Assembly: GCF_900110645.1 (NCBI RefSeq)
Contig: NZ_FOFB01000005.1
Coordinates: forward strand, 1-64,000
Direction: 5' to 3'
Source of the DNA: Neolewinella agarilytica
Lineage (GTDB): Bacteria > Bacteroidota > Bacteroidia > Chitinophagales > Saprospiraceae
DNA: 64,000 bases
The position numbers and the translations under genes were made by a program. The notes beneath the pieces were generated by a model, which saw only the letters and a program-made list of their open reading frames with translations, had not been told where the DNA came from and did not search any database. Below, one piece after another: positions 1 to 64,000 of the stretch. Each line of letters opens with the position of its first letter. The first letter of the stretch is position 1.

Positions 1-35
1 CGGTGGGGCTGTGGCGCATGGCTTTTTGCTTTGGT

Positions 36-3000
36 TTAGGGCAAAGCTCTGGCGCGGAGTTGGGGTTGACAAGATGTGGTTGGTCGGACGCTTACGTTTA
101 ATAAACCTAAATTAGAAGTTGCTTCAGTGACCAAAGGATCGGCGGTCATTGCTACTTCCAGTAACTGCTCTATTTTGGTTAACCGGTGTAAGGTGGTGTT
201 TTGATTTTTTTGTTGTTCAGAGAAAGCTAATCCTATGGTGGACCATTGGGAACGCTCTTCTGATTTGGTGGCTTGCTGGCTACGGTAGAAAACGCGCTTG
301 GCTTCCCAATCAGAAGTCTCAGGAAAATTCCCATAAATGAAGTTGTCTTGCAACACCTTTTGGGTAAATTCATTATCTGCTGCCAGTCGATTGAGCGAAG
401 GTCTTTCACAATTATCTGCATCGTCTTCGCATACTAATGATTCTTGGCCTGGCACAAACCATTCTGTAGTTGAAGCTGCTACAAAGATGTCTTCTGGCCA
501 AACAGGTGTTCCTTCGGGGGGAATAACAAAAAATCTAGACTGGGCAACATTAAAGCCGTCTTCACTAAGATGCATAGCGTCATTCCAAACGCTTTCACTC
601 CAAGCGTTCCCTGCGGCAATTTGTGGACCTATTCTAGCGCCTTGGCTTAAAATAAGACCAATCAAATTGTCTTTAAAAGTATTATGACGAAGTTTGGTCT
701 CATCACAAATGCCAAAAAATATTGCTCCAAACTCAGCATCCTCAACGTTGTTACAGCATAATACATTACGGTCCCCACTATCAACGGTAATCGCTATTTC
801 CTTATGGCTTAGTCCGTTGCCAGATACTAGGTTGCCATATAAATAGTTGTCACTTGATGAACGAAGAAAAAGTCCTGATCCACTATGAATCTCACTGTAG
901 GTGGGTAAGAAATTAACTTGGTTATTTGCAATAGTAACACCATTTACATTGTGGAGAGCTATTCCATTTCCAAACCTGCGTAGATTAATAGTATTTCCAG
1001 TTAAGTTTAGGTTGTCTAGGTTTTCCCCTGACATCATAGCATCCTCTAACCTTATCGCTGAAGTGAAAATAGGACTTATTTCAAGGCCAGGCTCTGGGGG
1101 GTAAAGCTCTACTGTGTTGTTTTCAATGAACAATTTGTTGGCATGCTGAGCATTAGAAATTAAGATGCCAAATTTTCGGGAATAAATTCTATTCTGGTTG
1201 GTTATTGAGGCAGTGTGTCCGATGCTCATACCTAAGGATATACCTGTTTTGATATTGCCCCGATCACCCGATGAGTTTTCTCCAATAATATTATTCCGGC
1301 AATCGAGAGAAGATTGATTGCCTAATATGCCATGTTCCATGTCATATAACCGACTGTTTCGCAAGCCAATCCAAGAGTTAGACTCCGCCAATATACCAAC
1401 ATCTCCACCAGAGGCATCCAGTGAAGGAATGGTGTTGTAGATACTTGAGGAAACAATACTTACATTGGAACCACGAGCGATGACGCCATAATTTGCACCA
1501 GTAATATTGATGCCAATATTACTGGCACCAATCTGAAACTTCTTACAATCGTTTATTTCTACACCCGCGTAGCTCTTGCCAGTTGTCTGTACTTCCTGGC
1601 CGAGGTAAGGAGGTAGCAGGTCTCCTGAAGCTTGAATACTTGAATAATGGATGGGGGTTGGTTGAAATACGACCTCTGTGCCGGGCGTAAGGGCAGGTCG
1701 TTTGTAAATACCAATATGGTTTCGGTTTAAGGTAGAATAAATCATTTCGAAAGAGCTACCATTGCTAAGGGAAACCGCATGAACGGCGTCTTCGATTCTG
1801 GCACCGGTTAGTTTCAATCTACCTCCAGGTCTATTGGTTGTTTGGGGGGCCAGAGAAATCCCGTGCCATAGGTTTTCGCAGCCATGGATGCCACCGTTAG
1901 TGCTAAAGCCAACTGAAAGGGCTGCACCCGACTCGATAATAATGTGCGCGCCGGGCTGCATGCGAACTTCACTGGAATTGATATTATAGAATCCATTACT
2001 TCCCATAGCCGCCTCGTCAATAAATAAATTACCAGAAATAGCGAGGCATTTTTTGAAGATGCTGTTAGGTGTGATTTCACCTAGGGCAATAAACTGACTT
2101 AGTAGGGTGCCGTCACCTGCATCCAGGTTGATGGCGTTGGTTCCCTCACAGGCGCAAGTGAATGGCGAATCGTTACATTCTGTTACGGACACAGTAAATT
2201 GCTCCGTTAGTGACTCCACCGCGCCGCACTGGTTTTCTGCATTAAGAGTAAGTGCGATTGAATGATCGCCTTCATTAATTTCTGCGTTTGGTAATGCGTT
2301 GAATGTGACGGTAGAACAACTGTTCCCTAATATTTCGAAGTTGTCATCACTAATACTGAATTCCCAACCAGGAAGGTTGTTTATACCCAAGGAAAGAGAG
2401 ACTGATTCAGTAGCATTGTTGCATATCTCAAACGATAATAATTCAGAAGTGCTTCGGCATAGAATATTCGAGGATATTTGAGTTGTTTCAATGTTTATTG
2501 GACAACGTGTAGTGACTTCTATGTTGTCTAAGTAAAACCCTCTGGTTGTATTCGGATTTTCAGGTGAAACTAAAACGTATATGAAATTAAGAGGGGATTC
2601 AGAATCATTGCTGAAAGTAAATGTGTAAGGTTCAAATGGAGGAGGAGATTCAAATACTCTATTCCGGTTATATGTATCTGCTCCTCCTGTTACATCATTG
2701 GATTGCCCCAAACAATAAGGAACAAAAACATCATCTCCACAGTCAGTTCCAAGGTCGTTGCAATCTGCGGGGACACCAACTGGGATTTCATTAGCTGAAC
2801 ACATCCTTACTTGACTTCCCCAGAAGTCAAGTAATCCCGAATTACCCGAAAAGACAGCGTCAAAACCAATGGTAACTTCGCAACCCGGGAGAATAGGGTT
2901 CAGTAATTCAATAGTTAATGGAGTCCTGGTGAAAAGATAAACGTGATTGTTAGGAGGGGAGGTTGAGAATCCAAGTCTTGGAAGCCCCAATGCGTCGCGA

Positions 3001-3458
3001 TTAATTTGCCGAGTAATTTCACCAAGGCTAATGAAAGAATTCGTCCGAGGGTAATTTTCAAAGTCTGTACTGCAAGAAATATTTCCGCAAATTGTTTCTT
3101 GGATATCACTACAGTCGTCACAAACTGCATTTACAAAAAAGGCATGATTAAGCACAGTCGTTTCACCATTATCACAAGCTGTTACGGGAAATTGCACAAG
3201 CATGTCTCCATGAGAGTTTGGGCTTACAAAAATTGTAATCATATCACCATTGATGTCAATTTCAATGGTGCTGTCCACCAGATCATCACCGTTTTCAATT
3301 AGTACAATAGGTTCTCCCCATTCAAAATTTTCACTATTGGTATGTATTCTAGTGAGTTCTGACAACGATAATGTGGTGCTGTCACCGGCACAAATGTTTG
3401 GTATAAAAGAGCAAGGGTCTGCAATCGCTAATCTTCCGTTATTATTGCTTATCCCCAT
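36..3458 (-). pseudogene. 3' part of an IS-split secreted protease/beta-helix gene
   Basis: This is the distal 1140 codons of a large secreted protein. It has no signal peptide of its own; it begins abruptly next to the left end of the IS element. The frame stays open upstream of the ATG at 3458 through codons reading RAWCFV, which include the target-site duplication. Removing the IS and one duplication copy fuses it in frame to the 4997-6248 fragment. The region around residues 440-950 has repeated short Asn/Gly-rich strands with NIGINITGANYG-type turns typical of right-handed parallel beta-helix (PbH1) proteins, which often bind or cleave polysaccharide. Earlier residues look like beta-sandwich modules with many Cys. 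The C-terminus lacks a recognisable T9SS sorting domain, unlike other cargo here. The DNA is AT-richer than most of the window. Expression as a separate protein is unlikely. Confidence 0.8.
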
Positions 3459-3469
3459 AACAAAGCACC
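3459..3469. repeat. Target-site duplication, left copy
   Basis: AACAAAGCACC lies directly outside the left IS end and is repeated exactly at 5009-5019. Duplications of 10-12 bp are usual for the IS4 family. Confidence 0.9.
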
Positions 3470-5008
3470 AAGCTCGTTAAGCTAAGCATTTTCAGGCTCT
3501 GCTTTCAGCTTACTACAAACACAAAAATTTGTACTGGAACAGCATTTTGCCCTAATGCTGTATCTTAGACAATAAGGTGCCCGTCCAGGCATAAGGTGGC
3601 TGGTGTTTTTGTGACCCGATAAAGTTGATGTTTAGAGCGTTGGCTTATAATTTGATTCATAAATATGTCGTCCTTGGCCCCTTAAAATTTTTCGATTTCT
3701 AGGTCGGCTTGGTCGGGGCCTTTTAGCTTCCAGGTGATGTGTCATTTTATCCAGTAGAACCAACAATCGTGCTTTCCATTTCCTCATTGGGTCTAGGAAA
3801 ACATAGGTTAGATTACGCTTGATCAGCCCGAGGGTCACATTTCGATTGATCGTGGCGGGATATTTTCTTTTTTGGCTTACTTTTTTTACCTCATCCTCTT
3901 GGGAAGTGATCATCATGGACTGAATGTTGTACATGGCGTATTGTGCCCAAATATCTTGTTCTATGCCCTCTGGTTTATAAGAGGAGAATGCCGTTAATTT
4001 CCCGTAGCTCTTAATGCAAAAGATAGCTGTTTCAACACCCCATCGAGCGTTGTACAGCCCTGCGAAAAACCGGTGTGGATACTTCCTTTTATCGCAGAGA
4101 GTAGTCATAAGTATTTCAACTTCGCCTGTGGGCAATAGAATTTTGAGGAGCCTGACTTTGACGAACTCATCATGATCGATACGGACGCCTTGTTGAGCTA
4201 CGGTTCTACGGCATTTATGCTTAGGCGATACGTTTATATGTCGTTCTTTATCAGTGCTTTGGATGAACTGCTTAACAACGGGACTTACGTCTGTTCTTAG
4301 TCTTACAATACAATTGGATCCATATCGGAGATGTAATAATGGAATAGCATAACTGGCAAAACCTCGATCATAAACGGCCAGGAAGTCTTTGGGGAAGTCA
4401 GGAATCCAAGCATAGTTAACTTTAACCTCAGATACTTCCCGAGGGTGGTGCTCTACATCGTATATGATTTTATTGAGAACATCAAAAGCAATGAGTGCTC
4501 TGGTGGAAGGGACTCTGTTGTGTTGATTCCCGTGCCACCCATAACTTTCTCCAATGTCATTGTCCTCAGGTAGTCTAAATCCAGTGCCATCAATAGCTAT
4601 TAGCCGGAAGCCTTTCCAGCGTTTTGCTTTGAATCTTTTATAGAAAACATCTGCAGTGACTACGAATAAATCCCGGAAGAAAGCAGGCTTAATCAACTGG
4701 CGTCTTTGGCATAAAGCGCTCTTAGTGACGCTGTCTATTTTCAATCTGCCAAAGAAATCAAAGAGTTCAATACTAAGGCTATTGCGGAGAAGACCAAGAA
4801 CGAGCAGAACTGTCCGAGAAAATAGCAATGGGCTTTCTCTTATAAACCAGCGATGTGGTTCATAGAGATAAGCGTGTCTTTTTTGAGTATCTAGTTCCAG
4901 GAACTCTCGGATATCTCGAATGGCTTTGAATATAGGAGCGTGCTGCATGGCTCCTTAAATTAGGTGCAATTGTACTATCTTGGGTTTGGGCTTAGCTTAA
5001 TGGGCGTG
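3470..5008 (-). mobile_element. Complete IS4-family insertion sequence, about 1.54 kb
   Basis: The element carries one transposase gene and has imperfect terminal inverted repeats. The left end (3470-3487) and the complement of the right end (4990-5008) share TTAAGCTAAGC exactly and most of the outer 7 bases. It is bounded by an exact 11-bp duplication, AACAAAGCACC. It sits inside a secreted metalloprotease/beta-helix gene in the same orientation. The upstream half of that gene reads three codons into the IS (HAH) before a stop. Intact ends, duplication and transposase point to a recent insertion. Confidence 0.92.
3632..4948 (-). CDS. IS4-family DDE transposase
   Basis: This 438-residue protein would catalyse cut-and-paste transposition of the surrounding element. 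The catalytic triad is visible: Asp120 in AIDGTGF, Asp194 in AVYDRGFASY and Glu306. Glu306 lies in YNARWGVETAIFCIK, which fits the IS4 signature Y-(2)-R-(3)-E-(6)-K exactly. The C-terminus is very basic (KRPRPSRPRNRK), suited to DNA contact. Length is normal for the family and no frameshift or stop is seen, so the enzyme is probably active. The ATG at 4948 lies about 60 bp inside the right end, as expected for a compact IS. Confidence 0.95.
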   Translation of the reverse strand: MQHAPIFKAIRDIREFLELDTQKRHAYLYEPHRWFIRESPLLFSRTVLLVLGLLRNSLSIELFDFFGRLKIDSVTKSALCQRRQLIKPAFFRDLFVVTADVFYKRFKAKRWKGFRLIAIDGTGFRLPEDNDIGESYGWHGNQHNRVPSTRALIAFDVLNKIIYDVEHHPREVSEVKVNYAWIPDFPKDFLAVYDRGFASYAIPLLHLRYGSNCIVRLRTDVSPVVKQFIQSTDKERHINVSPKHKCRRTVAQQGVRIDHDEFVKVRLLKILLPTGEVEILMTTLCDKRKYPHRFFAGLYNARWGVETAIFCIKSYGKLTAFSSYKPEGIEQDIWAQYAMYNIQSMMITSQEDEVKKVSQKRKYPATINRNVTLGLIKRNLTYVFLDPMRKWKARLLVLLDKMTHHLEAKRPRPSRPRNRKILRGQGRHIYESNYKPTL

Positions 5009-5019
5009 AACAAAGCACC
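5009..5019. repeat. Target-site duplication, right copy
   Basis: This is the second exact copy of AACAAAGCACC, directly outside the right IS end. In the host gene it encodes the Cys-Phe-Val found on both sides of the insertion. Confidence 0.9.
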
Positions 5020-6228
5020 CCTCACAATCAATAGATGGTGTTTGATACCCCATTGCGCAAAATATCGCCTGTTCCTCTGCACTGATAGTCCTCACGGATT
5101 GACCTGGTGATAAACCTGGGCCCATTACGTAATTTACAGTCTCTCCACAAATGTTCACAAAATGACTAAACCCATTGCCGATTCTTTCTATCGGAAATCC
5201 ACCACTCTGCATAGCTATTTCATCAGAAGCCAAAAAGCCGATAGATAGATCATCATTACAATCATTAAATAGAAAATCATTTATATCAGGATGGTAGGTG
5301 TAACAGCCTGGTTCAGTAGGATTAGGAATAACGAGTGGTGAGTTTATGCCAGCATCATCTTGAACCCGTAATTCTAAATCATATCTTGAAGATCCATTAA
5401 GTGATGGATCAATACGTGAAGCAATTCCGAGTACATGTAATAACTCATGAAGAAAAATAGAATGTAAGTCAAATTGAGATTGTGTAGGGGTGGATGGATT
5501 GTCTACTGAGTTTATTAAGTAAGTGAAATCTCCTCCGGAATAGTCAGATACATTACTGTTTAGGAGTATTCTTCCATCAAGTGTGCCTGGGGAGCGAATC
5601 CATCCTCCATTAATTTTGGAAAAAGGTCGGTCTGCTGCAATACCCAGACAAAAAGACGAAACTGTTCTTTCGTAAAATGGAGAGCCAATTCCCAAAACTC
5701 CGGTATCAGGTGCAGGAAGGGTATCTATGTTGTTTTCCTCCCAAACTTCGGCGTCAGGGTTTCCAAAATCCCCCCACAATATGTCTAAGTTGAGTTGATA
5801 GTTTTGGCTGCATTCATCTACTCCTTGAGTCTGAGTAAATTGAGTGGATACTTCTAGTAATATCGCATTGATCAGAGATTGTACTTCTTCCGGTACGTTT
5901 TTATAAATTGGATTAAAGTACCCCGTTTGAAATTTAATAGGTTCTCCATATTCACTTACTCTATCAAGTGTACTTTCAGGAAGGGAGATATCTTCTGCTG
6001 AATAATAATTGCCAAAACGATCAGAATAAACACGATCGCCGTCTTCGGCTATTGGAATGTCCGGTTTTTCATTGTGATTGGAGGCTGGATGAAGCGAACC
6101 ACAAAAAGAAAGTGTGGTTTGTCCGCCAGGCTTATCTGGTTTTTGTGCAAAAACCGTGACACTTGAAACGAATAAGCAAATAAGAAGGAATAATGAGCTG
6201 AATCGGGTAAACCCCAGGATTGGGGTAT

Positions 6229-6236
6229 GGGGGGGG
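6229..6236. repeat. G8/C8 homopolymer at the start of the metalloprotease gene
   Basis: Eight G on the plus strand (C8 in the gene) lie four codons after the ATG at 6248. C7 would join the ATG to the signal peptide and protease frame; C8 does not. It may be a slipped-strand on/off switch, a fixed frameshift or a base-calling error. Confidence 0.75.
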
Positions 6237-6362
6237 CGATAAACGCATGTTAATAGTTTATTTTAAGGTGATTAAATTGTGTGGTAAACATGAAGACTTA
6301 CTCAACTACATCAATGTACATTTTTTTTGCCGAATCAACATAAAGCCACTAGCATTTTTTTA

Positions 6363-7367
6363 TCAATTCGCTAAATCTATTTGGACTTCCAAATCCCCTC
6401 CCTCCTCCAAAACCACCACCGTCTTCTCCACCCCTAAATGAAACAACCTGGGAAGTTCCTGCTCCAGATGGCCGTCTTCTTTCAGCTGCCGGAGGCCCAT
6501 CTTGAACGCAAAGGGAATATTGTCGGGATAGCGGGAGAGACCGAGGTAAAAGCCTTGGGCGAAACTGATGGCGACACCGTTTTCGATTTCGTCGGACATA
6601 CCGACGACGTAGGGGACGTAAGCCGAAATCACCCGGGCCTGGTTTTCGCTCAGGCAGGCGTTGAGGAAGACGAGCTGCAGATCAAGTACTTCCTGCAGGG
6701 TGCTGAAGATGTCTTTAAGGTCTTCGGTGGAGGCCACCTCCGGGTTACGCTCCCGGTTCTGGAGGATGATGCCTTCGGGGTTCCAGCCGTCCTGGTCGTC
6801 TACGCCGTGAACGGAGAAGTGTACAAAACGGGGCTTAGCGTCGAGGATGGTTTGGGTCAGGGTGTCGCGGCGGAGGTCCATTTCGGGCTTCAGGCGGAGA
6901 TCACTGTCGCTGATGACGATGGATATTTTGGAGATCTCCGTGTCCACCATCAGGTCGCCAACGCCGCGGGGGTCGGAGGCGAGGAAGAGGATGGTTGCAG
7001 GTTGCAGGTTGGGAGTTGCAGGTTGCGAGTTGCCGGGTGCCCGTTGCGTGTTGCCGGGTGCCGGTTGCCGGGGTGCGGGAGGAGCGGGAACCTCAGCCGT
7101 GATGGTGTCGATGATTCTCCGGTGGCGATTCAGTATTTTGAGTAAATCCCCTCTGGCCTGATTGTAGTCAATGTCGATCAGCCGCTGTTCTTTTGTTTGG
7201 TTCATCTCATCATCTTCGATGCCACGCAGGCGGCCGCTAAACAAGGAAATTTGCTGTTTCGCCCGCCGATTAGCATTGATCTCAGGCTGTTCGCGCAGGA
7301 AATCGATGACAGTGCGCAGGTGATTTTCGGCGGTGAGGTCTTCTAGTTGACTGAGAATGGTGGGCAT
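6363..7367 (-). CDS. EAD11-like / CHAT caspase-like protease
   Basis: This 334-residue cytosolic protein has two parts. Residues 1-90 are alpha-helical and resemble effector-associated domain 11, a short adaptor in bacterial conflict proteins. Residues 125-330 form a CHAT (caspase HetF associated with TPR) peptidase fold, with His187 in FVHFSVHG and Cys238 in LVFLNACLSENQ as the expected catalytic dyad. Between them (about 93-125) is a Pro/Ala/Gln/Asn linker encoded by a GC-rich minisatellite. The caspase-hydrolase gene lies 197 bp upstream on the same strand. CHAT proteases act in several prokaryotic immune and cell-death pathways, so a role as a triggered effector is inferred; the substrate is unknown. 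CHAT assignment is firm, EAD11 moderate. Confidence 0.8.
   Translation of the reverse strand: MPTILSQLEDLTAENHLRTVIDFLREQPEINANRRAKQQISLFSGRLRGIEDDEMNQTKEQRLIDIDYNQARGDLLKILNRHRRIIDTITAEVPAPPAPRQPAPGNTQRAPGNSQPATPNLQPATILFLASDPRGVGDLMVDTEISKISIVISDSDLRLKPEMDLRRDTLTQTILDAKPRFVHFSVHGVDDQDGWNPEGIILQNRERNPEVASTEDLKDIFSTLQEVLDLQLVFLNACLSENQARVISAYVPYVVGMSDEIENGVAISFAQGFYLGLSRYPDNIPFAFKMGLRQLKEDGHLEQELPRLFHLGVEKTVVVLEEGGDLEVQIDLAN
6993..7078. repeat. Minisatellite encoding the CHAT protein linker
   Basis: This is a degenerate array of GGTTGCAGGTTGCxxG-like units. In the minus-strand gene it reads as a Pro/Ala/Gln/Asn-rich hinge. The unit resembles the 14-bp unit of the array at 48256-48388. Confidence 0.7.
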
Positions 7368-7521
7368 GTTTATTGATATGGTGTACAGCCCGTGATTTAG
7401 ACGAAGAGCTATACTGGTAACTTTTACTTGGAAGTGGGGCGAAGCCCCTCAACCGGGCACTTTCGGTCTATGCTTGAGGGCTATGTTAAGAGCCATAGCC
7501 ATTGCTCTCTAAAAACTCCCC

Positions 7522-7541
7522 CTTGCACCCGCGTCCGCGCC
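7522..7541 (+). repeat. Dispersed 20-mer repeat, intergenic
   Basis: CTTGCACCCGCGTCCGCGCC, one mismatch to the consensus CTTGCACCTGCGTCCGCGCC, between the CHAT and caspase genes. Confidence 0.75.
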
Positions 7542-7564
7542 CCCGGCTAAGCTTACAAAAGGGC

Positions 7565-10500
7565 CTAAACAGGAGGCTCCTCCGGAAAGATATCCCTAAG
7601 ATAACTTTCTAATCGTTCAATGGCCGCCGGCGTGACGAAGTAGCTCATGTGATCGGACGGAACGGGAGCTTCTTCAATCTCCAGCCCCGGCACCTCCCGC
7701 TGGCTTTTCACCGAAACGGCAATATCCGTTGGTGCCTGGAAGAAGGTCGCATCCACCAATTTCTGATAATCGATTTTCGCGATAATTCGGCGGAAAAAGC
7801 CCATGGTTTCTTCATTGACGTCGGGCAGCAGGCGAATATCTCCATTGATGAGGGTGTACCTGACCGCTCCCCGGTCGCCGTCTTTGGCCAGCCGTTTAAG
7901 AAAATCGGAGCCAATCCTCATTTCTTTAAGCGTGGCCAGTGCCGTGTTGATGAACCAGCGCAGGCCTAAAATTGCGGGCACAAAGGGAGCGGCGGCGGAG
8001 GCGGCTCCTCCTTCCAGCGCCCGGGATAAAAGCGGCGTCATCCACTGCGCCGCATTACCGTAAGGACTGCCGCCGTTGGGCGTCCCGAACTGAATCAAGT
8101 GGCTCACTACCTGACGGCCGTGCAGCATTTCGATAAACGACCGGCTCACCAGCCCGCCCATGCTATGGGCGTAAACGTGCAGCGTTTTTCCGTGGTTTTC
8201 TCCCAGCCCTGCGTCCTTCAACTGACTTTGCAGTATCTCGGCGGTTTTCCCGATGGGCGTTCTCAGGTTTTCGTAATCGTAGGTGAGTAGCAGTGAATAC
8301 CGGCTTCCCAAAGAGCTGCCGTCCGGAAATTTTGCCCGTTCCAAAATGCCCGGTGCGGTCGTAGTGTCTCCAATAATGCCGTGGATGAAAAGGGCGATCG
8401 GACCGTCCGCCTGGCTGATGGCCGTTTTCGGGTCATCCGTAAGGTATTCCGTCGTCAGATCCTCTTTTACCCGGGCGACGCGCAGTTTGTTGACTTCGCC
8501 GACGGGCCAGGGCAGGTAGTCGTTGATCACTTGCCGGAAGAACAGCTTGATGGAGCCGCCCAAACTCCGGGTGTATTCTTCGGGTTGGGCATCGGGCAGT
8601 TGGTGCAGGACCATGACGCCCTTCTCTTTATCCGGAAAACCGACGGGGTAGTAGAGGCCACTGTCTTCATCGTAGCCAAAAATCAGCGCGCCCTGGCTGG
8701 CCATGTTTGTTTTCAGTTCCAGAGGAGACTGCTCCGTGACGGCTTCAGGCTTGTTCACGTTGAAGAGCTGGATCATGTCCAGCGGCGTCTCGTCGGCCAG
8801 GGCAGACCGGCTCGCCATCAGGCTCATGGGCTCCAGGAGATTTTTGCGGACGGGGCAGAGCGCACGACCAGCTCCGCACATCGCGCGGGTGGTACTCATC
8901 GAGGAATCCAGGGTCATTTCTCCGAAGCTGAAGCCTTCGGGGGCATTGGCGACACTTACCGGCGCAGCGGCATCATTTCCGCCGTAGGTTTTAACCCCGC
9001 CGGCGAAAAGCGGACGGAAGATGGTTACCGGTATATCCTTCACCCCCCAGCGATCGGGCCGACGCTTGAACAGGCCGCCAAGGCTGCCGGCGGCGCGGGT
9101 GTTTTTCGTCAGGTCATCGAGCCTGACTTGCTGCTGCAGCCCGGTTTGTTCCCATTCGTTGAGCTCAAATTCTGTTTCGGAGACGATCACCTTCAGGTAG
9201 TTGGTGATGTCCGTCACCCCCCAGCTTTGCAGCTCCTCAGAGATTTCTAAAACGATGAATTCCACCGGCGGGCTACCATCGTTACTCTCATCGGGTTCCG
9301 TACGGGTGGTGGTCGGTTCGTCGCCGGCTTCCAGCTTGATGACGGGCAGGAATTTGCCGCTTACGCCAAAGGCTTCATCGAGCAAAAGCATACCCACATA
9401 AAGCGGTTTCACCTGATTGGTTTTTACCTTGACCCGAAGTCGAAGGAGGGCGGGCAGCAGTTGGTCGCCGACCTTGGTGTAGGAGAAAACGGCGGTGCCG
9501 TCCAGCGCTTTGTTCTCGCTGTCGATGATCTCCCCGTATTCATTCGGGATGACTTGCTCGAGGGTGATGTCAACGGCCTGGTCAAGATCCAGAATGTTGG
9601 CCTTCGGGGCGAGGTTGAGCGTGCTTTCGTAAGTGCTTACTTTGGCGAGCTTATCGACAAAATCTACGGCCCAGCCGTCGGTCGGTTTTGGGACGCTTTC
9701 GAAGAGTGGCCGTTGCTCGCCCGGCAGCACCATACTGATGCCATAAACGGGCAGACGAACGACGTGATATTTAGCTGCTGCGGCATCCTCCGTCAGGCGG
9801 AGACAATCTCCTTCGTCTTCGATCAGATTGACGACGGAGGCGCGGGCCAGGGCAGGGAGGTCATCCGCAACATAGATCGCCATTGGATCCATCTTTTTCT
9901 CCACACTTACCAGCGGATAGGGCGCGGACGCAGGTGCCAGGAAAGGTTGAGGAGCAAGGTAGGCACGGCCGGCGTCCGTCCGCTGGACGGTCAGCTCCCG
10001 CTCCTCTTCTCCGTCCAGAACGATTACTTTGGCACCGGGCTCCACGCCCGCCATTGCTCCTTCATGGATGAGCCAACCGTCTTTTTCATCGTAGTGCAGC
10101 ACGAAGTCACGGCTCATCTTCAGCGCGCCGTTGAAGAAGTGCTGGTCCATGCTCGCCGCTCCGCTTGCCTGGGTATAAACGTCTTGTCCGCGATGATGAT
10201 TCTTTACCCGCACGCGCACCCTGGCCATCAGTTCCGCGTAGCTGCAGCTGGCCAGGTCCATACTGCTCATTACTTCAATCAGGTAATGGGTAAATAAGCC
10301 CCGCCGGACACCCTTGATCGGCATCTCCATCGCTACCTGCTCCGGCCGGCAGGCGGAGAGGGTGATGTGAGTCCTGACCGGAGGGGTGTAGTGCTCTCCG
10401 GTCCGGGCATATTCTTTATGACCATGAAAGTCTTCGATCCGCATTGCGGCACCGTTCTCGGGTACCGTCCTTGGCACGCCGACGGAAAGCCGGCTGATGG

Positions 10501-10942
10501 AGCCGGAGTTGCAGCTATCGGCGATGACCAGCACCTGACCGGCATTTGCCGTGTGTTTAGCGATCAGGTAGCTGATCTCTTTATCAGCCAGGTCCTTGCC
10601 GCCGGGCAGACGGCTGTCGTGCAGCACCATCGTCTGTAAGCGGCGTTTTACCTCTAAGTGCTGAAATTCCTTCGGCGCCATCATCTGTGCGCCATGACCA
10701 GTGTAGTAAAGCAGGCAAATGTCTTCCGCTCCCGCTCCTTCAAAGTGGCGGAAGCCCTCGAGCACGCCCGCCCGGCTCGCTTCGGCGTTACGCAGGCTTT
10801 TAAAATTCGTCTTTACGCCGTTCCGCTCAGCATACTCCTGCATAAAGGCCTCCATGGCGGCTACATCGTTGAGGCAACCGGGCAGGTCACTGATTCCCTT
10901 CGGGTATTCCGAGATAGCGACGAATAAAGCGTAGATGGTCAT
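7565..10942 (-). CDS. Caspase (C14) fused to alpha/beta-hydrolase
   Basis: This 1125-residue protein has no signal peptide. Residues 1-265 are a peptidase C14 domain with His83 in YYTGHGAQ and Cys144 in VIADSCNSG. Residues 270-770 are middle segments of mostly beta character that I do not recognise. Residues 780-1125 form a PGAP1/lipase-like alpha/beta-hydrolase: the oxyanion region is IALFIHGIIGD, the nucleophile Ser927 sits in YAHSMGGLVSR, and Asp1073 (PTDIAVSVKS) and His1098 (PSDHMSYF) complete a plausible triad. Joining a suicide-type protease to a lipase-like enzyme suggests a self-controlled effector: caspase cleavage could free or activate the hydrolase. Together with the CHAT gene downstream it forms a candidate two-gene conflict module. 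Domain calls are strong; function is inference. Confidence 0.85.
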   Translation of the reverse strand: MTIYALFVAISEYPKGISDLPGCLNDVAAMEAFMQEYAERNGVKTNFKSLRNAEASRAGVLEGFRHFEGAGAEDICLLYYTGHGAQMMAPKEFQHLEVKRRLQTMVLHDSRLPGGKDLADKEISYLIAKHTANAGQVLVIADSCNSGSISRLSVGVPRTVPENGAAMRIEDFHGHKEYARTGEHYTPPVRTHITLSACRPEQVAMEMPIKGVRRGLFTHYLIEVMSSMDLASCSYAELMARVRVRVKNHHRGQDVYTQASGAASMDQHFFNGALKMSRDFVLHYDEKDGWLIHEGAMAGVEPGAKVIVLDGEEERELTVQRTDAGRAYLAPQPFLAPASAPYPLVSVEKKMDPMAIYVADDLPALARASVVNLIEDEGDCLRLTEDAAAAKYHVVRLPVYGISMVLPGEQRPLFESVPKPTDGWAVDFVDKLAKVSTYESTLNLAPKANILDLDQAVDITLEQVIPNEYGEIIDSENKALDGTAVFSYTKVGDQLLPALLRLRVKVKTNQVKPLYVGMLLLDEAFGVSGKFLPVIKLEAGDEPTTTRTEPDESNDGSPPVEFIVLEISEELQSWGVTDITNYLKVIVSETEFELNEWEQTGLQQQVRLDDLTKNTRAAGSLGGLFKRRPDRWGVKDIPVTIFRPLFAGGVKTYGGNDAAAPVSVANAPEGFSFGEMTLDSSMSTTRAMCGAGRALCPVRKNLLEPMSLMASRSALADETPLDMIQLFNVNKPEAVTEQSPLELKTNMASQGALIFGYDEDSGLYYPVGFPDKEKGVMVLHQLPDAQPEEYTRSLGGSIKLFFRQVINDYLPWPVGEVNKLRVARVKEDLTTEYLTDDPKTAISQADGPIALFIHGIIGDTTTAPGILERAKFPDGSSLGSRYSLLLTYDYENLRTPIGKTAEILQSQLKDAGLGENHGKTLHVYAHSMGGLVSRSFIEMLHGRQVVSHLIQFGTPNGGSPYGNAAQWMTPLLSRALEGGAASAAAPFVPAILGLRWFINTALATLKEMRIGSDFLKRLAKDGDRGAVRYTLINGDIRLLPDVNEETMGFFRRIIAKIDYQKLVDATFFQAPTDIAVSVKSQREVPGLEIEEAPVPSDHMSYFVTPAAIERLESYLRDIFPEEPPV
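9921..9939 (-). repeat. Dispersed 20-mer repeat inside the caspase gene
   Basis: On the minus strand this reads TGGCACCTGCGTCCGCGCC, in frame as LAPASAP, in a linker after the caspase domain. Confidence 0.75.
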
Positions 10943-11020
10943 GTGTCTATGGTGTTTCTGGTGGGAGGCGAAAACGTTTGCCGGCGCCGCTCAAAAGTCG
11001 CTACGCGATGCTAAGTGGAC

Positions 11021-11055
11021 CTCGAAGCGTTCCGCAGTATTGCGGGACCTTCGAG
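11021..11055. repeat. Hairpin with core TCCGCAGTATTGCGGGA
   Basis: Arms CTCGAAG and CTTCGAG enclose a near-palindromic core. Sixteen bases of the core recur, inverted, inside the MITE at 22141-22313. It lies between the divergent caspase and M28 genes. Confidence 0.55.
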
Positions 11056-11215
11056 CGTCCGCCTTACCCCAGCGTCCTCCATTTTCCCGGCATACGATTT
11101 CCCGGTAGGCGAAGGACCGTCCCTCACTGCATTGCTGAGCGCCCGGTGTTTTCGTTAGTGCAAATGGTTATTCACATGGGTGAAGATAGGGATTAAGTAA
11201 AAAAATCCGATTCCC

Positions 11216-11223
11216 TATCTTTG
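11216..11223 (+). promoter_or_regulatory. Bacteroidota -7 box of the M28 gene
   Basis: TATCTTTG matches TAnnTTTG exactly and ends four bases before the ATG at 11228, so the transcript is probably leaderless or nearly so. No clear -33 TTTG is seen. Confidence 0.6.
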
Positions 11224-11227
11224 CCCC

Positions 11228-12760
11228 ATGAAGCAAACAGCCTTAACCACTCTGCTATTCCTCCTGGGAATCAGCCTTTTTGCCCAAACCGACAGCGACA
11301 ACGCCGACGGTATTGACCGCAGCCTCCCCGAATTCTCTTTCAGCGAAAAAGAACTTGCCGGCGAAATGCATTTCCTGGCCTCTGATTTCCTGGCCGGCCG
11401 CCGTACCGGCAGCACCGGAAACGTCATCGCCGCCAATTACATCGCCGCTCAGCTGCGGGGCTTCGGCTACGCACCCATCAATGGGGATAGCTACTTTCAG
11501 CCCGTACCCCTGATGCAGACCGAGTCTCCTGAATCCGGTAAGCTGATGGCGGGTGACTTTACCTTCACCCACGGCAAAGACCTGCTCGTGATGCGCGGCC
11601 CCGCCGCGAGTGGCGAAGCCAGCGTCGTTTTCGCCAACTACGGTTGGGTAGACGAAGAGACGGGCCACAACGACTATGAGGGGCTCAACGTGAAAGGTAA
11701 GATCGTCATTACCCGCGCCGGTATTCCCGGAGACATCAGCCAGCGGGGCATCTTCCGTGGGGTCAGCGAAAAAGCAGACTTCGCCGCGAAGAACGGTGCC
11801 ATTGCCATCTTCGAGCTCTACTCCCTGCCGTTTCCCTGGTCTAGCTTCAAGGGCTACTTCGGTGGAAGCCGGATGGGCCTCGACTCCGGAGAAGAAGGGG
11901 CAACGATTCCTTATGGTTTTGTCAAAGCCGACGATAACTTCCTGCCCGCACTCAAGGAAAAGAAGAAGGGCCTGAAGGGAAGCATGGCCAGCACCGGTAT
12001 TAAGATCGAACGCATCGAGAGCATGAACGTTGGCGGAATCCTGGAAGGAACGGACCCCGCAATGAAAGACGAATACATGATCGTTACGGCGCACTTTGAC
12101 CACGTAGGTGTCGGCGCCCAGGGCGGCGGAGCGTACACGGAGCAGGACAGCATCTTTAACGGTGCACGGGATAATGCCTTCGGTACGATCTCGCTGCTGG
12201 CTACCGCCCGCGCCTTTGCGGAAGTGCCTACCCGCAGACCGATCATTATGCTCGCCGTAACCGGCGAGGAAATGGGATTGCTGGGAAGCCAGTATTACGC
12301 TGAGAACCCACTCATCCCACTGGAAAAGACCATCTTTAATTTCAACACGGATGGAGCTGGCTACGACGATACTTCCGGTATCTCTCTGATTGGTGCTAAC
12401 CGTACGGGAATTGATGAACAGGTAGAGAAGGCTGCTGCCGCTTTTGGTAAGAAAGTAATTAGCGACCCTGCGCCGGAACAGGGTCTTTTCGACCGGTCTG
12501 ACAACGTAAGTTTCGCAAAGAAGGGTGTGCCGGCGCTTAGTTTCTCTCCTGGTATTACGGGCTTTAGCGACGAGCTATTCAAGTACTACCACCAGGTGAC
12601 GGACAATCCCGAAACCATCGACATGACTTACCTCAAGGAATACTGTCAGGCCTTCGCCCTGGCTGCCCGCTTGATCGCCAATCGCGATACGGTCCCATTC
12701 TGGGTGGCTGAAGATAAGTACGAAGAAGCAGGCAAGAAACTCTACGGTACCCGCAAATAG
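11228..12760 (+). CDS. Secreted M28 zinc aminopeptidase
   Basis: A 510-residue exported peptidase that should trim N-terminal residues from peptides outside the cytoplasm. The first 20 residues are a signal peptide ending LGISLFAQ. A PA-type insert lies about residues 110-230. The M28 metal ligands follow in order: His and Asp in AHFDHVGVG, Asp in NGARDNAFG, the catalytic and bridging Glu pair in VTGEEMGLLGSQYY, Asp in NFNTDGAG and His in YYHQVTDNPETID. The usual ADDNASG motif reads ARDNAFG, a mild variant that keeps the bridging Asp. It stands alone, divergent from the caspase gene. Confidence 0.93.
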   Translation: MKQTALTTLLFLLGISLFAQTDSDNADGIDRSLPEFSFSEKELAGEMHFLASDFLAGRRTGSTGNVIAANYIAAQLRGFGYAPINGDSYFQPVPLMQTESPESGKLMAGDFTFTHGKDLLVMRGPAASGEASVVFANYGWVDEETGHNDYEGLNVKGKIVITRAGIPGDISQRGIFRGVSEKADFAAKNGAIAIFELYSLPFPWSSFKGYFGGSRMGLDSGEEGATIPYGFVKADDNFLPALKEKKKGLKGSMASTGIKIERIESMNVGGILEGTDPAMKDEYMIVTAHFDHVGVGAQGGGAYTEQDSIFNGARDNAFGTISLLATARAFAEVPTRRPIIMLAVTGEEMGLLGSQYYAENPLIPLEKTIFNFNTDGAGYDDTSGISLIGANRTGIDEQVEKAAAAFGKKVISDPAPEQGLFDRSDNVSFAKKGVPALSFSPGITGFSDELFKYYHQVTDNPETIDMTYLKEYCQAFALAARLIANRDTVPFWVAEDKYEEAGKKLYGTRK

Positions 12761-12804
12761 CTTGGGTCCGCCGAAGTGTTCTCATCCTATTCTCCTAAGT
12801 GTTA

Positions 12805-12843
12805 GGTGTCAGGTGCAATGAAGAAAATCATGCACCTGACACC
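12805..12843. repeat. Perfect 13-bp inverted repeat
   Basis: GGTGTCAGGTGCA and its complement flank a 13-base loop between the M28 and hydroxylase genes. No T-run follows on either strand, so it is not a classical terminator. Confidence 0.6.
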
Positions 12844-12860
12844 AATAGACTATCGCATTA

Positions 12861-13895
12861 ATGAAGCCTTATTATTCTTACGAAGACATCCTTGCGCTTG
12901 ACTTTCCGCCCCTGATTGTTTACGCGGTGCCCGTAATGGTGACACTCACACTGTTGGAGTGGTTTCTACGCCGCCGGGAATATAAGCACGAATTGGCCGA
13001 AGCCGCTGCCAGAGGCACTTCTCCGGAAATTGCCGATAAGTATAAATACGACGTGAAAGATGGCCTCGCGGCCGCTGGTGTAGGTATCGGAAACCTGATC
13101 AGCACCGCCATGGTAAAGGCACTCACCTTTGGTGTGATTCTCTTCTTTTACAACCTCACACCGCTTTACGTTCCAACCACCTGGTGGAGCTTCATCGCCT
13201 GCTTCTTTGTCGTCGACTTTTGCCGTTACTGGGCGCACCGTATCGCGCATGAGCAGCGGTTCTGGTGGGCTACCCACGTTACTCATCACAGCTCCGAGCA
13301 GTACAATTTTACGGTCTCCTTCCGGCTTAGCTGGACCCAGCACATCAAGGTGATCTTCTTCGTGCCCGCAGCGCTACTGGGCTTTGATCCCTTCGTTTTC
13401 TTTATCTGTATGCAGATTGGTGTGCTCTACCAATTCTGGATCCACACCGAGATGATTGATAAAATGTGGGCGCCCATTGAATTCTTTTTCGTGACCCCAA
13501 GCCACCACCGGGTACACCATGCTACGGAGGAGAAATATCTGGACAAAAACTATGGCTCGTCCTTCATCATCTGGGACCGGATGTTCGGTACTTTTTGTCC
13601 GGAAGAGGAAACGCCTAACTACGGCATCCTGAAACCCGTCAATAGCTACAATCCCATCACGCTGGTTTTTCATGAGCACGTAGATATGCTGCGGGATATG
13701 GCCACTTATCGTCATCCGAAAGCCTGGTGGCGCATTATGTTCCACGGCCCGGGGCTGACGCTGGATAAGGAGAAATACTACGGTTTTTACAAGAACGATG
13801 GCTCTGATGGGACTTACGCAGGAGGCGCAGCCGCAGGTGCAGGGAAAGTTGAAGGAGCCCTGGAAGAAGAAACCCGTGGGAACGTACTCGTCTGA
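12861..13895 (+). CDS. Sterol desaturase / fatty acid hydroxylase family membrane protein
   Basis: A 344-residue integral membrane di-iron enzyme. Hydrophobic segments lie near residues 15-35, 80-100, 110-130 and 160-185. The histidine clusters of the superfamily are present: HRIAH (HxxxH), HVTHH (HxxHH) and HHRVHH in the second half. Members hydroxylate or desaturate lipids, including fatty acids, sterols and carotenoids; the substrate cannot be told from sequence. The Gly/Ala-rich tail (residues about 320-335) contains a dispersed 20-mer. The gene converges on the DUF2254 gene with only 11 bp between the stops. Confidence 0.88.
   Translation: MKPYYSYEDILALDFPPLIVYAVPVMVTLTLLEWFLRRREYKHELAEAAARGTSPEIADKYKYDVKDGLAAAGVGIGNLISTAMVKALTFGVILFFYNLTPLYVPTTWWSFIACFFVVDFCRYWAHRIAHEQRFWWATHVTHHSSEQYNFTVSFRLSWTQHIKVIFFVPAALLGFDPFVFFICMQIGVLYQFWIHTEMIDKMWAPIEFFFVTPSHHRVHHATEEKYLDKNYGSSFIIWDRMFGTFCPEEETPNYGILKPVNSYNPITLVFHEHVDMLRDMATYRHPKAWWRIMFHGPGLTLDKEKYYGFYKNDGSDGTYAGGAAAGAGKVEGALEEETRGNVLV
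13824..13844 (-). repeat. Dispersed 20-mer repeat inside the hydroxylase gene
   Basis: Minus strand CCCTGCACCTGCGGCTGCGCC; on the plus strand it encodes part of the Gly/Ala-rich tail. One of the more diverged copies. Confidence 0.6.
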
Positions 13896-13906
13896 GCGGG
13901 GCAGCT

Positions 13907-15232
13907 TTATTCCGTCAGGAAATCCATCTTGTGGAGGTAACGTTGGCTCTGCCGGCGATGATAACGGATGTCCTGCGCAATCGAGCGCCGGTCTCCGGCA
14001 TGGCTAATGTGCTGCCGGCTATCCGCCAGCAAGTAACGGATTTCCTCCAGTACAATCTCTTTGTTCCGATGATGGTTTCCTGTTTCCGAATACAGCTGGT
14101 AGAGCATCCGGAATAATCGACGGGTGACTAAGGTGTCTTCCTTACAGTAAGTGCGCAACTGCTGCATCACTTCCATCAGGATGGATTGAAAGTTCCGTTT
14201 ACTCATCCATACTTCTCCGCCTGCCTCGCTCTGATAGTGGTTGTGGATGGGCGTATGCATCAATCGGTTCAGCAGGCCCGTTAGCCGTTCGATAACGTTA
14301 ATGGCAGTGCCGGGGTCATTTATGCCGGGAGACATAGCCTTAAGGGCAATGTCTACCAATAAGCGGACGGGAGGTAAATACCAGTCGCCAAACTTTTGCG
14401 CAATCGGCGAGACAGCCTCGATCAATTGCTGAACCTGATGCTCCTCTAATGAATCTTCGCATTGTAGCAGGGGAAGGCCTTTAGGGATGTATTCCCCCTT
14501 TTCGGTACAAATGTACAGGCGTGTGTTGAAGGTTTTGGCCAACTCCGATAGTTTTGCGTAATCAACGGACCCCAGGAAACCGTCGATGGGCGAAGGAATC
14601 ACAGGCCAGTTAACAACTTCTTCCGGGAGGGATTGCTCGGAAAAACCCTTTGCCGTCCGCTCTTTTTTTACCGCATCAACTCCCTGTCGGTAAACGCGCT
14701 CGATGATGGCGTCCACCCGGATTTTGCCCGAGATGTTGGTGACGAAGTAAACGAAAATCATGAGGCTCGCCACGCCACTGATGATACATAACAGAACGGA
14801 CAGATTGGGGACATACCCCGCCTCATCACTACGGATGCTGAGCAGTACGATCAGCGTCATCACGATAGTGCCCAGATAGAAGCCCATCGTAAACTGTAGG
14901 GAACGGTCTCCGGTAAAGAGTGGAAGTAGCCTAGGGCTATAGCTGTTCGCCACCTGGTTAAAGAGTGACATCAGCTGGGTGAAGGTGAATACCACCAGCG
15001 TAATCAATCCGCCAATAAAAATGCTCAGAATGCTGCGGGCCGTTTCCTGACTCTTGATCATCAGGGCCGGAAATTTTTCGGCGACCCTGGCGCTCAGCTC
15101 CGTATTCGTCTCGAAATAGAATAAACCAATGCCCAGCAACAAGCCAGTAAGCATCATCGGCACGGGGAGAAAGGCGATGCTGCGAACGGCACTCTTGCCC
15201 CAGGTAATAATACGACGATATAGCTTCTGCAT
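13907..15232 (-). CDS. DUF2254 family membrane protein
   Basis: A 441-residue inner-membrane protein of unknown role. Four hydrophobic segments occupy the first half (about residues 18-40, 65-90, 110-132, 145-165), followed by a long cytosolic part. Conserved-looking stretches include KSQETARSILSIFIGGLITL and the PGINDPGTAINVIERL segment typical of DUF2254. It starts 46 bp downstream of the outer-membrane barrel gene on the same strand, so the two may be cotranscribed. No catalytic motif is evident. Confidence 0.85.
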   Translation of the reverse strand: MQKLYRRIITWGKSAVRSIAFLPVPMMLTGLLLGIGLFYFETNTELSARVAEKFPALMIKSQETARSILSIFIGGLITLVVFTFTQLMSLFNQVANSYSPRLLPLFTGDRSLQFTMGFYLGTIVMTLIVLLSIRSDEAGYVPNLSVLLCIISGVASLMIFVYFVTNISGKIRVDAIIERVYRQGVDAVKKERTAKGFSEQSLPEEVVNWPVIPSPIDGFLGSVDYAKLSELAKTFNTRLYICTEKGEYIPKGLPLLQCEDSLEEHQVQQLIEAVSPIAQKFGDWYLPPVRLLVDIALKAMSPGINDPGTAINVIERLTGLLNRLMHTPIHNHYQSEAGGEVWMSKRNFQSILMEVMQQLRTYCKEDTLVTRRLFRMLYQLYSETGNHHRNKEIVLEEIRYLLADSRQHISHAGDRRSIAQDIRYHRRQSQRYLHKMDFLTE

Positions 15233-15278
15233 GGATTCGGTAGTCTGAAGTCAATACTACCTAAAGGTAGTTCTTAGC

Positions 15279-16145
15279 CTATCTGTTCATATCGATGAAA
15301 ACCCCAATCGTAAACGCCGGTGCCGCTGCAATCACCCGGCCACTCAATGCCGTCGCCACGCCGGCGCTGATGCCTAGCTTGTCCGCTACATAAAAGTTGA
15401 CCTCACCACCCAGGCTCAGGTATTCCGCATTGTTGCTGAAAATACTGGTCGTTGGGTTACTGGCGGCTGTTTCTCCGTTCATTAAAGATTCACTGCCGAT
15501 CATCCGACCAATAAACCAGAGGCGGCGATCCAGCAGCCCGACACCCGCTTCCAGCCCGAAGCGGAATTCATCGCTGAAGCCCTGCGTTCGGTTGTTGAAG
15601 CCAATGTTGGCGCTGGCGTAGCCGGAAGTTTCTCCACCAAAATCGAGGCTGAGACCAGAACTCAGACTAATTATCTGGTTGAATTCGCCATCGCCCGTTT
15701 GCAGATTACCTTGCTCTCCGCCGGCATCTTCGCCGAGTGGTAAACCTAAGGTCAGCGTAGCCGCCACCGGAAAGGTTGACCCCGGCTTGTTCAGGGCGTA
15801 GCGCAGGGAGACATCCGTATCGCCCAGTCCATTGATAGCGTCGCCGTCCAGAATTACGTTGCCACGGGTACCTGAAAGCTGAGTGTTGATCGTTGCCCTG
15901 CTGAATAGGGGAAGGTTGATCACACCAGTCAGCCGGTCACTCAGGCCATATTCCGCGTAAATGCTGGTATTGTAAAGACCCAACGTAGCGTTGGGGTCCA
16001 GCTCTCCGTTAGAGGTGTAGTGCTCGTCAAAAGACGTCCACCACTCGTAAAACTTAAAGTAACCCTTGCCTTTGGGTTGTGGCCAGGGGCCGGCCAGTAA
16101 AGAACCGCTAATCAGCAGGCAAATGCTCAGGAGTGAAAAACGCAT
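15279..16145 (-). CDS. Outer-membrane beta-barrel protein (transporter-like)
   Basis: A 288-residue secreted protein. The signal peptide covers about residues 1-18 (LLSICLLISGSLLAGP). The rest consists of alternating amphipathic strands with Gly/aromatic turns (DRLTGVINLPLF, PVAATLTLGLPLGEDAG), giving an outer-membrane barrel that resembles the transporter/meta-pathway phenol-type family. The chain ends in a charged-aromatic strand. The specific substrate is unknown. It is first in a possible two-gene unit with the DUF2254 gene. Confidence 0.7.
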   Translation of the reverse strand: MRFSLLSICLLISGSLLAGPWPQPKGKGYFKFYEWWTSFDEHYTSNGELDPNATLGLYNTSIYAEYGLSDRLTGVINLPLFSRATINTQLSGTRGNVILDGDAINGLGDTDVSLRYALNKPGSTFPVAATLTLGLPLGEDAGGEQGNLQTGDGEFNQIISLSSGLSLDFGGETSGYASANIGFNNRTQGFSDEFRFGLEAGVGLLDRRLWFIGRMIGSESLMNGETAASNPTTSIFSNNAEYLSLGGEVNFYVADKLGISAGVATALSGRVIAAAPAFTIGVFIDMNR

Positions 16146-16245
16146 GTTGAATTTGTGTGGGTGGAAATCGTGGTAAAGGTAAGTTGGTGAAGCGGTAAGC
16201 AGGCAAACACAGCCTTACTTCGTCTAATTGGCGACGGTTTGGTAA

Positions 16246-16879
16246 GCACCCTGGTCGAGACGCTCCAGCGTCGAGCCGGGCAAGGGAGCGATAGCGACTT
16301 TGCTCGTGTAACATCTGCCTCGCGAGGAAACTGCCGCGAGTACCCGCTCCGGGAGCCTTCGGCCCCGTTCGCGTTCGACGCTGGAGCGTCTCGACCAGAG
16401 ATCGTGCACCCTGGCCGAGACGCTCCAGCGTCAAGCCGTGCAAGGGAGCGCCAGCGACTTTGCTCGTGTAACATCTGCCTCGCGAGGAAACTGCCGCGAG
16501 TACCCGCTCCGGGAGCCTTCGGCCCCGTTCGCGTTCGACGCTGGAGCGTCTCGACCAGAGATCGTGTACCCTGGCCGAGACGCTCCAGCGTCAAGCCGTG
16601 CAAGGGAGCGCCAGCGATTTTGCTCGTGTAACATCTGCCACTCCAGGAAGCTGCCGCACAAACCCGCTCCGGGAGCCTTCGGCCCCGTTCGCGTTCGACG
16701 CTGGAGCGTCTCGACCAGAGATCGTGCACCCTGGCCGAGACGCTCCAGCGTCAAGCCGTGCAAGGGAGCGCCAGCGATTTTGCTCGTGTAACATCTGCCA
16801 CTCCAGGAAGCTGCCGCACAAACCCGCTCCGGGAGCCTTCGGCCCCGTTCGCGTTCGACGCTGGAGCGTCTCCACCAGG
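16246..16879. repeat. Four tandem 160-bp hairpin repeats
   Basis: Units start at 16246, 16406, 16566 and 16726 with an exact 160-bp period. Each unit is a hairpin: in unit 1 the arms at 16256-16274 (CGAGACGCTCCAGCGTCGA) and 16375-16393 are perfect 19-bp complements. Units 1 and 2 share one central sequence and units 3 and 4 another, implying growth by stepwise duplication. The last unit ends at the pbpC stop codon. The region has long open frames on both strands, but they are repeats without coding signs. Positions 16146-16245 hold nothing else recognised. Confidence 0.92.
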
Positions 16880-16880
16880 C

Positions 16881-19166
16881 TCACCGCACCACAAACCTCC
16901 GCTCCAACCGCGCCCCATCTTCATCAACGACCGTAATGGTATGCCGCCCTTCCGTTATCTCAACGGCCAACGAGTGAAAGCGGGTGGTGGAGCCCATAAA
17001 CTCCCCGTCAATGTGCCAATGCACGGTACTTTCCTCTTTCTGGTGAGACAGTTCAAAAAAGACCGGCTCGATTTCCCCGTGCCAGTTTTTGCCGGCGCTG
17101 ATGGCGCCGTTGCCGTGGGGATAGATAAACTGCATCGGAGAGCCCGCATCCGCTGCGTTGGCACAATCCGGGTGCCACGGAATTAGGGACCGATACTCGG
17201 GGTGTCTCCGCCGATAGAAATAGGCCTGGCGGGAGGGGAGTTGAAATTGGCGTCCGGTCACTAACTGGCCCGGCGCACAGTCTTGATTAACCCGGTAATC
17301 GCCCTCCGGAGTGGTAAAGATGCGTTGGTGAAAACGACACACGCTCGCGCGTTCTGCATTAGCAGCCTGCCATTCGGCGGTCGTCGGACAGTCGGGCCCA
17401 GCCAGGTATCCGCTGGTTTGGCAGACGGTGGCTTCGGTCATATCGTCATAGGGCGCTTCAAACCAGCGGGGCGCCTCTCCGCCATCCTGCTCCAGGGCGC
17501 GTAAAATGCGGAAGAGCAGGGGAGCGGCGGCCCGGACACCGACCAGGCCCGCCCGCCCTTCGCCGTCTGCGTTTCCCGTCCAGACACTTACCACATAAGC
17601 AGGGGTGCAGCCCACCGCCCAGGCATCACGGAAGCCAAAGCTGGTACCCGTTTTCCAGGCTACTTTTTGGTGAGAACTGAAGCGATGGCTCGCGCCCGTT
17701 TCGTCCGGTCGATTCAGGGCCGTCAGGGCCTCCAGGGTTTTGAACCCGGCCCCGGCGCCAACGGCGCCGGCGACCTGGTTGAGATCGGCTAGCGGATCAC
17801 GGCTTTCCGCATCCAGCAGCGTGGCCGGCTGAAAATCTGCCTCCGCATACCAACCTTGCCGCTCATAGAAGTACCGCTGCTGCCGCGCCATCCCCAGAAA
17901 CCAGGCGTTAATTTCCTCCATGGTGATCTCCCCGCCGCCGAGCACGAGCGAAAGGCCATAGTGGTCCGGGCCGCGCAGCAATTGCTTAAAGCCGTACTCT
18001 CGCAAAGCGGCGTGGAACCGTTCGGTGCCGTAATCCTGCAGCAAATAGACGAAGGGAATGTTGAGCGACCGGGCGAGTGCTTCATCGGCGGGCACCGCCC
18101 CGTCATAGTCGCGGTAAAAATTGGCGGGGCGGAAGTCGCCGAAGGAGGTCGGCACGTCCGGCAGCAACTGCTTCGAGGAAATGCGGCCTTCCTCCTGGGC
18201 CAGGGCGTAGAGCATGGGTTTCAGCAAGGAGCCGGGGCTTCTTGGGGAGGTGATAACGTCGACATCAGGCGCGAACGCAGGTGCAAGGTCCGGTACATTA
18301 CCAACGTAGGCCACCACTCTTCCGCTGGATACCTCCGTCACCATCGCCGCCGCATTGTGGATGCCATTGCCCGCCAGCGCCAGGTGATGCTCACGGACCA
18401 TCCCCGCCACCCGCCGCTGCAGCGCGGCGTTCAGACTACTCCGGTAGCGTCCCGCTCCCTTGTCCGAGCGAAGACGTTCCAACAAATGCCCCGCTTCACG
18501 CGGAAGGGGGTGTGGGCGCTCGGGCAGCGGCTCCAGCCTGGCCAGCCCGACTTCCTCGCTTGAGCAATGGCCCGCAGCCGCGAGCTGATCCAGCAGCCGG
18601 TCCCGTTTGTCCCGCAGCGCATCCCGCGCGCGACCGGGGTGGATGAGCGCCGGACTATTGGGCAGCACCGCCAGTGTTGCCGCCTCCGCCCAGCTCAGCT
18701 CCTCCGGAGAGCGGCCGTAGTAGCGGCGGGCGGCGGCTTCCGCGCCCACTACATTCCCCCCGAAGGGCGCATTCGCCAGCCAGAACGCCAGAATCTCGTC
18801 TTTGTCGTAGCGCCACTCCATCCGGGTGGCCCACAGGGCCTCCATCACCTTTTGCCCGAGGGTGCGCGATTTGTTCCCCCGTGCCATCCGCGCTACCTGC
18901 ATCGTGATCGTTGAGCCGCCCGAAACGACGGCCCCTGCCTGCCAGTTGTCTCGTATCGCCCGGCCGATACCGGAGAGGCTTACGCCCCAGTGCTGACGGA
19001 AGCGGCGGTCTTCGTATACCAATACTGCGGCCTTCAGCCGCGAGGACACACTGTCCGCCGCCGGCATCCGCCACTGCCCGTCCGCTGCAATCCGCGCACT
19101 CAGCAATTCTCCCTCCGCGCTCAGCAGTTGCGTCGACAGCGGCGCGTCAAAAAGCGGCCGCGGCAA
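16881..19166 (-). CDS. pbpC: Penicillin-binding protein 1C
   Basis: A bifunctional periplasmic peptidoglycan synthase. The glycosyltransferase 51 domain comes first (catalytic Glu in EDRRFRQHWGVS, then GGSTITMQVARM). The transpeptidase domain follows, with SPGSLLKPM (SxxK), SLN in ARSLNIPF and the KTGTS box in WKTGTSFGFRDAW. A C-terminal BiPBP_C domain ends the chain. The TTG at 19166 is the only usual start codon in frame, but upstream codons to 19244 encode an obvious membrane anchor (YIPLTLTLLVFLWWLFCL) with no ATG, GTG or TTG, so the true start is probably a rare codon further up. The alpha-2-macroglobulin partner often beside pbpC is absent here. Confidence 0.92.
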   Translation of the reverse strand: MPRPLFDAPLSTQLLSAEGELLSARIAADGQWRMPAADSVSSRLKAAVLVYEDRRFRQHWGVSLSGIGRAIRDNWQAGAVVSGGSTITMQVARMARGNKSRTLGQKVMEALWATRMEWRYDKDEILAFWLANAPFGGNVVGAEAAARRYYGRSPEELSWAEAATLAVLPNSPALIHPGRARDALRDKRDRLLDQLAAAGHCSSEEVGLARLEPLPERPHPLPREAGHLLERLRSDKGAGRYRSSLNAALQRRVAGMVREHHLALAGNGIHNAAAMVTEVSSGRVVAYVGNVPDLAPAFAPDVDVITSPRSPGSLLKPMLYALAQEEGRISSKQLLPDVPTSFGDFRPANFYRDYDGAVPADEALARSLNIPFVYLLQDYGTERFHAALREYGFKQLLRGPDHYGLSLVLGGGEITMEEINAWFLGMARQQRYFYERQGWYAEADFQPATLLDAESRDPLADLNQVAGAVGAGAGFKTLEALTALNRPDETGASHRFSSHQKVAWKTGTSFGFRDAWAVGCTPAYVVSVWTGNADGEGRAGLVGVRAAAPLLFRILRALEQDGGEAPRWFEAPYDDMTEATVCQTSGYLAGPDCPTTAEWQAANAERASVCRFHQRIFTTPEGDYRVNQDCAPGQLVTGRQFQLPSRQAYFYRRRHPEYRSLIPWHPDCANAADAGSPMQFIYPHGNGAISAGKNWHGEIEPVFFELSHQKEESTVHWHIDGEFMGSTTRFHSLAVEITEGRHTITVVDEDGARLERRFVVR
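18268..18288 (-). repeat. Dispersed 20-mer repeat inside pbpC
   Basis: Reads CCTTGCACCTGCGTTCGCGC plus C on the minus strand, identical over 21 bases to the intergenic copy at 24455-24475. In frame it encodes LAPAFAP. Confidence 0.8.
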
Positions 19167-19294
19167 GCAAAAAAGCCACCACAGGAATACCAGGAGGGTG
19201 AGGGTGAGGGGGATGTATTTTCGGGGTCGGATGGAGGGCGGTTTTTAGGCGACTAAGGTACGGCACCCGGCGTAAGCATCGCTCCGCGTGCGAC

Positions 19295-19362
19295 CGGGCC
19301 GAAGAGCGCTCCGCGCGCGCTATATTTTAGTTAGTAGCGCGGCTGGAAGCCGCTTCGGCCCG
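19295..19362. repeat. REP-like GC-rich hairpin
   Basis: Arms CGGGCCGAAG (19295-19304) and CTTCGGCCCG (19353-19362) surround a GC-rich loop between the divergent pbpC and S9 peptidase genes. The right part resembles a segment of the 16-kb tandem units. Confidence 0.55.
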
Positions 19363-19436
19363 TTCGCGGGCGGCGCCTGCGTGCGCCATTCCTCTCCAAC
19401 ATCGTAATTTACCCCCACCAATCCAACCCATCCAAG

Positions 19437-22127
19437 ATGAAACAACTCAGCTTTTACCTTCTCTGCTCCCTGGTCCTTCTCTGCACCTGCGTCCGCGCCC
19501 AACAGACCGACTGGACGGTGGATGACATCCTCTCTCAGGAATCCATGAGTTCCGTCACCTTCAGCCCGGACGGCACTATGCTGCTCTGGAGCAAGCGCCG
19601 CGGCGTGAAAAAGAAGGACAGTTACGTGAGCGATCTGTACCTGACGCGACTCGACAAGCAGAAAGACAGCACTTTTCTGACCACCCAGCTGACACGGACG
19701 GACGACAGTGATCATTCGGCCATCTTTAGTCGCGACGGAGAATCGATTTATTTCCTCAGCTCCCGCGAGAAGGGCAAAAAGCTTTGGCGTATGAGCCTCT
19801 ACGGCGGGGAAACCGAAGCCGTTCATGAGTTCCCCAACGGCATCAGCAGCCCGCAGTGGAAGGACGATCATACGCTCGTCTTCCGATCTTTTGACGGCAA
19901 GGACCTCCGCAAAATGGAGCTGGAGAAAAAGAAAGATAACGTGATTGTCGTGGAAGATACGACGAGCTGGACCATCAACCGGCTCTATACTTTCGATGTG
20001 AAGAAGAAGGAAATCAAGCGGCTGACGGACGATAAAAAGCCCGTTCGCGGCTTCACGCTTTCCCGCGACGGAAAGTGGCTGATCTATTCCCTGAGCGGCA
20101 GCCCGCACCAGGGAGCAGACGCCCAGCCGAAGTCGCCCTACTACCTGCTGAACGTGGAGACGGGCGCGAAAACCCGCATCCTGGAAGGGATGCAAACCCC
20201 GGGCCGATTTGCCTTTACGGATGATTCCAAGGCCTTTTATTTCGTCTCTCAACTCAGTAGCAATCCGGAGTGGGACGGCGCGGGCATCGGGGAGTTGTAT
20301 TATATGACGGTGGCCGATAAGAAGCCCGTCAAGGTGGACCTCGACTGGGACCTCGGCGTAGGTGGCGGTATTGAAGTGATGGGCAACGACGTCTGGGTCT
20401 CGCTGGCCAACCGCGCTACCCGCCGCGAAGCGTTGTACGTGAAGAACGGCAATGGCTGGACGCGTAAAGACATCGACCTCGGGGAGATGAAAGACCACGT
20501 GAGTCTGGTGGCGACTTCAAAAAAGGACGACCGGGTAATCCTGAATTACAGCACGGCGGGCAAGTTGCCGAAATACCTGTTGGCGGACCGCAAAGGATCG
20601 GCCATCAGCAACCCGAAGGAAGTCGTGAAGCTCAACAAAAAGCTTGCCAAAAAGAAGATCACCCGCAGCGAGGTGGTGGAATGGAAAGGCTGGAAGGGTG
20701 AGATGGTGACCGGCATTTTATATTACCCGGAGGACTATCAGGAAGGCCGCAGCTATCCGCTGATGCTGAGCATTCACGGCGGTCCTTCCAGCGCCGATCT
20801 TGACCGCTGGAGTGAACGCTGGAGTACTTATCCTCAGCTGCTGGCGCAGCGGGGCAGCTTCGTGCTGAAGCCGAACTACCACGGATCGAATAACCACGGC
20901 CTGGCCTTCGTGGAGAGCATCAAGGAGAACTACTACGACCCCGAGATGGAGGACATCATGAACGGCATCAACTGGCTGATTGAGGAAGGCAAAGTGCACA
21001 AAGACTCGGTGGGAACGATGGGCTGGAGCAACGGCGCTATCCTGACGACGATGCTGACGGTTCGCTACCCCGAGATGTTTAAAGTCGCCTGCCCGGGAGC
21101 CGGCGACGTGAACTGGACGAGTGATTACGGAACCTGCGGCTTCGGGGTGTCTTTTGACCAGAGTTACTTTGGCGGTGCGCCCTGGGACGACCTGGACGGC
21201 AAGACGTACAACGAAAAATACATCACCAAATCTCCTCTCTTCGAGCTGGAGAAGGTGACGACACCGACCATTATATTTCACGGCAGCGAAGACCGCGCCG
21301 TGCCGCGCGATCAGGGCTGGGAATACTACCGGGCACTGCAACAGGTGGGCAAGGCACCGGTGCGCTTCCTGTGGTTCCCCGGCCAGCCACATGGCCTGGG
21401 TAAGATTACCCATCAACAGCGGAAGATGAACGAGGAGCTGGCCTGGATTGATAAGTACCTGTTCGGAAAAGCAGATAAGAAAAATCCGACCTTCAAGAAA
21501 GACAGCCCGCTGGCGATGCTGTTGCAAAAAGACTCGCTGAGCAGGGTCAATGGGCTGTATGGCCAGAATTTGGCGCGGACGCTGGTGCCGGAGATGGTTA
21601 AAGTGAGCAAGGATTCGATCAGCATTGGTCGCTTCGAGGTGACGAACGCACAGTTTGCCGCCTTCAGCCCGGAGCATGCTTATGGGCGCACGGAGGGCAA
21701 TCACCCCGCCCGGGTTACCCGCCCGCAGGCGCAGCAATACCTGAAGTGGCTGAGTGCTAAACTGGGCACAACAGCTCGCCTGCCCAACGCTAAAGAAGCT
21801 GCTGCGCTGCACAAGCAGGCCACCAAAGTGGGCGCTAAAGAAAACACCCTGAACTACTGGGCGGGCTACGCCATTACCCCGGATGAGGTGGCGGACTTCC
21901 GCCGCAAGATGGAAGAGGTTGATGCCCTGAGCCTGTTCAAATCCGTCGGCAGCTTCGCCGGCGTAAAGGTCGGTAGCGCCCTGGTGTATGACCTCGGCGG
22001 CAACGTGGCAGAATACGCTGCCGGAGGCAAGAGCTATGGTTACGGGGCGTATGACTTTGTGGACCCGGCCGGAAAAGGCCTAAGCACGGGCGACAAAGGG
22101 ATGGGCTTTCGCGTGGTGGTGGATTAG
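19437..22127 (+). CDS. S9 prolyl-oligopeptidase-type peptidase with FGE-like C-terminus
   Basis: An 896-residue exported protein. The signal peptide (LLCSLVLLCTCVRAQQ) overlaps a dispersed 20-mer. Residues about 30-390 are TolB/PD40-like beta-propeller repeats. Residues about 400-685 are an S9 catalytic domain with Ser near 530 in GTMGWSNGA, Asp near 616 in FHGSEDRAVP and His near 650 in GQPHGLGK. The remaining 190 residues resemble the formylglycine-generating-enzyme/SUMF1 fold (EMVKVSKDSISIGRFEVTNA, GGNVAEYAAGG, GMGFRVVVD). That tail is not part of ordinary S9 peptidases; similar modules bind ligands or oxidise cysteine. The peptidase call is strong and the tail moderate. Confidence 0.88.
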   Translation: MKQLSFYLLCSLVLLCTCVRAQQTDWTVDDILSQESMSSVTFSPDGTMLLWSKRRGVKKKDSYVSDLYLTRLDKQKDSTFLTTQLTRTDDSDHSAIFSRDGESIYFLSSREKGKKLWRMSLYGGETEAVHEFPNGISSPQWKDDHTLVFRSFDGKDLRKMELEKKKDNVIVVEDTTSWTINRLYTFDVKKKEIKRLTDDKKPVRGFTLSRDGKWLIYSLSGSPHQGADAQPKSPYYLLNVETGAKTRILEGMQTPGRFAFTDDSKAFYFVSQLSSNPEWDGAGIGELYYMTVADKKPVKVDLDWDLGVGGGIEVMGNDVWVSLANRATRREALYVKNGNGWTRKDIDLGEMKDHVSLVATSKKDDRVILNYSTAGKLPKYLLADRKGSAISNPKEVVKLNKKLAKKKITRSEVVEWKGWKGEMVTGILYYPEDYQEGRSYPLMLSIHGGPSSADLDRWSERWSTYPQLLAQRGSFVLKPNYHGSNNHGLAFVESIKENYYDPEMEDIMNGINWLIEEGKVHKDSVGTMGWSNGAILTTMLTVRYPEMFKVACPGAGDVNWTSDYGTCGFGVSFDQSYFGGAPWDDLDGKTYNEKYITKSPLFELEKVTTPTIIFHGSEDRAVPRDQGWEYYRALQQVGKAPVRFLWFPGQPHGLGKITHQQRKMNEELAWIDKYLFGKADKKNPTFKKDSPLAMLLQKDSLSRVNGLYGQNLARTLVPEMVKVSKDSISIGRFEVTNAQFAAFSPEHAYGRTEGNHPARVTRPQAQQYLKWLSAKLGTTARLPNAKEAAALHKQATKVGAKENTLNYWAGYAITPDEVADFRRKMEEVDALSLFKSVGSFAGVKVGSALVYDLGGNVAEYAAGGKSYGYGAYDFVDPAGKGLSTGDKGMGFRVVVD
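19481..19499 (+). repeat. Dispersed 20-mer repeat inside the S9 signal peptide
   Basis: CTGCACCTGCGTCCGCGCC encodes the end of the signal peptide (CTCVRA), just at the presumed cleavage region. Confidence 0.75.
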
Positions 22128-22140
22128 CAAGAGGTAGCCA

Positions 22141-22313
22141 CTAATACAGTGTAACATAAGTATTCGCTGGTTTCTGCTTGGTCTTTTGCCCGCTGGCGTC
22201 ATGAAAAAACAGGTCCGTCCCGCAATACTGCGGGATGCACCGATTTTTTCAACTAGCCAGCGGCCAAAATCCCGGCGCAGAAGCCTAACTCAACTTATAT
22301 TACACTGTACTAG
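22141..22313. mobile_element. MITE-like element, 173 bp
   Basis: Ends at 22141-22161 and 22293-22313 are 21-bp inverted repeats matching at 19 positions, with core TACAGTGTAAYATAAGT. The inside is an imperfect palindrome containing CCCGCAATACTGCGGG. No open frame and no convincing target duplication is seen. It lies 13 bp after the S9 stop codon. Confidence 0.7.
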
Positions 22314-22576
22314 AAATTAGAGGCTTTAGGACTCTCCCCAGCACCAAAAACACCAATTTTAGCATCCTATACCTAAGTCAGCGTGGTTTCGCGGCGCAAT
22401 ATTCATGCAGGGCCTGTCTCACATGCTATCGCGGCTCCTGACTTAGTAAAAAAGCCTGCTTACGTGTGGGAACCTTTACCCAACCGACGCTAGCTAAGGC
22501 TTTGCCTACGTTTTTGCCTTGTCTCCAACCACTCCGGTTAAGGTATACGACTTAACATTAACATAAGCCTTTAGCT
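22314..22576. other. Intergenic stretch with one inverted repeat
   Basis: No gene is recognised. Arms CTAAGTCAG (22373-22381) and CTGACTTAG (22438-22446) could form a hairpin over a 56-base loop. Nothing else is evident before the next gene. Confidence 0.4.
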
Positions 22577-23455
22577 ATGCGCTTTTTACTCCTCCTGCTT
22601 TTTCCCCTTATGATGTTTTCGCAGCAGCGAATTGATACGGTTCAATTCGAGAAGGGCGAACTTTATGCACTACGGTATATTTCGGAAATGCCCGCCGATT
22701 CTGCGATGTCAAAATCGGAGATGTTTATGCGCGGTATCCGGGAGAACGACAGAGTGGTGGCTTCCGTCTGGGATCGATTAGACAGCATTGTGGTTTTCAA
22801 TCAGGCCGGGGAGCGGCAGAAGCAGGATAAGGACTTCTGGAACCGTAATACCAATACCAATAGTAAGCCAAGACCTTTAGAAAATGCTCCAGGACCAGAT
22901 TTTTACTTATATCAGAAAAACATTTATCTCACCGGTCGGGTGGGGGAGTTAACTGATCACGATATCGAGATTAGGAATGATGCAGATAGGCAACGTTTTC
23001 TTCGCAGGGTGGACGATAGTGAAGAGATTGAGTTTTCCTCGGAGGAGTTTCGGCTCCCGGCTAAGCAGAAAACCGCTTTTCAGGCGGAGACCCGTCTTCC
23101 TCCTGGCTCTAAGTCTACGATGCTGGAATGGGAGGATGAACAGGGCGGGAACAAGCTTGAGCTCACCTTCGTATTGTTGGGCTATGACCTGATGGAAGAC
23201 GATTTTCTGACTGATTGGGATAAGGCGATGGAGAACCCCTGGCTGGTGCCGGCAGGAAGGGAAGTCCTTTATCTTCGGCTGGAATCCACCGAAAAGCTGA
23301 TGACGATTTATCGGGAGGGCCGGCCCTTTAAGAAGGTAACCGTAGGCAGGCAGCTGGACGAAGTGAGCCTGCTGGCTCTGCCCAAAGGGGACTTTATGCT
23401 GGAAGTAATCGATCTGGGCACGGGGAAGAAGCGCTATCACTCGATTAGGAGATAG
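22577..23455 (+). CDS. Secreted protein of unknown function
   Basis: A 292-residue protein not recognised. The first 16 residues are a signal peptide (FLLLLLFPLMMFSQ). The mature part is charged and mostly soluble, with a short Asn/Thr-rich stretch (WNRNTNTNSK) near residue 90 and several beta-like segments (KLELTFVLLGYDL, EVLYLRLES, DFMLEVIDLGTGKKRYHS). No catalytic motif or T9SS sorting domain is seen. It precedes the methyltransferase gene by 43 bp on the same strand, but that gene has its own promoter-like box. Confidence 0.65.
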   Translation: MRFLLLLLFPLMMFSQQRIDTVQFEKGELYALRYISEMPADSAMSKSEMFMRGIRENDRVVASVWDRLDSIVVFNQAGERQKQDKDFWNRNTNTNSKPRPLENAPGPDFYLYQKNIYLTGRVGELTDHDIEIRNDADRQRFLRRVDDSEEIEFSSEEFRLPAKQKTAFQAETRLPPGSKSTMLEWEDEQGGNKLELTFVLLGYDLMEDDFLTDWDKAMENPWLVPAGREVLYLRLESTEKLMTIYREGRPFKKVTVGRQLDEVSLLALPKGDFMLEVIDLGTGKKRYHSIRR

Positions 23456-23486
23456 CGGATAACTTTTTGTTGCCGTTCCTGAATGA

Positions 23487-23494
23487 TACCTTCG
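23487..23494 (+). promoter_or_regulatory. Probable -7 box of the methyltransferase gene
   Basis: TACCTTCG differs at one position from TAnnTTTG and ends four bases before the ATG at 23499, the same spacing as the M28 and trpL boxes. Confidence 0.45.
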
Positions 23495-23498
23495 CGGC

Positions 23499-24389
23499 AT
23501 GGCCAGATTACATCACGATTATTGCCCGCTGTGCGCCTCTACCGTTATTTCCGCTCAAATGGAGGTGAAAGACCATAGCATCACCAAGGAGGTATTCGAG
23601 CTTTGGCGCTGTGCTTCCTGTGATTTTCTTTTTACTCAGGACCCTCCGGTTCCGGAGGAGGCCGGGGCCTACTATCAGGGAGAAGAGTACATCAGTCATA
23701 GTGATAACCAGGAGGGTGTGGTGAATAAGCTTTACCACAAGGCGCGTGACTTCATGCTGGGGCAGAAGTTCAAGCTGGTAGACCGTCTTGCCCGAGGAAA
23801 ACACTTACTCGACTACGGCACGGGGACCGGATATTTTACCGACTTCATGGTTCGGAAAGGGTATAGCGCCGAGGGTATTGAGATTGACGAAAATGCCCGC
23901 CGCTACGGGGCGGAGAAATTTGGCATTTCGGTACATGCCCCGGAGGCTCTTTTTACGGGCTTTGCTGATAATACCTTTGATGTCATTACACTTTGGCACG
24001 TGCTGGAGCACCTGTACAACCCTAAAAGTTACCTGGAGAAGTTTTACGATGTCCTTAGTCCGGAGGGAGTATTGGTCATTGCCGTTCCTAATCATGAAAG
24101 CAAGGATGCGACGAGTTTCGGCCCCGACTGGGCGGCCTACGATGTTCCCCGTCACCTGTGGCACTTTAGTCCGGCAACGATGAAGATGATGGTTGGCCTG
24201 GCAGGATTCCGGGTGTCGGAGACCCATCATATGCCATTAGACCCCTTTTACGTATCCATCATGAGCCAGAAGTATGCCTCCGGCGGCGGGTTGATCTCTG
24301 GCGGATTGAAGGGGCTTCGTTCTTTCGCTACGAGCTTTAGCGATGCGGAGCGGGGGAGTTCGGTGATCTATGTGTGTGTGAAGAAGTAG
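23499..24389 (+). CDS. Class I SAM-dependent methyltransferase with zinc ribbon
   Basis: A 296-residue cytosolic protein. The N-terminus has two Cys pairs (CPLCAS near residue 8 and CASCDF near 41), a zinc-ribbon arrangement. A Rossmann-type methyltransferase core follows: motif I HLLDYGTGTGYF, an acidic end of strand 2 in EGIEIDENA, and the post-motif DVITLWHVLEHL typical of the Methyltransf_23/UbiE-like group. PDRHLWHFSP-like text near residue 220 is also common there. Such proteins often modify sugars, lipids or small molecules; the substrate is unknown. Confidence 0.85.
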   Translation: MARLHHDYCPLCASTVISAQMEVKDHSITKEVFELWRCASCDFLFTQDPPVPEEAGAYYQGEEYISHSDNQEGVVNKLYHKARDFMLGQKFKLVDRLARGKHLLDYGTGTGYFTDFMVRKGYSAEGIEIDENARRYGAEKFGISVHAPEALFTGFADNTFDVITLWHVLEHLYNPKSYLEKFYDVLSPEGVLVIAVPNHESKDATSFGPDWAAYDVPRHLWHFSPATMKMMVGLAGFRVSETHHMPLDPFYVSIMSQKYASGGGLISGGLKGLRSFATSFSDAERGSSVIYVCVKK

Positions 24390-24404
24390 AGGGGGGATTT
24401 GTAC

Positions 24405-24443
24405 CGTCGGCTTCAGTCGAGCGGCACGCCGGCTGAAGCCGGC
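24405..24443. repeat. REP-like paired hairpins
   Basis: GTCGGCTTCAGTCGAGC faces GCCGGCTGAAGCCGGC, each close to self-complementary. The same family occurs at 62340-62383 beside trpA. A dispersed 20-mer follows 11 bp later. Confidence 0.65.
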
Positions 24444-24454
24444 ACTATAACAAA

Positions 24455-24475
24455 CCTTGCACCTGCGTTCGCGCC
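24455..24475 (+). repeat. Dispersed 20-mer repeat upstream of mutS2
   Basis: Identical over 21 bases to the copy inside pbpC at 18268-18288 (opposite strand). Confidence 0.8.
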
Positions 24476-24543
24476 GCGAAAATCATAATTTGGGAACTAA
24501 ACCCTGACTAAAACCGTTAGCAATTCCCGACCTTTACCGCTGT

Positions 24544-26925
24544 ATGACTTTACTACCCCGCGATACCTACGAAAAGCTGGAATTCGACAAAATTCTCCTC
24601 CTCCTGGAAGAGAAGTGTACTGGCGAAATGGGCCAGAGTTTTGTCCGGAACCTGGAGCCTTCCACCAGTGTGCGGGAGATTAACCGCTGGCTCGACGAAG
24701 TGGCGGAATTTAAGCAGGGCACGGATGACCGCAACATGTTCACCGTAGGGGCCTACGATGATATCAGCGAAGAGCTGCGGATGCTCGGCATCGAAGGTTA
24801 CGTGCTCAGCGAATCCGGCCTGGCCAAAATCAATGTGCTGTTGCTGCAGGCGAAAGAGATTTTTACCTTTTTCAGCAGCGAGGGACGGCAGACGAATTAC
24901 GAAGCGCTCTACGGCCTCGTTCGCCAGTTGAATTACAACTACGAGCTGTCAGGTGAAATCGAGCGCGTGATTGATGCTGAGGGCGTAATTCGTTCCGACG
25001 CCAGTGAGGAATTGAGCCGTATTCGTCGTCTGATTCTCAGTAAACAACGGGAAGTAGAGAAGACCTTCCGGCAGGTAATTGAAAAATATCGCCGGGCGGG
25101 CTATCTGTCTGACACGGTGGAAAGTACCCGTAACGGCCGGCGGGTACTATCGGTGCCGTCAGAGCACAAGCGGAAGATCCGGGGTATCATCCATGATGAA
25201 TCGGCCACCGGTAAAACGGCTTTCATTGAGCCGGACGCAGTGATTGGCATTAATAACGACATCTTCGACTACCAGCAGGAAGAAAAGCGGGAAATCTACC
25301 GCATTCTGCGGGAGCTCTCCGCCAAACTGCGGCCCTACCTCGAAGATATTGAGGGGTACCGCGACCTGATTGCTTACCTGGATCTGGTGCAGGCGAAGGC
25401 CATTTTTGCCCGGCAACTAAAAGCTGAACGCCCGAAGGTTGGTCATCGCCCCGCCATCGGCATAAAGGAAGGTCGCCACCCGCTGCTATTACTGAAAAAT
25501 AAACCCTACGGAAAAAAGACCGTCCCCTTCGATCTGAAGATGACCGGTAAGAATCGCATCCTGATGCTTTCCGGGCCTAACGCCGGCGGTAAATCCATCT
25601 CGATGAAGAGTGTTGGCCTGCTGCAACTTATGGTGCAGTGCGGTATGCTGGTAACTGCTGATGCGGAGTCCGAGATGGGCGTTTTCAAGAAGCTGTTTGC
25701 CGACATTGGGGATCAGCAATCGATCGAGGATGATCTGTCCACTTACAGCTCCCGCCTGAAGAACGCCAAGGCTTTCCTGAAGGAGGCGGATGATTCCACT
25801 CTTGTGTTGATTGACGAATTTGGCTCCGGCACGGACCCTGCTTCCGGCGGAGCTATTGCCGAAGGCATCCTTGATGGGCTGAATTACCGCAAGGTGTTCG
25901 GCGTCATCACCACTCACTACTCGAACCTTAAGATTTTCGCCTACAAGACCAAGGGCATTCTCAACGGCGGGATGCACTTTGATACGGAGACCCTCGATCC
26001 TACCTACGAGCTCCGGGTGGGCCGTCCGGGGTCAAGCTACGCCTTTGAGATCGCGACTAAGTCCGGTCTGCCGGACCGGGTCCTGCACTACGCCCGCAAG
26101 CGTGCCGGCAAGAACGAGCGGGCCGTGGATCAGCTGCTTGTTGACCTGCAACGGGAGAAAGCAGAATCCGAAGAAAAGCTGGCAGAGTTAGCCCAGAAGC
26201 AGAAAACCCTGGATGCCCTTACGCGCACTTACGAAGAGTTGCACAAGAGTATGGAGGTACGTCGGAAGCGACTCAAGCTGGAGGCAAAAGAACAGGCCCT
26301 GGAAGAGACCGCCAAGTACAATAAGGAGATGGAGAACCTGATCCGTAAGCTTCGTGAGGGGAAGAAGATCGAAGAAGCCAAGGAAAAGGCGAAAGAACTG
26401 CGGGAGAAGCGCACGAAAATCAGTGAGCAGGTCAATGAGCTGGTGGAGGATATCTACTACGCACCTTCACCGAAGGAGGAAAAGCCCATCGAGGTGGGTG
26501 ACTTTGTGAAGTTGCGGGCCGGAGGCGCGACGGGGCAGGTAGAGCGCATCGATAAGAAGAGCGCTACCGTGATCGTTGGTGATCTGCGCCTGACGGTCAA
26601 GCTGCGTGATCTCGAGCCCGCCAACAACCCGATGACCTTGCGCCGGGAACGAAGTGTGAGCAGCAATTTGTCGGCGATGGACACTTTCAGCAGCAAGCTG
26701 GACGTGCGGGGCATGCGCTACGAGGAAGTATTGGCGACTACGGAAGCCTTTATTGACCGGGCGCTGATGGCCAATGCGAACCAACTACGCATCGTCCATG
26801 GTAAGGGGACCGGAACCCTGAAACGGGCCGTCCGCCAGAAGCTGGCGGAGTATAACCACTCCTTTACACTCAGTACACCGCCGCGGGAAGCAGGGGGGGA
26901 TGGAGTGACGATTGTGGAGTTGTAG
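24544..26925 (+). CDS. mutS2: MutS2 family ATPase/endonuclease
   Basis: A 793-residue protein, the usual family length. The MutS clamp/core region is about residues 1-320. The ABC-type ATPase has Walker A GPNAGGKS near residue 345, LVLIDEFGSGTDP as Walker B/D-loop and a TTHYS H-loop. A long charged coiled coil spans about 520-650, and a C-terminal Smr nuclease domain has LDVRGMRYEE and HGKGTGTLK. MutS2 suppresses recombination and, in Bacillus, rescues collided ribosomes; it is not a mismatch-repair MutS. A GACCTTTA box 7 bp before the ATG may be the promoter. Confidence 0.96.
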   Translation: MTLLPRDTYEKLEFDKILLLLEEKCTGEMGQSFVRNLEPSTSVREINRWLDEVAEFKQGTDDRNMFTVGAYDDISEELRMLGIEGYVLSESGLAKINVLLLQAKEIFTFFSSEGRQTNYEALYGLVRQLNYNYELSGEIERVIDAEGVIRSDASEELSRIRRLILSKQREVEKTFRQVIEKYRRAGYLSDTVESTRNGRRVLSVPSEHKRKIRGIIHDESATGKTAFIEPDAVIGINNDIFDYQQEEKREIYRILRELSAKLRPYLEDIEGYRDLIAYLDLVQAKAIFARQLKAERPKVGHRPAIGIKEGRHPLLLLKNKPYGKKTVPFDLKMTGKNRILMLSGPNAGGKSISMKSVGLLQLMVQCGMLVTADAESEMGVFKKLFADIGDQQSIEDDLSTYSSRLKNAKAFLKEADDSTLVLIDEFGSGTDPASGGAIAEGILDGLNYRKVFGVITTHYSNLKIFAYKTKGILNGGMHFDTETLDPTYELRVGRPGSSYAFEIATKSGLPDRVLHYARKRAGKNERAVDQLLVDLQREKAESEEKLAELAQKQKTLDALTRTYEELHKSMEVRRKRLKLEAKEQALEETAKYNKEMENLIRKLREGKKIEEAKEKAKELREKRTKISEQVNELVEDIYYAPSPKEEKPIEVGDFVKLRAGGATGQVERIDKKSATVIVGDLRLTVKLRDLEPANNPMTLRRERSVSSNLSAMDTFSSKLDVRGMRYEEVLATTEAFIDRALMANANQLRIVHGKGTGTLKRAVRQKLAEYNHSFTLSTPPREAGGDGVTIVEL

Positions 26926-27109
26926 TACGTTTGGCAATTGCGGGTTGGGAGATAAAAAGCTATAGAATAGAGAATTAGAGAAATCGAAGGCTTGCGGTTT
27001 TTGTAAAAAAATTAGATGCTTAAAATCCAAATTTTTTATATATTTACGTTAAATACAATTGAGTAAGTGTATTCTTAATTAAGAAACTCTAGAAACCCGA
27101 TATTCTGTT

Positions 27110-28114
27110 ATGAAAAAGTTTGCTTCTCTATTTTTCATTCTCACTATCTTAAGCTTAAGTACATGTAAAAGTGATGATGATGTCATAATCCCTGGTTGTG
27201 AAGGGACTATTGGTGATGAGCTGCTTGTATATGGATACTTCAATGATGGAACTCCTACTGTTACTTCTTCACCTCAACAAAGTAGGGGTAATATATCATT
27301 TGATCCTGCATTTGCGGAACCTGTAAATAATGGAGTAGATATTGTAGTTCCTGGAGTTAGAATAAGGACAGAATCTAATAATTATGAAATTACACGATTT
27401 AAAATAGATGAGAAGAAACGGGGCGACGATTGTTTCATTTTTCAGAATGAATTCGCAAATGATCAGTCGAGTTTTCAGACAGATATAGCTTCTGTTCTTG
27501 TGTTAGACATGAGTACTTCATTACAAGACAATATTAACACATTAAAACAGTATGCAAAACAGTATGCTCGATTTGTGGTTAACAGTTCACCGAATTCTAC
27601 AGTAGCAGTCGTCTTTTTTTCTGACCGGGACGCAATCGAGTCAACTCTTTTTTTTACATCTTCCACTATTAACCAACTAGATAGCCGTATAGATAATTTT
27701 AGAAATTATCAGGAAAGAACAGCTCTGTTTCAGGCTGTAAAGACAGGCGTTGACTTGTTAGGCTCGATTAACTTTGACGGACAAAAATCTATAGTTGCAT
27801 TTACGGATGGTGGCGATAATGATAGTAACAACCCAACTGAACTACTCGGACAAATTAATGGGAGCGATGTTGAAAAATTTGCTATTGGCCTAAGAGGATC
27901 AGATTTTCAAGAAAACAGCCTTAGGTCAATCGTTAGTGAACAGAGTAACTTTCAAGTAGCAGACGATATCAGTTCATTAGAGGAGATTTTCAGGAACGTA
28001 GGAAGAGGTGTGATTTCAGTCTATGAAATCCGCTACAGAAGATCAGATCAGTTGTTGAACTCCACCGAATCTGTGGATATTAGAATAAGTATTGAGGCTG
28101 AGAAAATTGAGTAG
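27110..28114 (+). CDS. VWA-domain lipoprotein
   Basis: A 334-residue lipoprotein: signal peptide with lipobox LSTC and Cys20, followed by KSDDD, the acidic pattern that often accompanies surface lipoproteins in Bacteroidota. Residues about 125-310 are a von Willebrand A domain with a MIDAS site (DMSTS for DxSxS; TDGGDN as the distal Asp motif), which binds a divalent ion and protein ligands. The gene is markedly AT-richer than mutS2 and the PorE-like gene beside it, suggesting acquisition. Ligand unknown. Confidence 0.8.
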   Translation: MKKFASLFFILTILSLSTCKSDDDVIIPGCEGTIGDELLVYGYFNDGTPTVTSSPQQSRGNISFDPAFAEPVNNGVDIVVPGVRIRTESNNYEITRFKIDEKKRGDDCFIFQNEFANDQSSFQTDIASVLVLDMSTSLQDNINTLKQYAKQYARFVVNSSPNSTVAVVFFSDRDAIESTLFFTSSTINQLDSRIDNFRNYQERTALFQAVKTGVDLLGSINFDGQKSIVAFTDGGDNDSNNPTELLGQINGSDVEKFAIGLRGSDFQENSLRSIVSEQSNFQVADDISSLEEIFRNVGRGVISVYEIRYRRSDQLLNSTESVDIRISIEAEKIE

Positions 28115-28118
28115 AACT

Positions 28119-28138
28119 GTTGTCATGATTTTGACAAC
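28119..28138 (+). terminator. Weak hairpin after the VWA gene
   Basis: GTTGTCA and TGACAAC pair over a short loop five bases after the stop codon; only a short T-run (ATCTTTC) follows, so termination is possible but unproven. Confidence 0.35.
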
Positions 28139-28403
28139 ATCTTTCATGTTGCATCACTTTAAGAAGTAAAACAAATTACTCAATCAGAGACTAAAGTCAT
28201 TGTTTTCATTGGTCTGTAGCTTGTTAGGAAAGCTTTTGATGTTAGTTTTCCCTGCAAAAACTTCCCCCAAAACCGCTCAATCCCCCCGAACATAGTTAAA
28301 TTTGTTATGTTTAAGGCCTGAAAGTCTCGGGTTTTAGCGCCCTTTATCAGCCGCTGCCCTATTGCAGTCGCCCTGTTTTTTCTTACTGTATACCACTCAA
28401 AAC

Positions 28404-30935
28404 ATGAAATCATTAATCCAATCCCTCCTCGTCCTGCTTCTGCTGGCCGTGGCGGTTCCCGTTCATGCCCAGTTCCGTTCGGAAATGCGCACGGCGAACA
28501 AAGAGTACGAACTCAAGGCCTATAATCTGGCGGTTGAGTCTTACAAAAAAGCATTGGCCCGTCGGCCCAGTGACGTAACTGCCCTGAGTCGGATAGCGGA
28601 TTCGTACCGCATGCTTAACCAGATGCAGACCGCCCACGGATACTACCAGCAAGCCGTTCGGGAGCGGAAGGCCGAAGGAAATGTGTTCCTGGAGCACGCC
28701 CACGTGCTGAAGGCCCTCAGCCGGTATGACGAAGCCAAGCAATGGTATTTGGTTTACGCCCGTGACCATGACCCCGTCGTTGGTAACCACTACGCCCAGA
28801 GCTGTGACTTTGCGAAAGCCCAAGCCAATGCAGATGCCGGCTTTACGGTACAGTCTGCTAACATCAACTCTTCGGTATCAGACTTCGGGCCCTCCACGCC
28901 TTCTCCTGGCCAACTGGTGTTCAACTCTGCCCGTACCGCTGCCGGTCAGGCCTTTGACGGTCAGGCGCGCAACAAGCCTTACGTAGCAGCCATCGGACCT
29001 GATGGCAGCCTGCAGCAGGCCTTCGAACTGCAAACAGGATACACGGATGCTGCTGGCAACGTTGGCCCGGTGAGCTACACCCCCGATGGCCGCCAGGTCA
29101 TCTTTACCCGCAATAACTTCACTGCCGGGACGCGGATGATCCCCGAAGCAGGCATCAACCTTAACCTGATGATTGCCGACGTGAACCAGAACGGTAACTG
29201 GGTGAATCCTCGTCCACTGCCCTTTAATGGAACGGACTTCAGCACGGGCTTCGGTACTTTTTCTGCTGATGGTAACGCTATCTACTTTTCCTCCGATCGG
29301 GGCGAAGGCTACGGTGGCTTTGACATCTACCGTGCACAGCGGCAGGGACAGAGCTGGGAGACCATCCCCGAGAACCTGGGAACCGTCGTTAACTCTGTCG
29401 GACACGAAATCACTCCCTTCTTCGACGGTGCAAGTCTGTTCTTCTCCTCTAACTGGCACCATGGCCTCGGTTCTTACGACGTCTTCCGTGCTGAAATGGC
29501 TAACAACCGCCCAACGACGCTTTACCACATGGGTAAGGGCATCAACTCTGACCGCGACGACCTGGGCTTTATCTATGACCCGGTTACCAGCAGTGGTTAC
29601 GTTGTGTCTAACCGCATTGGCGGTAGCGGACAGGAAGATGTATACCGCGTAGGTCGTGCGAGCACCAACAAAGTCCTGGTGGTTCAGTCCGCTCTTGACG
29701 GCTCGTTCATTCCCAACGCAGCGCTTGACTTTTCTGCCTGTGGCGGCCAGGTATACGCTACGGACGCTGGCGGACGCTACGTCCTGCAGCCCACTGCCGG
29801 ACTGAGCTGTGATATTGTGATTAGTGCTGACGGCTTCCAGGCCGTTCGTATTCCGCTGCAGAGCCTGCAGCCCGACGCACAGAACATCGTTCGCGTTTCC
29901 CTTAATGCTGCCGGAGGCGGCGTTGCCGGAGGTGGGCCTGTCCAGGGTGGCGGAAACACTACCCCCGGAGGTGGACCGAACACGTCCACACCAATTCCTG
30001 GAGGTGTGTTACCTCCGGGTACTTACCGTGGAATGGTAACGAATGCACAAACGGGAACCCCGATTCCACAAGCTAACGTTCAGATTACGCAACGGACGAC
30101 CGGCGCGTCAGCGAATGTGCTGACGAACATCGAAGGGACCTACATCATGGCCTTCGAACCTTACAATACTTACGACCTGGTCATTTCGGCTCCGGGTTAC
30201 GAGACGGTACGTTTCCCGATCACGAATAATGATGGCAGCGATCCGAATATTCTTGGTAACATGACGCTGCTTCCCGTTCAGGGCGGTGGAAGTTCTACGG
30301 GGACGACCAGCAATGGCAGTCCGAGCACCGGCGGCGAAAACGTCTCTTATACTCAGGTGAGTGGATATTCCGTGCAGCTGGCCAGCCTGGGCAAGTCTCC
30401 CGATCTGAATAAATTCAACAATGTGTCTAACCTGGGCCGGGTGTACGACGTGAATGACGGTAATTCCTATAAGGTGCGCCTTGGTGTCTTCACTACCCGC
30501 GCAGCTGCGGAAGCTGCTGCCGCCCGTGCCAAGCAGGCGGGGTATAGCGGAGCTTTCATCGTTCCGGATAGCGGAACTCGTGCAGACGGCTCCTCTACGT
30601 CGTCTTCCAACAGCCGGACTTACATTCCTTCGGGCAGTACGACTACGACTACCTACACGCCACCACCCACCACGACCACGACCACCTCTTCCAGCGGTAC
30701 CTACAAAGTACAGATTGGCGCCTACGGTAAGCCAGAGAATTTTGACCGGAGTAAAGCCAGTCAGCTTGGTTCGGTGGAGACCACTACCCGTGGCAACCTT
30801 ACGCTCTTTATGATCGGTAACCTTTACTCCCTCAGCGAGGCCCGTAGCGTTCAGGCGCAGGCTAAGTCCATGGGCTATTCCGGTGCCTTCGTGCTGGAAC
30901 GGGTGAATGGGCAGTTAGTGAAGGTGAGTAACTAA
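28404..30935 (+). CDS. PorE-like TPR/PD40 protein with two SPOR domains
   Basis: The ATG at 28404 starts a clear signal peptide (LLVLLLLAVAVPVHAQ), so upstream non-ATG starts are rejected. The 843-residue product has TPR repeats (about 20-130), PD40 beta-propeller repeats (about 140-410), a carboxypeptidase-regulatory-like beta-sandwich (about 540-630) and two SPOR domains (about 665-725 and 765-843) separated by Ser/Thr/Pro linkers. PorE of T9SS has TPR-PD40-CRD plus a peptidoglycan-binding OmpA domain; here SPOR, which binds denuded glycan strands, takes that place. An envelope-anchoring role, perhaps in T9SS or division, is inferred. Confidence 0.82.
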   Translation: MKSLIQSLLVLLLLAVAVPVHAQFRSEMRTANKEYELKAYNLAVESYKKALARRPSDVTALSRIADSYRMLNQMQTAHGYYQQAVRERKAEGNVFLEHAHVLKALSRYDEAKQWYLVYARDHDPVVGNHYAQSCDFAKAQANADAGFTVQSANINSSVSDFGPSTPSPGQLVFNSARTAAGQAFDGQARNKPYVAAIGPDGSLQQAFELQTGYTDAAGNVGPVSYTPDGRQVIFTRNNFTAGTRMIPEAGINLNLMIADVNQNGNWVNPRPLPFNGTDFSTGFGTFSADGNAIYFSSDRGEGYGGFDIYRAQRQGQSWETIPENLGTVVNSVGHEITPFFDGASLFFSSNWHHGLGSYDVFRAEMANNRPTTLYHMGKGINSDRDDLGFIYDPVTSSGYVVSNRIGGSGQEDVYRVGRASTNKVLVVQSALDGSFIPNAALDFSACGGQVYATDAGGRYVLQPTAGLSCDIVISADGFQAVRIPLQSLQPDAQNIVRVSLNAAGGGVAGGGPVQGGGNTTPGGGPNTSTPIPGGVLPPGTYRGMVTNAQTGTPIPQANVQITQRTTGASANVLTNIEGTYIMAFEPYNTYDLVISAPGYETVRFPITNNDGSDPNILGNMTLLPVQGGGSSTGTTSNGSPSTGGENVSYTQVSGYSVQLASLGKSPDLNKFNNVSNLGRVYDVNDGNSYKVRLGVFTTRAAAEAAAARAKQAGYSGAFIVPDSGTRADGSSTSSSNSRTYIPSGSTTTTTYTPPPTTTTTTSSSGTYKVQIGAYGKPENFDRSKASQLGSVETTTRGNLTLFMIGNLYSLSEARSVQAQAKSMGYSGAFVLERVNGQLVKVSN

Positions 30936-31099
30936 AGCGTATCCCCTCTGATTCGCATGAATCACCCCTGTTTATGATCGAACAAACCACCTCCGCCAGG
31001 GTTTGACAGTCCAGGCGAAGGAGATCGGTTCTGAAACATGAGTCATCCCTAATTTTCGGATTAGATGACGGTGTTTTCTGGCAAATAATGGGATTTTTA

Positions 31100-31160
31100 G
31101 CGATCAGCGGACAGCATTCAGAGCCGTTTGGCCTGAATGCTGTCCGCTGATCGCTTTTTT
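31100..31160 (+). terminator. Strong intrinsic terminator with 22-bp perfect stem
   Basis: Arms 31100-31121 and 31133-31154 are perfect complements around an 11-base loop and are followed by six T. It lies about 165 bp after the PorE-like gene, in an intergenic stretch (30936-31339) that holds nothing else recognised. Confidence 0.85.
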
Positions 31161-31339
31161 ATACCGACTGAACCAGGTTCCATCCGAGAAAACACAGAAA
31201 AGGCTGCCCAAACTCCGGGATGAGCCATGTTTTGGTGCCGGACTCTCCTGGCGAAAATCTGGTAGGACTCGTGTTTTTTATTGAGGCAGGTTTATTAATC
31301 ATGCCCACAGTCCTATCTTCCACCTGAAATACCTTTTCC

Positions 31340-32266
31340 ATGAGAGGATTACTTGTACTTCTTACGATCGTCACCATCACGTCAATGAATGCACAGTCTG
31401 TAATTGAGTTATACCCGGAGGGAATTCCCTGCGCAAATGCCTGGGCAGACGAAATGGAGGACCGGCCAGCAAATGGCAAAATGCTCACTAAAGTACATAC
31501 GCCCTTATTACATCATTATGCGCCCGTGAAAAGAATGGCCTCGGGAAGCGCCCTCATGGTTATTCCGGGAGGAGGCTACGTAGTGGAGGCCTGGGATCTT
31601 GAAGGAGTTGACATAGCTAACCGATTTACTAATGCCGGCCTGCAGGTTTTTATCCTGCAGCACCGTCTGCCACGCTGGGAAACGGACGAATGCAAAAGCC
31701 ACGTAGCCTTAGACGATGCCCGGAGAGGAGTGCAAACCATTCGGCTAATGGCTGATTCATTAGGGATCGACCCCGCCAAAATTGCGGTGATGGGCTTTAG
31801 TGCCGGAGGGCATTTGTCGGGGTCCGCAGCGGTCCACCCGCTGCCGGCCGATAGCACGTCTTCTCTCCCCGCAGCGAGGTACTCCAGCCGCCCCGATGCG
31901 AGTATGATGATATACCCCGTAACGATAATGGATGATAGTGGCTACGGACATTCCGGAAGCGCCGTCAGCCTGATGGGAGAGGATTACCTCCGCCATAAGT
32001 TGCGGAGCTACTACAACCTCCCGGAGCAGGTTCATCCCGACGTTCCACCTACCTTCCTGGCGCACGCCAGTGATGACCAGGCCGTCCCACCAGAAAATGC
32101 CCTGCGCTACTACCGGGCACTTGTGGCTAATAAAGTTCCGGCCAGCCTGCACATCTACGCTAATGGAGGGCACGGCTTCGGCTCAGGCAAAGATTCCTCC
32201 GGCCCGGTAAGAAACTGGCTGGATCGGGCGCTGGATTGGTTGGAGAGTTTGGGATTTGTAGAATAG
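31340..32266 (+). CDS. Secreted BD-FAE-like alpha/beta-hydrolase (esterase)
   Basis: A 308-residue exported hydrolase with signal peptide LLVLLTIVTITSMNAQ. The oxyanion-hole region ALMVIPGGGY, nucleophile Ser in VMGFSAGGHLSG, Asp near ASDDQAVPPENA and His in NGGHGFG form a classical triad. The family includes acetyl-xylan, feruloyl and other carbohydrate esterases. A strong terminator separates it from the gene upstream. Substrate unknown. Confidence 0.87.
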   Translation: MRGLLVLLTIVTITSMNAQSVIELYPEGIPCANAWADEMEDRPANGKMLTKVHTPLLHHYAPVKRMASGSALMVIPGGGYVVEAWDLEGVDIANRFTNAGLQVFILQHRLPRWETDECKSHVALDDARRGVQTIRLMADSLGIDPAKIAVMGFSAGGHLSGSAAVHPLPADSTSSLPAARYSSRPDASMMIYPVTIMDDSGYGHSGSAVSLMGEDYLRHKLRSYYNLPEQVHPDVPPTFLAHASDDQAVPPENALRYYRALVANKVPASLHIYANGGHGFGSGKDSSGPVRNWLDRALDWLESLGFVE

Positions 32267-32382
32267 GTCGCCAGACCGAAGAACGTCCCGGTGTTTTGCG
32301 ATTGCCCTGAAGTCCGCGCTGAAACGCTACTTTAGCTTTCCATTTGCGTTACAATTTTACACGCACACGTAGAAAACAAATT

Positions 32383-33363
32383 ATGCCCAACTCCCTCATC
32401 AACCTTCAGCCCCTGTCTCAGCCGCCTAATCAGGCAGATCTGCTGCTTACCCACGAGGCCATTCATTCGTTCGTACACCGTACACCGGTGATGCGCAATC
32501 ACAGCCTGAACGTAATGGCGAGTTGCAGCCTGCACTTTAAGTGTGAGAATTTTCAACGGATCGGTGCCTTCAAGATGCGCGGTGCGGTATCGGCAGCCTT
32601 GCGGCTAACCGAAGAGGAACGTTCCCAGGGGCTGGCTACACACAGCAGTGGTAACCACGCGCAGGCAGTGGCCCTGACGGCAAAGTTGTTAAATATACCC
32701 GCACATATCGTCATGCCGCATGATGCACCTAAAGTAAAGGTGGCAGCCGTGGAAGGCTATGGTGCCAGCATCACCTATTGCGAAAATACCCCCGCAGAGC
32801 GGGAGAAAACCCTGAAGAAGGTCGTGGCTAAAACCGGTGCTGCCTTTATTCATCCCTTTAACGACTATGGGGTGATCGCCGGGCAGGCAACGGCCGCTAT
32901 GGAACTGATCGAAGACGTAGAAGCAGCACTGGACATCGTCATGGCTCCCGTAGGCGGCGGAGGCCTGATGGCGGGTACCGCTCTGGCGGCCCGCTACTTT
33001 AGCCTGCAGGCCGTCGCCTGGGGCGCCGAACCCAGAAAAGTAGATGATGCTGCCCGCTCCCTGCAGAGCGGAAAAATTGAGGTTAACGAAACCAATTTCA
33101 CCGTAGCGGATGGCCTGCGGACGAATCTGGGCGAACGGACCTTTGAGGTTATTCATAAGCGGGTCCCGAAAATTCTGGTCGTGTCCGAAGAGGAAATCGT
33201 TCACGCCATGCGCCAGATTTGGGAGCGGATGAAGATCATCATCGAGCCCAGCTGCGCGGTGCCCTTTGCCGCAGTTCTGCGTTATCCGGAAATGTTTGAG
33301 GGCAAGGAAGTAGGCATCATTCTTACGGGAGGTAATGTGGATGTGGACAAGCTGCCTTTTTGA
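32383..33363 (+). CDS. PLP-dependent threonine/serine dehydratase or serine racemase
   Basis: A fold-type II PLP enzyme of 326 residues from the ATG at 32383; the in-frame upstream ATG at 32344 adds 13 basic residues and is less likely. The PLP lysine is in GAFKMRGA, the Asn loop is SSGNHAQA and the phosphate-binding loop is VGGGGLMAG. There is no ACT domain, so it matches catabolic threonine dehydratase/serine racemase types rather than the long biosynthetic IlvA. It probably makes 2-oxobutanoate or pyruvate plus ammonia. Confidence 0.88.
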   Translation: MPNSLINLQPLSQPPNQADLLLTHEAIHSFVHRTPVMRNHSLNVMASCSLHFKCENFQRIGAFKMRGAVSAALRLTEEERSQGLATHSSGNHAQAVALTAKLLNIPAHIVMPHDAPKVKVAAVEGYGASITYCENTPAEREKTLKKVVAKTGAAFIHPFNDYGVIAGQATAAMELIEDVEAALDIVMAPVGGGGLMAGTALAARYFSLQAVAWGAEPRKVDDAARSLQSGKIEVNETNFTVADGLRTNLGERTFEVIHKRVPKILVVSEEEIVHAMRQIWERMKIIIEPSCAVPFAAVLRYPEMFEGKEVGIILTGGNVDVDKLPF

Positions 33364-33400
33364 AGGGGTTAAAGTCTCATATTCTTCCTAATTTGCCGCC

Positions 33401-35800
33401 ATGCTAACCATTACCCTCGCGTACACCAGTGAAAATCAATCAACGGCTCATCGGCTGACCGGAGACCTGTCCTCTCACGTCAATTTTGAGCACGTGGTGG
33501 TGGGCAAAGCGAATGAAGGACCGGTGCTGGCCGACCTGTTGGAGCCGGTGGAAACGCCCGTGCTGGTGCTCATCAGCGATGATTTCCTGACGAACCCGAA
33601 TTGTATGCTGCGGGGGCGGAAGATCTTCGATGGTCAGAGAGAAACACTTCCCGTTTTTATCCGAAGCCATAGCTACGACGCGGCTGCGGATGAGGTGATC
33701 TCCCGACAAACCTCATTGGCTAACCAGGCGGAGGTAATGCATTATGTCAACCACTGGCAAGATCGCTACATCGACCTGCGCAGAGAGGCCGAAGAGCTTA
33801 CGGCCCAGGGGGGCGAATCATTCAAACAGTACCTGAAGAAAATTCGGGAAACGAGCACCCAGGCCGAAGAGCTGCTGCATTCACTCAAAGACAGCTGGTC
33901 ATTGACCGAGGCGCAGTTTGCGGCTAACCACTACCACCAGTTGTTCATTTTTGCGGAGCGACCCGCTCTGTGGGAGGAGTTCAAAACCTTTGAAGAAGCA
34001 CCTCCCATTGACGTGTCCGATATACCGGGGCTGAGTATGCTGGGCGCCGGAGCGCCGGTGCAGGGGGAGGTGGAAGAGCAGAGTTTGGTCAGTGAGGCGC
34101 AAACGCCGCCTCCGATGGATGATAATGATGGCCCGGAGCCACCCAAAGAAAAAGTTGCACCTATGCAGGGAATGGATGATCAGGCAGGCATCTGGATTGA
34201 ACGGGCCTGGGCATTGTTTGATGACGGAGATGCTGCCTCCGGCCTGGAACTCCTCAATGCGGGGCGCGAAGCCTTGCCCGACCAACTCAGTCTGCACTAC
34301 CACTACGCCTTATTGCTGGCGACCACTACCGGAGAAGCTACGGCCGCCCAGCGCGAAATCGAAGCGCTGCTGGACAAAAGCCCCGACCACCCCGATGCCC
34401 TTTTCCTCAACGGAGAATTGCACGAAGCAGGAGGTCGGTTCCAAAAAGCCAGAGACAACTGGGAGAACCTCAGCGACGTAGAACCCTTCTATCCGGACCT
34501 GAATTACCGCCTGGGGGTCTTGCTGGCGGATCACTTTCCGGAAGATTACCTGGATGCAGCGGCCTACCTCCGGCGGGCAACCAAAGCCAAAGAAGCTTCG
34601 GGAGATGCTTTTTACCGCTATGCCGTCCTGCTGGCAGGGCCGGTTGAACGCCGCAAAAAAGCCATCAAACAACTAAAAAAAGCCATTGAGATCAGTCCCT
34701 CTCACGCTGCCGCCCACTACCAATTGGCGGTCTTACTGCACGGACAAGGAGAACTCGTAGGCGCCCAAAACGCCTTCAAGACAGCGGTAGGGCTTGATCG
34801 TGCCTACGATACGCCCGTTAACCGACAGGCTTTCGCTTCGGCCCCGGCAGCAGTAGAAATGCCTGAAGTCGTGGTGGCGGGCACTCCCGCCGAAGAGGAT
34901 GCTCTGGCGTCCCTGAAAAAAAGCATTGCCGACCTGGAGGCCATGATTAAAGATCGGGACGCTGCTGCCGCGGAGTCTTCCCCTGCACCTGCGTCCTCGC
35001 CCAAAATCGGCTCCGGAAAAACCGTCTTCATCTCCGGCGCTACGGCTGGTATCGGCCGGGCTACCGCCCGCGCCCTGGCCGAAGACGGCTACCGCCTCAT
35101 TCTGCTTGGCCGGCGACGGGAAAGACTCTCAGAACTGGAAGCCGAGCTGCACGAAAAGCATGGCGTGGAAACTTATTTACTTAGCATTGACGTACGGGAC
35201 CGAGACGGCCTTACGGCAGCTATTGCCTCCCTGCCGGAAGCCTGGTCCACCATCGATGTGCTGATCAATAACGCCGGAAAGGCGAAAGGTGTAGACCCCA
35301 TCCATGAGGGAAGTCTTGATCACTGGGACGAAATGATCGACGTAAACCTGAAGGGCCTGTTGTACCTCACGCGCGCCATTACCCCGGGCATGGTGGCCCG
35401 GAAGAGCGGTATGGTGATCAACGTGGCCAGCACCGCAGGCAAGGAAGTTTACCCCAACGGAAATGTCTACTGCGCCACCAAACACGGGGTGGACGCTCTG
35501 ACCCGCGCTATGCGCCTAGACCTGGTCAAACACGGCATCCGGATCGGACAGGTCGCCCCCGCCATGGTGGAAGAAACGGAGTTCTCTCTCGTTCGCTACG
35601 ACGGCGACGCCGAACGTGCCAAAATCTACGGCGATTTTCAGCCCCTCCGCTCACCGGACGTGGCGGAATCGATTCGCTTTATGATCAACCAGCCCCGACA
35701 CGTGAACATCCTCGATATCGTTCTGCAAGGCACCCAGCAGGCCAGTTCTACGGTAGTAGACCGCAGCGGGCGGGAACGGTTCGCTCCGGAGGAGGAATAG
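33401..35800 (+). CDS. TIR-like / TPR / short-chain dehydrogenase fusion
   Basis: A 799-residue cytosolic fusion. Residues 1-150 resemble a TIR fold (ITLAYTSEN, TPVLVLISDDFL, ETLPVFIRSH); where TIR NADases have a Glu after the WC-type motif, this reads NCMLRGR, so activity is doubtful. Residues about 260-475 are TPR repeats. Residues about 540-780 are a classical SDR: TGxxxGxG variant SGATAGIG, INNAG, catalytic Ser in NVAST and YxxxK in YCATKHG. SDRs use NAD(P)H, and TIR domains bind or cleave NAD, so a nucleotide-linked role is conceivable but unproven. SDR and TPR calls are strong, TIR moderate. Confidence 0.8.
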   Translation: MLTITLAYTSENQSTAHRLTGDLSSHVNFEHVVVGKANEGPVLADLLEPVETPVLVLISDDFLTNPNCMLRGRKIFDGQRETLPVFIRSHSYDAAADEVISRQTSLANQAEVMHYVNHWQDRYIDLRREAEELTAQGGESFKQYLKKIRETSTQAEELLHSLKDSWSLTEAQFAANHYHQLFIFAERPALWEEFKTFEEAPPIDVSDIPGLSMLGAGAPVQGEVEEQSLVSEAQTPPPMDDNDGPEPPKEKVAPMQGMDDQAGIWIERAWALFDDGDAASGLELLNAGREALPDQLSLHYHYALLLATTTGEATAAQREIEALLDKSPDHPDALFLNGELHEAGGRFQKARDNWENLSDVEPFYPDLNYRLGVLLADHFPEDYLDAAAYLRRATKAKEASGDAFYRYAVLLAGPVERRKKAIKQLKKAIEISPSHAAAHYQLAVLLHGQGELVGAQNAFKTAVGLDRAYDTPVNRQAFASAPAAVEMPEVVVAGTPAEEDALASLKKSIADLEAMIKDRDAAAAESSPAPASSPKIGSGKTVFISGATAGIGRATARALAEDGYRLILLGRRRERLSELEAELHEKHGVETYLLSIDVRDRDGLTAAIASLPEAWSTIDVLINNAGKAKGVDPIHEGSLDHWDEMIDVNLKGLLYLTRAITPGMVARKSGMVINVASTAGKEVYPNGNVYCATKHGVDALTRAMRLDLVKHGIRIGQVAPAMVEETEFSLVRYDGDAERAKIYGDFQPLRSPDVAESIRFMINQPRHVNILDIVLQGTQQASSTVVDRSGRERFAPEEE
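34982..35001 (+). repeat. Dispersed 20-mer repeat in the TPR-SDR linker
   Basis: CCTGCACCTGCGTCCTCGCC, one change from consensus, encodes PAPASSP immediately before the SDR domain. Confidence 0.7.
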
Positions 35801-35824
35801 TCTTGTAGACGGTAGACGGCGATA

Positions 35825-35920
35825 CTACCGTTCTACCGTCTACCGTTCTACCGTCTACCGTTCTACCGTCTACCGTTCTACCGTCTACCGTTCTACCGTC
35901 TACCGTTCTACCGTCTACCG
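35825..35920. repeat. 15-bp minisatellite upstream of tmk
   Basis: More than six near-perfect units of TACCGTTCTACCGTC, themselves two 7-8-bp half units, end about 30 bp before the tmk start. There are no unique spacers, so it is not a CRISPR array. Confidence 0.9.
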
Positions 35921-35952
35921 CTCTACCATACTACCAAACTATCATACTCCCC

Positions 35953-36582
35953 ATGCGTCCACTCTTCATCGTCATCGAAGGCCTTGACGGCAGCGGCAAA
36001 ACCACCCAGATCGAAATGCTTCGCGACCGCTTTCAGGGTGGGGGAGCGGCCTGCCACCTGACGGCAGAGCCAACGGACCTGCCCACCGGGCGGCTGATCC
36101 GGTCTATCCTCCAACACGAAATTACCGCTAACCCCAAGACGGTGGCGGCGCTCTTCGCCGCCGACCGCATCGAGCATATTCATCATCCCGAACAGGGGAT
36201 GCTGGCCCAGCTGGCAGAGGGGTATCACGTGATTGCCAGCCGCTACTACTTCAGCAGCCTCGCCTACCAGAGCGAGTTCGCCGATCCGGGCTGGATCGCC
36301 CTGCTCAACATGGAAGCCAAACGAACCCTCCCCGCCGACGTCACCATCTTCCTGGACCTGGAGCCTGACCTCAGCATGGAACGCATCGCCGCCAGAGGCG
36401 AAGAAAAAGAACTCTTCGAAACGCGAGAGAAATTAACCCACGTCCGCGAAAGCTTTCACCTGGCCTTCGAGCATTTCGGAGAAGGCGAAAATATCCACAT
36501 TGTCGATGCCTCCCGGGATCCGGTGACGATTGCTGAGGAGATATGGGGGATTGTGGAGGGGGTGCTGGAAACTATCGAATAA
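35953..36582 (+). CDS. tmk: Thymidylate kinase
   Basis: A 209-residue dTMP kinase making dTDP for DNA synthesis. The P-loop FIVIEGLDGSGKTTQ is at the N-terminus, the DR-type motif is ASRYYFSSLAYQ and the LID segment is RIAARGEEKELFETRE. Length is normal. The 3' end overlaps by 11 bp the convergent nuclease-ATPase gene, and a 15-bp minisatellite lies directly upstream. Confidence 0.95.
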   Translation: MRPLFIVIEGLDGSGKTTQIEMLRDRFQGGGAACHLTAEPTDLPTGRLIRSILQHEITANPKTVAALFAADRIEHIHHPEQGMLAQLAEGYHVIASRYYFSSLAYQSEFADPGWIALLNMEAKRTLPADVTIFLDLEPDLSMERIAARGEEKELFETREKLTHVRESFHLAFEHFGEGENIHIVDASRDPVTIAEEIWGIVEGVLETIE

Positions 36583-39025
36583 TCCTTGAGACCCTCTCTG
36601 TATTAGCTGATATGTTACTAGAAATTGTTTCCCAGTCAAGATGATTCCCTAAGTCATGCTCTAGCCATATTTCATCGAGATATTTTTGGAAAAATGATAC
36701 GTTATTCACTCGAGCCCGAATGTCGCTTGAAGTCTTAATTATTTTTCTATTATCTGAATTAAATATAGGTGTGTCTATTATAATTGCATCTAGGTATGTG
36801 AATTGTTCGATTAATTTATCGATATGATAAGCTCCCAAACTTGTAACTCTTATCATTGATGGCATGTTGTCTTCACTAAATACGTCTCCTCTTCTCGTTG
36901 ATTCTATAAGTTTTCGAGATAGATTGTACGAGATTACATGGTCTATTTGCCCTACCGTAAATCCTAGCCCTTGTAATTCATTGTAAATTTTTTCAACAGT
37001 AATAAAACCATTGCTCTTCTTATTAGTAGATTGGTTTTTAACAATAGCCAAAAGTATTGGAGATATAAAATGCTCTTTTTTATCGTTACTTATAATGTCA
37101 AATACATTTGTAATAGTAGTATTGCTGGAATTGTAATAACTATTATCGCCAAATATGACAGCTCTTTGAAATTCGTGGAGAGGAATAAGGTAGGACCCAT
37201 CTTTTTCCTTTATATTTAATATTTTTTCTGTATTGACGTGCCCACTTCCTAGGAATAGTTTTACATAACCAATTGCAATTCTGACATTTCCATTTGAAAT
37301 GTTGTCAATGAATTCAAATAGGTCTGGATTTATTCTTAAAGAATATAGTAGTACTTCAATTAATTGGTCTAATTTATGAAAAGAAGTAGTGACCTGTGCA
37401 GACTTCAATTCTAATCTTCCTTGAGTTATATTTCTTGCAAATTCTAAACGTTTCAGAATGACATCGTCTACTCTTGGAGGTGCTATTGTGAATGCTTTTG
37501 GGTGGTACCCGGATAGGGCACCCTTTTTTAGCGATAAATGGAAGGTTTCAGGACGAAGCGCTAAGAATACCAGAACGGGCCAGCTGTTGGCAAGTTCTTC
37601 ACTTATCAAAAAAGCCTGCTGTTGAGTTTCGTAACTCCTTTGGTCACAATTGTCAAGAAATATTACGACTTGCTTCTTTCTTGCTTTAGTAATGTGATTA
37701 AATGCAACTAAGTAATGCTGAGGTCTATCGTTAACCTTAGAGGTTAAAAAGTCATATTCTTTTAAAAGTGCAGCCTTTTCGTCAATCTCAAATAGTCTTT
37801 TAATAGGCCCATTCTTAAATCTTTTTAGTTCTGAATGGTATGCACCTCTAACAAATCCATCGCTGTTTATGTCTATATCGTAATTGGATAATAGGATGTT
37901 GTATATTTCATCTAATATAGCTTCTCCTAAATCGACTTTGAGTATCGCACTTGACCCTAGATTTATTTTTAGGGCTATACTTTTGTTTATAACTTCCTTT
38001 GCTTCAACCTTCATTAAATTATCAATAAATGTAGATTTTCCAACACCTACATCACCGATCAACATGATAGGCCTTTTAGTCAAGCTATTTGCAAACATTT
38101 CTTTAAGGTCGCTAGATATGCCTTTTCGATTTGCAGCCTCATCGATTACAAAAGAACTTTCATTGTCTTCATATAGGTACTTGTATCTGCTAGTTAGTAT
38201 GTCTTTACTTAGGGATGCATACTTGGAAAGTGCGCCACTCTTGGCATAGCATTCTTTTAAGAAAATTTCTTCTATTTCTGATTCGTTGAGTACATCCTCT
38301 AGGACTAACTCGCTTAAAAGTTGCATCTCCGTCTGGAAATTGTTTCTGCCCTTTATTCCGGGATAAACAGGAATTCTAGAAGATTTTTTAGGGGGTAAAT
38401 TTTCAATAGACTTGCCTAAAAGTGAATATTTTAAATATTTTTCACTAATTCCAGAGTACGAAAACGAATTCCAAAATTCCTTGTAATGATTTTTAATTCT
38501 ATCAAATGAATCAAAAACTATTGCATTGCCCTCTAGAGGTGGGGTCCCATCAGTTCTGTTTGCAATGAATCCAACGAATTGCCAGCCATTTGAAACAATT
38601 CCAATTTCAACTCCTCTTTCTTGGCAATATCCTCGAACTTGGTCTAATGCAATTTTTAAATCTTTATGATCTCTACATAATGATTTAAGCGAATAAATTA
38701 GCCGGTTATGTTTTACTGGGAGTTCGAAGGATAGACCTTCTTTTTTCGCCTCTAAGATTGCTAACCTTCGAGTAGACTTGAGGACATAATCAGCATATTC
38801 ACCGTTGTGCGATTCTTCAGCTATAATATTTTCAGGTTCCCAGTTCAACACTTCTTTCAGGATGACATCAATAAGGTGAAGTCTCGTAGTCGCTTCGTTC
38901 CTTGTCATGTCACTTAGTTTATACCATCTAATCAGCTCTTCTAGACTTAATAAACCTTGTTCGTAGAAACTTTCTATTTCGGACATGCGATGTTTTTGAA
39001 AATTTGTAAGAAAAATTGTTGACAT
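36572..39025 (-). CDS. HsdR-N-like nuclease fused to P-loop ATPase
   Basis: About 817 residues from the ATG at 39025 (a TTG at 39073 is less likely; an ATG at 38986 is also possible). Residues about 40-190 resemble the type I restriction HsdR N-terminal PD-(D/E)xK fold: Asp79 in EYADYVL, Glu92 and Lys94 in LAILEAKK. A P-loop NTPase follows, with Walker A GDVGVGKST (Lys330) and Walker B VVIFLDNCD (Asp458), and a C-terminal helical, probably winged-helix part. No methylase or specificity gene is nearby. The gene is far AT-richer than both neighbours. Nuclease-ATPase singletons of this build are frequent in anti-phage defence, which is inference here. Confidence 0.72.
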   Translation of the reverse strand: MSTIFLTNFQKHRMSEIESFYEQGLLSLEELIRWYKLSDMTRNEATTRLHLIDVILKEVLNWEPENIIAEESHNGEYADYVLKSTRRLAILEAKKEGLSFELPVKHNRLIYSLKSLCRDHKDLKIALDQVRGYCQERGVEIGIVSNGWQFVGFIANRTDGTPPLEGNAIVFDSFDRIKNHYKEFWNSFSYSGISEKYLKYSLLGKSIENLPPKKSSRIPVYPGIKGRNNFQTEMQLLSELVLEDVLNESEIEEIFLKECYAKSGALSKYASLSKDILTSRYKYLYEDNESSFVIDEAANRKGISSDLKEMFANSLTKRPIMLIGDVGVGKSTFIDNLMKVEAKEVINKSIALKINLGSSAILKVDLGEAILDEIYNILLSNYDIDINSDGFVRGAYHSELKRFKNGPIKRLFEIDEKAALLKEYDFLTSKVNDRPQHYLVAFNHITKARKKQVVIFLDNCDQRSYETQQQAFLISEELANSWPVLVFLALRPETFHLSLKKGALSGYHPKAFTIAPPRVDDVILKRLEFARNITQGRLELKSAQVTTSFHKLDQLIEVLLYSLRINPDLFEFIDNISNGNVRIAIGYVKLFLGSGHVNTEKILNIKEKDGSYLIPLHEFQRAVIFGDNSYYNSSNTTITNVFDIISNDKKEHFISPILLAIVKNQSTNKKSNGFITVEKIYNELQGLGFTVGQIDHVISYNLSRKLIESTRRGDVFSEDNMPSMIRVTSLGAYHIDKLIEQFTYLDAIIIDTPIFNSDNRKIIKTSSDIRARVNNVSFFQKYLDEIWLEHDLGNHLDWETISSNISANTERVSRIIR

Positions 39026-39318
39026 TAGTCTGAATGAAAAATCATCACTCAATGCCCTTTCTATAGGCTTCAATCAATTTACTCGCGTAAAACTCAGCGG
39101 TCGTCCACAAAATAAACTAAATTCGGCATCCATAACAAAGCCGCAGAGAGAAAAAGGAGGAATAGGTCCCAAATGGGTCTTTTATTTGTTTCAATATGTC
39201 TTTTGTGCCGGGAAATGACATGCTTTTCCTGATATTGTAATAACTAAACAGCAAGCTTAACTTGACTTCCATCTCCTTATTTACCCCTAAATTATCCTCC
39301 TACTAATCCAGGGTCATC

Positions 39319-40413
39319 ATGCTAAAGAACAGAATTGAATCCATCGATATCCTGCGGGGTATTACCATTGCCGCCATGATGCTGGTGAATAATCCGGGGA
39401 GTTGGGGCAGCGTCTATGCGCCGCTGCTGCACGCGGAGTGGCACGGCTATACGCCGACGGATCTGGTTTTTCCTTTCTTCCTGTTCATCGTAGGTTGTTC
39501 CATTGCCTTTTCTTACAGCGGCAAAACGGCCAGCGGGGCGACTTACGGAAAGATTAGCGTGCGGGCGCTGAAGTTGATCGGCCTGGGACTGTTTCTGGGG
39601 GCGTTTACTCTTAATTTTCCCTTTGTCAAAGACTTTGCGGACATCCGCTTTCCGGGTGTTTTACAGCGTATCGGACTGGCCTTTTTCTTTGCGGCTTTGA
39701 TCGCCCTGCACGGGAACTGGAAAGTGGTGCTGGGCACCGTTGCCGCCCTGTTGCTGGGTTATTGGGGCATCATGGGTTTTCTGCCGCTGCCGGATGGCAG
39801 CGCGCCGACCTACGAGCGAGCGCCCAACAATTGGGCAATGTATCTCGACAAAGCCATCCTGGGCTCCCACACCTGGCAGCCGGATTATGACCCGGAGGGC
39901 CTGCTCAGTACCCTGCCGAGTATTGCTTCTGCTCTGATCGGTGTGTTGGTTGGGCGGATGTTTCTTTCCGGACGCAAGGATAAGCTGCGGGTGCTGCTGA
40001 TGGCAGGCGCCGGCATGCTGGCCGCCGGCCACCTTTGGAATACGGTGTTCCCGATCAATAAGGCCCTCTGGACGAGCAGTTTCGTGCTGGTAACCGCAGG
40101 CTGGGCCTGCCTGCTGCTGGGGCTGATCTACTATTTACGGGACGTGCGGCAACTCCAATTCGGAGAGCTCTTCAAAAGGGTGGGGGCGAATGCCCTGATT
40201 CTCTACTTTTTGTCGAGCTTCATCGCTAAGGTGTTTGGCCGTCTGAAGGTAACTGAAGACAGCTCCCTGCATGGCTGGATGTACCAAACGATTTACGTCC
40301 ACGATTTCCTCCCGCCAAAGCTGAGCAGCTTGCTGTATGGACTGACGGTGGTGGCTTTTTATCTGTGGCTCGGAAACCTGTTGTACAGGCGGGGAATATT
40401 CTTCAAAGTGTGA
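39319..40413 (+). CDS. HGSNAT/DUF5009-like membrane acyltransferase
   Basis: A 364-residue integral membrane protein with about 10 hydrophobic segments. The N-terminus IESIDILRGITIAAMMLVNN and the DLVFPFFLFIVGCSIAFS segment match the heparan-alpha-glucosaminide N-acetyltransferase-like family, whose eukaryotic member transfers acetyl from cytosolic acetyl-CoA to amino sugars across a membrane. The bacterial substrate is unknown. A MITE has inserted directly after its stop codon. Confidence 0.85.
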   Translation: MLKNRIESIDILRGITIAAMMLVNNPGSWGSVYAPLLHAEWHGYTPTDLVFPFFLFIVGCSIAFSYSGKTASGATYGKISVRALKLIGLGLFLGAFTLNFPFVKDFADIRFPGVLQRIGLAFFFAALIALHGNWKVVLGTVAALLLGYWGIMGFLPLPDGSAPTYERAPNNWAMYLDKAILGSHTWQPDYDPEGLLSTLPSIASALIGVLVGRMFLSGRKDKLRVLLMAGAGMLAAGHLWNTVFPINKALWTSSFVLVTAGWACLLLGLIYYLRDVRQLQFGELFKRVGANALILYFLSSFIAKVFGRLKVTEDSSLHGWMYQTIYVHDFLPPKLSSLLYGLTVVAFYLWLGNLLYRRGIFFKV

Positions 40414-40420
40414 GGTAAGG

Positions 40421-40628
40421 CAGGGCAAACGCATCAAACTTCGTTTGCTACGTTTTTGATTGGCGATTGGCGATTTGCTTCGCAGTACTTCGTGCTCTCG
40501 ATATTTGATTAGCTTCGCTGAGCCCTTCGGGGTTCTTGATTTGCTACCGCAAGTGACAGCTCACTGCGTTCGATCGAAACAAAAATCAACTATTAGATTA
40601 CAGTTTTAGATTTGATGCGTTTGCCCTG
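40421..40628. mobile_element. MITE with perfect 18-bp ends and 9-bp target duplication
   Basis: CAGGGCAAACGCATCAAA at 40421-40438 is perfectly repeated, inverted, at 40611-40628. The element is flanked by identical GAGGTAAGG at 40412-40420 and 40629-40637. At 208 bp with no transposase it needs a helper. CAGGG-type ends and 8-10-bp duplications recall ISAs1 elements, a tentative link. The left duplication includes two bases of the preceding stop codon. Confidence 0.9.
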
Positions 40629-40653
40629 GAGGTAAGGATAAGGACGCCTTGTG

Positions 40654-42435
40654 TTATTGCTGCAGCACTATGCGTCCGGCAACGGTTTTTCCCTTCGTGC
40701 TATGCAAGCGGTAGAGGTAAACACCCGGCCTTAGACCGGAAGCAGTCAGATTCAGATGAAGCTGGCTGCCCCGACCGGGTAATACAAGGAGTTGTCTGCC
40801 AGCCAGGTCATATACTTCTAATTGATCAATACCGGCAGGATTCGGCAGGCGGAAACGCACTTCCCCCGGGCTAGGATTGGGGTATACTTCCAGACCAATG
40901 GTAGCGGGCGCGTCGGGTGTCTGGGTACTGACCAGTACGGAAGGTGTGCATTCTTCGTCGTAGAAATCCTTTATCTGTTTAGCCGCAGCAAAAATGGCCG
41001 TAGTGTCCGGGCAGGAATCGGTAGGGTAATCTACCCCGAAGATGGTAGTTACTGCCAGGGTGAAACCGGTCACTTCTCCTGGCTGCAATTCATAGGGGCC
41101 GGTCGCATAAACCTGGCGGATGTCGGCAATTCCGGGAGGGAGGTTACACTGCGACCAGGGTACTCCATTTGCCTCCTGTCCATCAAAGACAAACAGGGTG
41201 GTGTCACTGCCATCCTGATAACCGCTGCCTCCCCGGGTAATGGGAGTTCCGTCCGCCCACAGCCCCCGCAGCGTGCTGTAGTAATCGACTGCTACTCTGG
41301 GCGAAGTAGTTCCCGGCGCCGGCGGGTTCAGGTCAGCGCGGTAAATATTCGTGACGGAACGCATCAAAGGATCTTCCACCTCCGTGTTTCCACCGCCAAC
41401 ATCGGAGCGAACAACCTGGAAAATGTTTACCGGAGCAGTATTGCCGTAGGACGCCACGCCACCTTCACAAGTTTCGGGCTCCAAACCGTTTTGGTTGTAC
41501 ACATAATACAGCTCGTGTTCGGGAGAGCTTCCCACCAGGTCGTTCGTGAAGCAGCCGAGGTCAGAGTCGATCCAGTGTCCGGCGTAAAGATTCAGGGCGT
41601 CCTCCTGGGCGCGGTTGATGATTTTGTAGTCGTAGAAGGTTGTCCGGTGCAGAATACTGTCGTTGGAGGCAATGGCGTAGGCAAGCAGATGGATTTCGGC
41701 CTGCAATGGTGAAACCGTACCACTCTCCTCATGAGGAGCACCAGCGTCATTGAATACCCCCCAAACAGCCTGATCTCCGCAGAATAGCGGGTAATCTCCA
41801 TTGCGCGGGTCGTAGATTCCGTCAAGGTCCACATCAAAAAACGGGGCCAGCCCCTGCGGGCTAAGGGGGAGTGTAAATCCATATACTCCCTCAAAGTTGG
41901 GGTTGCCTGCGCCCGGCCAGCCCAGTACCTCCAGGGGGATTCGGTTGAAGGGGATGGGAAGATTGTCTTCAGCAACAGCTTCTGCGTAAACGGTCTGGAA
42001 AATATCAACGGTCGTTCGGTTTACTTTGAATAGTCGGTCCCAATCGGAGCAATCGCCTTCTACCGGCAGCCCCTCATCGCTTAGGGGGCCAGGGTAGTAA
42101 TCGAAATTTCCCTGGCCGCGGCCATACTGTTGGGCGGCGATTTTGAGTCCTCCACCGGGGTCCTCCGCACCAAGCCAGAGCCCCCCGGCAAAGATGGCTA
42201 CAGCAGGGTTGCTGGCAGGAGAGTCTGCACTGGCGGTGACTTCATAACGGCCATCCTGACCGTCGAACCAAAGGTCGCCACCATTGGTGATGAGCGCGCG
42301 GACACCGTTGATGTCCAGATATTCCGTGGCGGTCGGGTTGGCACAATCCGTAGACCGTTGCTGAGCGGTAAGCGCAGAATGCAGAACGAAAATGAGGAGA
42401 ACTGAGAGTGTGCTTTTGCGGTACAGGGTAGTCAT
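40654..42435 (-). CDS. Secreted T9SS cargo protein of unknown function
   Basis: A 593-residue protein with signal peptide VLLIFVLHSALTAQQ. The last 80 residues are a type A T9SS sorting domain: VYPNPSPGEVRF, LEVYDLAGRQL, PGVYLYRLHSTKG and a final basic strand, which directs export through the outer membrane. The main part holds repeated phrases such as FFDVDLDGIYDPRNGDYP, which give Ca-binding-like Asp clusters, and is common in Saprospiria proteins without known function. No enzyme motif is seen. Confidence 0.82.
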   Translation of the reverse strand: MTTLYRKSTLSVLLIFVLHSALTAQQRSTDCANPTATEYLDINGVRALITNGGDLWFDGQDGRYEVTASADSPASNPAVAIFAGGLWLGAEDPGGGLKIAAQQYGRGQGNFDYYPGPLSDEGLPVEGDCSDWDRLFKVNRTTVDIFQTVYAEAVAEDNLPIPFNRIPLEVLGWPGAGNPNFEGVYGFTLPLSPQGLAPFFDVDLDGIYDPRNGDYPLFCGDQAVWGVFNDAGAPHEESGTVSPLQAEIHLLAYAIASNDSILHRTTFYDYKIINRAQEDALNLYAGHWIDSDLGCFTNDLVGSSPEHELYYVYNQNGLEPETCEGGVASYGNTAPVNIFQVVRSDVGGGNTEVEDPLMRSVTNIYRADLNPPAPGTTSPRVAVDYYSTLRGLWADGTPITRGGSGYQDGSDTTLFVFDGQEANGVPWSQCNLPPGIADIRQVYATGPYELQPGEVTGFTLAVTTIFGVDYPTDSCPDTTAIFAAAKQIKDFYDEECTPSVLVSTQTPDAPATIGLEVYPNPSPGEVRFRLPNPAGIDQLEVYDLAGRQLLVLPGRGSQLHLNLTASGLRPGVYLYRLHSTKGKTVAGRIVLQQ

Positions 42436-42524
42436 GGTGTATGGGGTTTACCTTTTGAAGGTAAGTCAATACTCCACGACGGGGCAGTCAGTATTCAGGT
42501 TCTGGCAGGTGTCCGACATTTTTT

Positions 42525-42544
42525 GGCGCGGTCGCAGGTGCAGG
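42525..42544 (-). repeat. Dispersed 20-mer repeat, inverted pair, first arm
   Basis: One mismatch to consensus on the minus strand. It faces the copy at 42608-42629 and could pair with it over a 63-base loop. Confidence 0.75.
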
Positions 42545-42607
42545 GGGGAGTTGGCCGTTCGTTCTCCGCGACAATGCTTTGCCCGCTGAACGCTGCCCTT
42601 TAACCAG

Positions 42608-42629
42608 CCCTTGCACCTGCGTCCGCGCC
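42608..42629 (+). repeat. Dispersed 20-mer repeat, inverted pair, second arm
   Basis: Contains the exact consensus CTTGCACCTGCGTCCGCGCC, upstream of the minus-strand T9SS gene and downstream of the TPR lipoprotein gene. Confidence 0.8.
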
Positions 42630-42694
42630 CTGATTTATTGCTGTTCGCTAAAACAATAAAGCCGGATGGAAAAAACCAACCTTTACTGCTTATT

Positions 42695-43936
42695 CTACCG
42701 GGCCATCATCTCCGTCAGTTCGGGATGCCTGGAATTAGTGGAAGCCGCTACTTCGAGGTAGGGTTGCGCTTCTTTTTTCATATCTTTTTCCTGCATCAAA
42801 GCGGCAATCAACCGGTTAACGTCGATATTCCGGGGGCGCTTCTCGTATTCCCGCCGGGTGTATTCCATCGCCTTGTCGTAGTCCTCGAATTGGTCTCGAT
42901 AGAAGGAGGCATATTCCAGGTCCATGTTGTGGCCGGAGTCAACATCGTCTTGCAGCATGACGAAGATTTCTTCTTCGGCGGACCTCATTTCCTCCTGTCG
43001 GCCGGTGGCTTTGTAGAGCTTAGCCAAAGACATGTAATAGCCAACTTCCGGGATGATGCCAGCCGCTTCCTTGAGTAGTTTTTCCGCTTTGGGGTAGTCC
43101 TTTGCGGCCAGCGCGAGGTCGCCCAGTGCAGCGATGGCGAAAGGGTAGTTCGGCCGTTCCTTGAGGATGGTTTCGTATTGTTTGCGGGCGGCTTCTTTGT
43201 TGCCGTAGCGCTGGTGGATTTCACCGAGGGTAAGTCGTGCCCAGGCGGTTGATTCATAGCCTGGGTAGCCTGCTTTGACGGCCATTTCCATGGCTTCGAT
43301 GGCGCCGTCCACGTCGCCGTAAATCTCCCGGAGGTAGGATACCCTGGAGTAAGAACGGAGGTCAGGGCGAATGCTGACCATCTGATCTGATGCCTCCACT
43401 GCTGCATCGTAGTTTCCCAATTCAACGTTAGCATCTACGAGTGCACCATAGATTTGTGCATTATGTGGGTTGATGCGGATGGCACGCTTAGCCGTCTCCA
43501 GCGCACTGGCAAAATCGTGCTGCGAGAGCTGCACACTTGCCTTAGTGGAGAGTGCGAGGAATTCCAGGTTCTGGTCCAGACCTTTGTTGATGTTGAGGGC
43601 CTGATCGACCATCTTCAAAGCTGCAGGGTAGTAGTGTCCGTGCTCACCAGTCACCCTGGCTTCATTGACAAATATCTGCGCCAGCGTTACCCGGGGCTCT
43701 ACGGCATTGGCGTTTTTAAGGCGAAGATCGCTGCTTAGTTTCATGTAGCCACTTTGAGTGCGTTCCCATTCAGTAGCATCCTGCAACGCTTTGGGGCGGG
43801 GGAGTAGCTCCGGAATGTCAACTTGATTTGTACCCGTTTGGGCACTTGTGTTGGTTGCGCTTGTCTGGCCGCAATTGGTCAGGGTTATCATCGTCAGGCC
43901 GATGAATAGCCATAAGGTTAATGATGTGATTTTCAT
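42695..43936 (-). CDS. TPR-repeat lipoprotein
   Basis: From the ATG at 43936 the protein has 413 residues and a lipoprotein signal ending TMITLTNC, with Cys22 followed by Gly. Upstream in-frame starts would put 32 residues before the signal and are rejected. About eight TPR units cover residues 85-400 (for example SALETAKRAIRINPHNAQIY), giving a protein-binding superhelix in the periplasm or at the outer membrane. It follows the two DUF4331 genes on the same strand behind a terminator-like hairpin, so it may share their job. Confidence 0.82.
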   Translation of the reverse strand: MKITSLTLWLFIGLTMITLTNCGQTSATNTSAQTGTNQVDIPELLPRPKALQDATEWERTQSGYMKLSSDLRLKNANAVEPRVTLAQIFVNEARVTGEHGHYYPAALKMVDQALNINKGLDQNLEFLALSTKASVQLSQHDFASALETAKRAIRINPHNAQIYGALVDANVELGNYDAAVEASDQMVSIRPDLRSYSRVSYLREIYGDVDGAIEAMEMAVKAGYPGYESTAWARLTLGEIHQRYGNKEAARKQYETILKERPNYPFAIAALGDLALAAKDYPKAEKLLKEAAGIIPEVGYYMSLAKLYKATGRQEEMRSAEEEIFVMLQDDVDSGHNMDLEYASFYRDQFEDYDKAMEYTRREYEKRPRNIDVNRLIAALMQEKDMKKEAQPYLEVAASTNSRHPELTEMMAR

Positions 43937-43991
43937 GTTGTTGAGCTTGGGTTGGTCATTCTGATCCTTGGTCAGAATTTTCCGGAGGAAA

Positions 43992-44030
43992 TAAAAAGCG
44001 GTGCGGAGTTGAGTTGAACTACCGCACCGC
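43992..44030 (-). terminator. Intrinsic terminator after the DUF4331 pair
   Basis: On the minus strand a perfect 9-bp stem GCGGTGCGG/CCGCACCGC is followed by TTTTTATTT. It should end or reduce transcription before the TPR lipoprotein gene. Confidence 0.75.
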
Positions 44031-44068
44031 ATAAAATGGAGTAGGTTAAATCTTTAACTAATCACTTT

Positions 44069-44107
44069 CTGGAAGATCGGCTTCTGCAAATCCGGAAGCT
44101 GATCTTC
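44069..44107. repeat. Hairpin after the T9SS-tailed DUF4331 gene
   Basis: GGAAGATCGGCTTC and GAAGCTGATCTTCC pair with one mismatch just after the stop codon. It has no T-run and may protect the transcript 3' end. Confidence 0.55.
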
Positions 44108-44118
44108 CATTGGGTTGA

Positions 44119-46176
44119 TTAATTTGACTTAACCATTCGGATGGTTTGCAGAATCTGTCCGCTGCCACCGGAAATAACGGCGATGTAAGTTCCCTGCGGG
44201 AGCCTGCCTGCGTTAACCGGAATGACGTGCTCACCCTCGGGGAGCGTACGACGGCTAAGGTTGCTCAGCAGGCGACCGTTCATGTCGTAGAGGTCAACGG
44301 AGACGGCCATGGGCTGTCTTACGCGAAGCTTAAGGGAAGTCTGCGTAGAAAAGGGATTCGGAAAGTTGATCCCCACCACGTCCGGAGCGTTAAGTCCGAC
44401 ACCGGGCGCGAAGAAATCATTGCTGGTGGCTACGAGTCCGCCACCACATTCTCCGGTTCCGCTGTTGGGCATTGGCAGATAGGGAAATGCTCCGCGGAAG
44501 TCCTTGTCGTTGCTTTCAACACCAGTCGTGTAACCCAGTACACCGCCCAGTTGAGCGGTAACGGGGGACGGGCTGGTGGCAGGGTCGTAATCGTCATACC
44601 AAAGGCCAATGGCGGCGAGTACCACACCGGAAACCGCTTGTAGCTCGATGCGCGTGACGTCATCCTCCAGGCGGCGTCCGTTAGGGAAGCCATCCATATT
44701 AGGGATCAACTGCAGATCGGCCGTTGCAGCGTAAGTGGGGTCCGTAAGGCCAAGCACTGCTGCCTGGATCAGGCCAAGAGAAGAAAAGGATTCATCGTCT
44801 CGCGGCGTCGCCGGAACGGCCATGTTCAGGCGAAGCATATCACCTCCGTTGGGCAGGAAGTTGTTGATGAAGGGTTTACCTGCCGCCAGCGGATCACCCG
44901 CTTTGCCCGTAGCCAGTTGGTACGGACGTGCATTGGGGACACCGGTGTGGAAGATGGGCCACAGGTCAACGGAACGCGGCTTGCCGGCACCGGGGAGTAG
45001 TAAGGTGCCAAATACCGCATCATCGAGCGCGGTTCCGGCTACGGCGTCGGAACCCTTCAGCGGGAAGAGGCCGTCCGCACCGTTCGTGAAGTCCAGGCCC
45101 ATGCCGAGGCTGTTCTGCTGAATCCGTAGTGGAGCGAAAGCAGGAACGGCTCCGCCGAACAGGTCGTCGTCCATGTACAGAGCGAGCTCCGGGTTGTAGA
45201 AGAAACCGTCCAGCAGAGTATCCGTAATCTCTTCGTAGGGAGAGATGGCATTCCAGTAATCTTTCATGCCTACGGGGATAACGGCTTCGTTGGTCAGTGG
45301 CATACCGAGGCGGGAGACCTGCACCCAGTCGCCGCTTACTGCTGGCTTGCTGCCGTCGGTTTGCAGCGTTTGAATGGCCGGGCGGCTGGAGGAAGCCCAT
45401 ACGCCGATCACGTAGTCACCGTCGAGAATGTTCGCCGGGGTCGCCGCTGCACCATCCTTCAGGAGGGTCGCAATCGGAACATTCAGTACAATGGCCGAAG
45501 TGTTGAAACAAGCCAGGCCGTCGATGGATTCTCCGTCCTGACGAGGAGCGTCACCGAGGTCGAAAATACCACCCAGGTCGACGAAGAAGGGATCATCCAC
45601 CGTGCCGGCGAATACCTGTTCACCGCTGGTGGCGGTAGTAACCTTGCTCATCCAGTAAGCTTCGTAGCTTTCCTGTCCGAGACCAACGGCAGACTCAATC
45701 GAGCGGGGGCCGATGTTAGGGGCGGGGACTTCCCCGTTGGCCACTACTGTTTCAAAAGTAGCACCACCATCAACACTACGTTCCAGGGTGTAGGTGGTCT
45801 TCAGGTTTTCCTTACCCAGGCGGATATTGAAGAAGGTGGAAGGATCTTCGTTCACCCGCGTGAAGGTGAAGCGATAGGTAATCTCATCACCAGCAACGGC
45901 AGCATCATTATCGATGTGAATCTCATAGCGGATGTCTTCTCCGAAATGATAATAGTTGGGGCCACCGTGCGGGAGTTGCATGGGGATGTAGGTGGCGATG
46001 AGGGTAATCATGTCTTCGTTTTCCGGAGACCGGAAGGCGTAGACGTCGACGTTGTCCGCCAGCGGGTCATCTGAAATGAGCGGTGCCTCCCGGTGACTGG
46101 ACGCAAACAGCGCAGTGCTGCTCATAACCGCCAGCAGCACGACGAGTGTCCGCTTAAAGTTGGTTAATAAATTCAT
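44119..46176 (-). CDS. DUF4331 protein with T9SS sorting domain
   Basis: From the ATG at 46176 the protein has 685 residues with a signal peptide (VVLLAVMSSTALFASS). The mature N-terminus reads SSHREAPLISDDPLADNVDVYAF, the hallmark of DUF4331, here cut into motifs SSHREAP and DPLADN; the rest is mostly beta. The C-terminal 75 residues are a T9SS sorting domain (FPNPFSTQTSLKLRV, DLYDMNGRLL, PQGTYIAVISG). It is a close paralogue of the gene 72 bp upstream, which lacks that tail. The function of the family is unknown. Confidence 0.88.
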   Translation of the reverse strand: MNLLTNFKRTLVVLLAVMSSTALFASSHREAPLISDDPLADNVDVYAFRSPENEDMITLIATYIPMQLPHGGPNYYHFGEDIRYEIHIDNDAAVAGDEITYRFTFTRVNEDPSTFFNIRLGKENLKTTYTLERSVDGGATFETVVANGEVPAPNIGPRSIESAVGLGQESYEAYWMSKVTTATSGEQVFAGTVDDPFFVDLGGIFDLGDAPRQDGESIDGLACFNTSAIVLNVPIATLLKDGAAATPANILDGDYVIGVWASSSRPAIQTLQTDGSKPAVSGDWVQVSRLGMPLTNEAVIPVGMKDYWNAISPYEEITDTLLDGFFYNPELALYMDDDLFGGAVPAFAPLRIQQNSLGMGLDFTNGADGLFPLKGSDAVAGTALDDAVFGTLLLPGAGKPRSVDLWPIFHTGVPNARPYQLATGKAGDPLAAGKPFINNFLPNGGDMLRLNMAVPATPRDDESFSSLGLIQAAVLGLTDPTYAATADLQLIPNMDGFPNGRRLEDDVTRIELQAVSGVVLAAIGLWYDDYDPATSPSPVTAQLGGVLGYTTGVESNDKDFRGAFPYLPMPNSGTGECGGGLVATSNDFFAPGVGLNAPDVVGINFPNPFSTQTSLKLRVRQPMAVSVDLYDMNGRLLSNLSRRTLPEGEHVIPVNAGRLPQGTYIAVISGGSGQILQTIRMVKSN

Positions 46177-46248
46177 TATGGTTGTATGCTGAGTCCCGAA
46201 CGGATAGTCCGGAACGATCATTAAAATTGGATGCGTGGTAGTCCCGGA

Positions 46249-47994
46249 TTAGTTTCCTGGGTTGGTGTGTTTAACCACCGTACCTCTCCACGGAGCCGCT
46301 ACGTAGGGGAAACTGGCCGTGAACGGCTTGTCGTTTTCTTCTACCTGAGTGCTGTAAGAGAGTACGCTCACCAGATTGTCCGTTACCGGACTAGGGCTGG
46401 TAGTGGGGTCATAGTCATCATACCAAAGTCCGATGGCGGCAAGAACGACACCCGATACGGCCTGCAGTTCAATGCGGGTGACATCATCTTCGAGACGGCG
46501 ACCATTGGGGAATCCGTCCATGTTGGGGATCTGTTGCATGTCGGCCGTACCATTGTAAAGCGGGTCGGTTAATCCAAGAACAGCTGCCTGTACAAGCCCC
46601 AGGGAGCTGAAGCTTTCGCTGTTTCTGGGCGTTACGGGCACGGCCATATTCAGCCGGAGCATATCACCACCGTTGGGCAGGAAATTGTTGATGAAGGGTT
46701 TGCCCGCTGCCAGCGGATTACCCGCTTTGCCGGTAGCCAGTTGGTAAGGCGGCAGGTTCGGAGCGCCGGTATGGAAGATGGGCCAAAGATCCACGGAGCG
46801 GGGTAAGCCCGGGCCGGGAAGTAAGAGGCTACCAAAAGCAGCTTCTGCCAGTGCCGTACCGTCAAGAGCGGCGTTTCCCTTCAGGCCGAATAAGCCATCG
46901 GCTCCGTTACTGAAGTCAAACTGGCCCAGGCTATTGGTCTGTATGCGTAGAGGCGCGAAGGCAGGAACAGCCCCGCCGAAAGCATCATCGTCCATGTAAA
47001 GGGCGAGTTCAGGATTGAAGAAGAAGCTGTCCAGCAGGACGTCGCCAATTTCTTCGTAGGGAGTAATTGCATTCCAGTAATCCTTCATGCCAACGGGAAT
47101 GACGGCTTCGTTGGTCAGCGGCATACCCAAGCGGGAAACTTGTACCCATTCTCCGGAGTAGACGGAAGTATCTCCGGCGGTAAGCGTCCGGACTGCCGGA
47201 CGGCTGGCGGATGCCCAGACGCCAATGATGTGGTCGGGGTCAAGGATGTTTGCCGTTCCTACGGACGCACCCGCTTTGAGCAGCGTAGAAATAGGAACCT
47301 GAAGGGCGATGGTGTGGACATTGAACTGTGCCAGACCATCACGATTCTGTGCGTCGTCTCCCTGCCGGGGGCTATCGCCGAGGTCAAAAATGCCGCCGAG
47401 GTCAACGAAGAAAGGATCGTCTGACGGGCCGGCCCAAACCTTTTCTCCGCTGCTGGCGGTTACGATGGCGTTGGTCATCATTTCCGTGTAGGTGGAGTCA
47501 TAACCAACCGGAGACTCAATGGAGCGTGGGCCGATGTTGTAACCTGGCACGGGGCCGTCTTCCACAATGGTCTCAAAGCTTAGGCCTCCATCGAGGCTAC
47601 GCTCAAGCGTGTAAGTAGCCTTGAGGTTTTCTGCGCCGAGGCGGATATTGAAGAAGGTAGTAGGGTCTTCGTTTACGCGTGTGAAGGTGAAGCGGTAAGT
47701 CACTTCATCTCCGGGAATACTGGCGTCGTTGTCTACATGGATTTCGTAACGGATATTCTCCCCGAAGGTGTAATAGTTCGGGCCACCCTGGGGCAGCTGC
47801 ATGGGAATATAGGTAGCCATCAGGGTGATGGTGCTGGGGTCGTCCGGGCTTCTAAAAGCATAGACGTCGGTATTGTCCGCCAGTGGATCGTCGGCAATCA
47901 GGGGCGCTTCCCGGTGAGAGGAAGCCGCTAAACTGAAAGTCAGTGCGAAAAACAAAGCGAAAAACACCAAACGTTGATGTAAGGATGTTTTCAT
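46249..47994 (-). CDS. DUF4331 protein without sorting domain
   Basis: The ATG at 47994 gives 581 residues with signal peptide FFALFFALTFSLAASS and then SSHREAPLIADDPLADNT, nearly the same as its neighbour. Similarity continues through almost the whole chain (NEAVIPVGMKDYWNAI, FINNFLPNGGDMLRLN, RLEDDVTRIELQAVSG) and stops where the paralogue's T9SS domain begins. It may therefore stay periplasmic, or follow the other protein. Tandem duplication followed by gain or loss of the tail is likely. Confidence 0.87.
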   Translation of the reverse strand: MKTSLHQRLVFFALFFALTFSLAASSHREAPLIADDPLADNTDVYAFRSPDDPSTITLMATYIPMQLPQGGPNYYTFGENIRYEIHVDNDASIPGDEVTYRFTFTRVNEDPTTFFNIRLGAENLKATYTLERSLDGGLSFETIVEDGPVPGYNIGPRSIESPVGYDSTYTEMMTNAIVTASSGEKVWAGPSDDPFFVDLGGIFDLGDSPRQGDDAQNRDGLAQFNVHTIALQVPISTLLKAGASVGTANILDPDHIIGVWASASRPAVRTLTAGDTSVYSGEWVQVSRLGMPLTNEAVIPVGMKDYWNAITPYEEIGDVLLDSFFFNPELALYMDDDAFGGAVPAFAPLRIQTNSLGQFDFSNGADGLFGLKGNAALDGTALAEAAFGSLLLPGPGLPRSVDLWPIFHTGAPNLPPYQLATGKAGNPLAAGKPFINNFLPNGGDMLRLNMAVPVTPRNSESFSSLGLVQAAVLGLTDPLYNGTADMQQIPNMDGFPNGRRLEDDVTRIELQAVSGVVLAAIGLWYDDYDPTTSPSPVTDNLVSVLSYSTQVEENDKPFTASFPYVAAPWRGTVVKHTNPGN

Positions 47995-48195
47995 TGAAAA
48001 CTGAGTTGAATAATGTGCAAAAAGTGGCCATTTCGGACCTGTCAAACTCAGTTACGAGAAAAAGCTATCTGTTGGATTTGCTGAAGGGCTATTTAAATCA
48101 GTACGGTTGCTTTCAATAAGTGATCAGCCCCTACGAAAATGAATCCCACATGATCGGAGGGGCATGGCCTAAAACATTGCTACTCTTAGCTGTCT

Positions 48196-48215
48196 TTGCA
48201 TCCTGCGTCCGCGCC
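48196..48215 (+). repeat. Dispersed 20-mer repeat, intergenic
   Basis: TTGCATCCTGCGTCCGCGCC, a diverged copy, 40 bp before the 14-bp minisatellite. Confidence 0.55.
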
Positions 48216-48255
48216 CCCAGCTGAATCTGCCAAAGCCGTTTAGTAATCAGTTCGC

Positions 48256-48388
48256 CTGCACCCTGCAACCCGCACCCTGCAACCCGCACCCTGCAACTTG
48301 CACCCTGCAACCCGCACCCTGCAACCCGCACCCTGCAACTTGCACCCTGCAACCCGCACCCTGCAACTTGCACCCTGCAACCCGCACC
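48256..48388. repeat. 14-bp minisatellite (CTGCAACCCGCACC)
   Basis: About nine units of CTGCAACCCGCACC with CTGCAACTTGCACC variants, ending at the stop codon of the DUF58 gene. There are no spacers. The unit resembles the repeat that encodes the CHAT-protein linker. Confidence 0.9.
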
Positions 48389-48391
48389 CCA

Positions 48392-49318
48392 TCACCCCAT
48401 CCGGTTCCGCTTCACCATGTACTGCTGTAGTACGGTTCGGAAGCCATTATTGATGTCTGCTTCTACGTAGTCAATTTTGTACTGGAGGCATTTAAGGCGC
48501 AGCCGTTCTTTATAAGCGACCACCTGCTCCACGTAGTACTCTTTTACCTGATGGGGTTGCAGTTTTACCCGTTCTCCGCTTTCCATATCGATGAATTCGT
48601 AGGGGCGGTTCTCAAACTCGAAGTCGATTTCTTTTTTCTTGTCGACCGTGTGGAAGAGTACCACTTCGTGCTTGGCGTGGCGAAGGTGCTGGAGGGCCGC
48701 GAAGAGCTCATCTTCCTTCTCCGTATCGTCGAACATGTCACTGAAAATGATCACCAATGACCGTCGGTGGACACTCTCGGCAATCTGATGCAGAGAGGCG
48801 GCCGTGGTGGTTTTGACCTCCCGGGTAGGGTTTTCGATCAGCCGTTGCAAGTGAGTAAGCATCAGGCGGTAGTGCGTGGTGCTTGATTTTGGACGGGTGT
48901 GCAGATTGACGGACTCATCATAAAAACTAAGGCCGAAGGCATCCCGCTGCCGCTTCAGCAGGTTCATCAGGGCCGCTGCGGCCAGCGCACTGAACCTGAT
49001 TTTATTGACGTGGTCCTCAGAAGTTGTGGTTACCTCGGGAAAGAACATGGAAGAACTGGTGTCAATCACAATCTGACAACGCAGATTGGTTTCCTCTTCG
49101 TAGCGCTTGGTGTACATCTTGTCCGTGCGGGCAAAAACCTTCCAGTCAATATTCTTAGTCGGTTCACCGGGGTTGTAAATCCGGTGTTCCGCGAATTCTA
49201 CGCTAAAACCGTGGAAAGGACTTTTGTGCAGGCCGATGATGAAGCCTTCCACTACCTGCCGGGCGAGGAGTTCGAAGTTACCTAAGTTGCGGACCTGATC
49301 GTTGTCAATAAACTGCAT
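48392..49318 (-). CDS. DUF58 / VWA-like protein
   Basis: From the ATG at 49318 the protein has 308 residues and no signal peptide. It carries the DUF58 signature (HRIYNPGEPTKNIDWKVFAR) and a VWA-like core with DTSSSM as the metal-site motif and SDMFDD later. Family members usually sit beside MoxR ATPases and help assemble or mature envelope complexes; no moxR is visible here. A 10-residue upstream extension is possible. The 3' end abuts a minisatellite. Confidence 0.87.
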   Translation of the reverse strand: MQFIDNDQVRNLGNFELLARQVVEGFIIGLHKSPFHGFSVEFAEHRIYNPGEPTKNIDWKVFARTDKMYTKRYEEETNLRCQIVIDTSSSMFFPEVTTTSEDHVNKIRFSALAAAALMNLLKRQRDAFGLSFYDESVNLHTRPKSSTTHYRLMLTHLQRLIENPTREVKTTTAASLHQIAESVHRRSLVIIFSDMFDDTEKEDELFAALQHLRHAKHEVVLFHTVDKKKEIDFEFENRPYEFIDMESGERVKLQPHQVKEYYVEQVVAYKERLRLKCLQYKIDYVEADINNGFRTVLQQYMVKRNRMG

Positions 49319-49419
49319 GTTGGCTATTTGGGGCTGAAGAAGACCCAACCATCGGATGGCGGCGGGTGTTCGTCGAGTATAACGAATGCGAAAGTACGCA
49401 TCGTACTATCTTTTCCACT

Positions 49420-49884
49420 ATGTTAGGCAAAGTGAAACAATGGCTGGGCATCGAGGGCGTCAAACTCGAGCTCATTTTACCGGAAGATTTTGATCCTCGT
49501 CAGGGCGTCCTTCAGGGGACGATCCGACTGATGAGTAAAAACCCGCAGACGGTGACGGCCATCAAATTGGCGATTATTGAAAAGTACTCCCGTGGTCGGG
49601 ATGCTGAAGTCCTCGTGGATGAATACGAGCTGGGAACGGAGATCATCCGGGACACCATCGAGGTGCCCGGAGATGGCGTTGAGGTAGACTATCCCTTTAC
49701 GGTCAGGTTTACCCCGATGACTTCTGAAGTAGATGACTTTGGCAACCGAAACATTCTTTTCCGCGGCCTGGCCTGGGTAGCCAGGAAAACGAGAAACGCC
49801 GTTTCTGAATACCGGATTGAGGCGGAGGCCGTAGTGCGGGGTGTCGGGCTTAATCCTTTTGATAAGAAGGTTCTGGGGGAATAA
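49420..49884 (+). CDS. Arrestin-fold (SpoOM-like) protein
   Basis: A 154-residue protein starting at the ATG at 49420, after an unlikely 18-residue upstream extension. It consists of beta strands (GVKLELILPEDFDPRQG, LQGTIRLMSK) and reads like the N-terminal arrestin-like sandwich of the SpoOM/sporulation-control family, which in non-sporulating bacteria has no known role. No catalytic residues are apparent. It is divergent from DUF58 with about 100 bp between, which must hold both promoters. Confidence 0.6.
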   Translation: MLGKVKQWLGIEGVKLELILPEDFDPRQGVLQGTIRLMSKNPQTVTAIKLAIIEKYSRGRDAEVLVDEYELGTEIIRDTIEVPGDGVEVDYPFTVRFTPMTSEVDDFGNRNILFRGLAWVARKTRNAVSEYRIEAEAVVRGVGLNPFDKKVLGE

Positions 49885-50199
49885 CAAGGTGTGCACCGAG
49901 GGGCTTAAACTTCACCGATTTTGCTTGTAATTCGCATCAAGGTGTATAAATAGTAGCGCGCTACGACTTCCAGCGTCTGTTCTCTAAGCCTTTCCCTTTT
50001 CATTGGCCACTTTGCCGGTGCGCCAGGAAGTGCCCGATGGTGCTGGATTTATACCGTAGAATTTAGTTTTCGCTGCAGTAGCGATGGGAAAAGTCTTAAA
50101 CATTTTTTAAAGCAGCTGGTAAAACGGATAGAACGCAACTGCTTGGTTATCTTGTAGCTAAAGCAATATTCTTACCAAACCTGACTTAACCCACTATAC
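49885..50199. other. Intergenic stretch, nothing recognised
   Basis: No gene, RNA fold, repeat or terminator was recognised between the arrestin-like and lipoprotein genes. Confidence 0.4.
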
Positions 50200-50949
50200 A
50201 TGAAACCTTTATTTACCCTTGTCCTTTTAGCCTTGCTGATTTCCTCCTGCACGCCCCTTCGGGTGGTCCGGTTAGAGCCTGATGCAGAACCAGACCATTA
50301 CCGTTACGGTGAAAAAATAGTGACGGATGAACAGGCTGATGTGGCCGTTGCCGTTAGCTACTATGATGCCTCTCCCAATTACATCGTCTTTAACCTTGAA
50401 GTAGAAAATAAGGGCACGGAACCCTTTAATTTTGATCCGGCAACCTGCCTGCTGGTGCCCGATGTCGGTCCGGTATCTTTGGCGATCGATCCGGAGATGG
50501 AGCTGCTAAGCATGGATATCCAGACGATTCAGCAGGAAAAAACACGACGGACCTGGGGCTGGATTGGTGCCGGTGCACTGGTGGCCGGAACGGTGGTGGC
50601 GATAACTTCTGATGCAGGCCTTGAAGGTCTCGATCCTGTGGGGAGTTCTTTTGCCAGCGAGCTGGCCTTTTCCGTTACGGAGAATCTTGCTTTTGCGGTG
50701 GTCAACGCACAGGCGGCCAGCGATTTTCGAAGAAATGCTATTCCGTACGCAGACGAAATACCAGTGCCCGAAAACCGATTCTTCTGGCTCGATCATGCAG
50801 TAAGATATACGACAATACGTCCGGGCGAAAAAGCGGTAGGCAAAGTTGTATTTCCCCGAAATGACGAAGCAGCAGCTTTCTCTTTCAACCTGGAAGTGCA
50901 GGGAAAAGATTTTCGTTTTCCGTTTAGCCAACGGGTTTACAAGCCATGA
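50200..50949 (+). CDS. Lipoprotein of unknown function
   Basis: A 249-residue lipoprotein with lipobox LLISSC (Cys17). The first half contains a beta-rich segment that looks like an immunoglobulin-type module (YIVFNLEVENKGTEPFNF). Near residue 110 there is one hydrophobic Gly/Ala-rich stretch (WIGAGALVAGTVVAI) and near the C-terminus another beta region. No family recognised. It stands alone, with about 200 bp before the phosphoesterase-barrel gene. Confidence 0.65.
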   Translation: MKPLFTLVLLALLISSCTPLRVVRLEPDAEPDHYRYGEKIVTDEQADVAVAVSYYDASPNYIVFNLEVENKGTEPFNFDPATCLLVPDVGPVSLAIDPEMELLSMDIQTIQQEKTRRTWGWIGAGALVAGTVVAITSDAGLEGLDPVGSSFASELAFSVTENLAFAVVNAQAASDFRRNAIPYADEIPVPENRFFWLDHAVRYTTIRPGEKAVGKVVFPRNDEAAAFSFNLEVQGKDFRFPFSQRVYKP

Positions 50950-51146
50950 TTTGGGCAGGCTTTCAAAGCAGGCGGCGCGCACGCAGGTTCTGGGTCCTGT
51001 TCCTTACGGGGTGCAAAGAACAGTCTAAAGAAAGCCGGGAGCTAACGAACCAGAGAGCTTATTTTTGCGCTATATTCTGAAACACAGAATACAACTGGCC
51101 AGGGGACGTTACTATCCCCTTACCTCAAGCCTGCGCTACTCGTCTA

Positions 51147-54100
51147 ATGCTCCATTCCACCCGTCTGACCCTTCTCTGCTTGTTGTTGTCCTCTTGCTTA
51201 TCCGCTCAGGTTCGCCTGATTGTAGCGGGTAACACTGCCGATGCTGTTCCCGGGCTGTTTGAAGCAATCGATCTTCGAATACAGCAAGCTGATTTGCCCG
51301 CAACGGTCCTTTTTGCGGGTGATTTTGTGGATGGCTGCACCGAAGAAATGTCGGCTTGGAAACGGAAACAGGGTAATGGCGATCAGGTATTCTCCTCCTT
51401 AGCGCCTCTGCTTGATTTAGTTCGCCGTAATCCGGAAACGGATTTTTACTTCATTCCTGGTGATCGGGACTGGGACAAGTCCGGAGTCAACGGGCTCGCT
51501 TGTGTGAAAGCCATGGAAAACTATCTGGAAGACCAGTTGCTTGACAACTTAATCTGGCCCCTCAAAAATGGCTGTCCCGGGCCGGAACTTATCCAGTTGT
51601 CGGAAAGCGTATTGCTGATGCCCATCAACACGCAATGGTGGAATCATCCTCACCACAAGCCGCTCCCCGCTGAGTCCTCCTGCGACTTTGCAGATCCAGG
51701 GACAGTCCTGGATGAAATGAAGAGTATTTTTCAGGAAAACCGGGATCGGAACATTATCGTTGCTGGCCACTTTCCTCCTAAATCACAAGGGCGTTACGGT
51801 GGTGAATTCCCCGCCAGGGATCACTTCGCTCCTCCAATCATTGGTGGCATACGTCTTTCCTGGCGGCAAAATGTAGGCACGCCGGAAGAACTTACCAATG
51901 AAAGGTTTGCTCCCCTGGCCAAAGCCATGAAAGACTATAACGGTTTTTACGATGGGCTTCTTTTTGTCGGAGCACAAGATAAGAGCCAGCAGCTGATCCG
52001 GTTTCGCCGCAATTTTATCCTCAATGCCGGAGCCTCCGGCCCGGGGCGCTGGTCGGCGCAGCACAAGCCGGCCCAACACATCAGCCGCGAGGCGGGCTTT
52101 ACGGAAATAACTTTTTCTGAGGACGGAGAGGTTAACTACATCTATCTGGACGCAAAGGACGCTAAGCCCCTGGCGGAGCGGATCCTGTATCATGCCCCCT
52201 GCGACAATGCTCAGGATACACTGCCGGTCAACCCTGCTTTCCGCCCCTGTGGAATTACGGAAGAAGATATGACGGAGTTCAAGGTGGATATTCCGGATAG
52301 CCAGATAGTTGTCCCCGGTGCCCAGTATGAGGTCAGTAAATTCGGTGAAAACTTTTTAGGTAAGCACTACCGGGACACCTGGGCCACCCCGGTAAAAGTT
52401 CCGGTGTTAGATGTTTCCACCGCTTTTGGAGGTCTTACACCCGAACGGGAAGGTGGCGGCCGACAAACGACTTCCCTTAAATTGAGGTCAGAAGACGGAA
52501 CGGCCTATATTTTTCGCTCGATAGATAAGGATCCGGCGGTAACACTGGACTGGCAGATTCGACCTACCATCATTGGTGATGCCTTTCGGGATCAAACCTC
52601 CAGTGGTCATCCATTCGGAAGCCTGATTGTAGCCCCTTTGCTGGATCATTTGGGGGTGTTGCACGTTAGCCCTCAGGTGTATTCCATGGCTGCTTGCCCT
52701 ACTCTGGGAAACTTTAATCCCCGCTTTGCCAATATGCTCGGTACACTGGAGGTTTTTCCCCAGGACGAGAAACAAAAGAGCGACCGCCCGGGCACCTTCG
52801 GAGCGGATGATATTCTAAAGAGTTATGAACTATTCCGGGAGCGCTATGATGACCAGGAAGTAGTGGTCAATAACCGGGAGTTTCTGAGAGCCCGTCTCTT
52901 TGACCTGTTGATTGGAGACTGGAGCCGGCACGAAGAAAACTGGAAGTGGGCCAGCTATAAAATTGGGGGAGTTCACCATATTCGTCCTATTCCCCGTGAC
53001 CGCGACAATGCCTTCTCCAGAATGGATGGCTTTTTTCCCTGGTTTGCCTCCCGCTCGTGGGCCGTTCCCAATCTGGAAAATTTTGGCTTCCGTACGCCGG
53101 ACATCCGCAGCTTGTCTCATCAGGCCCGGCATATGGACCGCCTGCTGCTAAGTCCGTTGAAGCGCACTGACTTTGAACGGGAAGCACAAAAAATTCAAAC
53201 GGAGCTTACGGATGAGATCATCGAACAAGCGGTAAAGCAAATGCCTGCGGGCGCTTTTGCTGTTTCCGGAGAAGAAATTATTGCCAAGTTGAAGCGTCGA
53301 AGGGATGATCTGCAAGACTATGCAGAAGCCTACTACGAGTTATACGCCAGTGTGGTAGATATCGTTGGAACTAATGACGAGGAAGCCTTTACGGCTGAAG
53401 GTTTGAGTGATGGCTCCCTGCGGATCCGTTCTGTAGACCTAAAGGGTAAGAGCGAAGGAATGGTGCTCTATGACCGTGTCTTCTCACCTAAAGAGACAAA
53501 AGAAGTCAGGGTTTATGGATTGGGCGATGATGATCAGTTTACCATCACCGGTGAAAACAAAAGCAGCATTAAACTGCGGTTTATTGGCGGTGAAGGGGAA
53601 GATATATACACTGCTGAATCAACTACTAAATCGGTCAAAGCCAGCATTTACGAGAATGACAGGGAGGAGGAGATCGTATCAGGTAACGGTCTTAAATACA
53701 AGAATAATTGGCGGGATGAGCTCTATTACTACGACCGGACGGCGCATGAATACAATGAGATTTCCCCTCTGGTAAGCGTAGGCTTCAATGGTTTTTCCGG
53801 GCCTAAGCTTGGTCTTGGGGTGCAGTTCACCCGTCGGAATTTTACGCGTCGGGACTTTAGTGCACGATACCGGATTGCTGCCGAGGCGCGCGCCATTGGC
53901 AGCGCTGCCGTTAAAGCTTCCGCTGAGTTCGGAGAAGTTTTTGGCAAAGCTGACCTGATCGCCAGAACGAGAGCTGGCTTTCCCGATTTCTTTAACTTTT
54001 TTTACGGCTTGGGCAACAATACCGTTATTGATCCTGATCGGGTTCGCAACGATTTTAACCTAATTCGCTTAAAGCATTTTTCCGTTGAAGGTGGCCTGAG

Positions 54101-54782
54101 AAGACGCTTTGCCGGAAGGAGTTATTTTAATCTGTTAGCTGGCTATCAGATCAATGAAACGATAGAAACCGAAAATACCATCCTGAACGCCGGGACGGAC
54201 TACTACGGCGACGGTAATCTACGGTTTGCCTACCTGAGGCCGGAGCTACAGCTTGATCTCAGGGATCACCCACAACTCCCTTCCAAAGGGGTAATGCTGG
54301 AGGCGAGTCAGAAATGGGGCTTTGGCGATTTCAATAATAACTTCGGGGTGAGTAAAATCGCCGGGGAAACACATTTTTCCACCAGACGCTTCCCCATTTC
54401 GCTTAGTTTTCGGACCGGGTTAGCCCTTACTCAGGGTACCGTACCTTTTTACGAACAGCCCAGCCTGGGGCGTGCCAATGGTCTGAGGGGCTTTCAGCGC
54501 AATCGCTTTGTCGGAGATGGCTACTTCTTTTACAACGTCGAGTTCCGAAGCCCGGTAGCCCTGATCGAAAGTCGGGTTGTCCCTTTTGCCGTAGGCGTGA
54601 GAACTTTCTATGATCGTGGGGTCATTCTGCAAAAAAGCGAAGAAGCACGAGACTTTAAGTCTGCTTATGGGTTCGGAATTTACCTGATTCCCCTGTCGAG
54701 ATCTTTTACGGTTAGTGCGGTAATGGGCTTCACGAAAGAAGAAGCTTCGGTCATTAATGTTTCGGCCGGGACTAATTTTTAA
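51147..54782 (+). CDS. Metallophosphoesterase fused to Omp85-type barrel
   Basis: A 1211-residue exported protein with signal peptide LCLLLSSCLSAQ. Residues about 20-340 resemble a calcineurin-like metallophosphoesterase (LFAGDFVDG, IPGDRDWD, VAGHFPPKS, HxH-type ends). A middle region (about 370-850) holds charged globular segments with RHEENWKWASYK and PIPRDRDNAF. The last 350 residues are a surface-antigen/BamA-like outer-membrane barrel with the Omp85 motif LRGFQRNRFVGDGY and a closing aromatic strand. The phosphoesterase would face the periplasm or the outside. The fusion is known in Bacteroidota but has no assigned function. Confidence 0.82.
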   Translation: MLHSTRLTLLCLLLSSCLSAQVRLIVAGNTADAVPGLFEAIDLRIQQADLPATVLFAGDFVDGCTEEMSAWKRKQGNGDQVFSSLAPLLDLVRRNPETDFYFIPGDRDWDKSGVNGLACVKAMENYLEDQLLDNLIWPLKNGCPGPELIQLSESVLLMPINTQWWNHPHHKPLPAESSCDFADPGTVLDEMKSIFQENRDRNIIVAGHFPPKSQGRYGGEFPARDHFAPPIIGGIRLSWRQNVGTPEELTNERFAPLAKAMKDYNGFYDGLLFVGAQDKSQQLIRFRRNFILNAGASGPGRWSAQHKPAQHISREAGFTEITFSEDGEVNYIYLDAKDAKPLAERILYHAPCDNAQDTLPVNPAFRPCGITEEDMTEFKVDIPDSQIVVPGAQYEVSKFGENFLGKHYRDTWATPVKVPVLDVSTAFGGLTPEREGGGRQTTSLKLRSEDGTAYIFRSIDKDPAVTLDWQIRPTIIGDAFRDQTSSGHPFGSLIVAPLLDHLGVLHVSPQVYSMAACPTLGNFNPRFANMLGTLEVFPQDEKQKSDRPGTFGADDILKSYELFRERYDDQEVVVNNREFLRARLFDLLIGDWSRHEENWKWASYKIGGVHHIRPIPRDRDNAFSRMDGFFPWFASRSWAVPNLENFGFRTPDIRSLSHQARHMDRLLLSPLKRTDFEREAQKIQTELTDEIIEQAVKQMPAGAFAVSGEEIIAKLKRRRDDLQDYAEAYYELYASVVDIVGTNDEEAFTAEGLSDGSLRIRSVDLKGKSEGMVLYDRVFSPKETKEVRVYGLGDDDQFTITGENKSSIKLRFIGGEGEDIYTAESTTKSVKASIYENDREEEIVSGNGLKYKNNWRDELYYYDRTAHEYNEISPLVSVGFNGFSGPKLGLGVQFTRRNFTRRDFSARYRIAAEARAIGSAAVKASAEFGEVFGKADLIARTRAGFPDFFNFFYGLGNNTVIDPDRVRNDFNLIRLKHFSVEGGLRRRFAGRSYFNLLAGYQINETIETENTILNAGTDYYGDGNLRFAYLRPELQLDLRDHPQLPSKGVMLEASQKWGFGDFNNNFGVSKIAGETHFSTRRFPISLSFRTGLALTQGTVPFYEQPSLGRANGLRGFQRNRFVGDGYFFYNVEFRSPVALIESRVVPFAVGVRTFYDRGVILQKSEEARDFKSAYGFGIYLIPLSRSFTVSAVMGFTKEEASVINVSAGTNF

Positions 54783-54879
54783 AATCGATTGAAAAAAGGA
54801 TTGGTAAATCGGTCATTTTTTGCCCGAAAAAGGCAACCAAGACGGCTTGTCATGGCGTTATAATTGCAAATATCCCAAG

Positions 54880-55548
54880 ATGCCTTTCAATCCCTCTAAA
54901 TCCGCCATGATTGCTCTCGGTAAGTTCTATTTACACCGATGGGATAAGCATGTGTTGGTGGATTGGGCGGAGTCAATGATCGCTAAGGGACATGCCTCAG
55001 ATTCAATGCATTTTCTTTCGGCCATGAGAGGAGATAGCCGGGAGTTCCAGCTGGAACAATTCCTTGAAGTTTGCCAGGACCAAAACCTGGTCGTATATGA
55101 TGTTGAAGAGCTGGCCTTAGAAGCTTACATCTCTGATTTGAGAAAGCGCGTCATCGCCGGAGAAATTGAACCGGAAGCGGCTTTTGCACAAGTCCGGCCA
55201 CTTGCCTATGACGAAGAGATCATCATGGTCAGCGGCCTTGACGAACTTGATCAGGACCTTAACCTGCTGGATTCAGCACAACCCGTTTTCTACAATAAGG
55301 ACCTGACGCCGGAAACCCGTGAAGAAGTGATTCGACGCTTCTTCCGTGAATTCACAGTAGACACAGAACCCTCCGCCCAAAGGCCAACCTTCGAAAACGA
55401 GGATGCTGCTAATATGCCACCTCCTTTTTTCGATGAGAATATGTTGAAGCAAATTGAAATGGCGGCGATCGTTTTTGTCTCCCTGATCTTCGTCGTTTGG
55501 ATTCTGCTCTTTCTCCTCACGGTTATCGGTGGATTTACGGCGATTTAA
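54880..55548 (+). CDS. Small membrane protein of unknown function
   Basis: Using the ATG at 54880 gives 222 residues; a TTG 60 bp upstream is also open. It is acidic and soluble-looking except for one C-terminal hydrophobic segment (AAIVFVSLIFVVWILLFLLT), so it is probably tail-anchored in the inner membrane with the N-terminus in the cytoplasm. I do not recognise the family. It lies 97 bp after the phosphoesterase-barrel gene on the same strand. Confidence 0.65.
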   Translation: MPFNPSKSAMIALGKFYLHRWDKHVLVDWAESMIAKGHASDSMHFLSAMRGDSREFQLEQFLEVCQDQNLVVYDVEELALEAYISDLRKRVIAGEIEPEAAFAQVRPLAYDEEIIMVSGLDELDQDLNLLDSAQPVFYNKDLTPETREEVIRRFFREFTVDTEPSAQRPTFENEDAANMPPPFFDENMLKQIEMAAIVFVSLIFVVWILLFLLTVIGGFTAI

Positions 55549-55729
55549 CCAAGGGTGATCTGTCACATTTTGCACTTCCTGGCTGCGGTACTACCTATTC
55601 ACTTCGTTACGGAAGGGGAACAATCTTAATGGAGTACAGACCGCTTCATTAAAGAAAACCGTCAGCTGTTTCTTAGGCTTTCCTTCAATAAAGTAGGAAC
55701 GACTCTGCTTCGTTCCTGATAATCCTACT

Positions 55730-55737
55730 TACTTTTG
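55730..55737 (+). promoter_or_regulatory. Bacteroidota -7 box of argS
   Basis: TACTTTTG matches TAnnTTTG exactly and ends seven bases before the argS ATG. No clear -33 element is seen. Confidence 0.5.
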
Positions 55738-55744
55738 CCCCGCT

Positions 55745-57595
55745 ATGGAAAAAACGCTCCCCGAAATTATCGAAGCCGGTGTTAAAGCCGCTATCACCGA
55801 CCTGTATCAGGCGGATGGTTCTTCTCAGGAAATCACCCTGCAAAGCACCAGGCGTGAGTTTGAGGGTGAGTTTACGGTAGTAACCTTTCCACTGACGCGC
55901 CTTGCGCGGAAGAAACCCGACGAGATTGCGGAGGAATTAGGTGCCTACCTCAAGGAAAAGGTGGCCGAAATCGCGGATTATAATGTGATTAAAGGTTTCC
56001 TCAATTTAGTCATCGCGGATGACTACTGGCGGGATTTCCTGCTGGAAGCCCCGATTAAAGAGGGCTACGGTAGCTCCCCCGCCAACGGCGAAAGTGTGGT
56101 GGTAGAGTTTTCCAGCCCTAACACCAACAAGCCCTTGCACCTGGGCCACGTCCGGAATATTCTTCTGGGCTGGTCTTCTGCCCAAATGCTTTCAGCGGCG
56201 GGCTACGACGTGAAGAAGGTTCAGATCATCAACGATCGGGGAATCGCTATTTGTAAGTCCATGCTGGCCTGGCAGAGATTCGGGGAAGGTGCTACACCGG
56301 AGTCGACGGGTACGAAGCCAGATCACTTCGTCGGAGATTACTACGTGCTTTTTGAACAGAAGTTTCAGGCAGAGTACAAAGCCTGGCAGGAAACGGCTGA
56401 GGGGCAGGAGGTTTTTGCTAAGCTTGGAAAGGAAAAGCAAACGCCAGAAGCTTTCTTTAAGGGCTACGCCAAGAAATACTTCAACGACTACAGTGAACTG
56501 GGTGCTGCCGCCAAGAACATGCTTCTGCAGTGGGAAGCCGGTGATGCTGAGACGAGAGCCCTGTGGGAAAAAATGAACGGTTGGGTATACGAAGGTTTCG
56601 AAGAGACCTACCAGAAGCTCGGCGTAAGTTTTGATAAGCTGTACTACGAATCCAATACCTACGTATTGGGTAAAGACATGGTGGAACTCGGCCTGGAGAA
56701 AGGAGTATTCCAAAAGCGGGAAGACGGCTCTGTTTTCGCGGACCTGACCGACGCCAAGCTTTCCGAAAAAACCCTGATGCGGGCCGATGGAACGAGCATT
56801 TACATCACCCAGGATTTAGGGACGGCCCGGTTGCGGTACGATGACTTCGGCGCTAAGCGGATGATTTATACCGTTGCCGATGAGCAAAACCATCACTTCG
56901 CGACGCTCTTCGAACTGCTCAAGCGCCTGGAGGAGCCCTATGCTAATGGTCTTTATCACCTGAGTTACGGCATGGTAGATCTCCCTTCCGGCCGGATGAA
57001 AAGCCGGGAAGGCACCGTGGTGGACGCTGATGACCTGATGAAGGAAGTCATCCACGAAGCCCGGCTCATGAGCCAGGAGCGGGCGGCAACCAGTGAGCTG
57101 AGCCAGGAAGAACAGGATGAAATTATCCGGCAGATCGGCATGTCGGCACTGAAGTTCCACATCATTAAGGTGGGGCCACAGAAGCGGATGACTTTTGACC
57201 CTAAAGAGTCCGTCGATATGCAGGGGCAAACCGGCCCTTACGTGCAAAACGCTTACGTCCGGACCCGGGCGGTATGGCGGAAGGCCGGCAACCCGGATGT
57301 GTCGCTGGCGAAAAACTACACGGGACTGGCACCCGCAGAGCGGGAGCTGGTCAATCAGCTTTACGCCTTTCCTGGGCTGGTTAAAACGGCGGCGGAGAGC
57401 TATGACCCGAGCCTCGTCGCGATGTTCTGCTACGATTTGGCGAAGAGCCTCCACAAATTCTGGCACGATCACAGTATCCTGAGCGCGGAGTCTCCCGAAG
57501 CCATTGCGTTCCGTTTGCAGCTGTGTAAGGCGGTGGGCAATACCTTGCAAAAGGGAATGGGCCTGCTGGGTATTGAGGTGCCGGAGCGGATGTAG
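55745..57595 (+). CDS. argS: Arginyl-tRNA synthetase
   Basis: A 616-residue class I synthetase that charges tRNA-Arg. The N-terminal additional domain is about residues 1-110. The HIGH-type motif is HLGHVRN within SPNTNKPLHLGH, and the KMSKS counterpart is MKSREG, typical of ArgRS. The C-terminal DALR anticodon-binding domain (about 490-616) ends IEVPERM, the usual ArgRS terminus. Length is normal; there is no operon partner. Confidence 0.96.
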   Translation: MEKTLPEIIEAGVKAAITDLYQADGSSQEITLQSTRREFEGEFTVVTFPLTRLARKKPDEIAEELGAYLKEKVAEIADYNVIKGFLNLVIADDYWRDFLLEAPIKEGYGSSPANGESVVVEFSSPNTNKPLHLGHVRNILLGWSSAQMLSAAGYDVKKVQIINDRGIAICKSMLAWQRFGEGATPESTGTKPDHFVGDYYVLFEQKFQAEYKAWQETAEGQEVFAKLGKEKQTPEAFFKGYAKKYFNDYSELGAAAKNMLLQWEAGDAETRALWEKMNGWVYEGFEETYQKLGVSFDKLYYESNTYVLGKDMVELGLEKGVFQKREDGSVFADLTDAKLSEKTLMRADGTSIYITQDLGTARLRYDDFGAKRMIYTVADEQNHHFATLFELLKRLEEPYANGLYHLSYGMVDLPSGRMKSREGTVVDADDLMKEVIHEARLMSQERAATSELSQEEQDEIIRQIGMSALKFHIIKVGPQKRMTFDPKESVDMQGQTGPYVQNAYVRTRAVWRKAGNPDVSLAKNYTGLAPAERELVNQLYAFPGLVKTAAESYDPSLVAMFCYDLAKSLHKFWHDHSILSAESPEAIAFRLQLCKAVGNTLQKGMGLLGIEVPERM

Positions 57596-57672
57596 TAAGG
57601 GCGCAGCCGCAGGTGGATGCGAAAGCTTAAAGAGCAAGGAGCGTTTCTTCTTTGCGTGCGCTGGGCGCACTT

Positions 57673-57820
57673 CCCCGGATTGCGGCGGAGGCAATGCCTC
57701 CACCTTTATCCGGGGCTAAGGATGTTCGACTCCTACGGAGTCTGTATTTCGATCCCGGAGGGATCCAATATCCTTAGCCCCGGATGAAGACTTAGGCGGA
57801 GCCTGAGTCGTAATCCGGGG
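57673..57820. repeat. Nested inverted-repeat element between argS and trpL
   Basis: Outer arms CCCCGGATT (57673-57681) and AATCCGGGG (57812-57820) enclose a perfect 16-bp inner pair (57708-57723 with 57770-57785, ATCCGGGGCTAAGGAT). Smaller hairpins lie between: GGAGGCAATGCCTCC, GACTCCTACGGAGTC and GATCCCGGAGGGATC. The result is a branched fold. No coding sense is seen in 57596-57841. Confidence 0.75.
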
Positions 57821-57841
57821 AAAACTATGCACTCCAACCTT

Positions 57842-57863
57842 CCCCTGCACCCGCGTTCGCGCC
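57842..57863 (+). repeat. Dispersed 20-mer repeat upstream of trpL
   Basis: CCCTGCACCCGCGTTCGCGCC, two changes from consensus, 27 bp before the trp promoter. Confidence 0.7.
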
Positions 57864-57889
57864 CAAAAAACGCTCTTTTCCTAAAATCC

Positions 57890-57920
57890 TTTGCTATTTC
57901 GATGGCGCCACTTACCTTTA
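57890..57920 (+). promoter_or_regulatory. trp promoter
   Basis: TTTG (57890-57893), 19 bases, then TACCTTTA (57913-57920) fits the Bacteroidota -33/-7 pattern. The leader ATG follows four bases later. Confidence 0.7.
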
Positions 57921-57924
57921 CGCC

Positions 57925-57984
57925 ATGCACAACAAGAACCTCAACAACTGGTGGTGGCTGAACAGATCTCTCCGAGCATCCTGA
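57925..57984 (+). CDS. trpL: trp leader peptide
   Basis: A 19-codon frame reads MHNKNLNNWWWLNRSLRAS and has three consecutive Trp codons (57949-57957), then a TGA. The three Trp codons ahead of a terminator and trpE are the hallmark of ribosome-mediated attenuation: with scarce Trp-tRNA the ribosome stalls and the terminator does not form. The ATG lies four bases after a good -7 box. It is too short to be a protein of its own. Confidence 0.85.
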   Translation: MHNKNLNNWWWLNRSLRAS

Positions 57985-58020
57985 TCAGGCCTTTGTTTGT
58001 GTAAAACAGAAAAATTTAAA

Positions 58021-58051
58021 GCCCGTCGGATTGCTCCGTCGGGCTTTTTTT
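58021..58051 (+). terminator. trp attenuator terminator
   Basis: GCCCGTCGGA pairs with TCCGTCGGGC (58021-58030 with 58035-58044, one T-T mismatch) and seven T follow. It is 37 bp after the leader stop codon. GAGCA at 57974-57978, in the leader, can pair with TGCTC at 58032-58036, covering the loop and part of the 3' arm, a candidate antiterminator contact. Confidence 0.82.
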
Positions 58052-58088
58052 GTGCTCCGATTGTAGCAGGCGACATAAAACGTAAAAT

Positions 58089-59516
58089 TTGGAAACGATT
58101 CTTAAACCTTCGGTGAAAACCAATATTCGGGTGCTGACGAAGCGGATTACCGCTGACCATCTTACTCCCGTAAGGCTTTACCTGTCCGTTCGGGACAACT
58201 TCACAGATCCGGTATTGCTGGAGTCTAATGAGAGCCGCGATAATGAGCACTACTATTCCGTTGTTGGCCTGGAAACCCTGGCTTCCTTTCAGGTGAATGA
58301 AGGGGTGATGGAGCGCCGGCACCTGGGGCATTGGATTCAGGAAGAACGAGTCGAAGATGTGGAGACAGTGTCCAGGCGCTTGCACGAATTCTTAGCCTCT
58401 TTTGAGCTTTCCCCTGACGACGAAGACCCGATCATCGGGCAGTTTAACGGCCTGATCGGACACACCAACTTTGAGGGAGTACAGTATTTTGATACCCTGA
58501 AATTTGATAACCCTAAAGTCTTGAGCGCACCCGATCTGCGCTATCATTTATACCGTTTTATTCTGGTGTTTCATCATTACCGGGATGAGTTGATCCTGAT
58601 TGAAAATCTTCCCGAAGGCGAAGAAAGCCGCCTGGAAGAAGTGGAAGCAGCCATTAAACGGGGTGGGGGAGTTCACCCTTTCAGCCGGATGGGAGAAGAG
58701 AGTAGCAATCTGACCGACGAAGGCTTTATGGAGCTGGTAGCTGCTGGAAAGCACCACTGTCGGGTAGGTGATGTATTTCAGATTGTTATGAGTCGTCAGT
58801 TTAAGCAAAGCTTCAAAGGGGATGAGTTTCAAGTCTACCGTGCTCTCCGCAGCATCAACCCTTCGCCTTATCTGTTTTATTTTGATTACGGTGATTACCG
58901 GATCATGGGCTCCAGCCCGGAAAGCCAGATGGTCATTGGGGAGGGGAAGGCGAGATTGAACCCCATTGCCGGCACCTACAAGCGTACCGGAGACAAGAAG
59001 AAAGATCAGGAGGCGACCGAAGCCTTACTGGCCGACCCTAAAGAAAACGCAGAACACGTTATGCTGGTGGATCTGGCCCGCAACGATCTGAGCCGGCATA
59101 CCAAGAATGTGAAGGTGACCAGTTTGCGGGAAGTCCATTATTACAGCCACGTTATTCACCTGGTGTCAACGGTGGAAGGAGATAGTGTGAAAGCGGATGA
59201 GACGGTCCGCATTTTCGGGGATACCTTCCCTGCGGGCACACTTTCGGGCGCACCAAAGTACCGGGCGATGGAGTTGATCAACCAATACGAAAACCAACAA
59301 CGTGGCTTTTACGGCGGTGCCATTGGCTTCATTGACTTCAAAGGAGGGATGAACCAGGCGATTCTGATCAGGTCATTCTTCAGTCAGGACAACAAGCTGT
59401 ACTACCAGGCCGGCGCCGGCGTCGTTGCCGCCAGTAATGAAGAGAGCGAATGCGCAGAAGTGTATAACAAGCTGCGAGCTCTTACCAAAGCCCTTGATAA
59501 AGCCGAAAATCTGTAA
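58089..59516 (+). CDS. trpE: Anthranilate synthase component I
   Basis: 475 residues; makes anthranilate from chorismate with TrpG. The start must be the TTG at 58089, because a stop codon lies two codons upstream and the conserved N-terminus begins at once. The tryptophan feedback site LLES-(10)-S is present (LLESNESRDNEHYYS), so the enzyme should be inhibited by Trp. Chorismate-binding features include AGTYKRTGDKKKDQE, LVDLARNDLSR, FPAGTLSGAPK and AGAGVVAASNEESE. It follows the attenuator and overlaps trpG by one base (TAATG). Confidence 0.96.
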   Translation: METILKPSVKTNIRVLTKRITADHLTPVRLYLSVRDNFTDPVLLESNESRDNEHYYSVVGLETLASFQVNEGVMERRHLGHWIQEERVEDVETVSRRLHEFLASFELSPDDEDPIIGQFNGLIGHTNFEGVQYFDTLKFDNPKVLSAPDLRYHLYRFILVFHHYRDELILIENLPEGEESRLEEVEAAIKRGGGVHPFSRMGEESSNLTDEGFMELVAAGKHHCRVGDVFQIVMSRQFKQSFKGDEFQVYRALRSINPSPYLFYFDYGDYRIMGSSPESQMVIGEGKARLNPIAGTYKRTGDKKKDQEATEALLADPKENAEHVMLVDLARNDLSRHTKNVKVTSLREVHYYSHVIHLVSTVEGDSVKADETVRIFGDTFPAGTLSGAPKYRAMELINQYENQQRGFYGGAIGFIDFKGGMNQAILIRSFFSQDNKLYYQAGAGVVAASNEESECAEVYNKLRALTKALDKAENL

Positions 59517-60118
59517 TGATGAAAGTATTAATATTAGACAATTACGACAGCTTCACCTATAATCTGGTGCAGTACATTGAAGAAGAACTCGGGCAGGATA
59601 TTGATGTGTTCCGCAACGATGAAATCAGCCTGGAGGCCGTAGGGGAGTACGACCTGATTGTACTCTCTCCCGGGCCGGGTGTACCCGCAGAGGCGGGCAT
59701 CATGCCCGCTCTGCTGCAACGCTACGCCAGCGAGAAAGTGATCTTCGGCGTCTGCCTCGGCCATCAGGCCATCGGTGAGGCCTTCGGCGGCACTTTGATT
59801 AATCTCGATGAAGTCCACCACGGTATTGAAACAGAAATGACCCGCACGAAAACCGATGATACGCTTCTGGCGGGTGTTCCTGAAGCCTTCAACGCCGGCC
59901 GCTACCACAGCTGGGTCATCGATCCGCAAACCTTACCCGCAGAGCTGGAGATGACCGCAACGGGAGAATATGGCGGCGTAATGGCCCTTCAACATCGGGA
60001 GTATCCGATCTTCGGTGTTCAGTTTCACCCGGAAAGCATAATGACGAAACACGGGCGATTGATGATCCGGAATTTGCTCAGATTTGCTAAAGACCGGGTG
60101 GAAGAGGGTGTTGCTTAG
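59516..60118 (+). CDS. trpG: Anthranilate synthase component II (glutamine amidotransferase)
   Basis: A 200-residue class I glutamine amidotransferase that supplies ammonia to TrpE. The catalytic Cys is in GVCLGHQAIGEAFGG, with His and Glu in FHPESIMT. The N-terminus LILDNYDSFTYNLVQ is typical. The ATG overlaps the trpE stop, so translation is coupled. There is no fused phosphoribosyltransferase, and trpD does not follow. Confidence 0.96.
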   Translation: MMKVLILDNYDSFTYNLVQYIEEELGQDIDVFRNDEISLEAVGEYDLIVLSPGPGVPAEAGIMPALLQRYASEKVIFGVCLGHQAIGEAFGGTLINLDEVHHGIETEMTRTKTDDTLLAGVPEAFNAGRYHSWVIDPQTLPAELEMTATGEYGGVMALQHREYPIFGVQFHPESIMTKHGRLMIRNLLRFAKDRVEEGVA

Positions 60119-60128
60119 CGGATGCAGA

Positions 60129-60252
60129 GTATATCGGTAGATATACGCTGAATCAGCAGGCACCGCATTTTTCACAACAATAAGCTAAAAACCGGGTATA
60201 AGTACAGATGTACCCGAAAAAGAAACCGGTACAAGTACAGATGTACCCGAAA
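60129..60252. promoter_or_regulatory. Operator-like repeats between trpG and trpB
   Basis: A palindrome GTATATCGGTAGATATAC (60129-60146) is followed by two direct repeats (60191-60219 and 60225-60252), each carrying ACCGGKTAYAAGTACAGATG-type text with the near-palindrome GTACAGATGTAC. They lie just before the trpB start, where trpD, trpC and trpF would normally be. They could be binding sites for an internal promoter; this is inference. Confidence 0.5.
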
Positions 60253-60263
60253 CATAAAACATC

Positions 60264-61466
60264 ATGACCAAAAACCTCCAAATAGACGTCGACGAAAGAG
60301 GCTACTACGGCCGTTTCGGCGGAGCCTATATCCCTGAAATGCTGCACCCTAACATTGAGCAGCTGAAGAACACCTATCGTGAGATGACGGCTGACCCGGA
60401 CTTCAAAAAAGAGTTCGATGCGCTGCTGAAAGACTACGTCGGCCGGCCAAGCCCGCTCTATTTTGCTAAACGACTGAGTGAGCATTACGGTACCAATATT
60501 TACCTGAAGCGGGAAGACCTGAACCATACCGGCGCCCATAAGATCAATAACACCATCGGTCAGATTCTGGTAGCGCAGCGCCTGGGTAAAAAGCGGATCA
60601 TTGCCGAAACCGGCGCAGGACAACACGGCGTAGCTACCGCTACCGTCTGTGCTCTTGTCGGGCTGCAGTGCATCGTCTACATGGGCGAGGTGGACATCGC
60701 CCGGCAGGCACCCAATGTAGCCCGGATGCGGATGCTGGGCGCTGAAGTGCGCCCAGCGCTCAGCGGGTCTAAAACGCTCAAAGATGCCACTAATGAAGCC
60801 ATCCGCGACTGGATTAACAACCCTGAAGATACCCATTACATCATTGGCTCGGTCGTCGGTCCGCATCCTTATCCGGACATGGTCGCCCGTTTCCAGAGCG
60901 TCATCTCAGAGGAGATGAAATGGCAGTTGCAGGAAAAGCTCGGTCGGGATTATCCGGACGCCATCGTCGCATGTGTAGGCGGTGGTAGCAATGCAGCCGG
61001 CGCCTTTTACCACTATTTGAACGATGAGCGCGTACGGCTCGTCGCCGTCGAGGCGGCTGGGCTTGGGGTGGATTCCGGTGAATCCGCCGCTACTTCCGTA
61101 TTGGGCACCGAGGGTATTATTCACGGCTCCCGCACCTTGCTGATGCAAACGGAAGACGGACAAGTCATCGAGCCTTACAGTATTTCTGCCGGACTGGATT
61201 ACCCTGGCATTGGCCCACTCCATGCTTTCCTGATCGACTCAAAGCGCGCCGAAGCCATCAGCGTCACCGACGAAGATGCGCTGGCCGCAGCGCTGTTTAC
61301 TGCCCGCACGGAAGGTATTATTCCTGCTCTGGAAACCGCCCACGCTTTTTCAGCGCTCGACCAAATGGAATATGGGCCGGACGACGTAATTGTCGTTTGC
61401 CTCAGCGGACGGGGAGATAAGGACCTGGCCGCCTTTACTACCTATTTGAACGGACTGGCCGGTTAA
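60264..61466 (+). CDS. trpB: Tryptophan synthase beta chain
   Basis: A 400-residue PLP enzyme that joins indole and serine. The PLP Lys is in [14 protein letters not shown], the phosphate loop is [10 protein letters not shown] and the catalytic Glu region is [11 protein letters not shown]. It reads as the standard TrpB1 type that pairs with TrpA. The ATG at 60264 follows operator-like repeats, so it may be partly independent of trpEG. Confidence 0.96.
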
Positions 61467-61569
61467 CCAATAAAACGAATCGCGATGTGCTCCTTTGGAT
61501 TGTCCTGCGGAACAACCCACGGTCAGCCATCACTACGATAGACGCCCTTCCGGGGCTAAAAAGTTAAAC

Positions 61570-62361
61570 ATGAATAGATTAACTCAACTCTTCGATAAAA
61601 AGAAAGATAATCTGCTAAACGTCTACTTCACGGCGGGCTACCCCCAACTGGATAGCACCGTAACCATCATCAGGAACCTGGCAGAAGCCGGCGCTGACTT
61701 GATTGAAGTTGGCATGCCCTACTCTGACCCAATGGCGGATGGAGAGACCATCCAGCAATCCAGCATGAAGGCGCTGGCGAACGGTATGACACTGGAAACA
61801 CTGTTTCAACAATTGACCGAAGCCCGAAACCATACCCAGGTTCCGCTCGTGCTGATGGGCTATTTCAATCAGGTGATGCAGTATGGCCCGGAGCGTTTTG
61901 TCAAAGCCGCCAGGGAAGCGGGTGTCGATGGGCTTATCCTGCCCGACCTGCCGGTGTTTGAATACGAGCAGGAATTCCGGGAGATTACAGATCGCTACGA
62001 TATGCAGGTAACTTTCCTGATTACTCCGCAGACCAGCGAAGAGCGAATTCGTCAGATCGGCAAGCTAAGTACGGGCTTTATCTATGTGGTATCCAGCAGT
62101 AGCATCACGGGCAAAAGTGGCGAAATTACGGAAGGACAGAAGGCCTACTTCGCGCGAATTGCAGCCATGGATTTAACTCAACCGAAGTTGATCGGTTTTG
62201 GCATCAGTGATGCGAAAAGCTTCCGGACAGCCTGTGCGTATGCCAATGGTGCCATCATCGGTAGTGCGTTTATACGGGCCCTGAAGGACGTGGACGATGT
62301 AGCAGCGGCGACCCGTAGCTTTGTTCACGGTATTCTTTCGCCGGCTTCAGTCGGCGCATAA
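61570..62361 (+). CDS. trpA: Tryptophan synthase alpha chain
   Basis: From the ATG at 61570 the protein has 263 residues, normal for the family; a TTG at 61495 would add 25 unrelated residues and is rejected. Catalytic Glu (LIEVGMPYSDP) and Asp (SDPMADG) are present, and the substrate loop has LPDLPVFEY. It splits indole-3-glycerol phosphate and passes indole to TrpB. The final residues LSPASVGA are encoded by a REP-like hairpin. Confidence 0.95.
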   Translation: MNRLTQLFDKKKDNLLNVYFTAGYPQLDSTVTIIRNLAEAGADLIEVGMPYSDPMADGETIQQSSMKALANGMTLETLFQQLTEARNHTQVPLVLMGYFNQVMQYGPERFVKAAREAGVDGLILPDLPVFEYEQEFREITDRYDMQVTFLITPQTSEERIRQIGKLSTGFIYVVSSSSITGKSGEITEGQKAYFARIAAMDLTQPKLIGFGISDAKSFRTACAYANGAIIGSAFIRALKDVDDVAAATRSFVHGILSPASVGA

Positions 62362-62383
62362 ACTTTCGCCGACTGAAGTCGGC
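62340..62383. repeat. REP-like hairpins spanning the trpA stop
   Basis: GCCGGCTTCAGTCGGC (62340-62355) and GCCGACTGAAGTCGGC (62368-62383) are each self-complementary and also pair with each other; the trpA TAA lies between. The family also occurs at 24405-24443. Confidence 0.75.
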
Positions 62384-62398
62384 GCTACAAAGCAAATC

Positions 62399-63289
62399 AT
62401 GAAGCCCAGGCTCATCGTTATCGGAGGCCCAACGGCCAGCGGGAAAACTTCCCTTGCCATCGAAGTGGCTAAGCATTACCGGACGGAAATCATCAGTGCG
62501 GACAGCCGTCAGTTCTACACCGAGATGAAAATCGGGAATGCCCGCCCGACGGAGGAGGAATTGGCGCAGGTGCCCCATCATTTTGTGGCGGACCGAAGTT
62601 TGATGGATCCACTTACGGCGGGGAGATTAGCGGAAGCGGCACTCGATTTGCTCACGGAGCTGTTTCAGCGCCATCAGGTAGTAGTGCTTACCGGAGGTAG
62701 TGGCTTATACCTTCGCGCACTCTGTGAAGGGCTCGATGAGTTTCCTGAAGTCACCGGGGAGGCGCAAACGCAGGTGCAGGGTCTGTTGGAGGAGCAGGGA
62801 ATCACCGGCCTGCAGGCATTACTCCAGGAACTGGACCCTGCTTATTTCGCAGTGGTCGATCATCAAAACGCCCGCCGCCTGGAGCGGGCCCTGAAAGTCT
62901 GCCTCTCCTCCGGTAAACCCTATTCCTCCTTCCTGGGTAATCGCCCCGAACGCCCCTTTGATTGCCGGTATTTTACCACCAATCTTCCCCGTCCGCTCCT
63001 CTATGATCGTATTAACCGACGGGTAGACCTCATGCTGGAAGCCGGCCTCGAAGCTGAAGCCCGCTCCCTTTCCTCTTTTCGCCATTTACCCGTTCTGCAA
63101 ACCGTCGGATATCAGGAGTGGTGGCCTTATTTTGAGGAAGAATACTCCCGTGACCGGGCCATTGAGCTGATTAAACAAAATAGCCGGCGGTATGCCAAAA
63201 GGCAGGTGACATGGTTTAAAAAAGGAGGACTTTATCAACCGGTAAATGATCTGGCAGACATTGTCGAGAAAATGACTGATGCTAACTAA
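62399..63289 (+). CDS. miaA: tRNA dimethylallyltransferase
   Basis: A 296-residue enzyme that prenylates A37 of tRNAs reading UNN codons. It has the P-loop GGPTASGKTSLA, the conserved DSRQFY motif and GGSGLYLRALCEG. The ATG at 62399 is chosen because the upstream in-frame extension is REP sequence. It follows trpA by 37 bp. In enterobacteria this modification affects trp attenuation, so the neighbourhood is suggestive. Confidence 0.95.
   Translation: MKPRLIVIGGPTASGKTSLAIEVAKHYRTEIISADSRQFYTEMKIGNARPTEEELAQVPHHFVADRSLMDPLTAGRLAEAALDLLTELFQRHQVVVLTGGSGLYLRALCEGLDEFPEVTGEAQTQVQGLLEEQGITGLQALLQELDPAYFAVVDHQNARRLERALKVCLSSGKPYSSFLGNRPERPFDCRYFTTNLPRPLLYDRINRRVDLMLEAGLEAEARSLSSFRHLPVLQTVGYQEWWPYFEEEYSRDRAIELIKQNSRRYAKRQVTWFKKGGLYQPVNDLADIVEKMTDAN
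62761..62781 (-). repeat. Dispersed 20-mer repeat inside miaA
   Basis: Minus strand CCCTGCACCTGCGTTTGCGCC; on the plus strand it encodes EAQTQVQG in the substrate-binding insert. Confidence 0.65.
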
Positions 63290-63301
63290 TACATTGTGGC
63301 T

Positions 63302-64000
63302 TTACCCTTTAGCATACTCCTCCAAATAGCCAAAGTGAGGGCCCAGTTTTCCGTCTACGGTTACACTGGCCCGCTCCAGAATGCCGGATTTCTCCCGGGC
63401 ATATTCGGGCAAAATTTTCTCAATGAACACTTTCCCAAAGGCTTCGCTGGCGTCACGGGGGAGCTCACTGGGAAGGTTGTCAATGGACATGATATCAATG
63501 CCATCCGTTCTGTATGCCTCTGTTTCTTCGCCCGTCAGCGGGTCATAACCGAAAACCGGATCCGCGATGGTGGAGGCCCGCAGAGTAGAAGGAACGCTCG
63601 CCGCCGGGGCAATATCACAGGTAACGTCGCCGATTACCCGAATACGGAAGTCATCCGTTGTCATTTCCTCCCGGGTAAAGAAGGCTGGGGCCTTCCCATC
63701 CCAAAAAATACCATTGATGAAAAGGTCGGACACTTTTGCGTAGGGCGCAAAATTTGACTGGTACTCTTCCCCGTTTTGATAGAAATGCTGTTTGTCAATG
63801 GGGCCACCCTTGGGGTGTTTGGCGTAATCCCGGACGTGTAATTGGGTGAAGACCGCTTCGTCCTTCTTTTCGCCATTGAGATAGGCTGCAGGGCTGATTT
63901 TTGTGAAGCCCATATCTTCCAGCACCTGGGCAGCACCCTGGCCCACGCGACCGGTGCCAGTAAGTACTATGCGGATTGGAGGTAAGGTCAGTTTGGCGTA
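63302..64000 (-). CDS. Saccharopine dehydrogenase-like protein, C-terminal part (partial at the window edge)
   Basis: The frame runs off the right edge, where it still reads RIVLTGTGRVGQGAAQVLE, a Rossmann GxGxxGxG motif. The C-terminal part contains DVTCDIAPAASVPSTLR and TIADPVFGYDP, typical of NAD-dependent, lysine-forming saccharopine dehydrogenase. Alanine dehydrogenase/transhydrogenase-like relatives share the fold. At least 232 residues are present. It converges on miaA, with 12 bp between the stops. Confidence 0.8.
   Translation of the reverse strand, partial: YAKLTLPPIRIVLTGTGRVGQGAAQVLEDMGFTKISPAAYLNGEKKDEAVFTQLHVRDYAKHPKGGPIDKQHFYQNGEEYQSNFAPYAKVSDLFINGIFWDGKAPAFFTREEMTTDDFRIRVIGDVTCDIAPAASVPSTLRASTIADPVFGYDPLTGEETEAYRTDGIDIMSIDNLPSELPRDASEAFGKVFIEKILPEYAREKSGILERASVTVDGKLGPHFGYLEEYAKG

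What the first reader, a model, noticed from the sequence alone, without database searches (positions are those of the whole stretch)
6363..10942. Caspase/alpha-beta-hydrolase fusion next to an EAD11-like CHAT protease: candidate conflict module
Two adjacent minus-strand genes encode two caspase-superfamily proteases. The larger keeps an intact caspase dyad (His83, Cys144) and a complete-looking lipase triad (Ser927, Asp1073, His1098) in one chain. The smaller joins a CHAT dyad (His187, Cys238) to an adaptor-like domain. Seen: all motifs and the arrangement. Known: CHAT, caspase and EAD domains recur in bacterial immune and cell-death systems. Inferred: a cascade in which the CHAT protein senses a partner and the caspase unleashes the hydrolase. 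I know of no described system with this exact pair.
Basis: partly seen in the sequence, partly recalled or inferred. Interest (0 to 1): 0.75.

Follow-up and report, generated by a model that had tools for sequence, protein, structure and literature searches.

The report
Caspase-lipase fusion with a partner protease
A bacterium related to Lewinella carries one protein that joins a caspase-like protease to a lipase-like enzyme, beside a gene for a second protease; close relatives keep the active sites and mostly the pair, which suggests a protease-triggered, fat-digesting self-destruct device, though no activity has been tested.

Summary
In detail: 7565-10942(-) encodes a caspase/alpha-beta-hydrolase fusion, 6363-7367(-) an EAD11-CHAT protease. 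In 52 full-length fusions the caspase His/Cys are 52/52, the hydrolase Ser/Asp/His 49, 52, 52 of 52. In the genus a CHAT gene is direct neighbour of 9 of 11 fusion loci found. Family-wide, 14 of 100 scanned neighbours of 54 fusions are CHAT genes (0.3 expected; 4 of 104 beside other caspases), in three architectures. Outside the genus the rate (6 of 44 loci) exceeds background but not other caspases (2 of 29). An Anabaena plasmid repeats the pair; a Nostoc plasmid protein adds a second caspase, a STAND NTPase and a sensor-like domain. The caspase-middle part also carries an unrelated GDSL lipase in 4 proteins, 2 beside CHAT genes. Best reading: a lipase under caspase control, triggered by a second clan-CD protease. 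Cascade order, lipid substrate and immune role are inferred. Caspase/hydrolase gene pairs and EAD wiring are published; this module was not found in the searches made.

The parts
7565..10942 (-). Caspase - middle module - alpha/beta-hydrolase fusion protein, 1125 aa (P0001)
10181..10933 (-). Caspase (Peptidase_C14, metacaspase/orthocaspase-like) domain, residues 4-254; dyad H83 (10694-10696) and C144 (10511-10513); conserved C23, D26, D142 and R158
   Evidence: Pfam E 8e-18; conservation; closest solved relatives by profile GSU0716 and metacaspases
9113..10135 (-). Middle module, residues about 270-610, no Pfam family found; also behind caspases that lack this hydrolase, or carry a GDSL lipase or EAD11 instead
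   Evidence: boundaries approximate
8423..9112 (-). Connector, residues about 611-840, with W632, P740, G768, P783 invariant in the 43 sequences of alignment A1
   Evidence: boundaries approximate
7613..8410 (-). Alpha/beta-hydrolase (DUF7379; lipase/PGAP1/LCAT-like) domain, residues about 845-1110; S927 (8162-8164), D1073 (7724-7726), H1098 (7649-7651)
   Evidence: boundaries approximate
6363..7367 (-). EAD11-CHAT protease, 334 aa (P0002), 197 bp downstream, same strand; the consensus scan lists no terminator-like site in the gap on this strand
7125..7358 (-). EAD11 (effector-associated domain 11), residues 4-81
   Evidence: Pfam E 8.9e-12
6540..6944 (-). CHAT protease core, residues 142-276; H187 (6807-6809), C238 (6654-6656)
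   Evidence: Pfam E 1.7e-6; dyad in 6 of 6; profile match to PDB 8tl0, E 1.4e-18, named SAVED-CHAT in PMC11417357 (passages)

Best explanation
The two genes form a two-protease effector module. P0001 is a latent lipase-type hydrolase carried on a caspase (metacaspase/orthocaspase-like) chassis; P0002 is a CHAT protease whose EAD11 adaptor plugs it into a sensor or scaffold that carries another EAD11. On a signal, probably invasion by a phage or other element, the CHAT protease is clustered and activated, cuts or activates the caspase part, and the caspase, predicted to cut after Arg/Lys, processes the chain so that the hydrolase is released or unleashed on membrane lipids, killing or stopping the cell. 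Shown by sequence: domains, conserved active sites, linkage of fusion and CHAT genes in the genus and its recurrence elsewhere, and exchange of the lipase fold on the caspase-middle part. Inferred: order of the cascade, proteolytic release, lipid as substrate, defence role.
For: Active sites conserved in 52 fusions, bar the Ser in 3; all five residues kept in the homologues on Anabaena, Nostoc, Rhizobium and Deinococcus plasmids. Genus: CHAT direct neighbour at 8 of 10 fetched fusion loci against 0 of 26 other caspases (p 1.5e-6). P0002 matches starting at residue 1-8 and reaching 310 or beyond occur in exactly the 6 of 21 genomes whose best P0001 match is above 50% identity (cut-offs set after seeing the data). 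Family: CHAT is 14 of 100 scanned neighbours against 0.31 expected from 615 CHAT matches in 294.6 Mb, and 4 of 104 beside control caspases (Fisher p 0.013); three CHAT architectures; at least 9 changes of the CHAT-neighbour state on a quick tree. Anabaena sp. 90: fusion, then TPR-CHAT 245 bp on. Nostoc: one 3057-aa chain = caspase-middle-hydrolase-second caspase-nSTAND1-periplasmic-binding-like domain. Caspase-middle with GDSL lipase in 4 proteins, 2 beside CHAT genes. EAD11 in 7 of 100 neighbours: 5 on CHAT proteins, one on a caspase, one on a protein with hydrophobic segments. Kaur 2020 (passages): VMAP systems with a caspase always have a neighbouring alpha/beta-hydrolase gene.
Against: 40 of 54 fusion loci have no CHAT direct neighbour. 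Outside the genus 6 of 44 do, against 2 of 29 other caspases (p 0.46), so there the excess may be general caspase-CHAT clustering; one of the two control hits is itself a caspase-middle-GDSL protein. G381 has its P0002 orthologue on another contig than its fusion; the second fusion of G116 has CHAT genes 1.0 and 3.2 kb away. Three of 52 hydrolases lack the catalytic Ser. No EAD11 partner was identified for P0002; the four other EAD11 matches of the genome are on other contigs. No enzyme activity, cleavage or phage phenotype was or could be tested; no structure was obtained.
Confidence: 0.42

Rival explanations
1. The fusion works by itself: the caspase senses a signal or damage and autoprocesses to release the hydrolase; the CHAT gene is an independent gene of the kind that clusters with caspases in these genomes.
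For: 40 of 54 loci have no CHAT direct neighbour. CHAT also sits beside other caspases more than background predicts (4 of 104 against 0.32), and outside the genus fusions do not differ from other caspases. Kaur 2020 predicts autoproteolytic effector deployment for EACC1 caspases (passages).
Against: Genus: 8 of 10 against 0 of 26 and matching presence in 21 genomes; the pair in Anabaena; the Nostoc chain joins a second caspase with a switch and sensor-like domain to the fusion.
Confidence: 0.33
2. The hydrolase is not a killing effector but a maturation or turnover enzyme, for example a lipoprotein or protein-acyl esterase in ordinary stress physiology or envelope remodelling, regulated by the caspase.
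For: The hydrolase resembles PGAP1, palmitoyl-thioesterase, LCAT and lipase families, which do not single out phospholipid attack. Caspases are numerous here: 1 to 22 matches in each of 18 genomes.
Against: Patchy presence (189 of 398 family genomes have any P0001 match), plasmid-borne copies in three other phyla, exchange of the hydrolase fold and neighbours or fusions with EAD11, STAND, TIR and CHAT domains fit conflict systems better.
Confidence: 0.2
3. The system is a Bacteroidota branch of the VMAP/MoxR-vWA ternary conflict systems, with the known caspase and hydrolase partners fused.
For: Caspase plus alpha/beta-hydrolase pairing is a stated rule of VMAP systems (passages); EAD11 is an effector-associated domain.
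Against: No MoxR, vWA or VMAP model was among the matches of nine window proteins or among the 25 families shown, of 102, for 100 direct neighbours of fusions; the rest of that list was not seen.
Confidence: 0.05

Closest known systems
Caspase plus neighbouring alpha/beta-hydrolase gene in VMAP/MoxR-vWA ternary conflict systems (Kaur et al. 2020, PMC7159879; passages read)
   Same: A caspase-superfamily protease and an alpha/beta-hydrolase as a pair; EAD wiring
   Different: Here both are one chain with a middle module, with no MoxR-vWA seen in the lists shown, and the neighbour is a CHAT protease. The word CHAT has 0 occurrences in that paper's held main text
EACC1-caspase two-gene system (same paper; passages read)
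   Same: Constant caspase part with variable C-terminal effectors, predicted deployment by autoproteolysis
   Different: P0001 scores 35 bits against the NCBIfam EACC1-type caspase model, cut-off 140; an EACC1 gene was not searched for
SAVED-CHAT protease of type III CRISPR (PDB 8tl0)
   Same: CHAT part related to P0002 by profile (E 1.4e-18; name from PMC11417357, passages). That SAVED-CHAT activates a caspase-like protease is recalled; no held paper has both terms SAVED-CHAT and PCaspase
   Different: EAD11 in place of SAVED; no CRISPR locus was looked for; the partner carries a hydrolase
Craspase: Cas7-11 with TPR-CHAT Csx29 cutting Csx30 (PMC10028731; passages read)
   Same: A CHAT protease controlled by a sensor cuts a partner protein; TPR-CHAT is the neighbour in 4 of our 54 loci
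   Different: Cas7-11 was not looked for; the putative substrate is itself a protease-hydrolase
Orthocaspases/metacaspases, e.g. MaOC1 (PMC7475262; passages read)
   Same: Closest solved relatives of the caspase part are GSU0716 and metacaspases; Arg/Lys specificity and Arg219 autocatalysis are stated for orthocaspases
   Different: No hydrolase cargo in the passages read

Membership tests
Caspase, Peptidase_C14, metacaspase/orthocaspase type | Pfam match over cut-off and His/Cys dyad | tested here: met
   E 8e-18; H83 and C144 52/52
Caspase, Peptidase_C14, metacaspase/orthocaspase type | Arg/Lys specificity at P1 | not testable with these tools
   D26 and D142 conserved; equating them with the acidic pocket of metacaspases is recalled
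Alpha/beta-hydrolase, DUF7379 | Pfam match over cut-off; Ser-Asp-His triad | tested here: met
   E 4.6e-11; 43 of 43 scanned members match at E 0.01; Ser, Asp, His 49, 52, 52 of 52
CHAT protease | Pfam match over cut-off; His/Cys dyad | tested here: met
   28.1 bits against cut-off 24; H187 and C238 6/6
EAD-wired conflict system (Kaur et al.) | EAD on the protein | tested here: met
   EAD11 E 8.9e-12
EAD-wired conflict system (Kaur et al.) | Second copy of the same EAD on a core sensor or switch, often in the operon | tested here: inconclusive
   Four more EAD11 proteins in the genome on other contigs, no Pfam switch domain on them at E 0.01; two have one hydrophobic segment seen by eye
VMAP/MoxR-vWA ternary system | MoxR, vWA and VMAP genes | tested here: inconclusive
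   Not in the lists shown for nine window proteins and 100 direct neighbours, 25 of 102 families shown; not searched genome-wide
EACC1-caspase system | Caspase scores over the EACC1-type model's cut-off | tested here: not met
   35 bits against cut-off 140
SAVED-CHAT CRISPR protease | SAVED domain on the CHAT protein | tested here: not met
   P0002 matches EAD11 and CHAT only in Pfam; PADLOC SAVED_CHAT, E 3.7e-4, with its best stretch at residues 123-224
Craspase | Cas7-11 partner | not tested
   no search made
Abortive-infection defence system | Protection against phage or toxicity on activation | not testable with these tools
   needs experiments

The most novel reading that the evidence does not exclude
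A widespread, undescribed class of 'protease-armed lipases': a caspase-middle chassis that carries interchangeable envelope-degrading enzymes (alpha/beta-hydrolase, SGNH/GDSL lipase, in two proteins also a peptidoglycan amidase) and is fired by a second clan-CD protease (CHAT or caspase) joined to exchangeable sensor parts (EAD11, TPR, STAND plus ligand-binding domain). It would be a bacterial counterpart of the caspase-gasdermin step, with enzymatic membrane digestion in place of a pore.
Probability: 0.36. Interest if true: 0.82.

Novelty: new variant of a known kind. Interest (0 to 1): 0.6.

Why it matters
If right, it gives a testable bacterial cascade in which one caspase-clan protease fires another that carries its own killing enzyme, and it would explain the published rule that caspases of one class of conflict systems come with alpha/beta-hydrolases. 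Copies lie on plasmids of named cyanobacteria, a Rhizobium and a Deinococcus, so cleavage order, lipid target and any anti-phage effect can be tested directly.

Tried and rejected
The fold of the middle module is therefore unknown and no fold search was run.

EACC1 and SAVED-CHAT membership were tested and not adopted; VMAP and Craspase stay open (see membership tests). Viral origin was considered: the viral-contig scan gave 22 loci, each matching only the caspase part (within residues 1-278) at 22-32% identity, and phage records gave one caspase-only match; rejected. Chance or artefact was rejected on conservation. The genome-contig scan gave one locus, L102, apparently the same contig as G385:C420. 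Cut sites: I saw only that R158, 14 residues after the catalytic Cys, is invariant (52/52; 4 of 4 plasmid homologues); whether it is a self-cleavage site or a pocket residue is open. Promoter-like sites were no more than in shuffles (4 against 3.1).

Selection limits. The 54 loci were picked by hand from the matches listed (189 of 398 genomes matched; the list was cut). At least five further listed long matches (G339, G058, G180, G151, G317) were not fetched with wide flanks; 5'-truncated G385 is in neither the 52 nor the 54. L082 and L084 are in the 54 but not the 52. One neighbour (L076:11493-19001) was dropped from the Pfam scan of fusion neighbours (100 of 101) and four (three of L131, one of L132) from the control scan (104 of 108), for the length limit. 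Controls were chosen by hand, the non-genus ones mostly from the top, and some are each other's neighbours. The local CHAT model was built partly from fusion neighbours and so favours them; by it 14 of 54 loci against 2 of 55 (p 0.001). By Pfam the difference is smaller (14 of 100 against 4 of 104, p 0.013). Eight of the 14 come from the genus. Background density counts only genomes with fusions. Four plasmid homologues, not a systematic survey, stand for other phyla.

Full report
What is there. The window is contig C37:1-64000 of a 6.22-Mb, 74-contig genome. The only named relative found by the genome-contig scan is an uncultured Lewinella contig (92% identity over residues 78-1121); that Lewinella belongs to Bacteroidota is recalled. 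Two minus-strand genes, 197 bp apart, encode P0001 (7565-10942, 1125 aa) and P0002 (6363-7367, 334 aa). Pfam finds a caspase (4-254) and DUF7379 (851-969) in P0001, EAD11 (4-81) and CHAT (142-276) in P0002, all above curated cut-offs. Neither chain has a strongly hydrophobic stretch (best 19-residue mean 1.44 and 1.20), so I take both as soluble.

Active sites. I aligned 52 full-length fusions, the window's included; the 42 relatives in alignment A1 are 21-57% identical to P0001. H83, C144, D1073 and H1098 are in 52 of 52; S927 in 49 of 52. The four full-length plasmid homologues keep all five. P0002's H187 and C238 are in 6 of 6 proteins aligned. The caspase part is closest, among solved structures, to GSU0716 and to metacaspases; D26 and D142 are conserved, which by recalled metacaspase structures predicts cutting after Arg/Lys. 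Passages on orthocaspases state Arg/Lys specificity, and autocatalysis at Arg219 for MaOC1 (PMC7475262). DUF7379 matches 43 of 43 scanned members, and PGAP1, palmitoyl-thioesterase, LCAT and DUF676 match 35, 33, 26 and 22; lipases and other alpha/beta-hydrolases are the solved relatives of this part.

Is the pair real in the genus? I found 11 fusion loci in the 21 genus genomes (list cut). Nine have a CHAT gene as direct neighbour: four EAD11-CHAT downstream on the same strand (window, G116:C28, G335, G345); G385, where the contig ends inside P0002's first 43 residues; one convergent EAD11-CHAT (G377); and three TPR-CHAT (G363, G006, G276). The second locus of G116 has CHAT genes 1.0 and 3.2 kb away and, 98 bp upstream, an EAD11 protein with several hydrophobic segments seen by eye. 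G381 has its P0002 orthologue on another contig. P0002 matches that start at residue 1-8 and reach 310 or beyond occur in exactly the six genomes whose best P0001 match is above 50% identity (1 in 54,264 for a random draw, ignoring descent, cut-offs chosen afterwards); G377 has a more distant EAD11-CHAT. Of the fetched loci, 8 of 10 fusions and 0 of 26 other caspases of the genus have a CHAT direct neighbour (p 1.5e-6).

In the wider family. Of 54 fusion loci, 14 have a CHAT direct neighbour: 5 EAD11-CHAT, 4 TPR-CHAT, 5 CHAT-X, a type with CHAT at the start of a 580-630-aa chain. Pfam gives 14 of 100 neighbours scanned, with 8 caspases and 7 EAD11 proteins. From 615 CHAT matches in 294.6 Mb of 44 genomes, 0.31 would be expected. 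Neighbours of 55 other caspase genes gave 4 CHAT of 104 by Pfam: more than chance, less than beside the fusions (p 0.013). But the difference comes from the genus: outside it 6 of 44 fusion loci and 2 of 29 control loci have a CHAT neighbour (local model; p 0.46), both well above background (0.25 expected for the fusions); one of those two controls is itself a caspase-middle-GDSL protein. On a quick tree the CHAT-neighbour state changes at least nine times. Forty of 54 loci lack a CHAT direct neighbour; seven of these have another caspase gene next to the fusion by the local model (caspase-TIR, caspase-EAD11, caspase-TPR, caspase-subtilase and others).

Beyond the family. In 395 genomes drawn from the phylum only the window's genome and G006 gave full-length matches at E 1e-30. 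Plasmid records hold four full-length fusions from three other phyla, annotated only as 'caspase family protein'. In Anabaena sp. 90 the next gene, 245 bp downstream, is a TPR-CHAT protein. In Rhizobium ruizarguesonis a CHAT gene lies upstream on the other strand, with two annotated genes between. In Deinococcus aetherius another caspase gene lies upstream with one gene between. In a Nostoc lichen symbiont one 3057-aa chain runs caspase (4-276), middle (288-868), hydrolase (881-1145), second caspase (1225-1378), nSTAND1 NTPase and a periplasmic-binding-like domain (2711-3040).

The chassis and its cargo. The middle module occurs in caspases of 615-668 aa without hydrolase. One caspase-middle protein of G164 carries a GDSL lipase in place of the alpha/beta-hydrolase, with a CHAT-X gene next to it. 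Three more, in two genomes of another family of the same class, do the same; all four pass the GDSL cut-off and two also carry an N-terminal Amidase_2 domain. One of these has a CHAT gene 31 bp downstream; the other two have no CHAT direct neighbour by the local model. The CHAT-X protein beside the G164 GDSL fusion is a homologue over about 550-580 residues of five CHAT-X proteins beside alpha/beta-hydrolase fusions; the other matches over the CHAT part only. So at least one CHAT type is found with the same chassis but different lipases. One further caspase-middle protein ends in EAD11 (L101). I read the exchange of lipase folds as the strongest hint that ester or lipid hydrolysis is the output.

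How it most likely works. The published EAD principle (Kaur 2020, 2021; passages) says EADs bring effectors to a core system by like-with-like contact. Kaur 2020 also reports that VMAP systems with a caspase always have an alpha/beta-hydrolase gene beside it. Put together, P0002 would be drawn to an EAD11-bearing sensor or scaffold, become active by proximity, and cut or activate P0001, whose hydrolase then attacks the envelope. A CHAT protease that cuts a partner on a signal is established for Csx29 and Csx30 (PMC10028731, passages). Every step after 'linked genes with intact active sites' is inference.

Novelty. Caspases, CHAT, EAD and caspase/hydrolase gene pairs are known. The fusion family with its middle module, the CHAT partner and the lipase exchange were not found in the held open-licence library by the listings of searches; seven papers were opened, as passages only. 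I rate it a new variant of a known kind of conflict system.

Noticed in passing
window 3632-4948 and 4997-5779 (-): IS4-family transposase next to a TTG-started metalloprotease-like ORF (NF038122, E 2.5e-9, below cut-off), just downstream of the CHAT gene.
   Followed up: no
L173:4585-8436, L174:4232-8140: Caspase-middle-GDSL proteins with an extra N-terminal peptidoglycan amidase (Amidase_2) domain.
   Followed up: partly
L165:3491-12664 (Nostoc plasmid NZ_CP026693.1): 3057-aa protein joining two caspases, a hydrolase, a STAND NTPase and a ligand-binding-like domain.
   Followed up: partly
L082:10231-12831; L084:9806-12406: A caspase-subtilase fusion gene sits beside the caspase-hydrolase fusion (Pfam on L082; caspase model on both).
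   Followed up: no
G000:C27, C30, C38 (L062-L064): Four other EAD11 proteins of the genome: a tandem pair of about 230 aa and two with one hydrophobic segment seen by eye; candidates for the EAD11 partner.
   Followed up: partly
window residue 145 of P0001; L013: DxCHSG reads DSCNSG here and in the 92% relative.
   Followed up: partly
L051:5768-12169: Fusion and TPR-CHAT genes of G100 lie in one frame, parted by a single TGA and 15 codons; may be chance.
   Followed up: no
L076:6006-7913: FGE-sulfatase-domain protein downstream of a fusion; that this is the FGS sensor domain of the Kaur papers is recalled.
   Followed up: no
window and L042, L043, L045: PADLOC tally over 55 proteins shows mad2, mad3 and mad8 models (best E 4.1e-58 for mad3), not placed on genes.
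   Followed up: no
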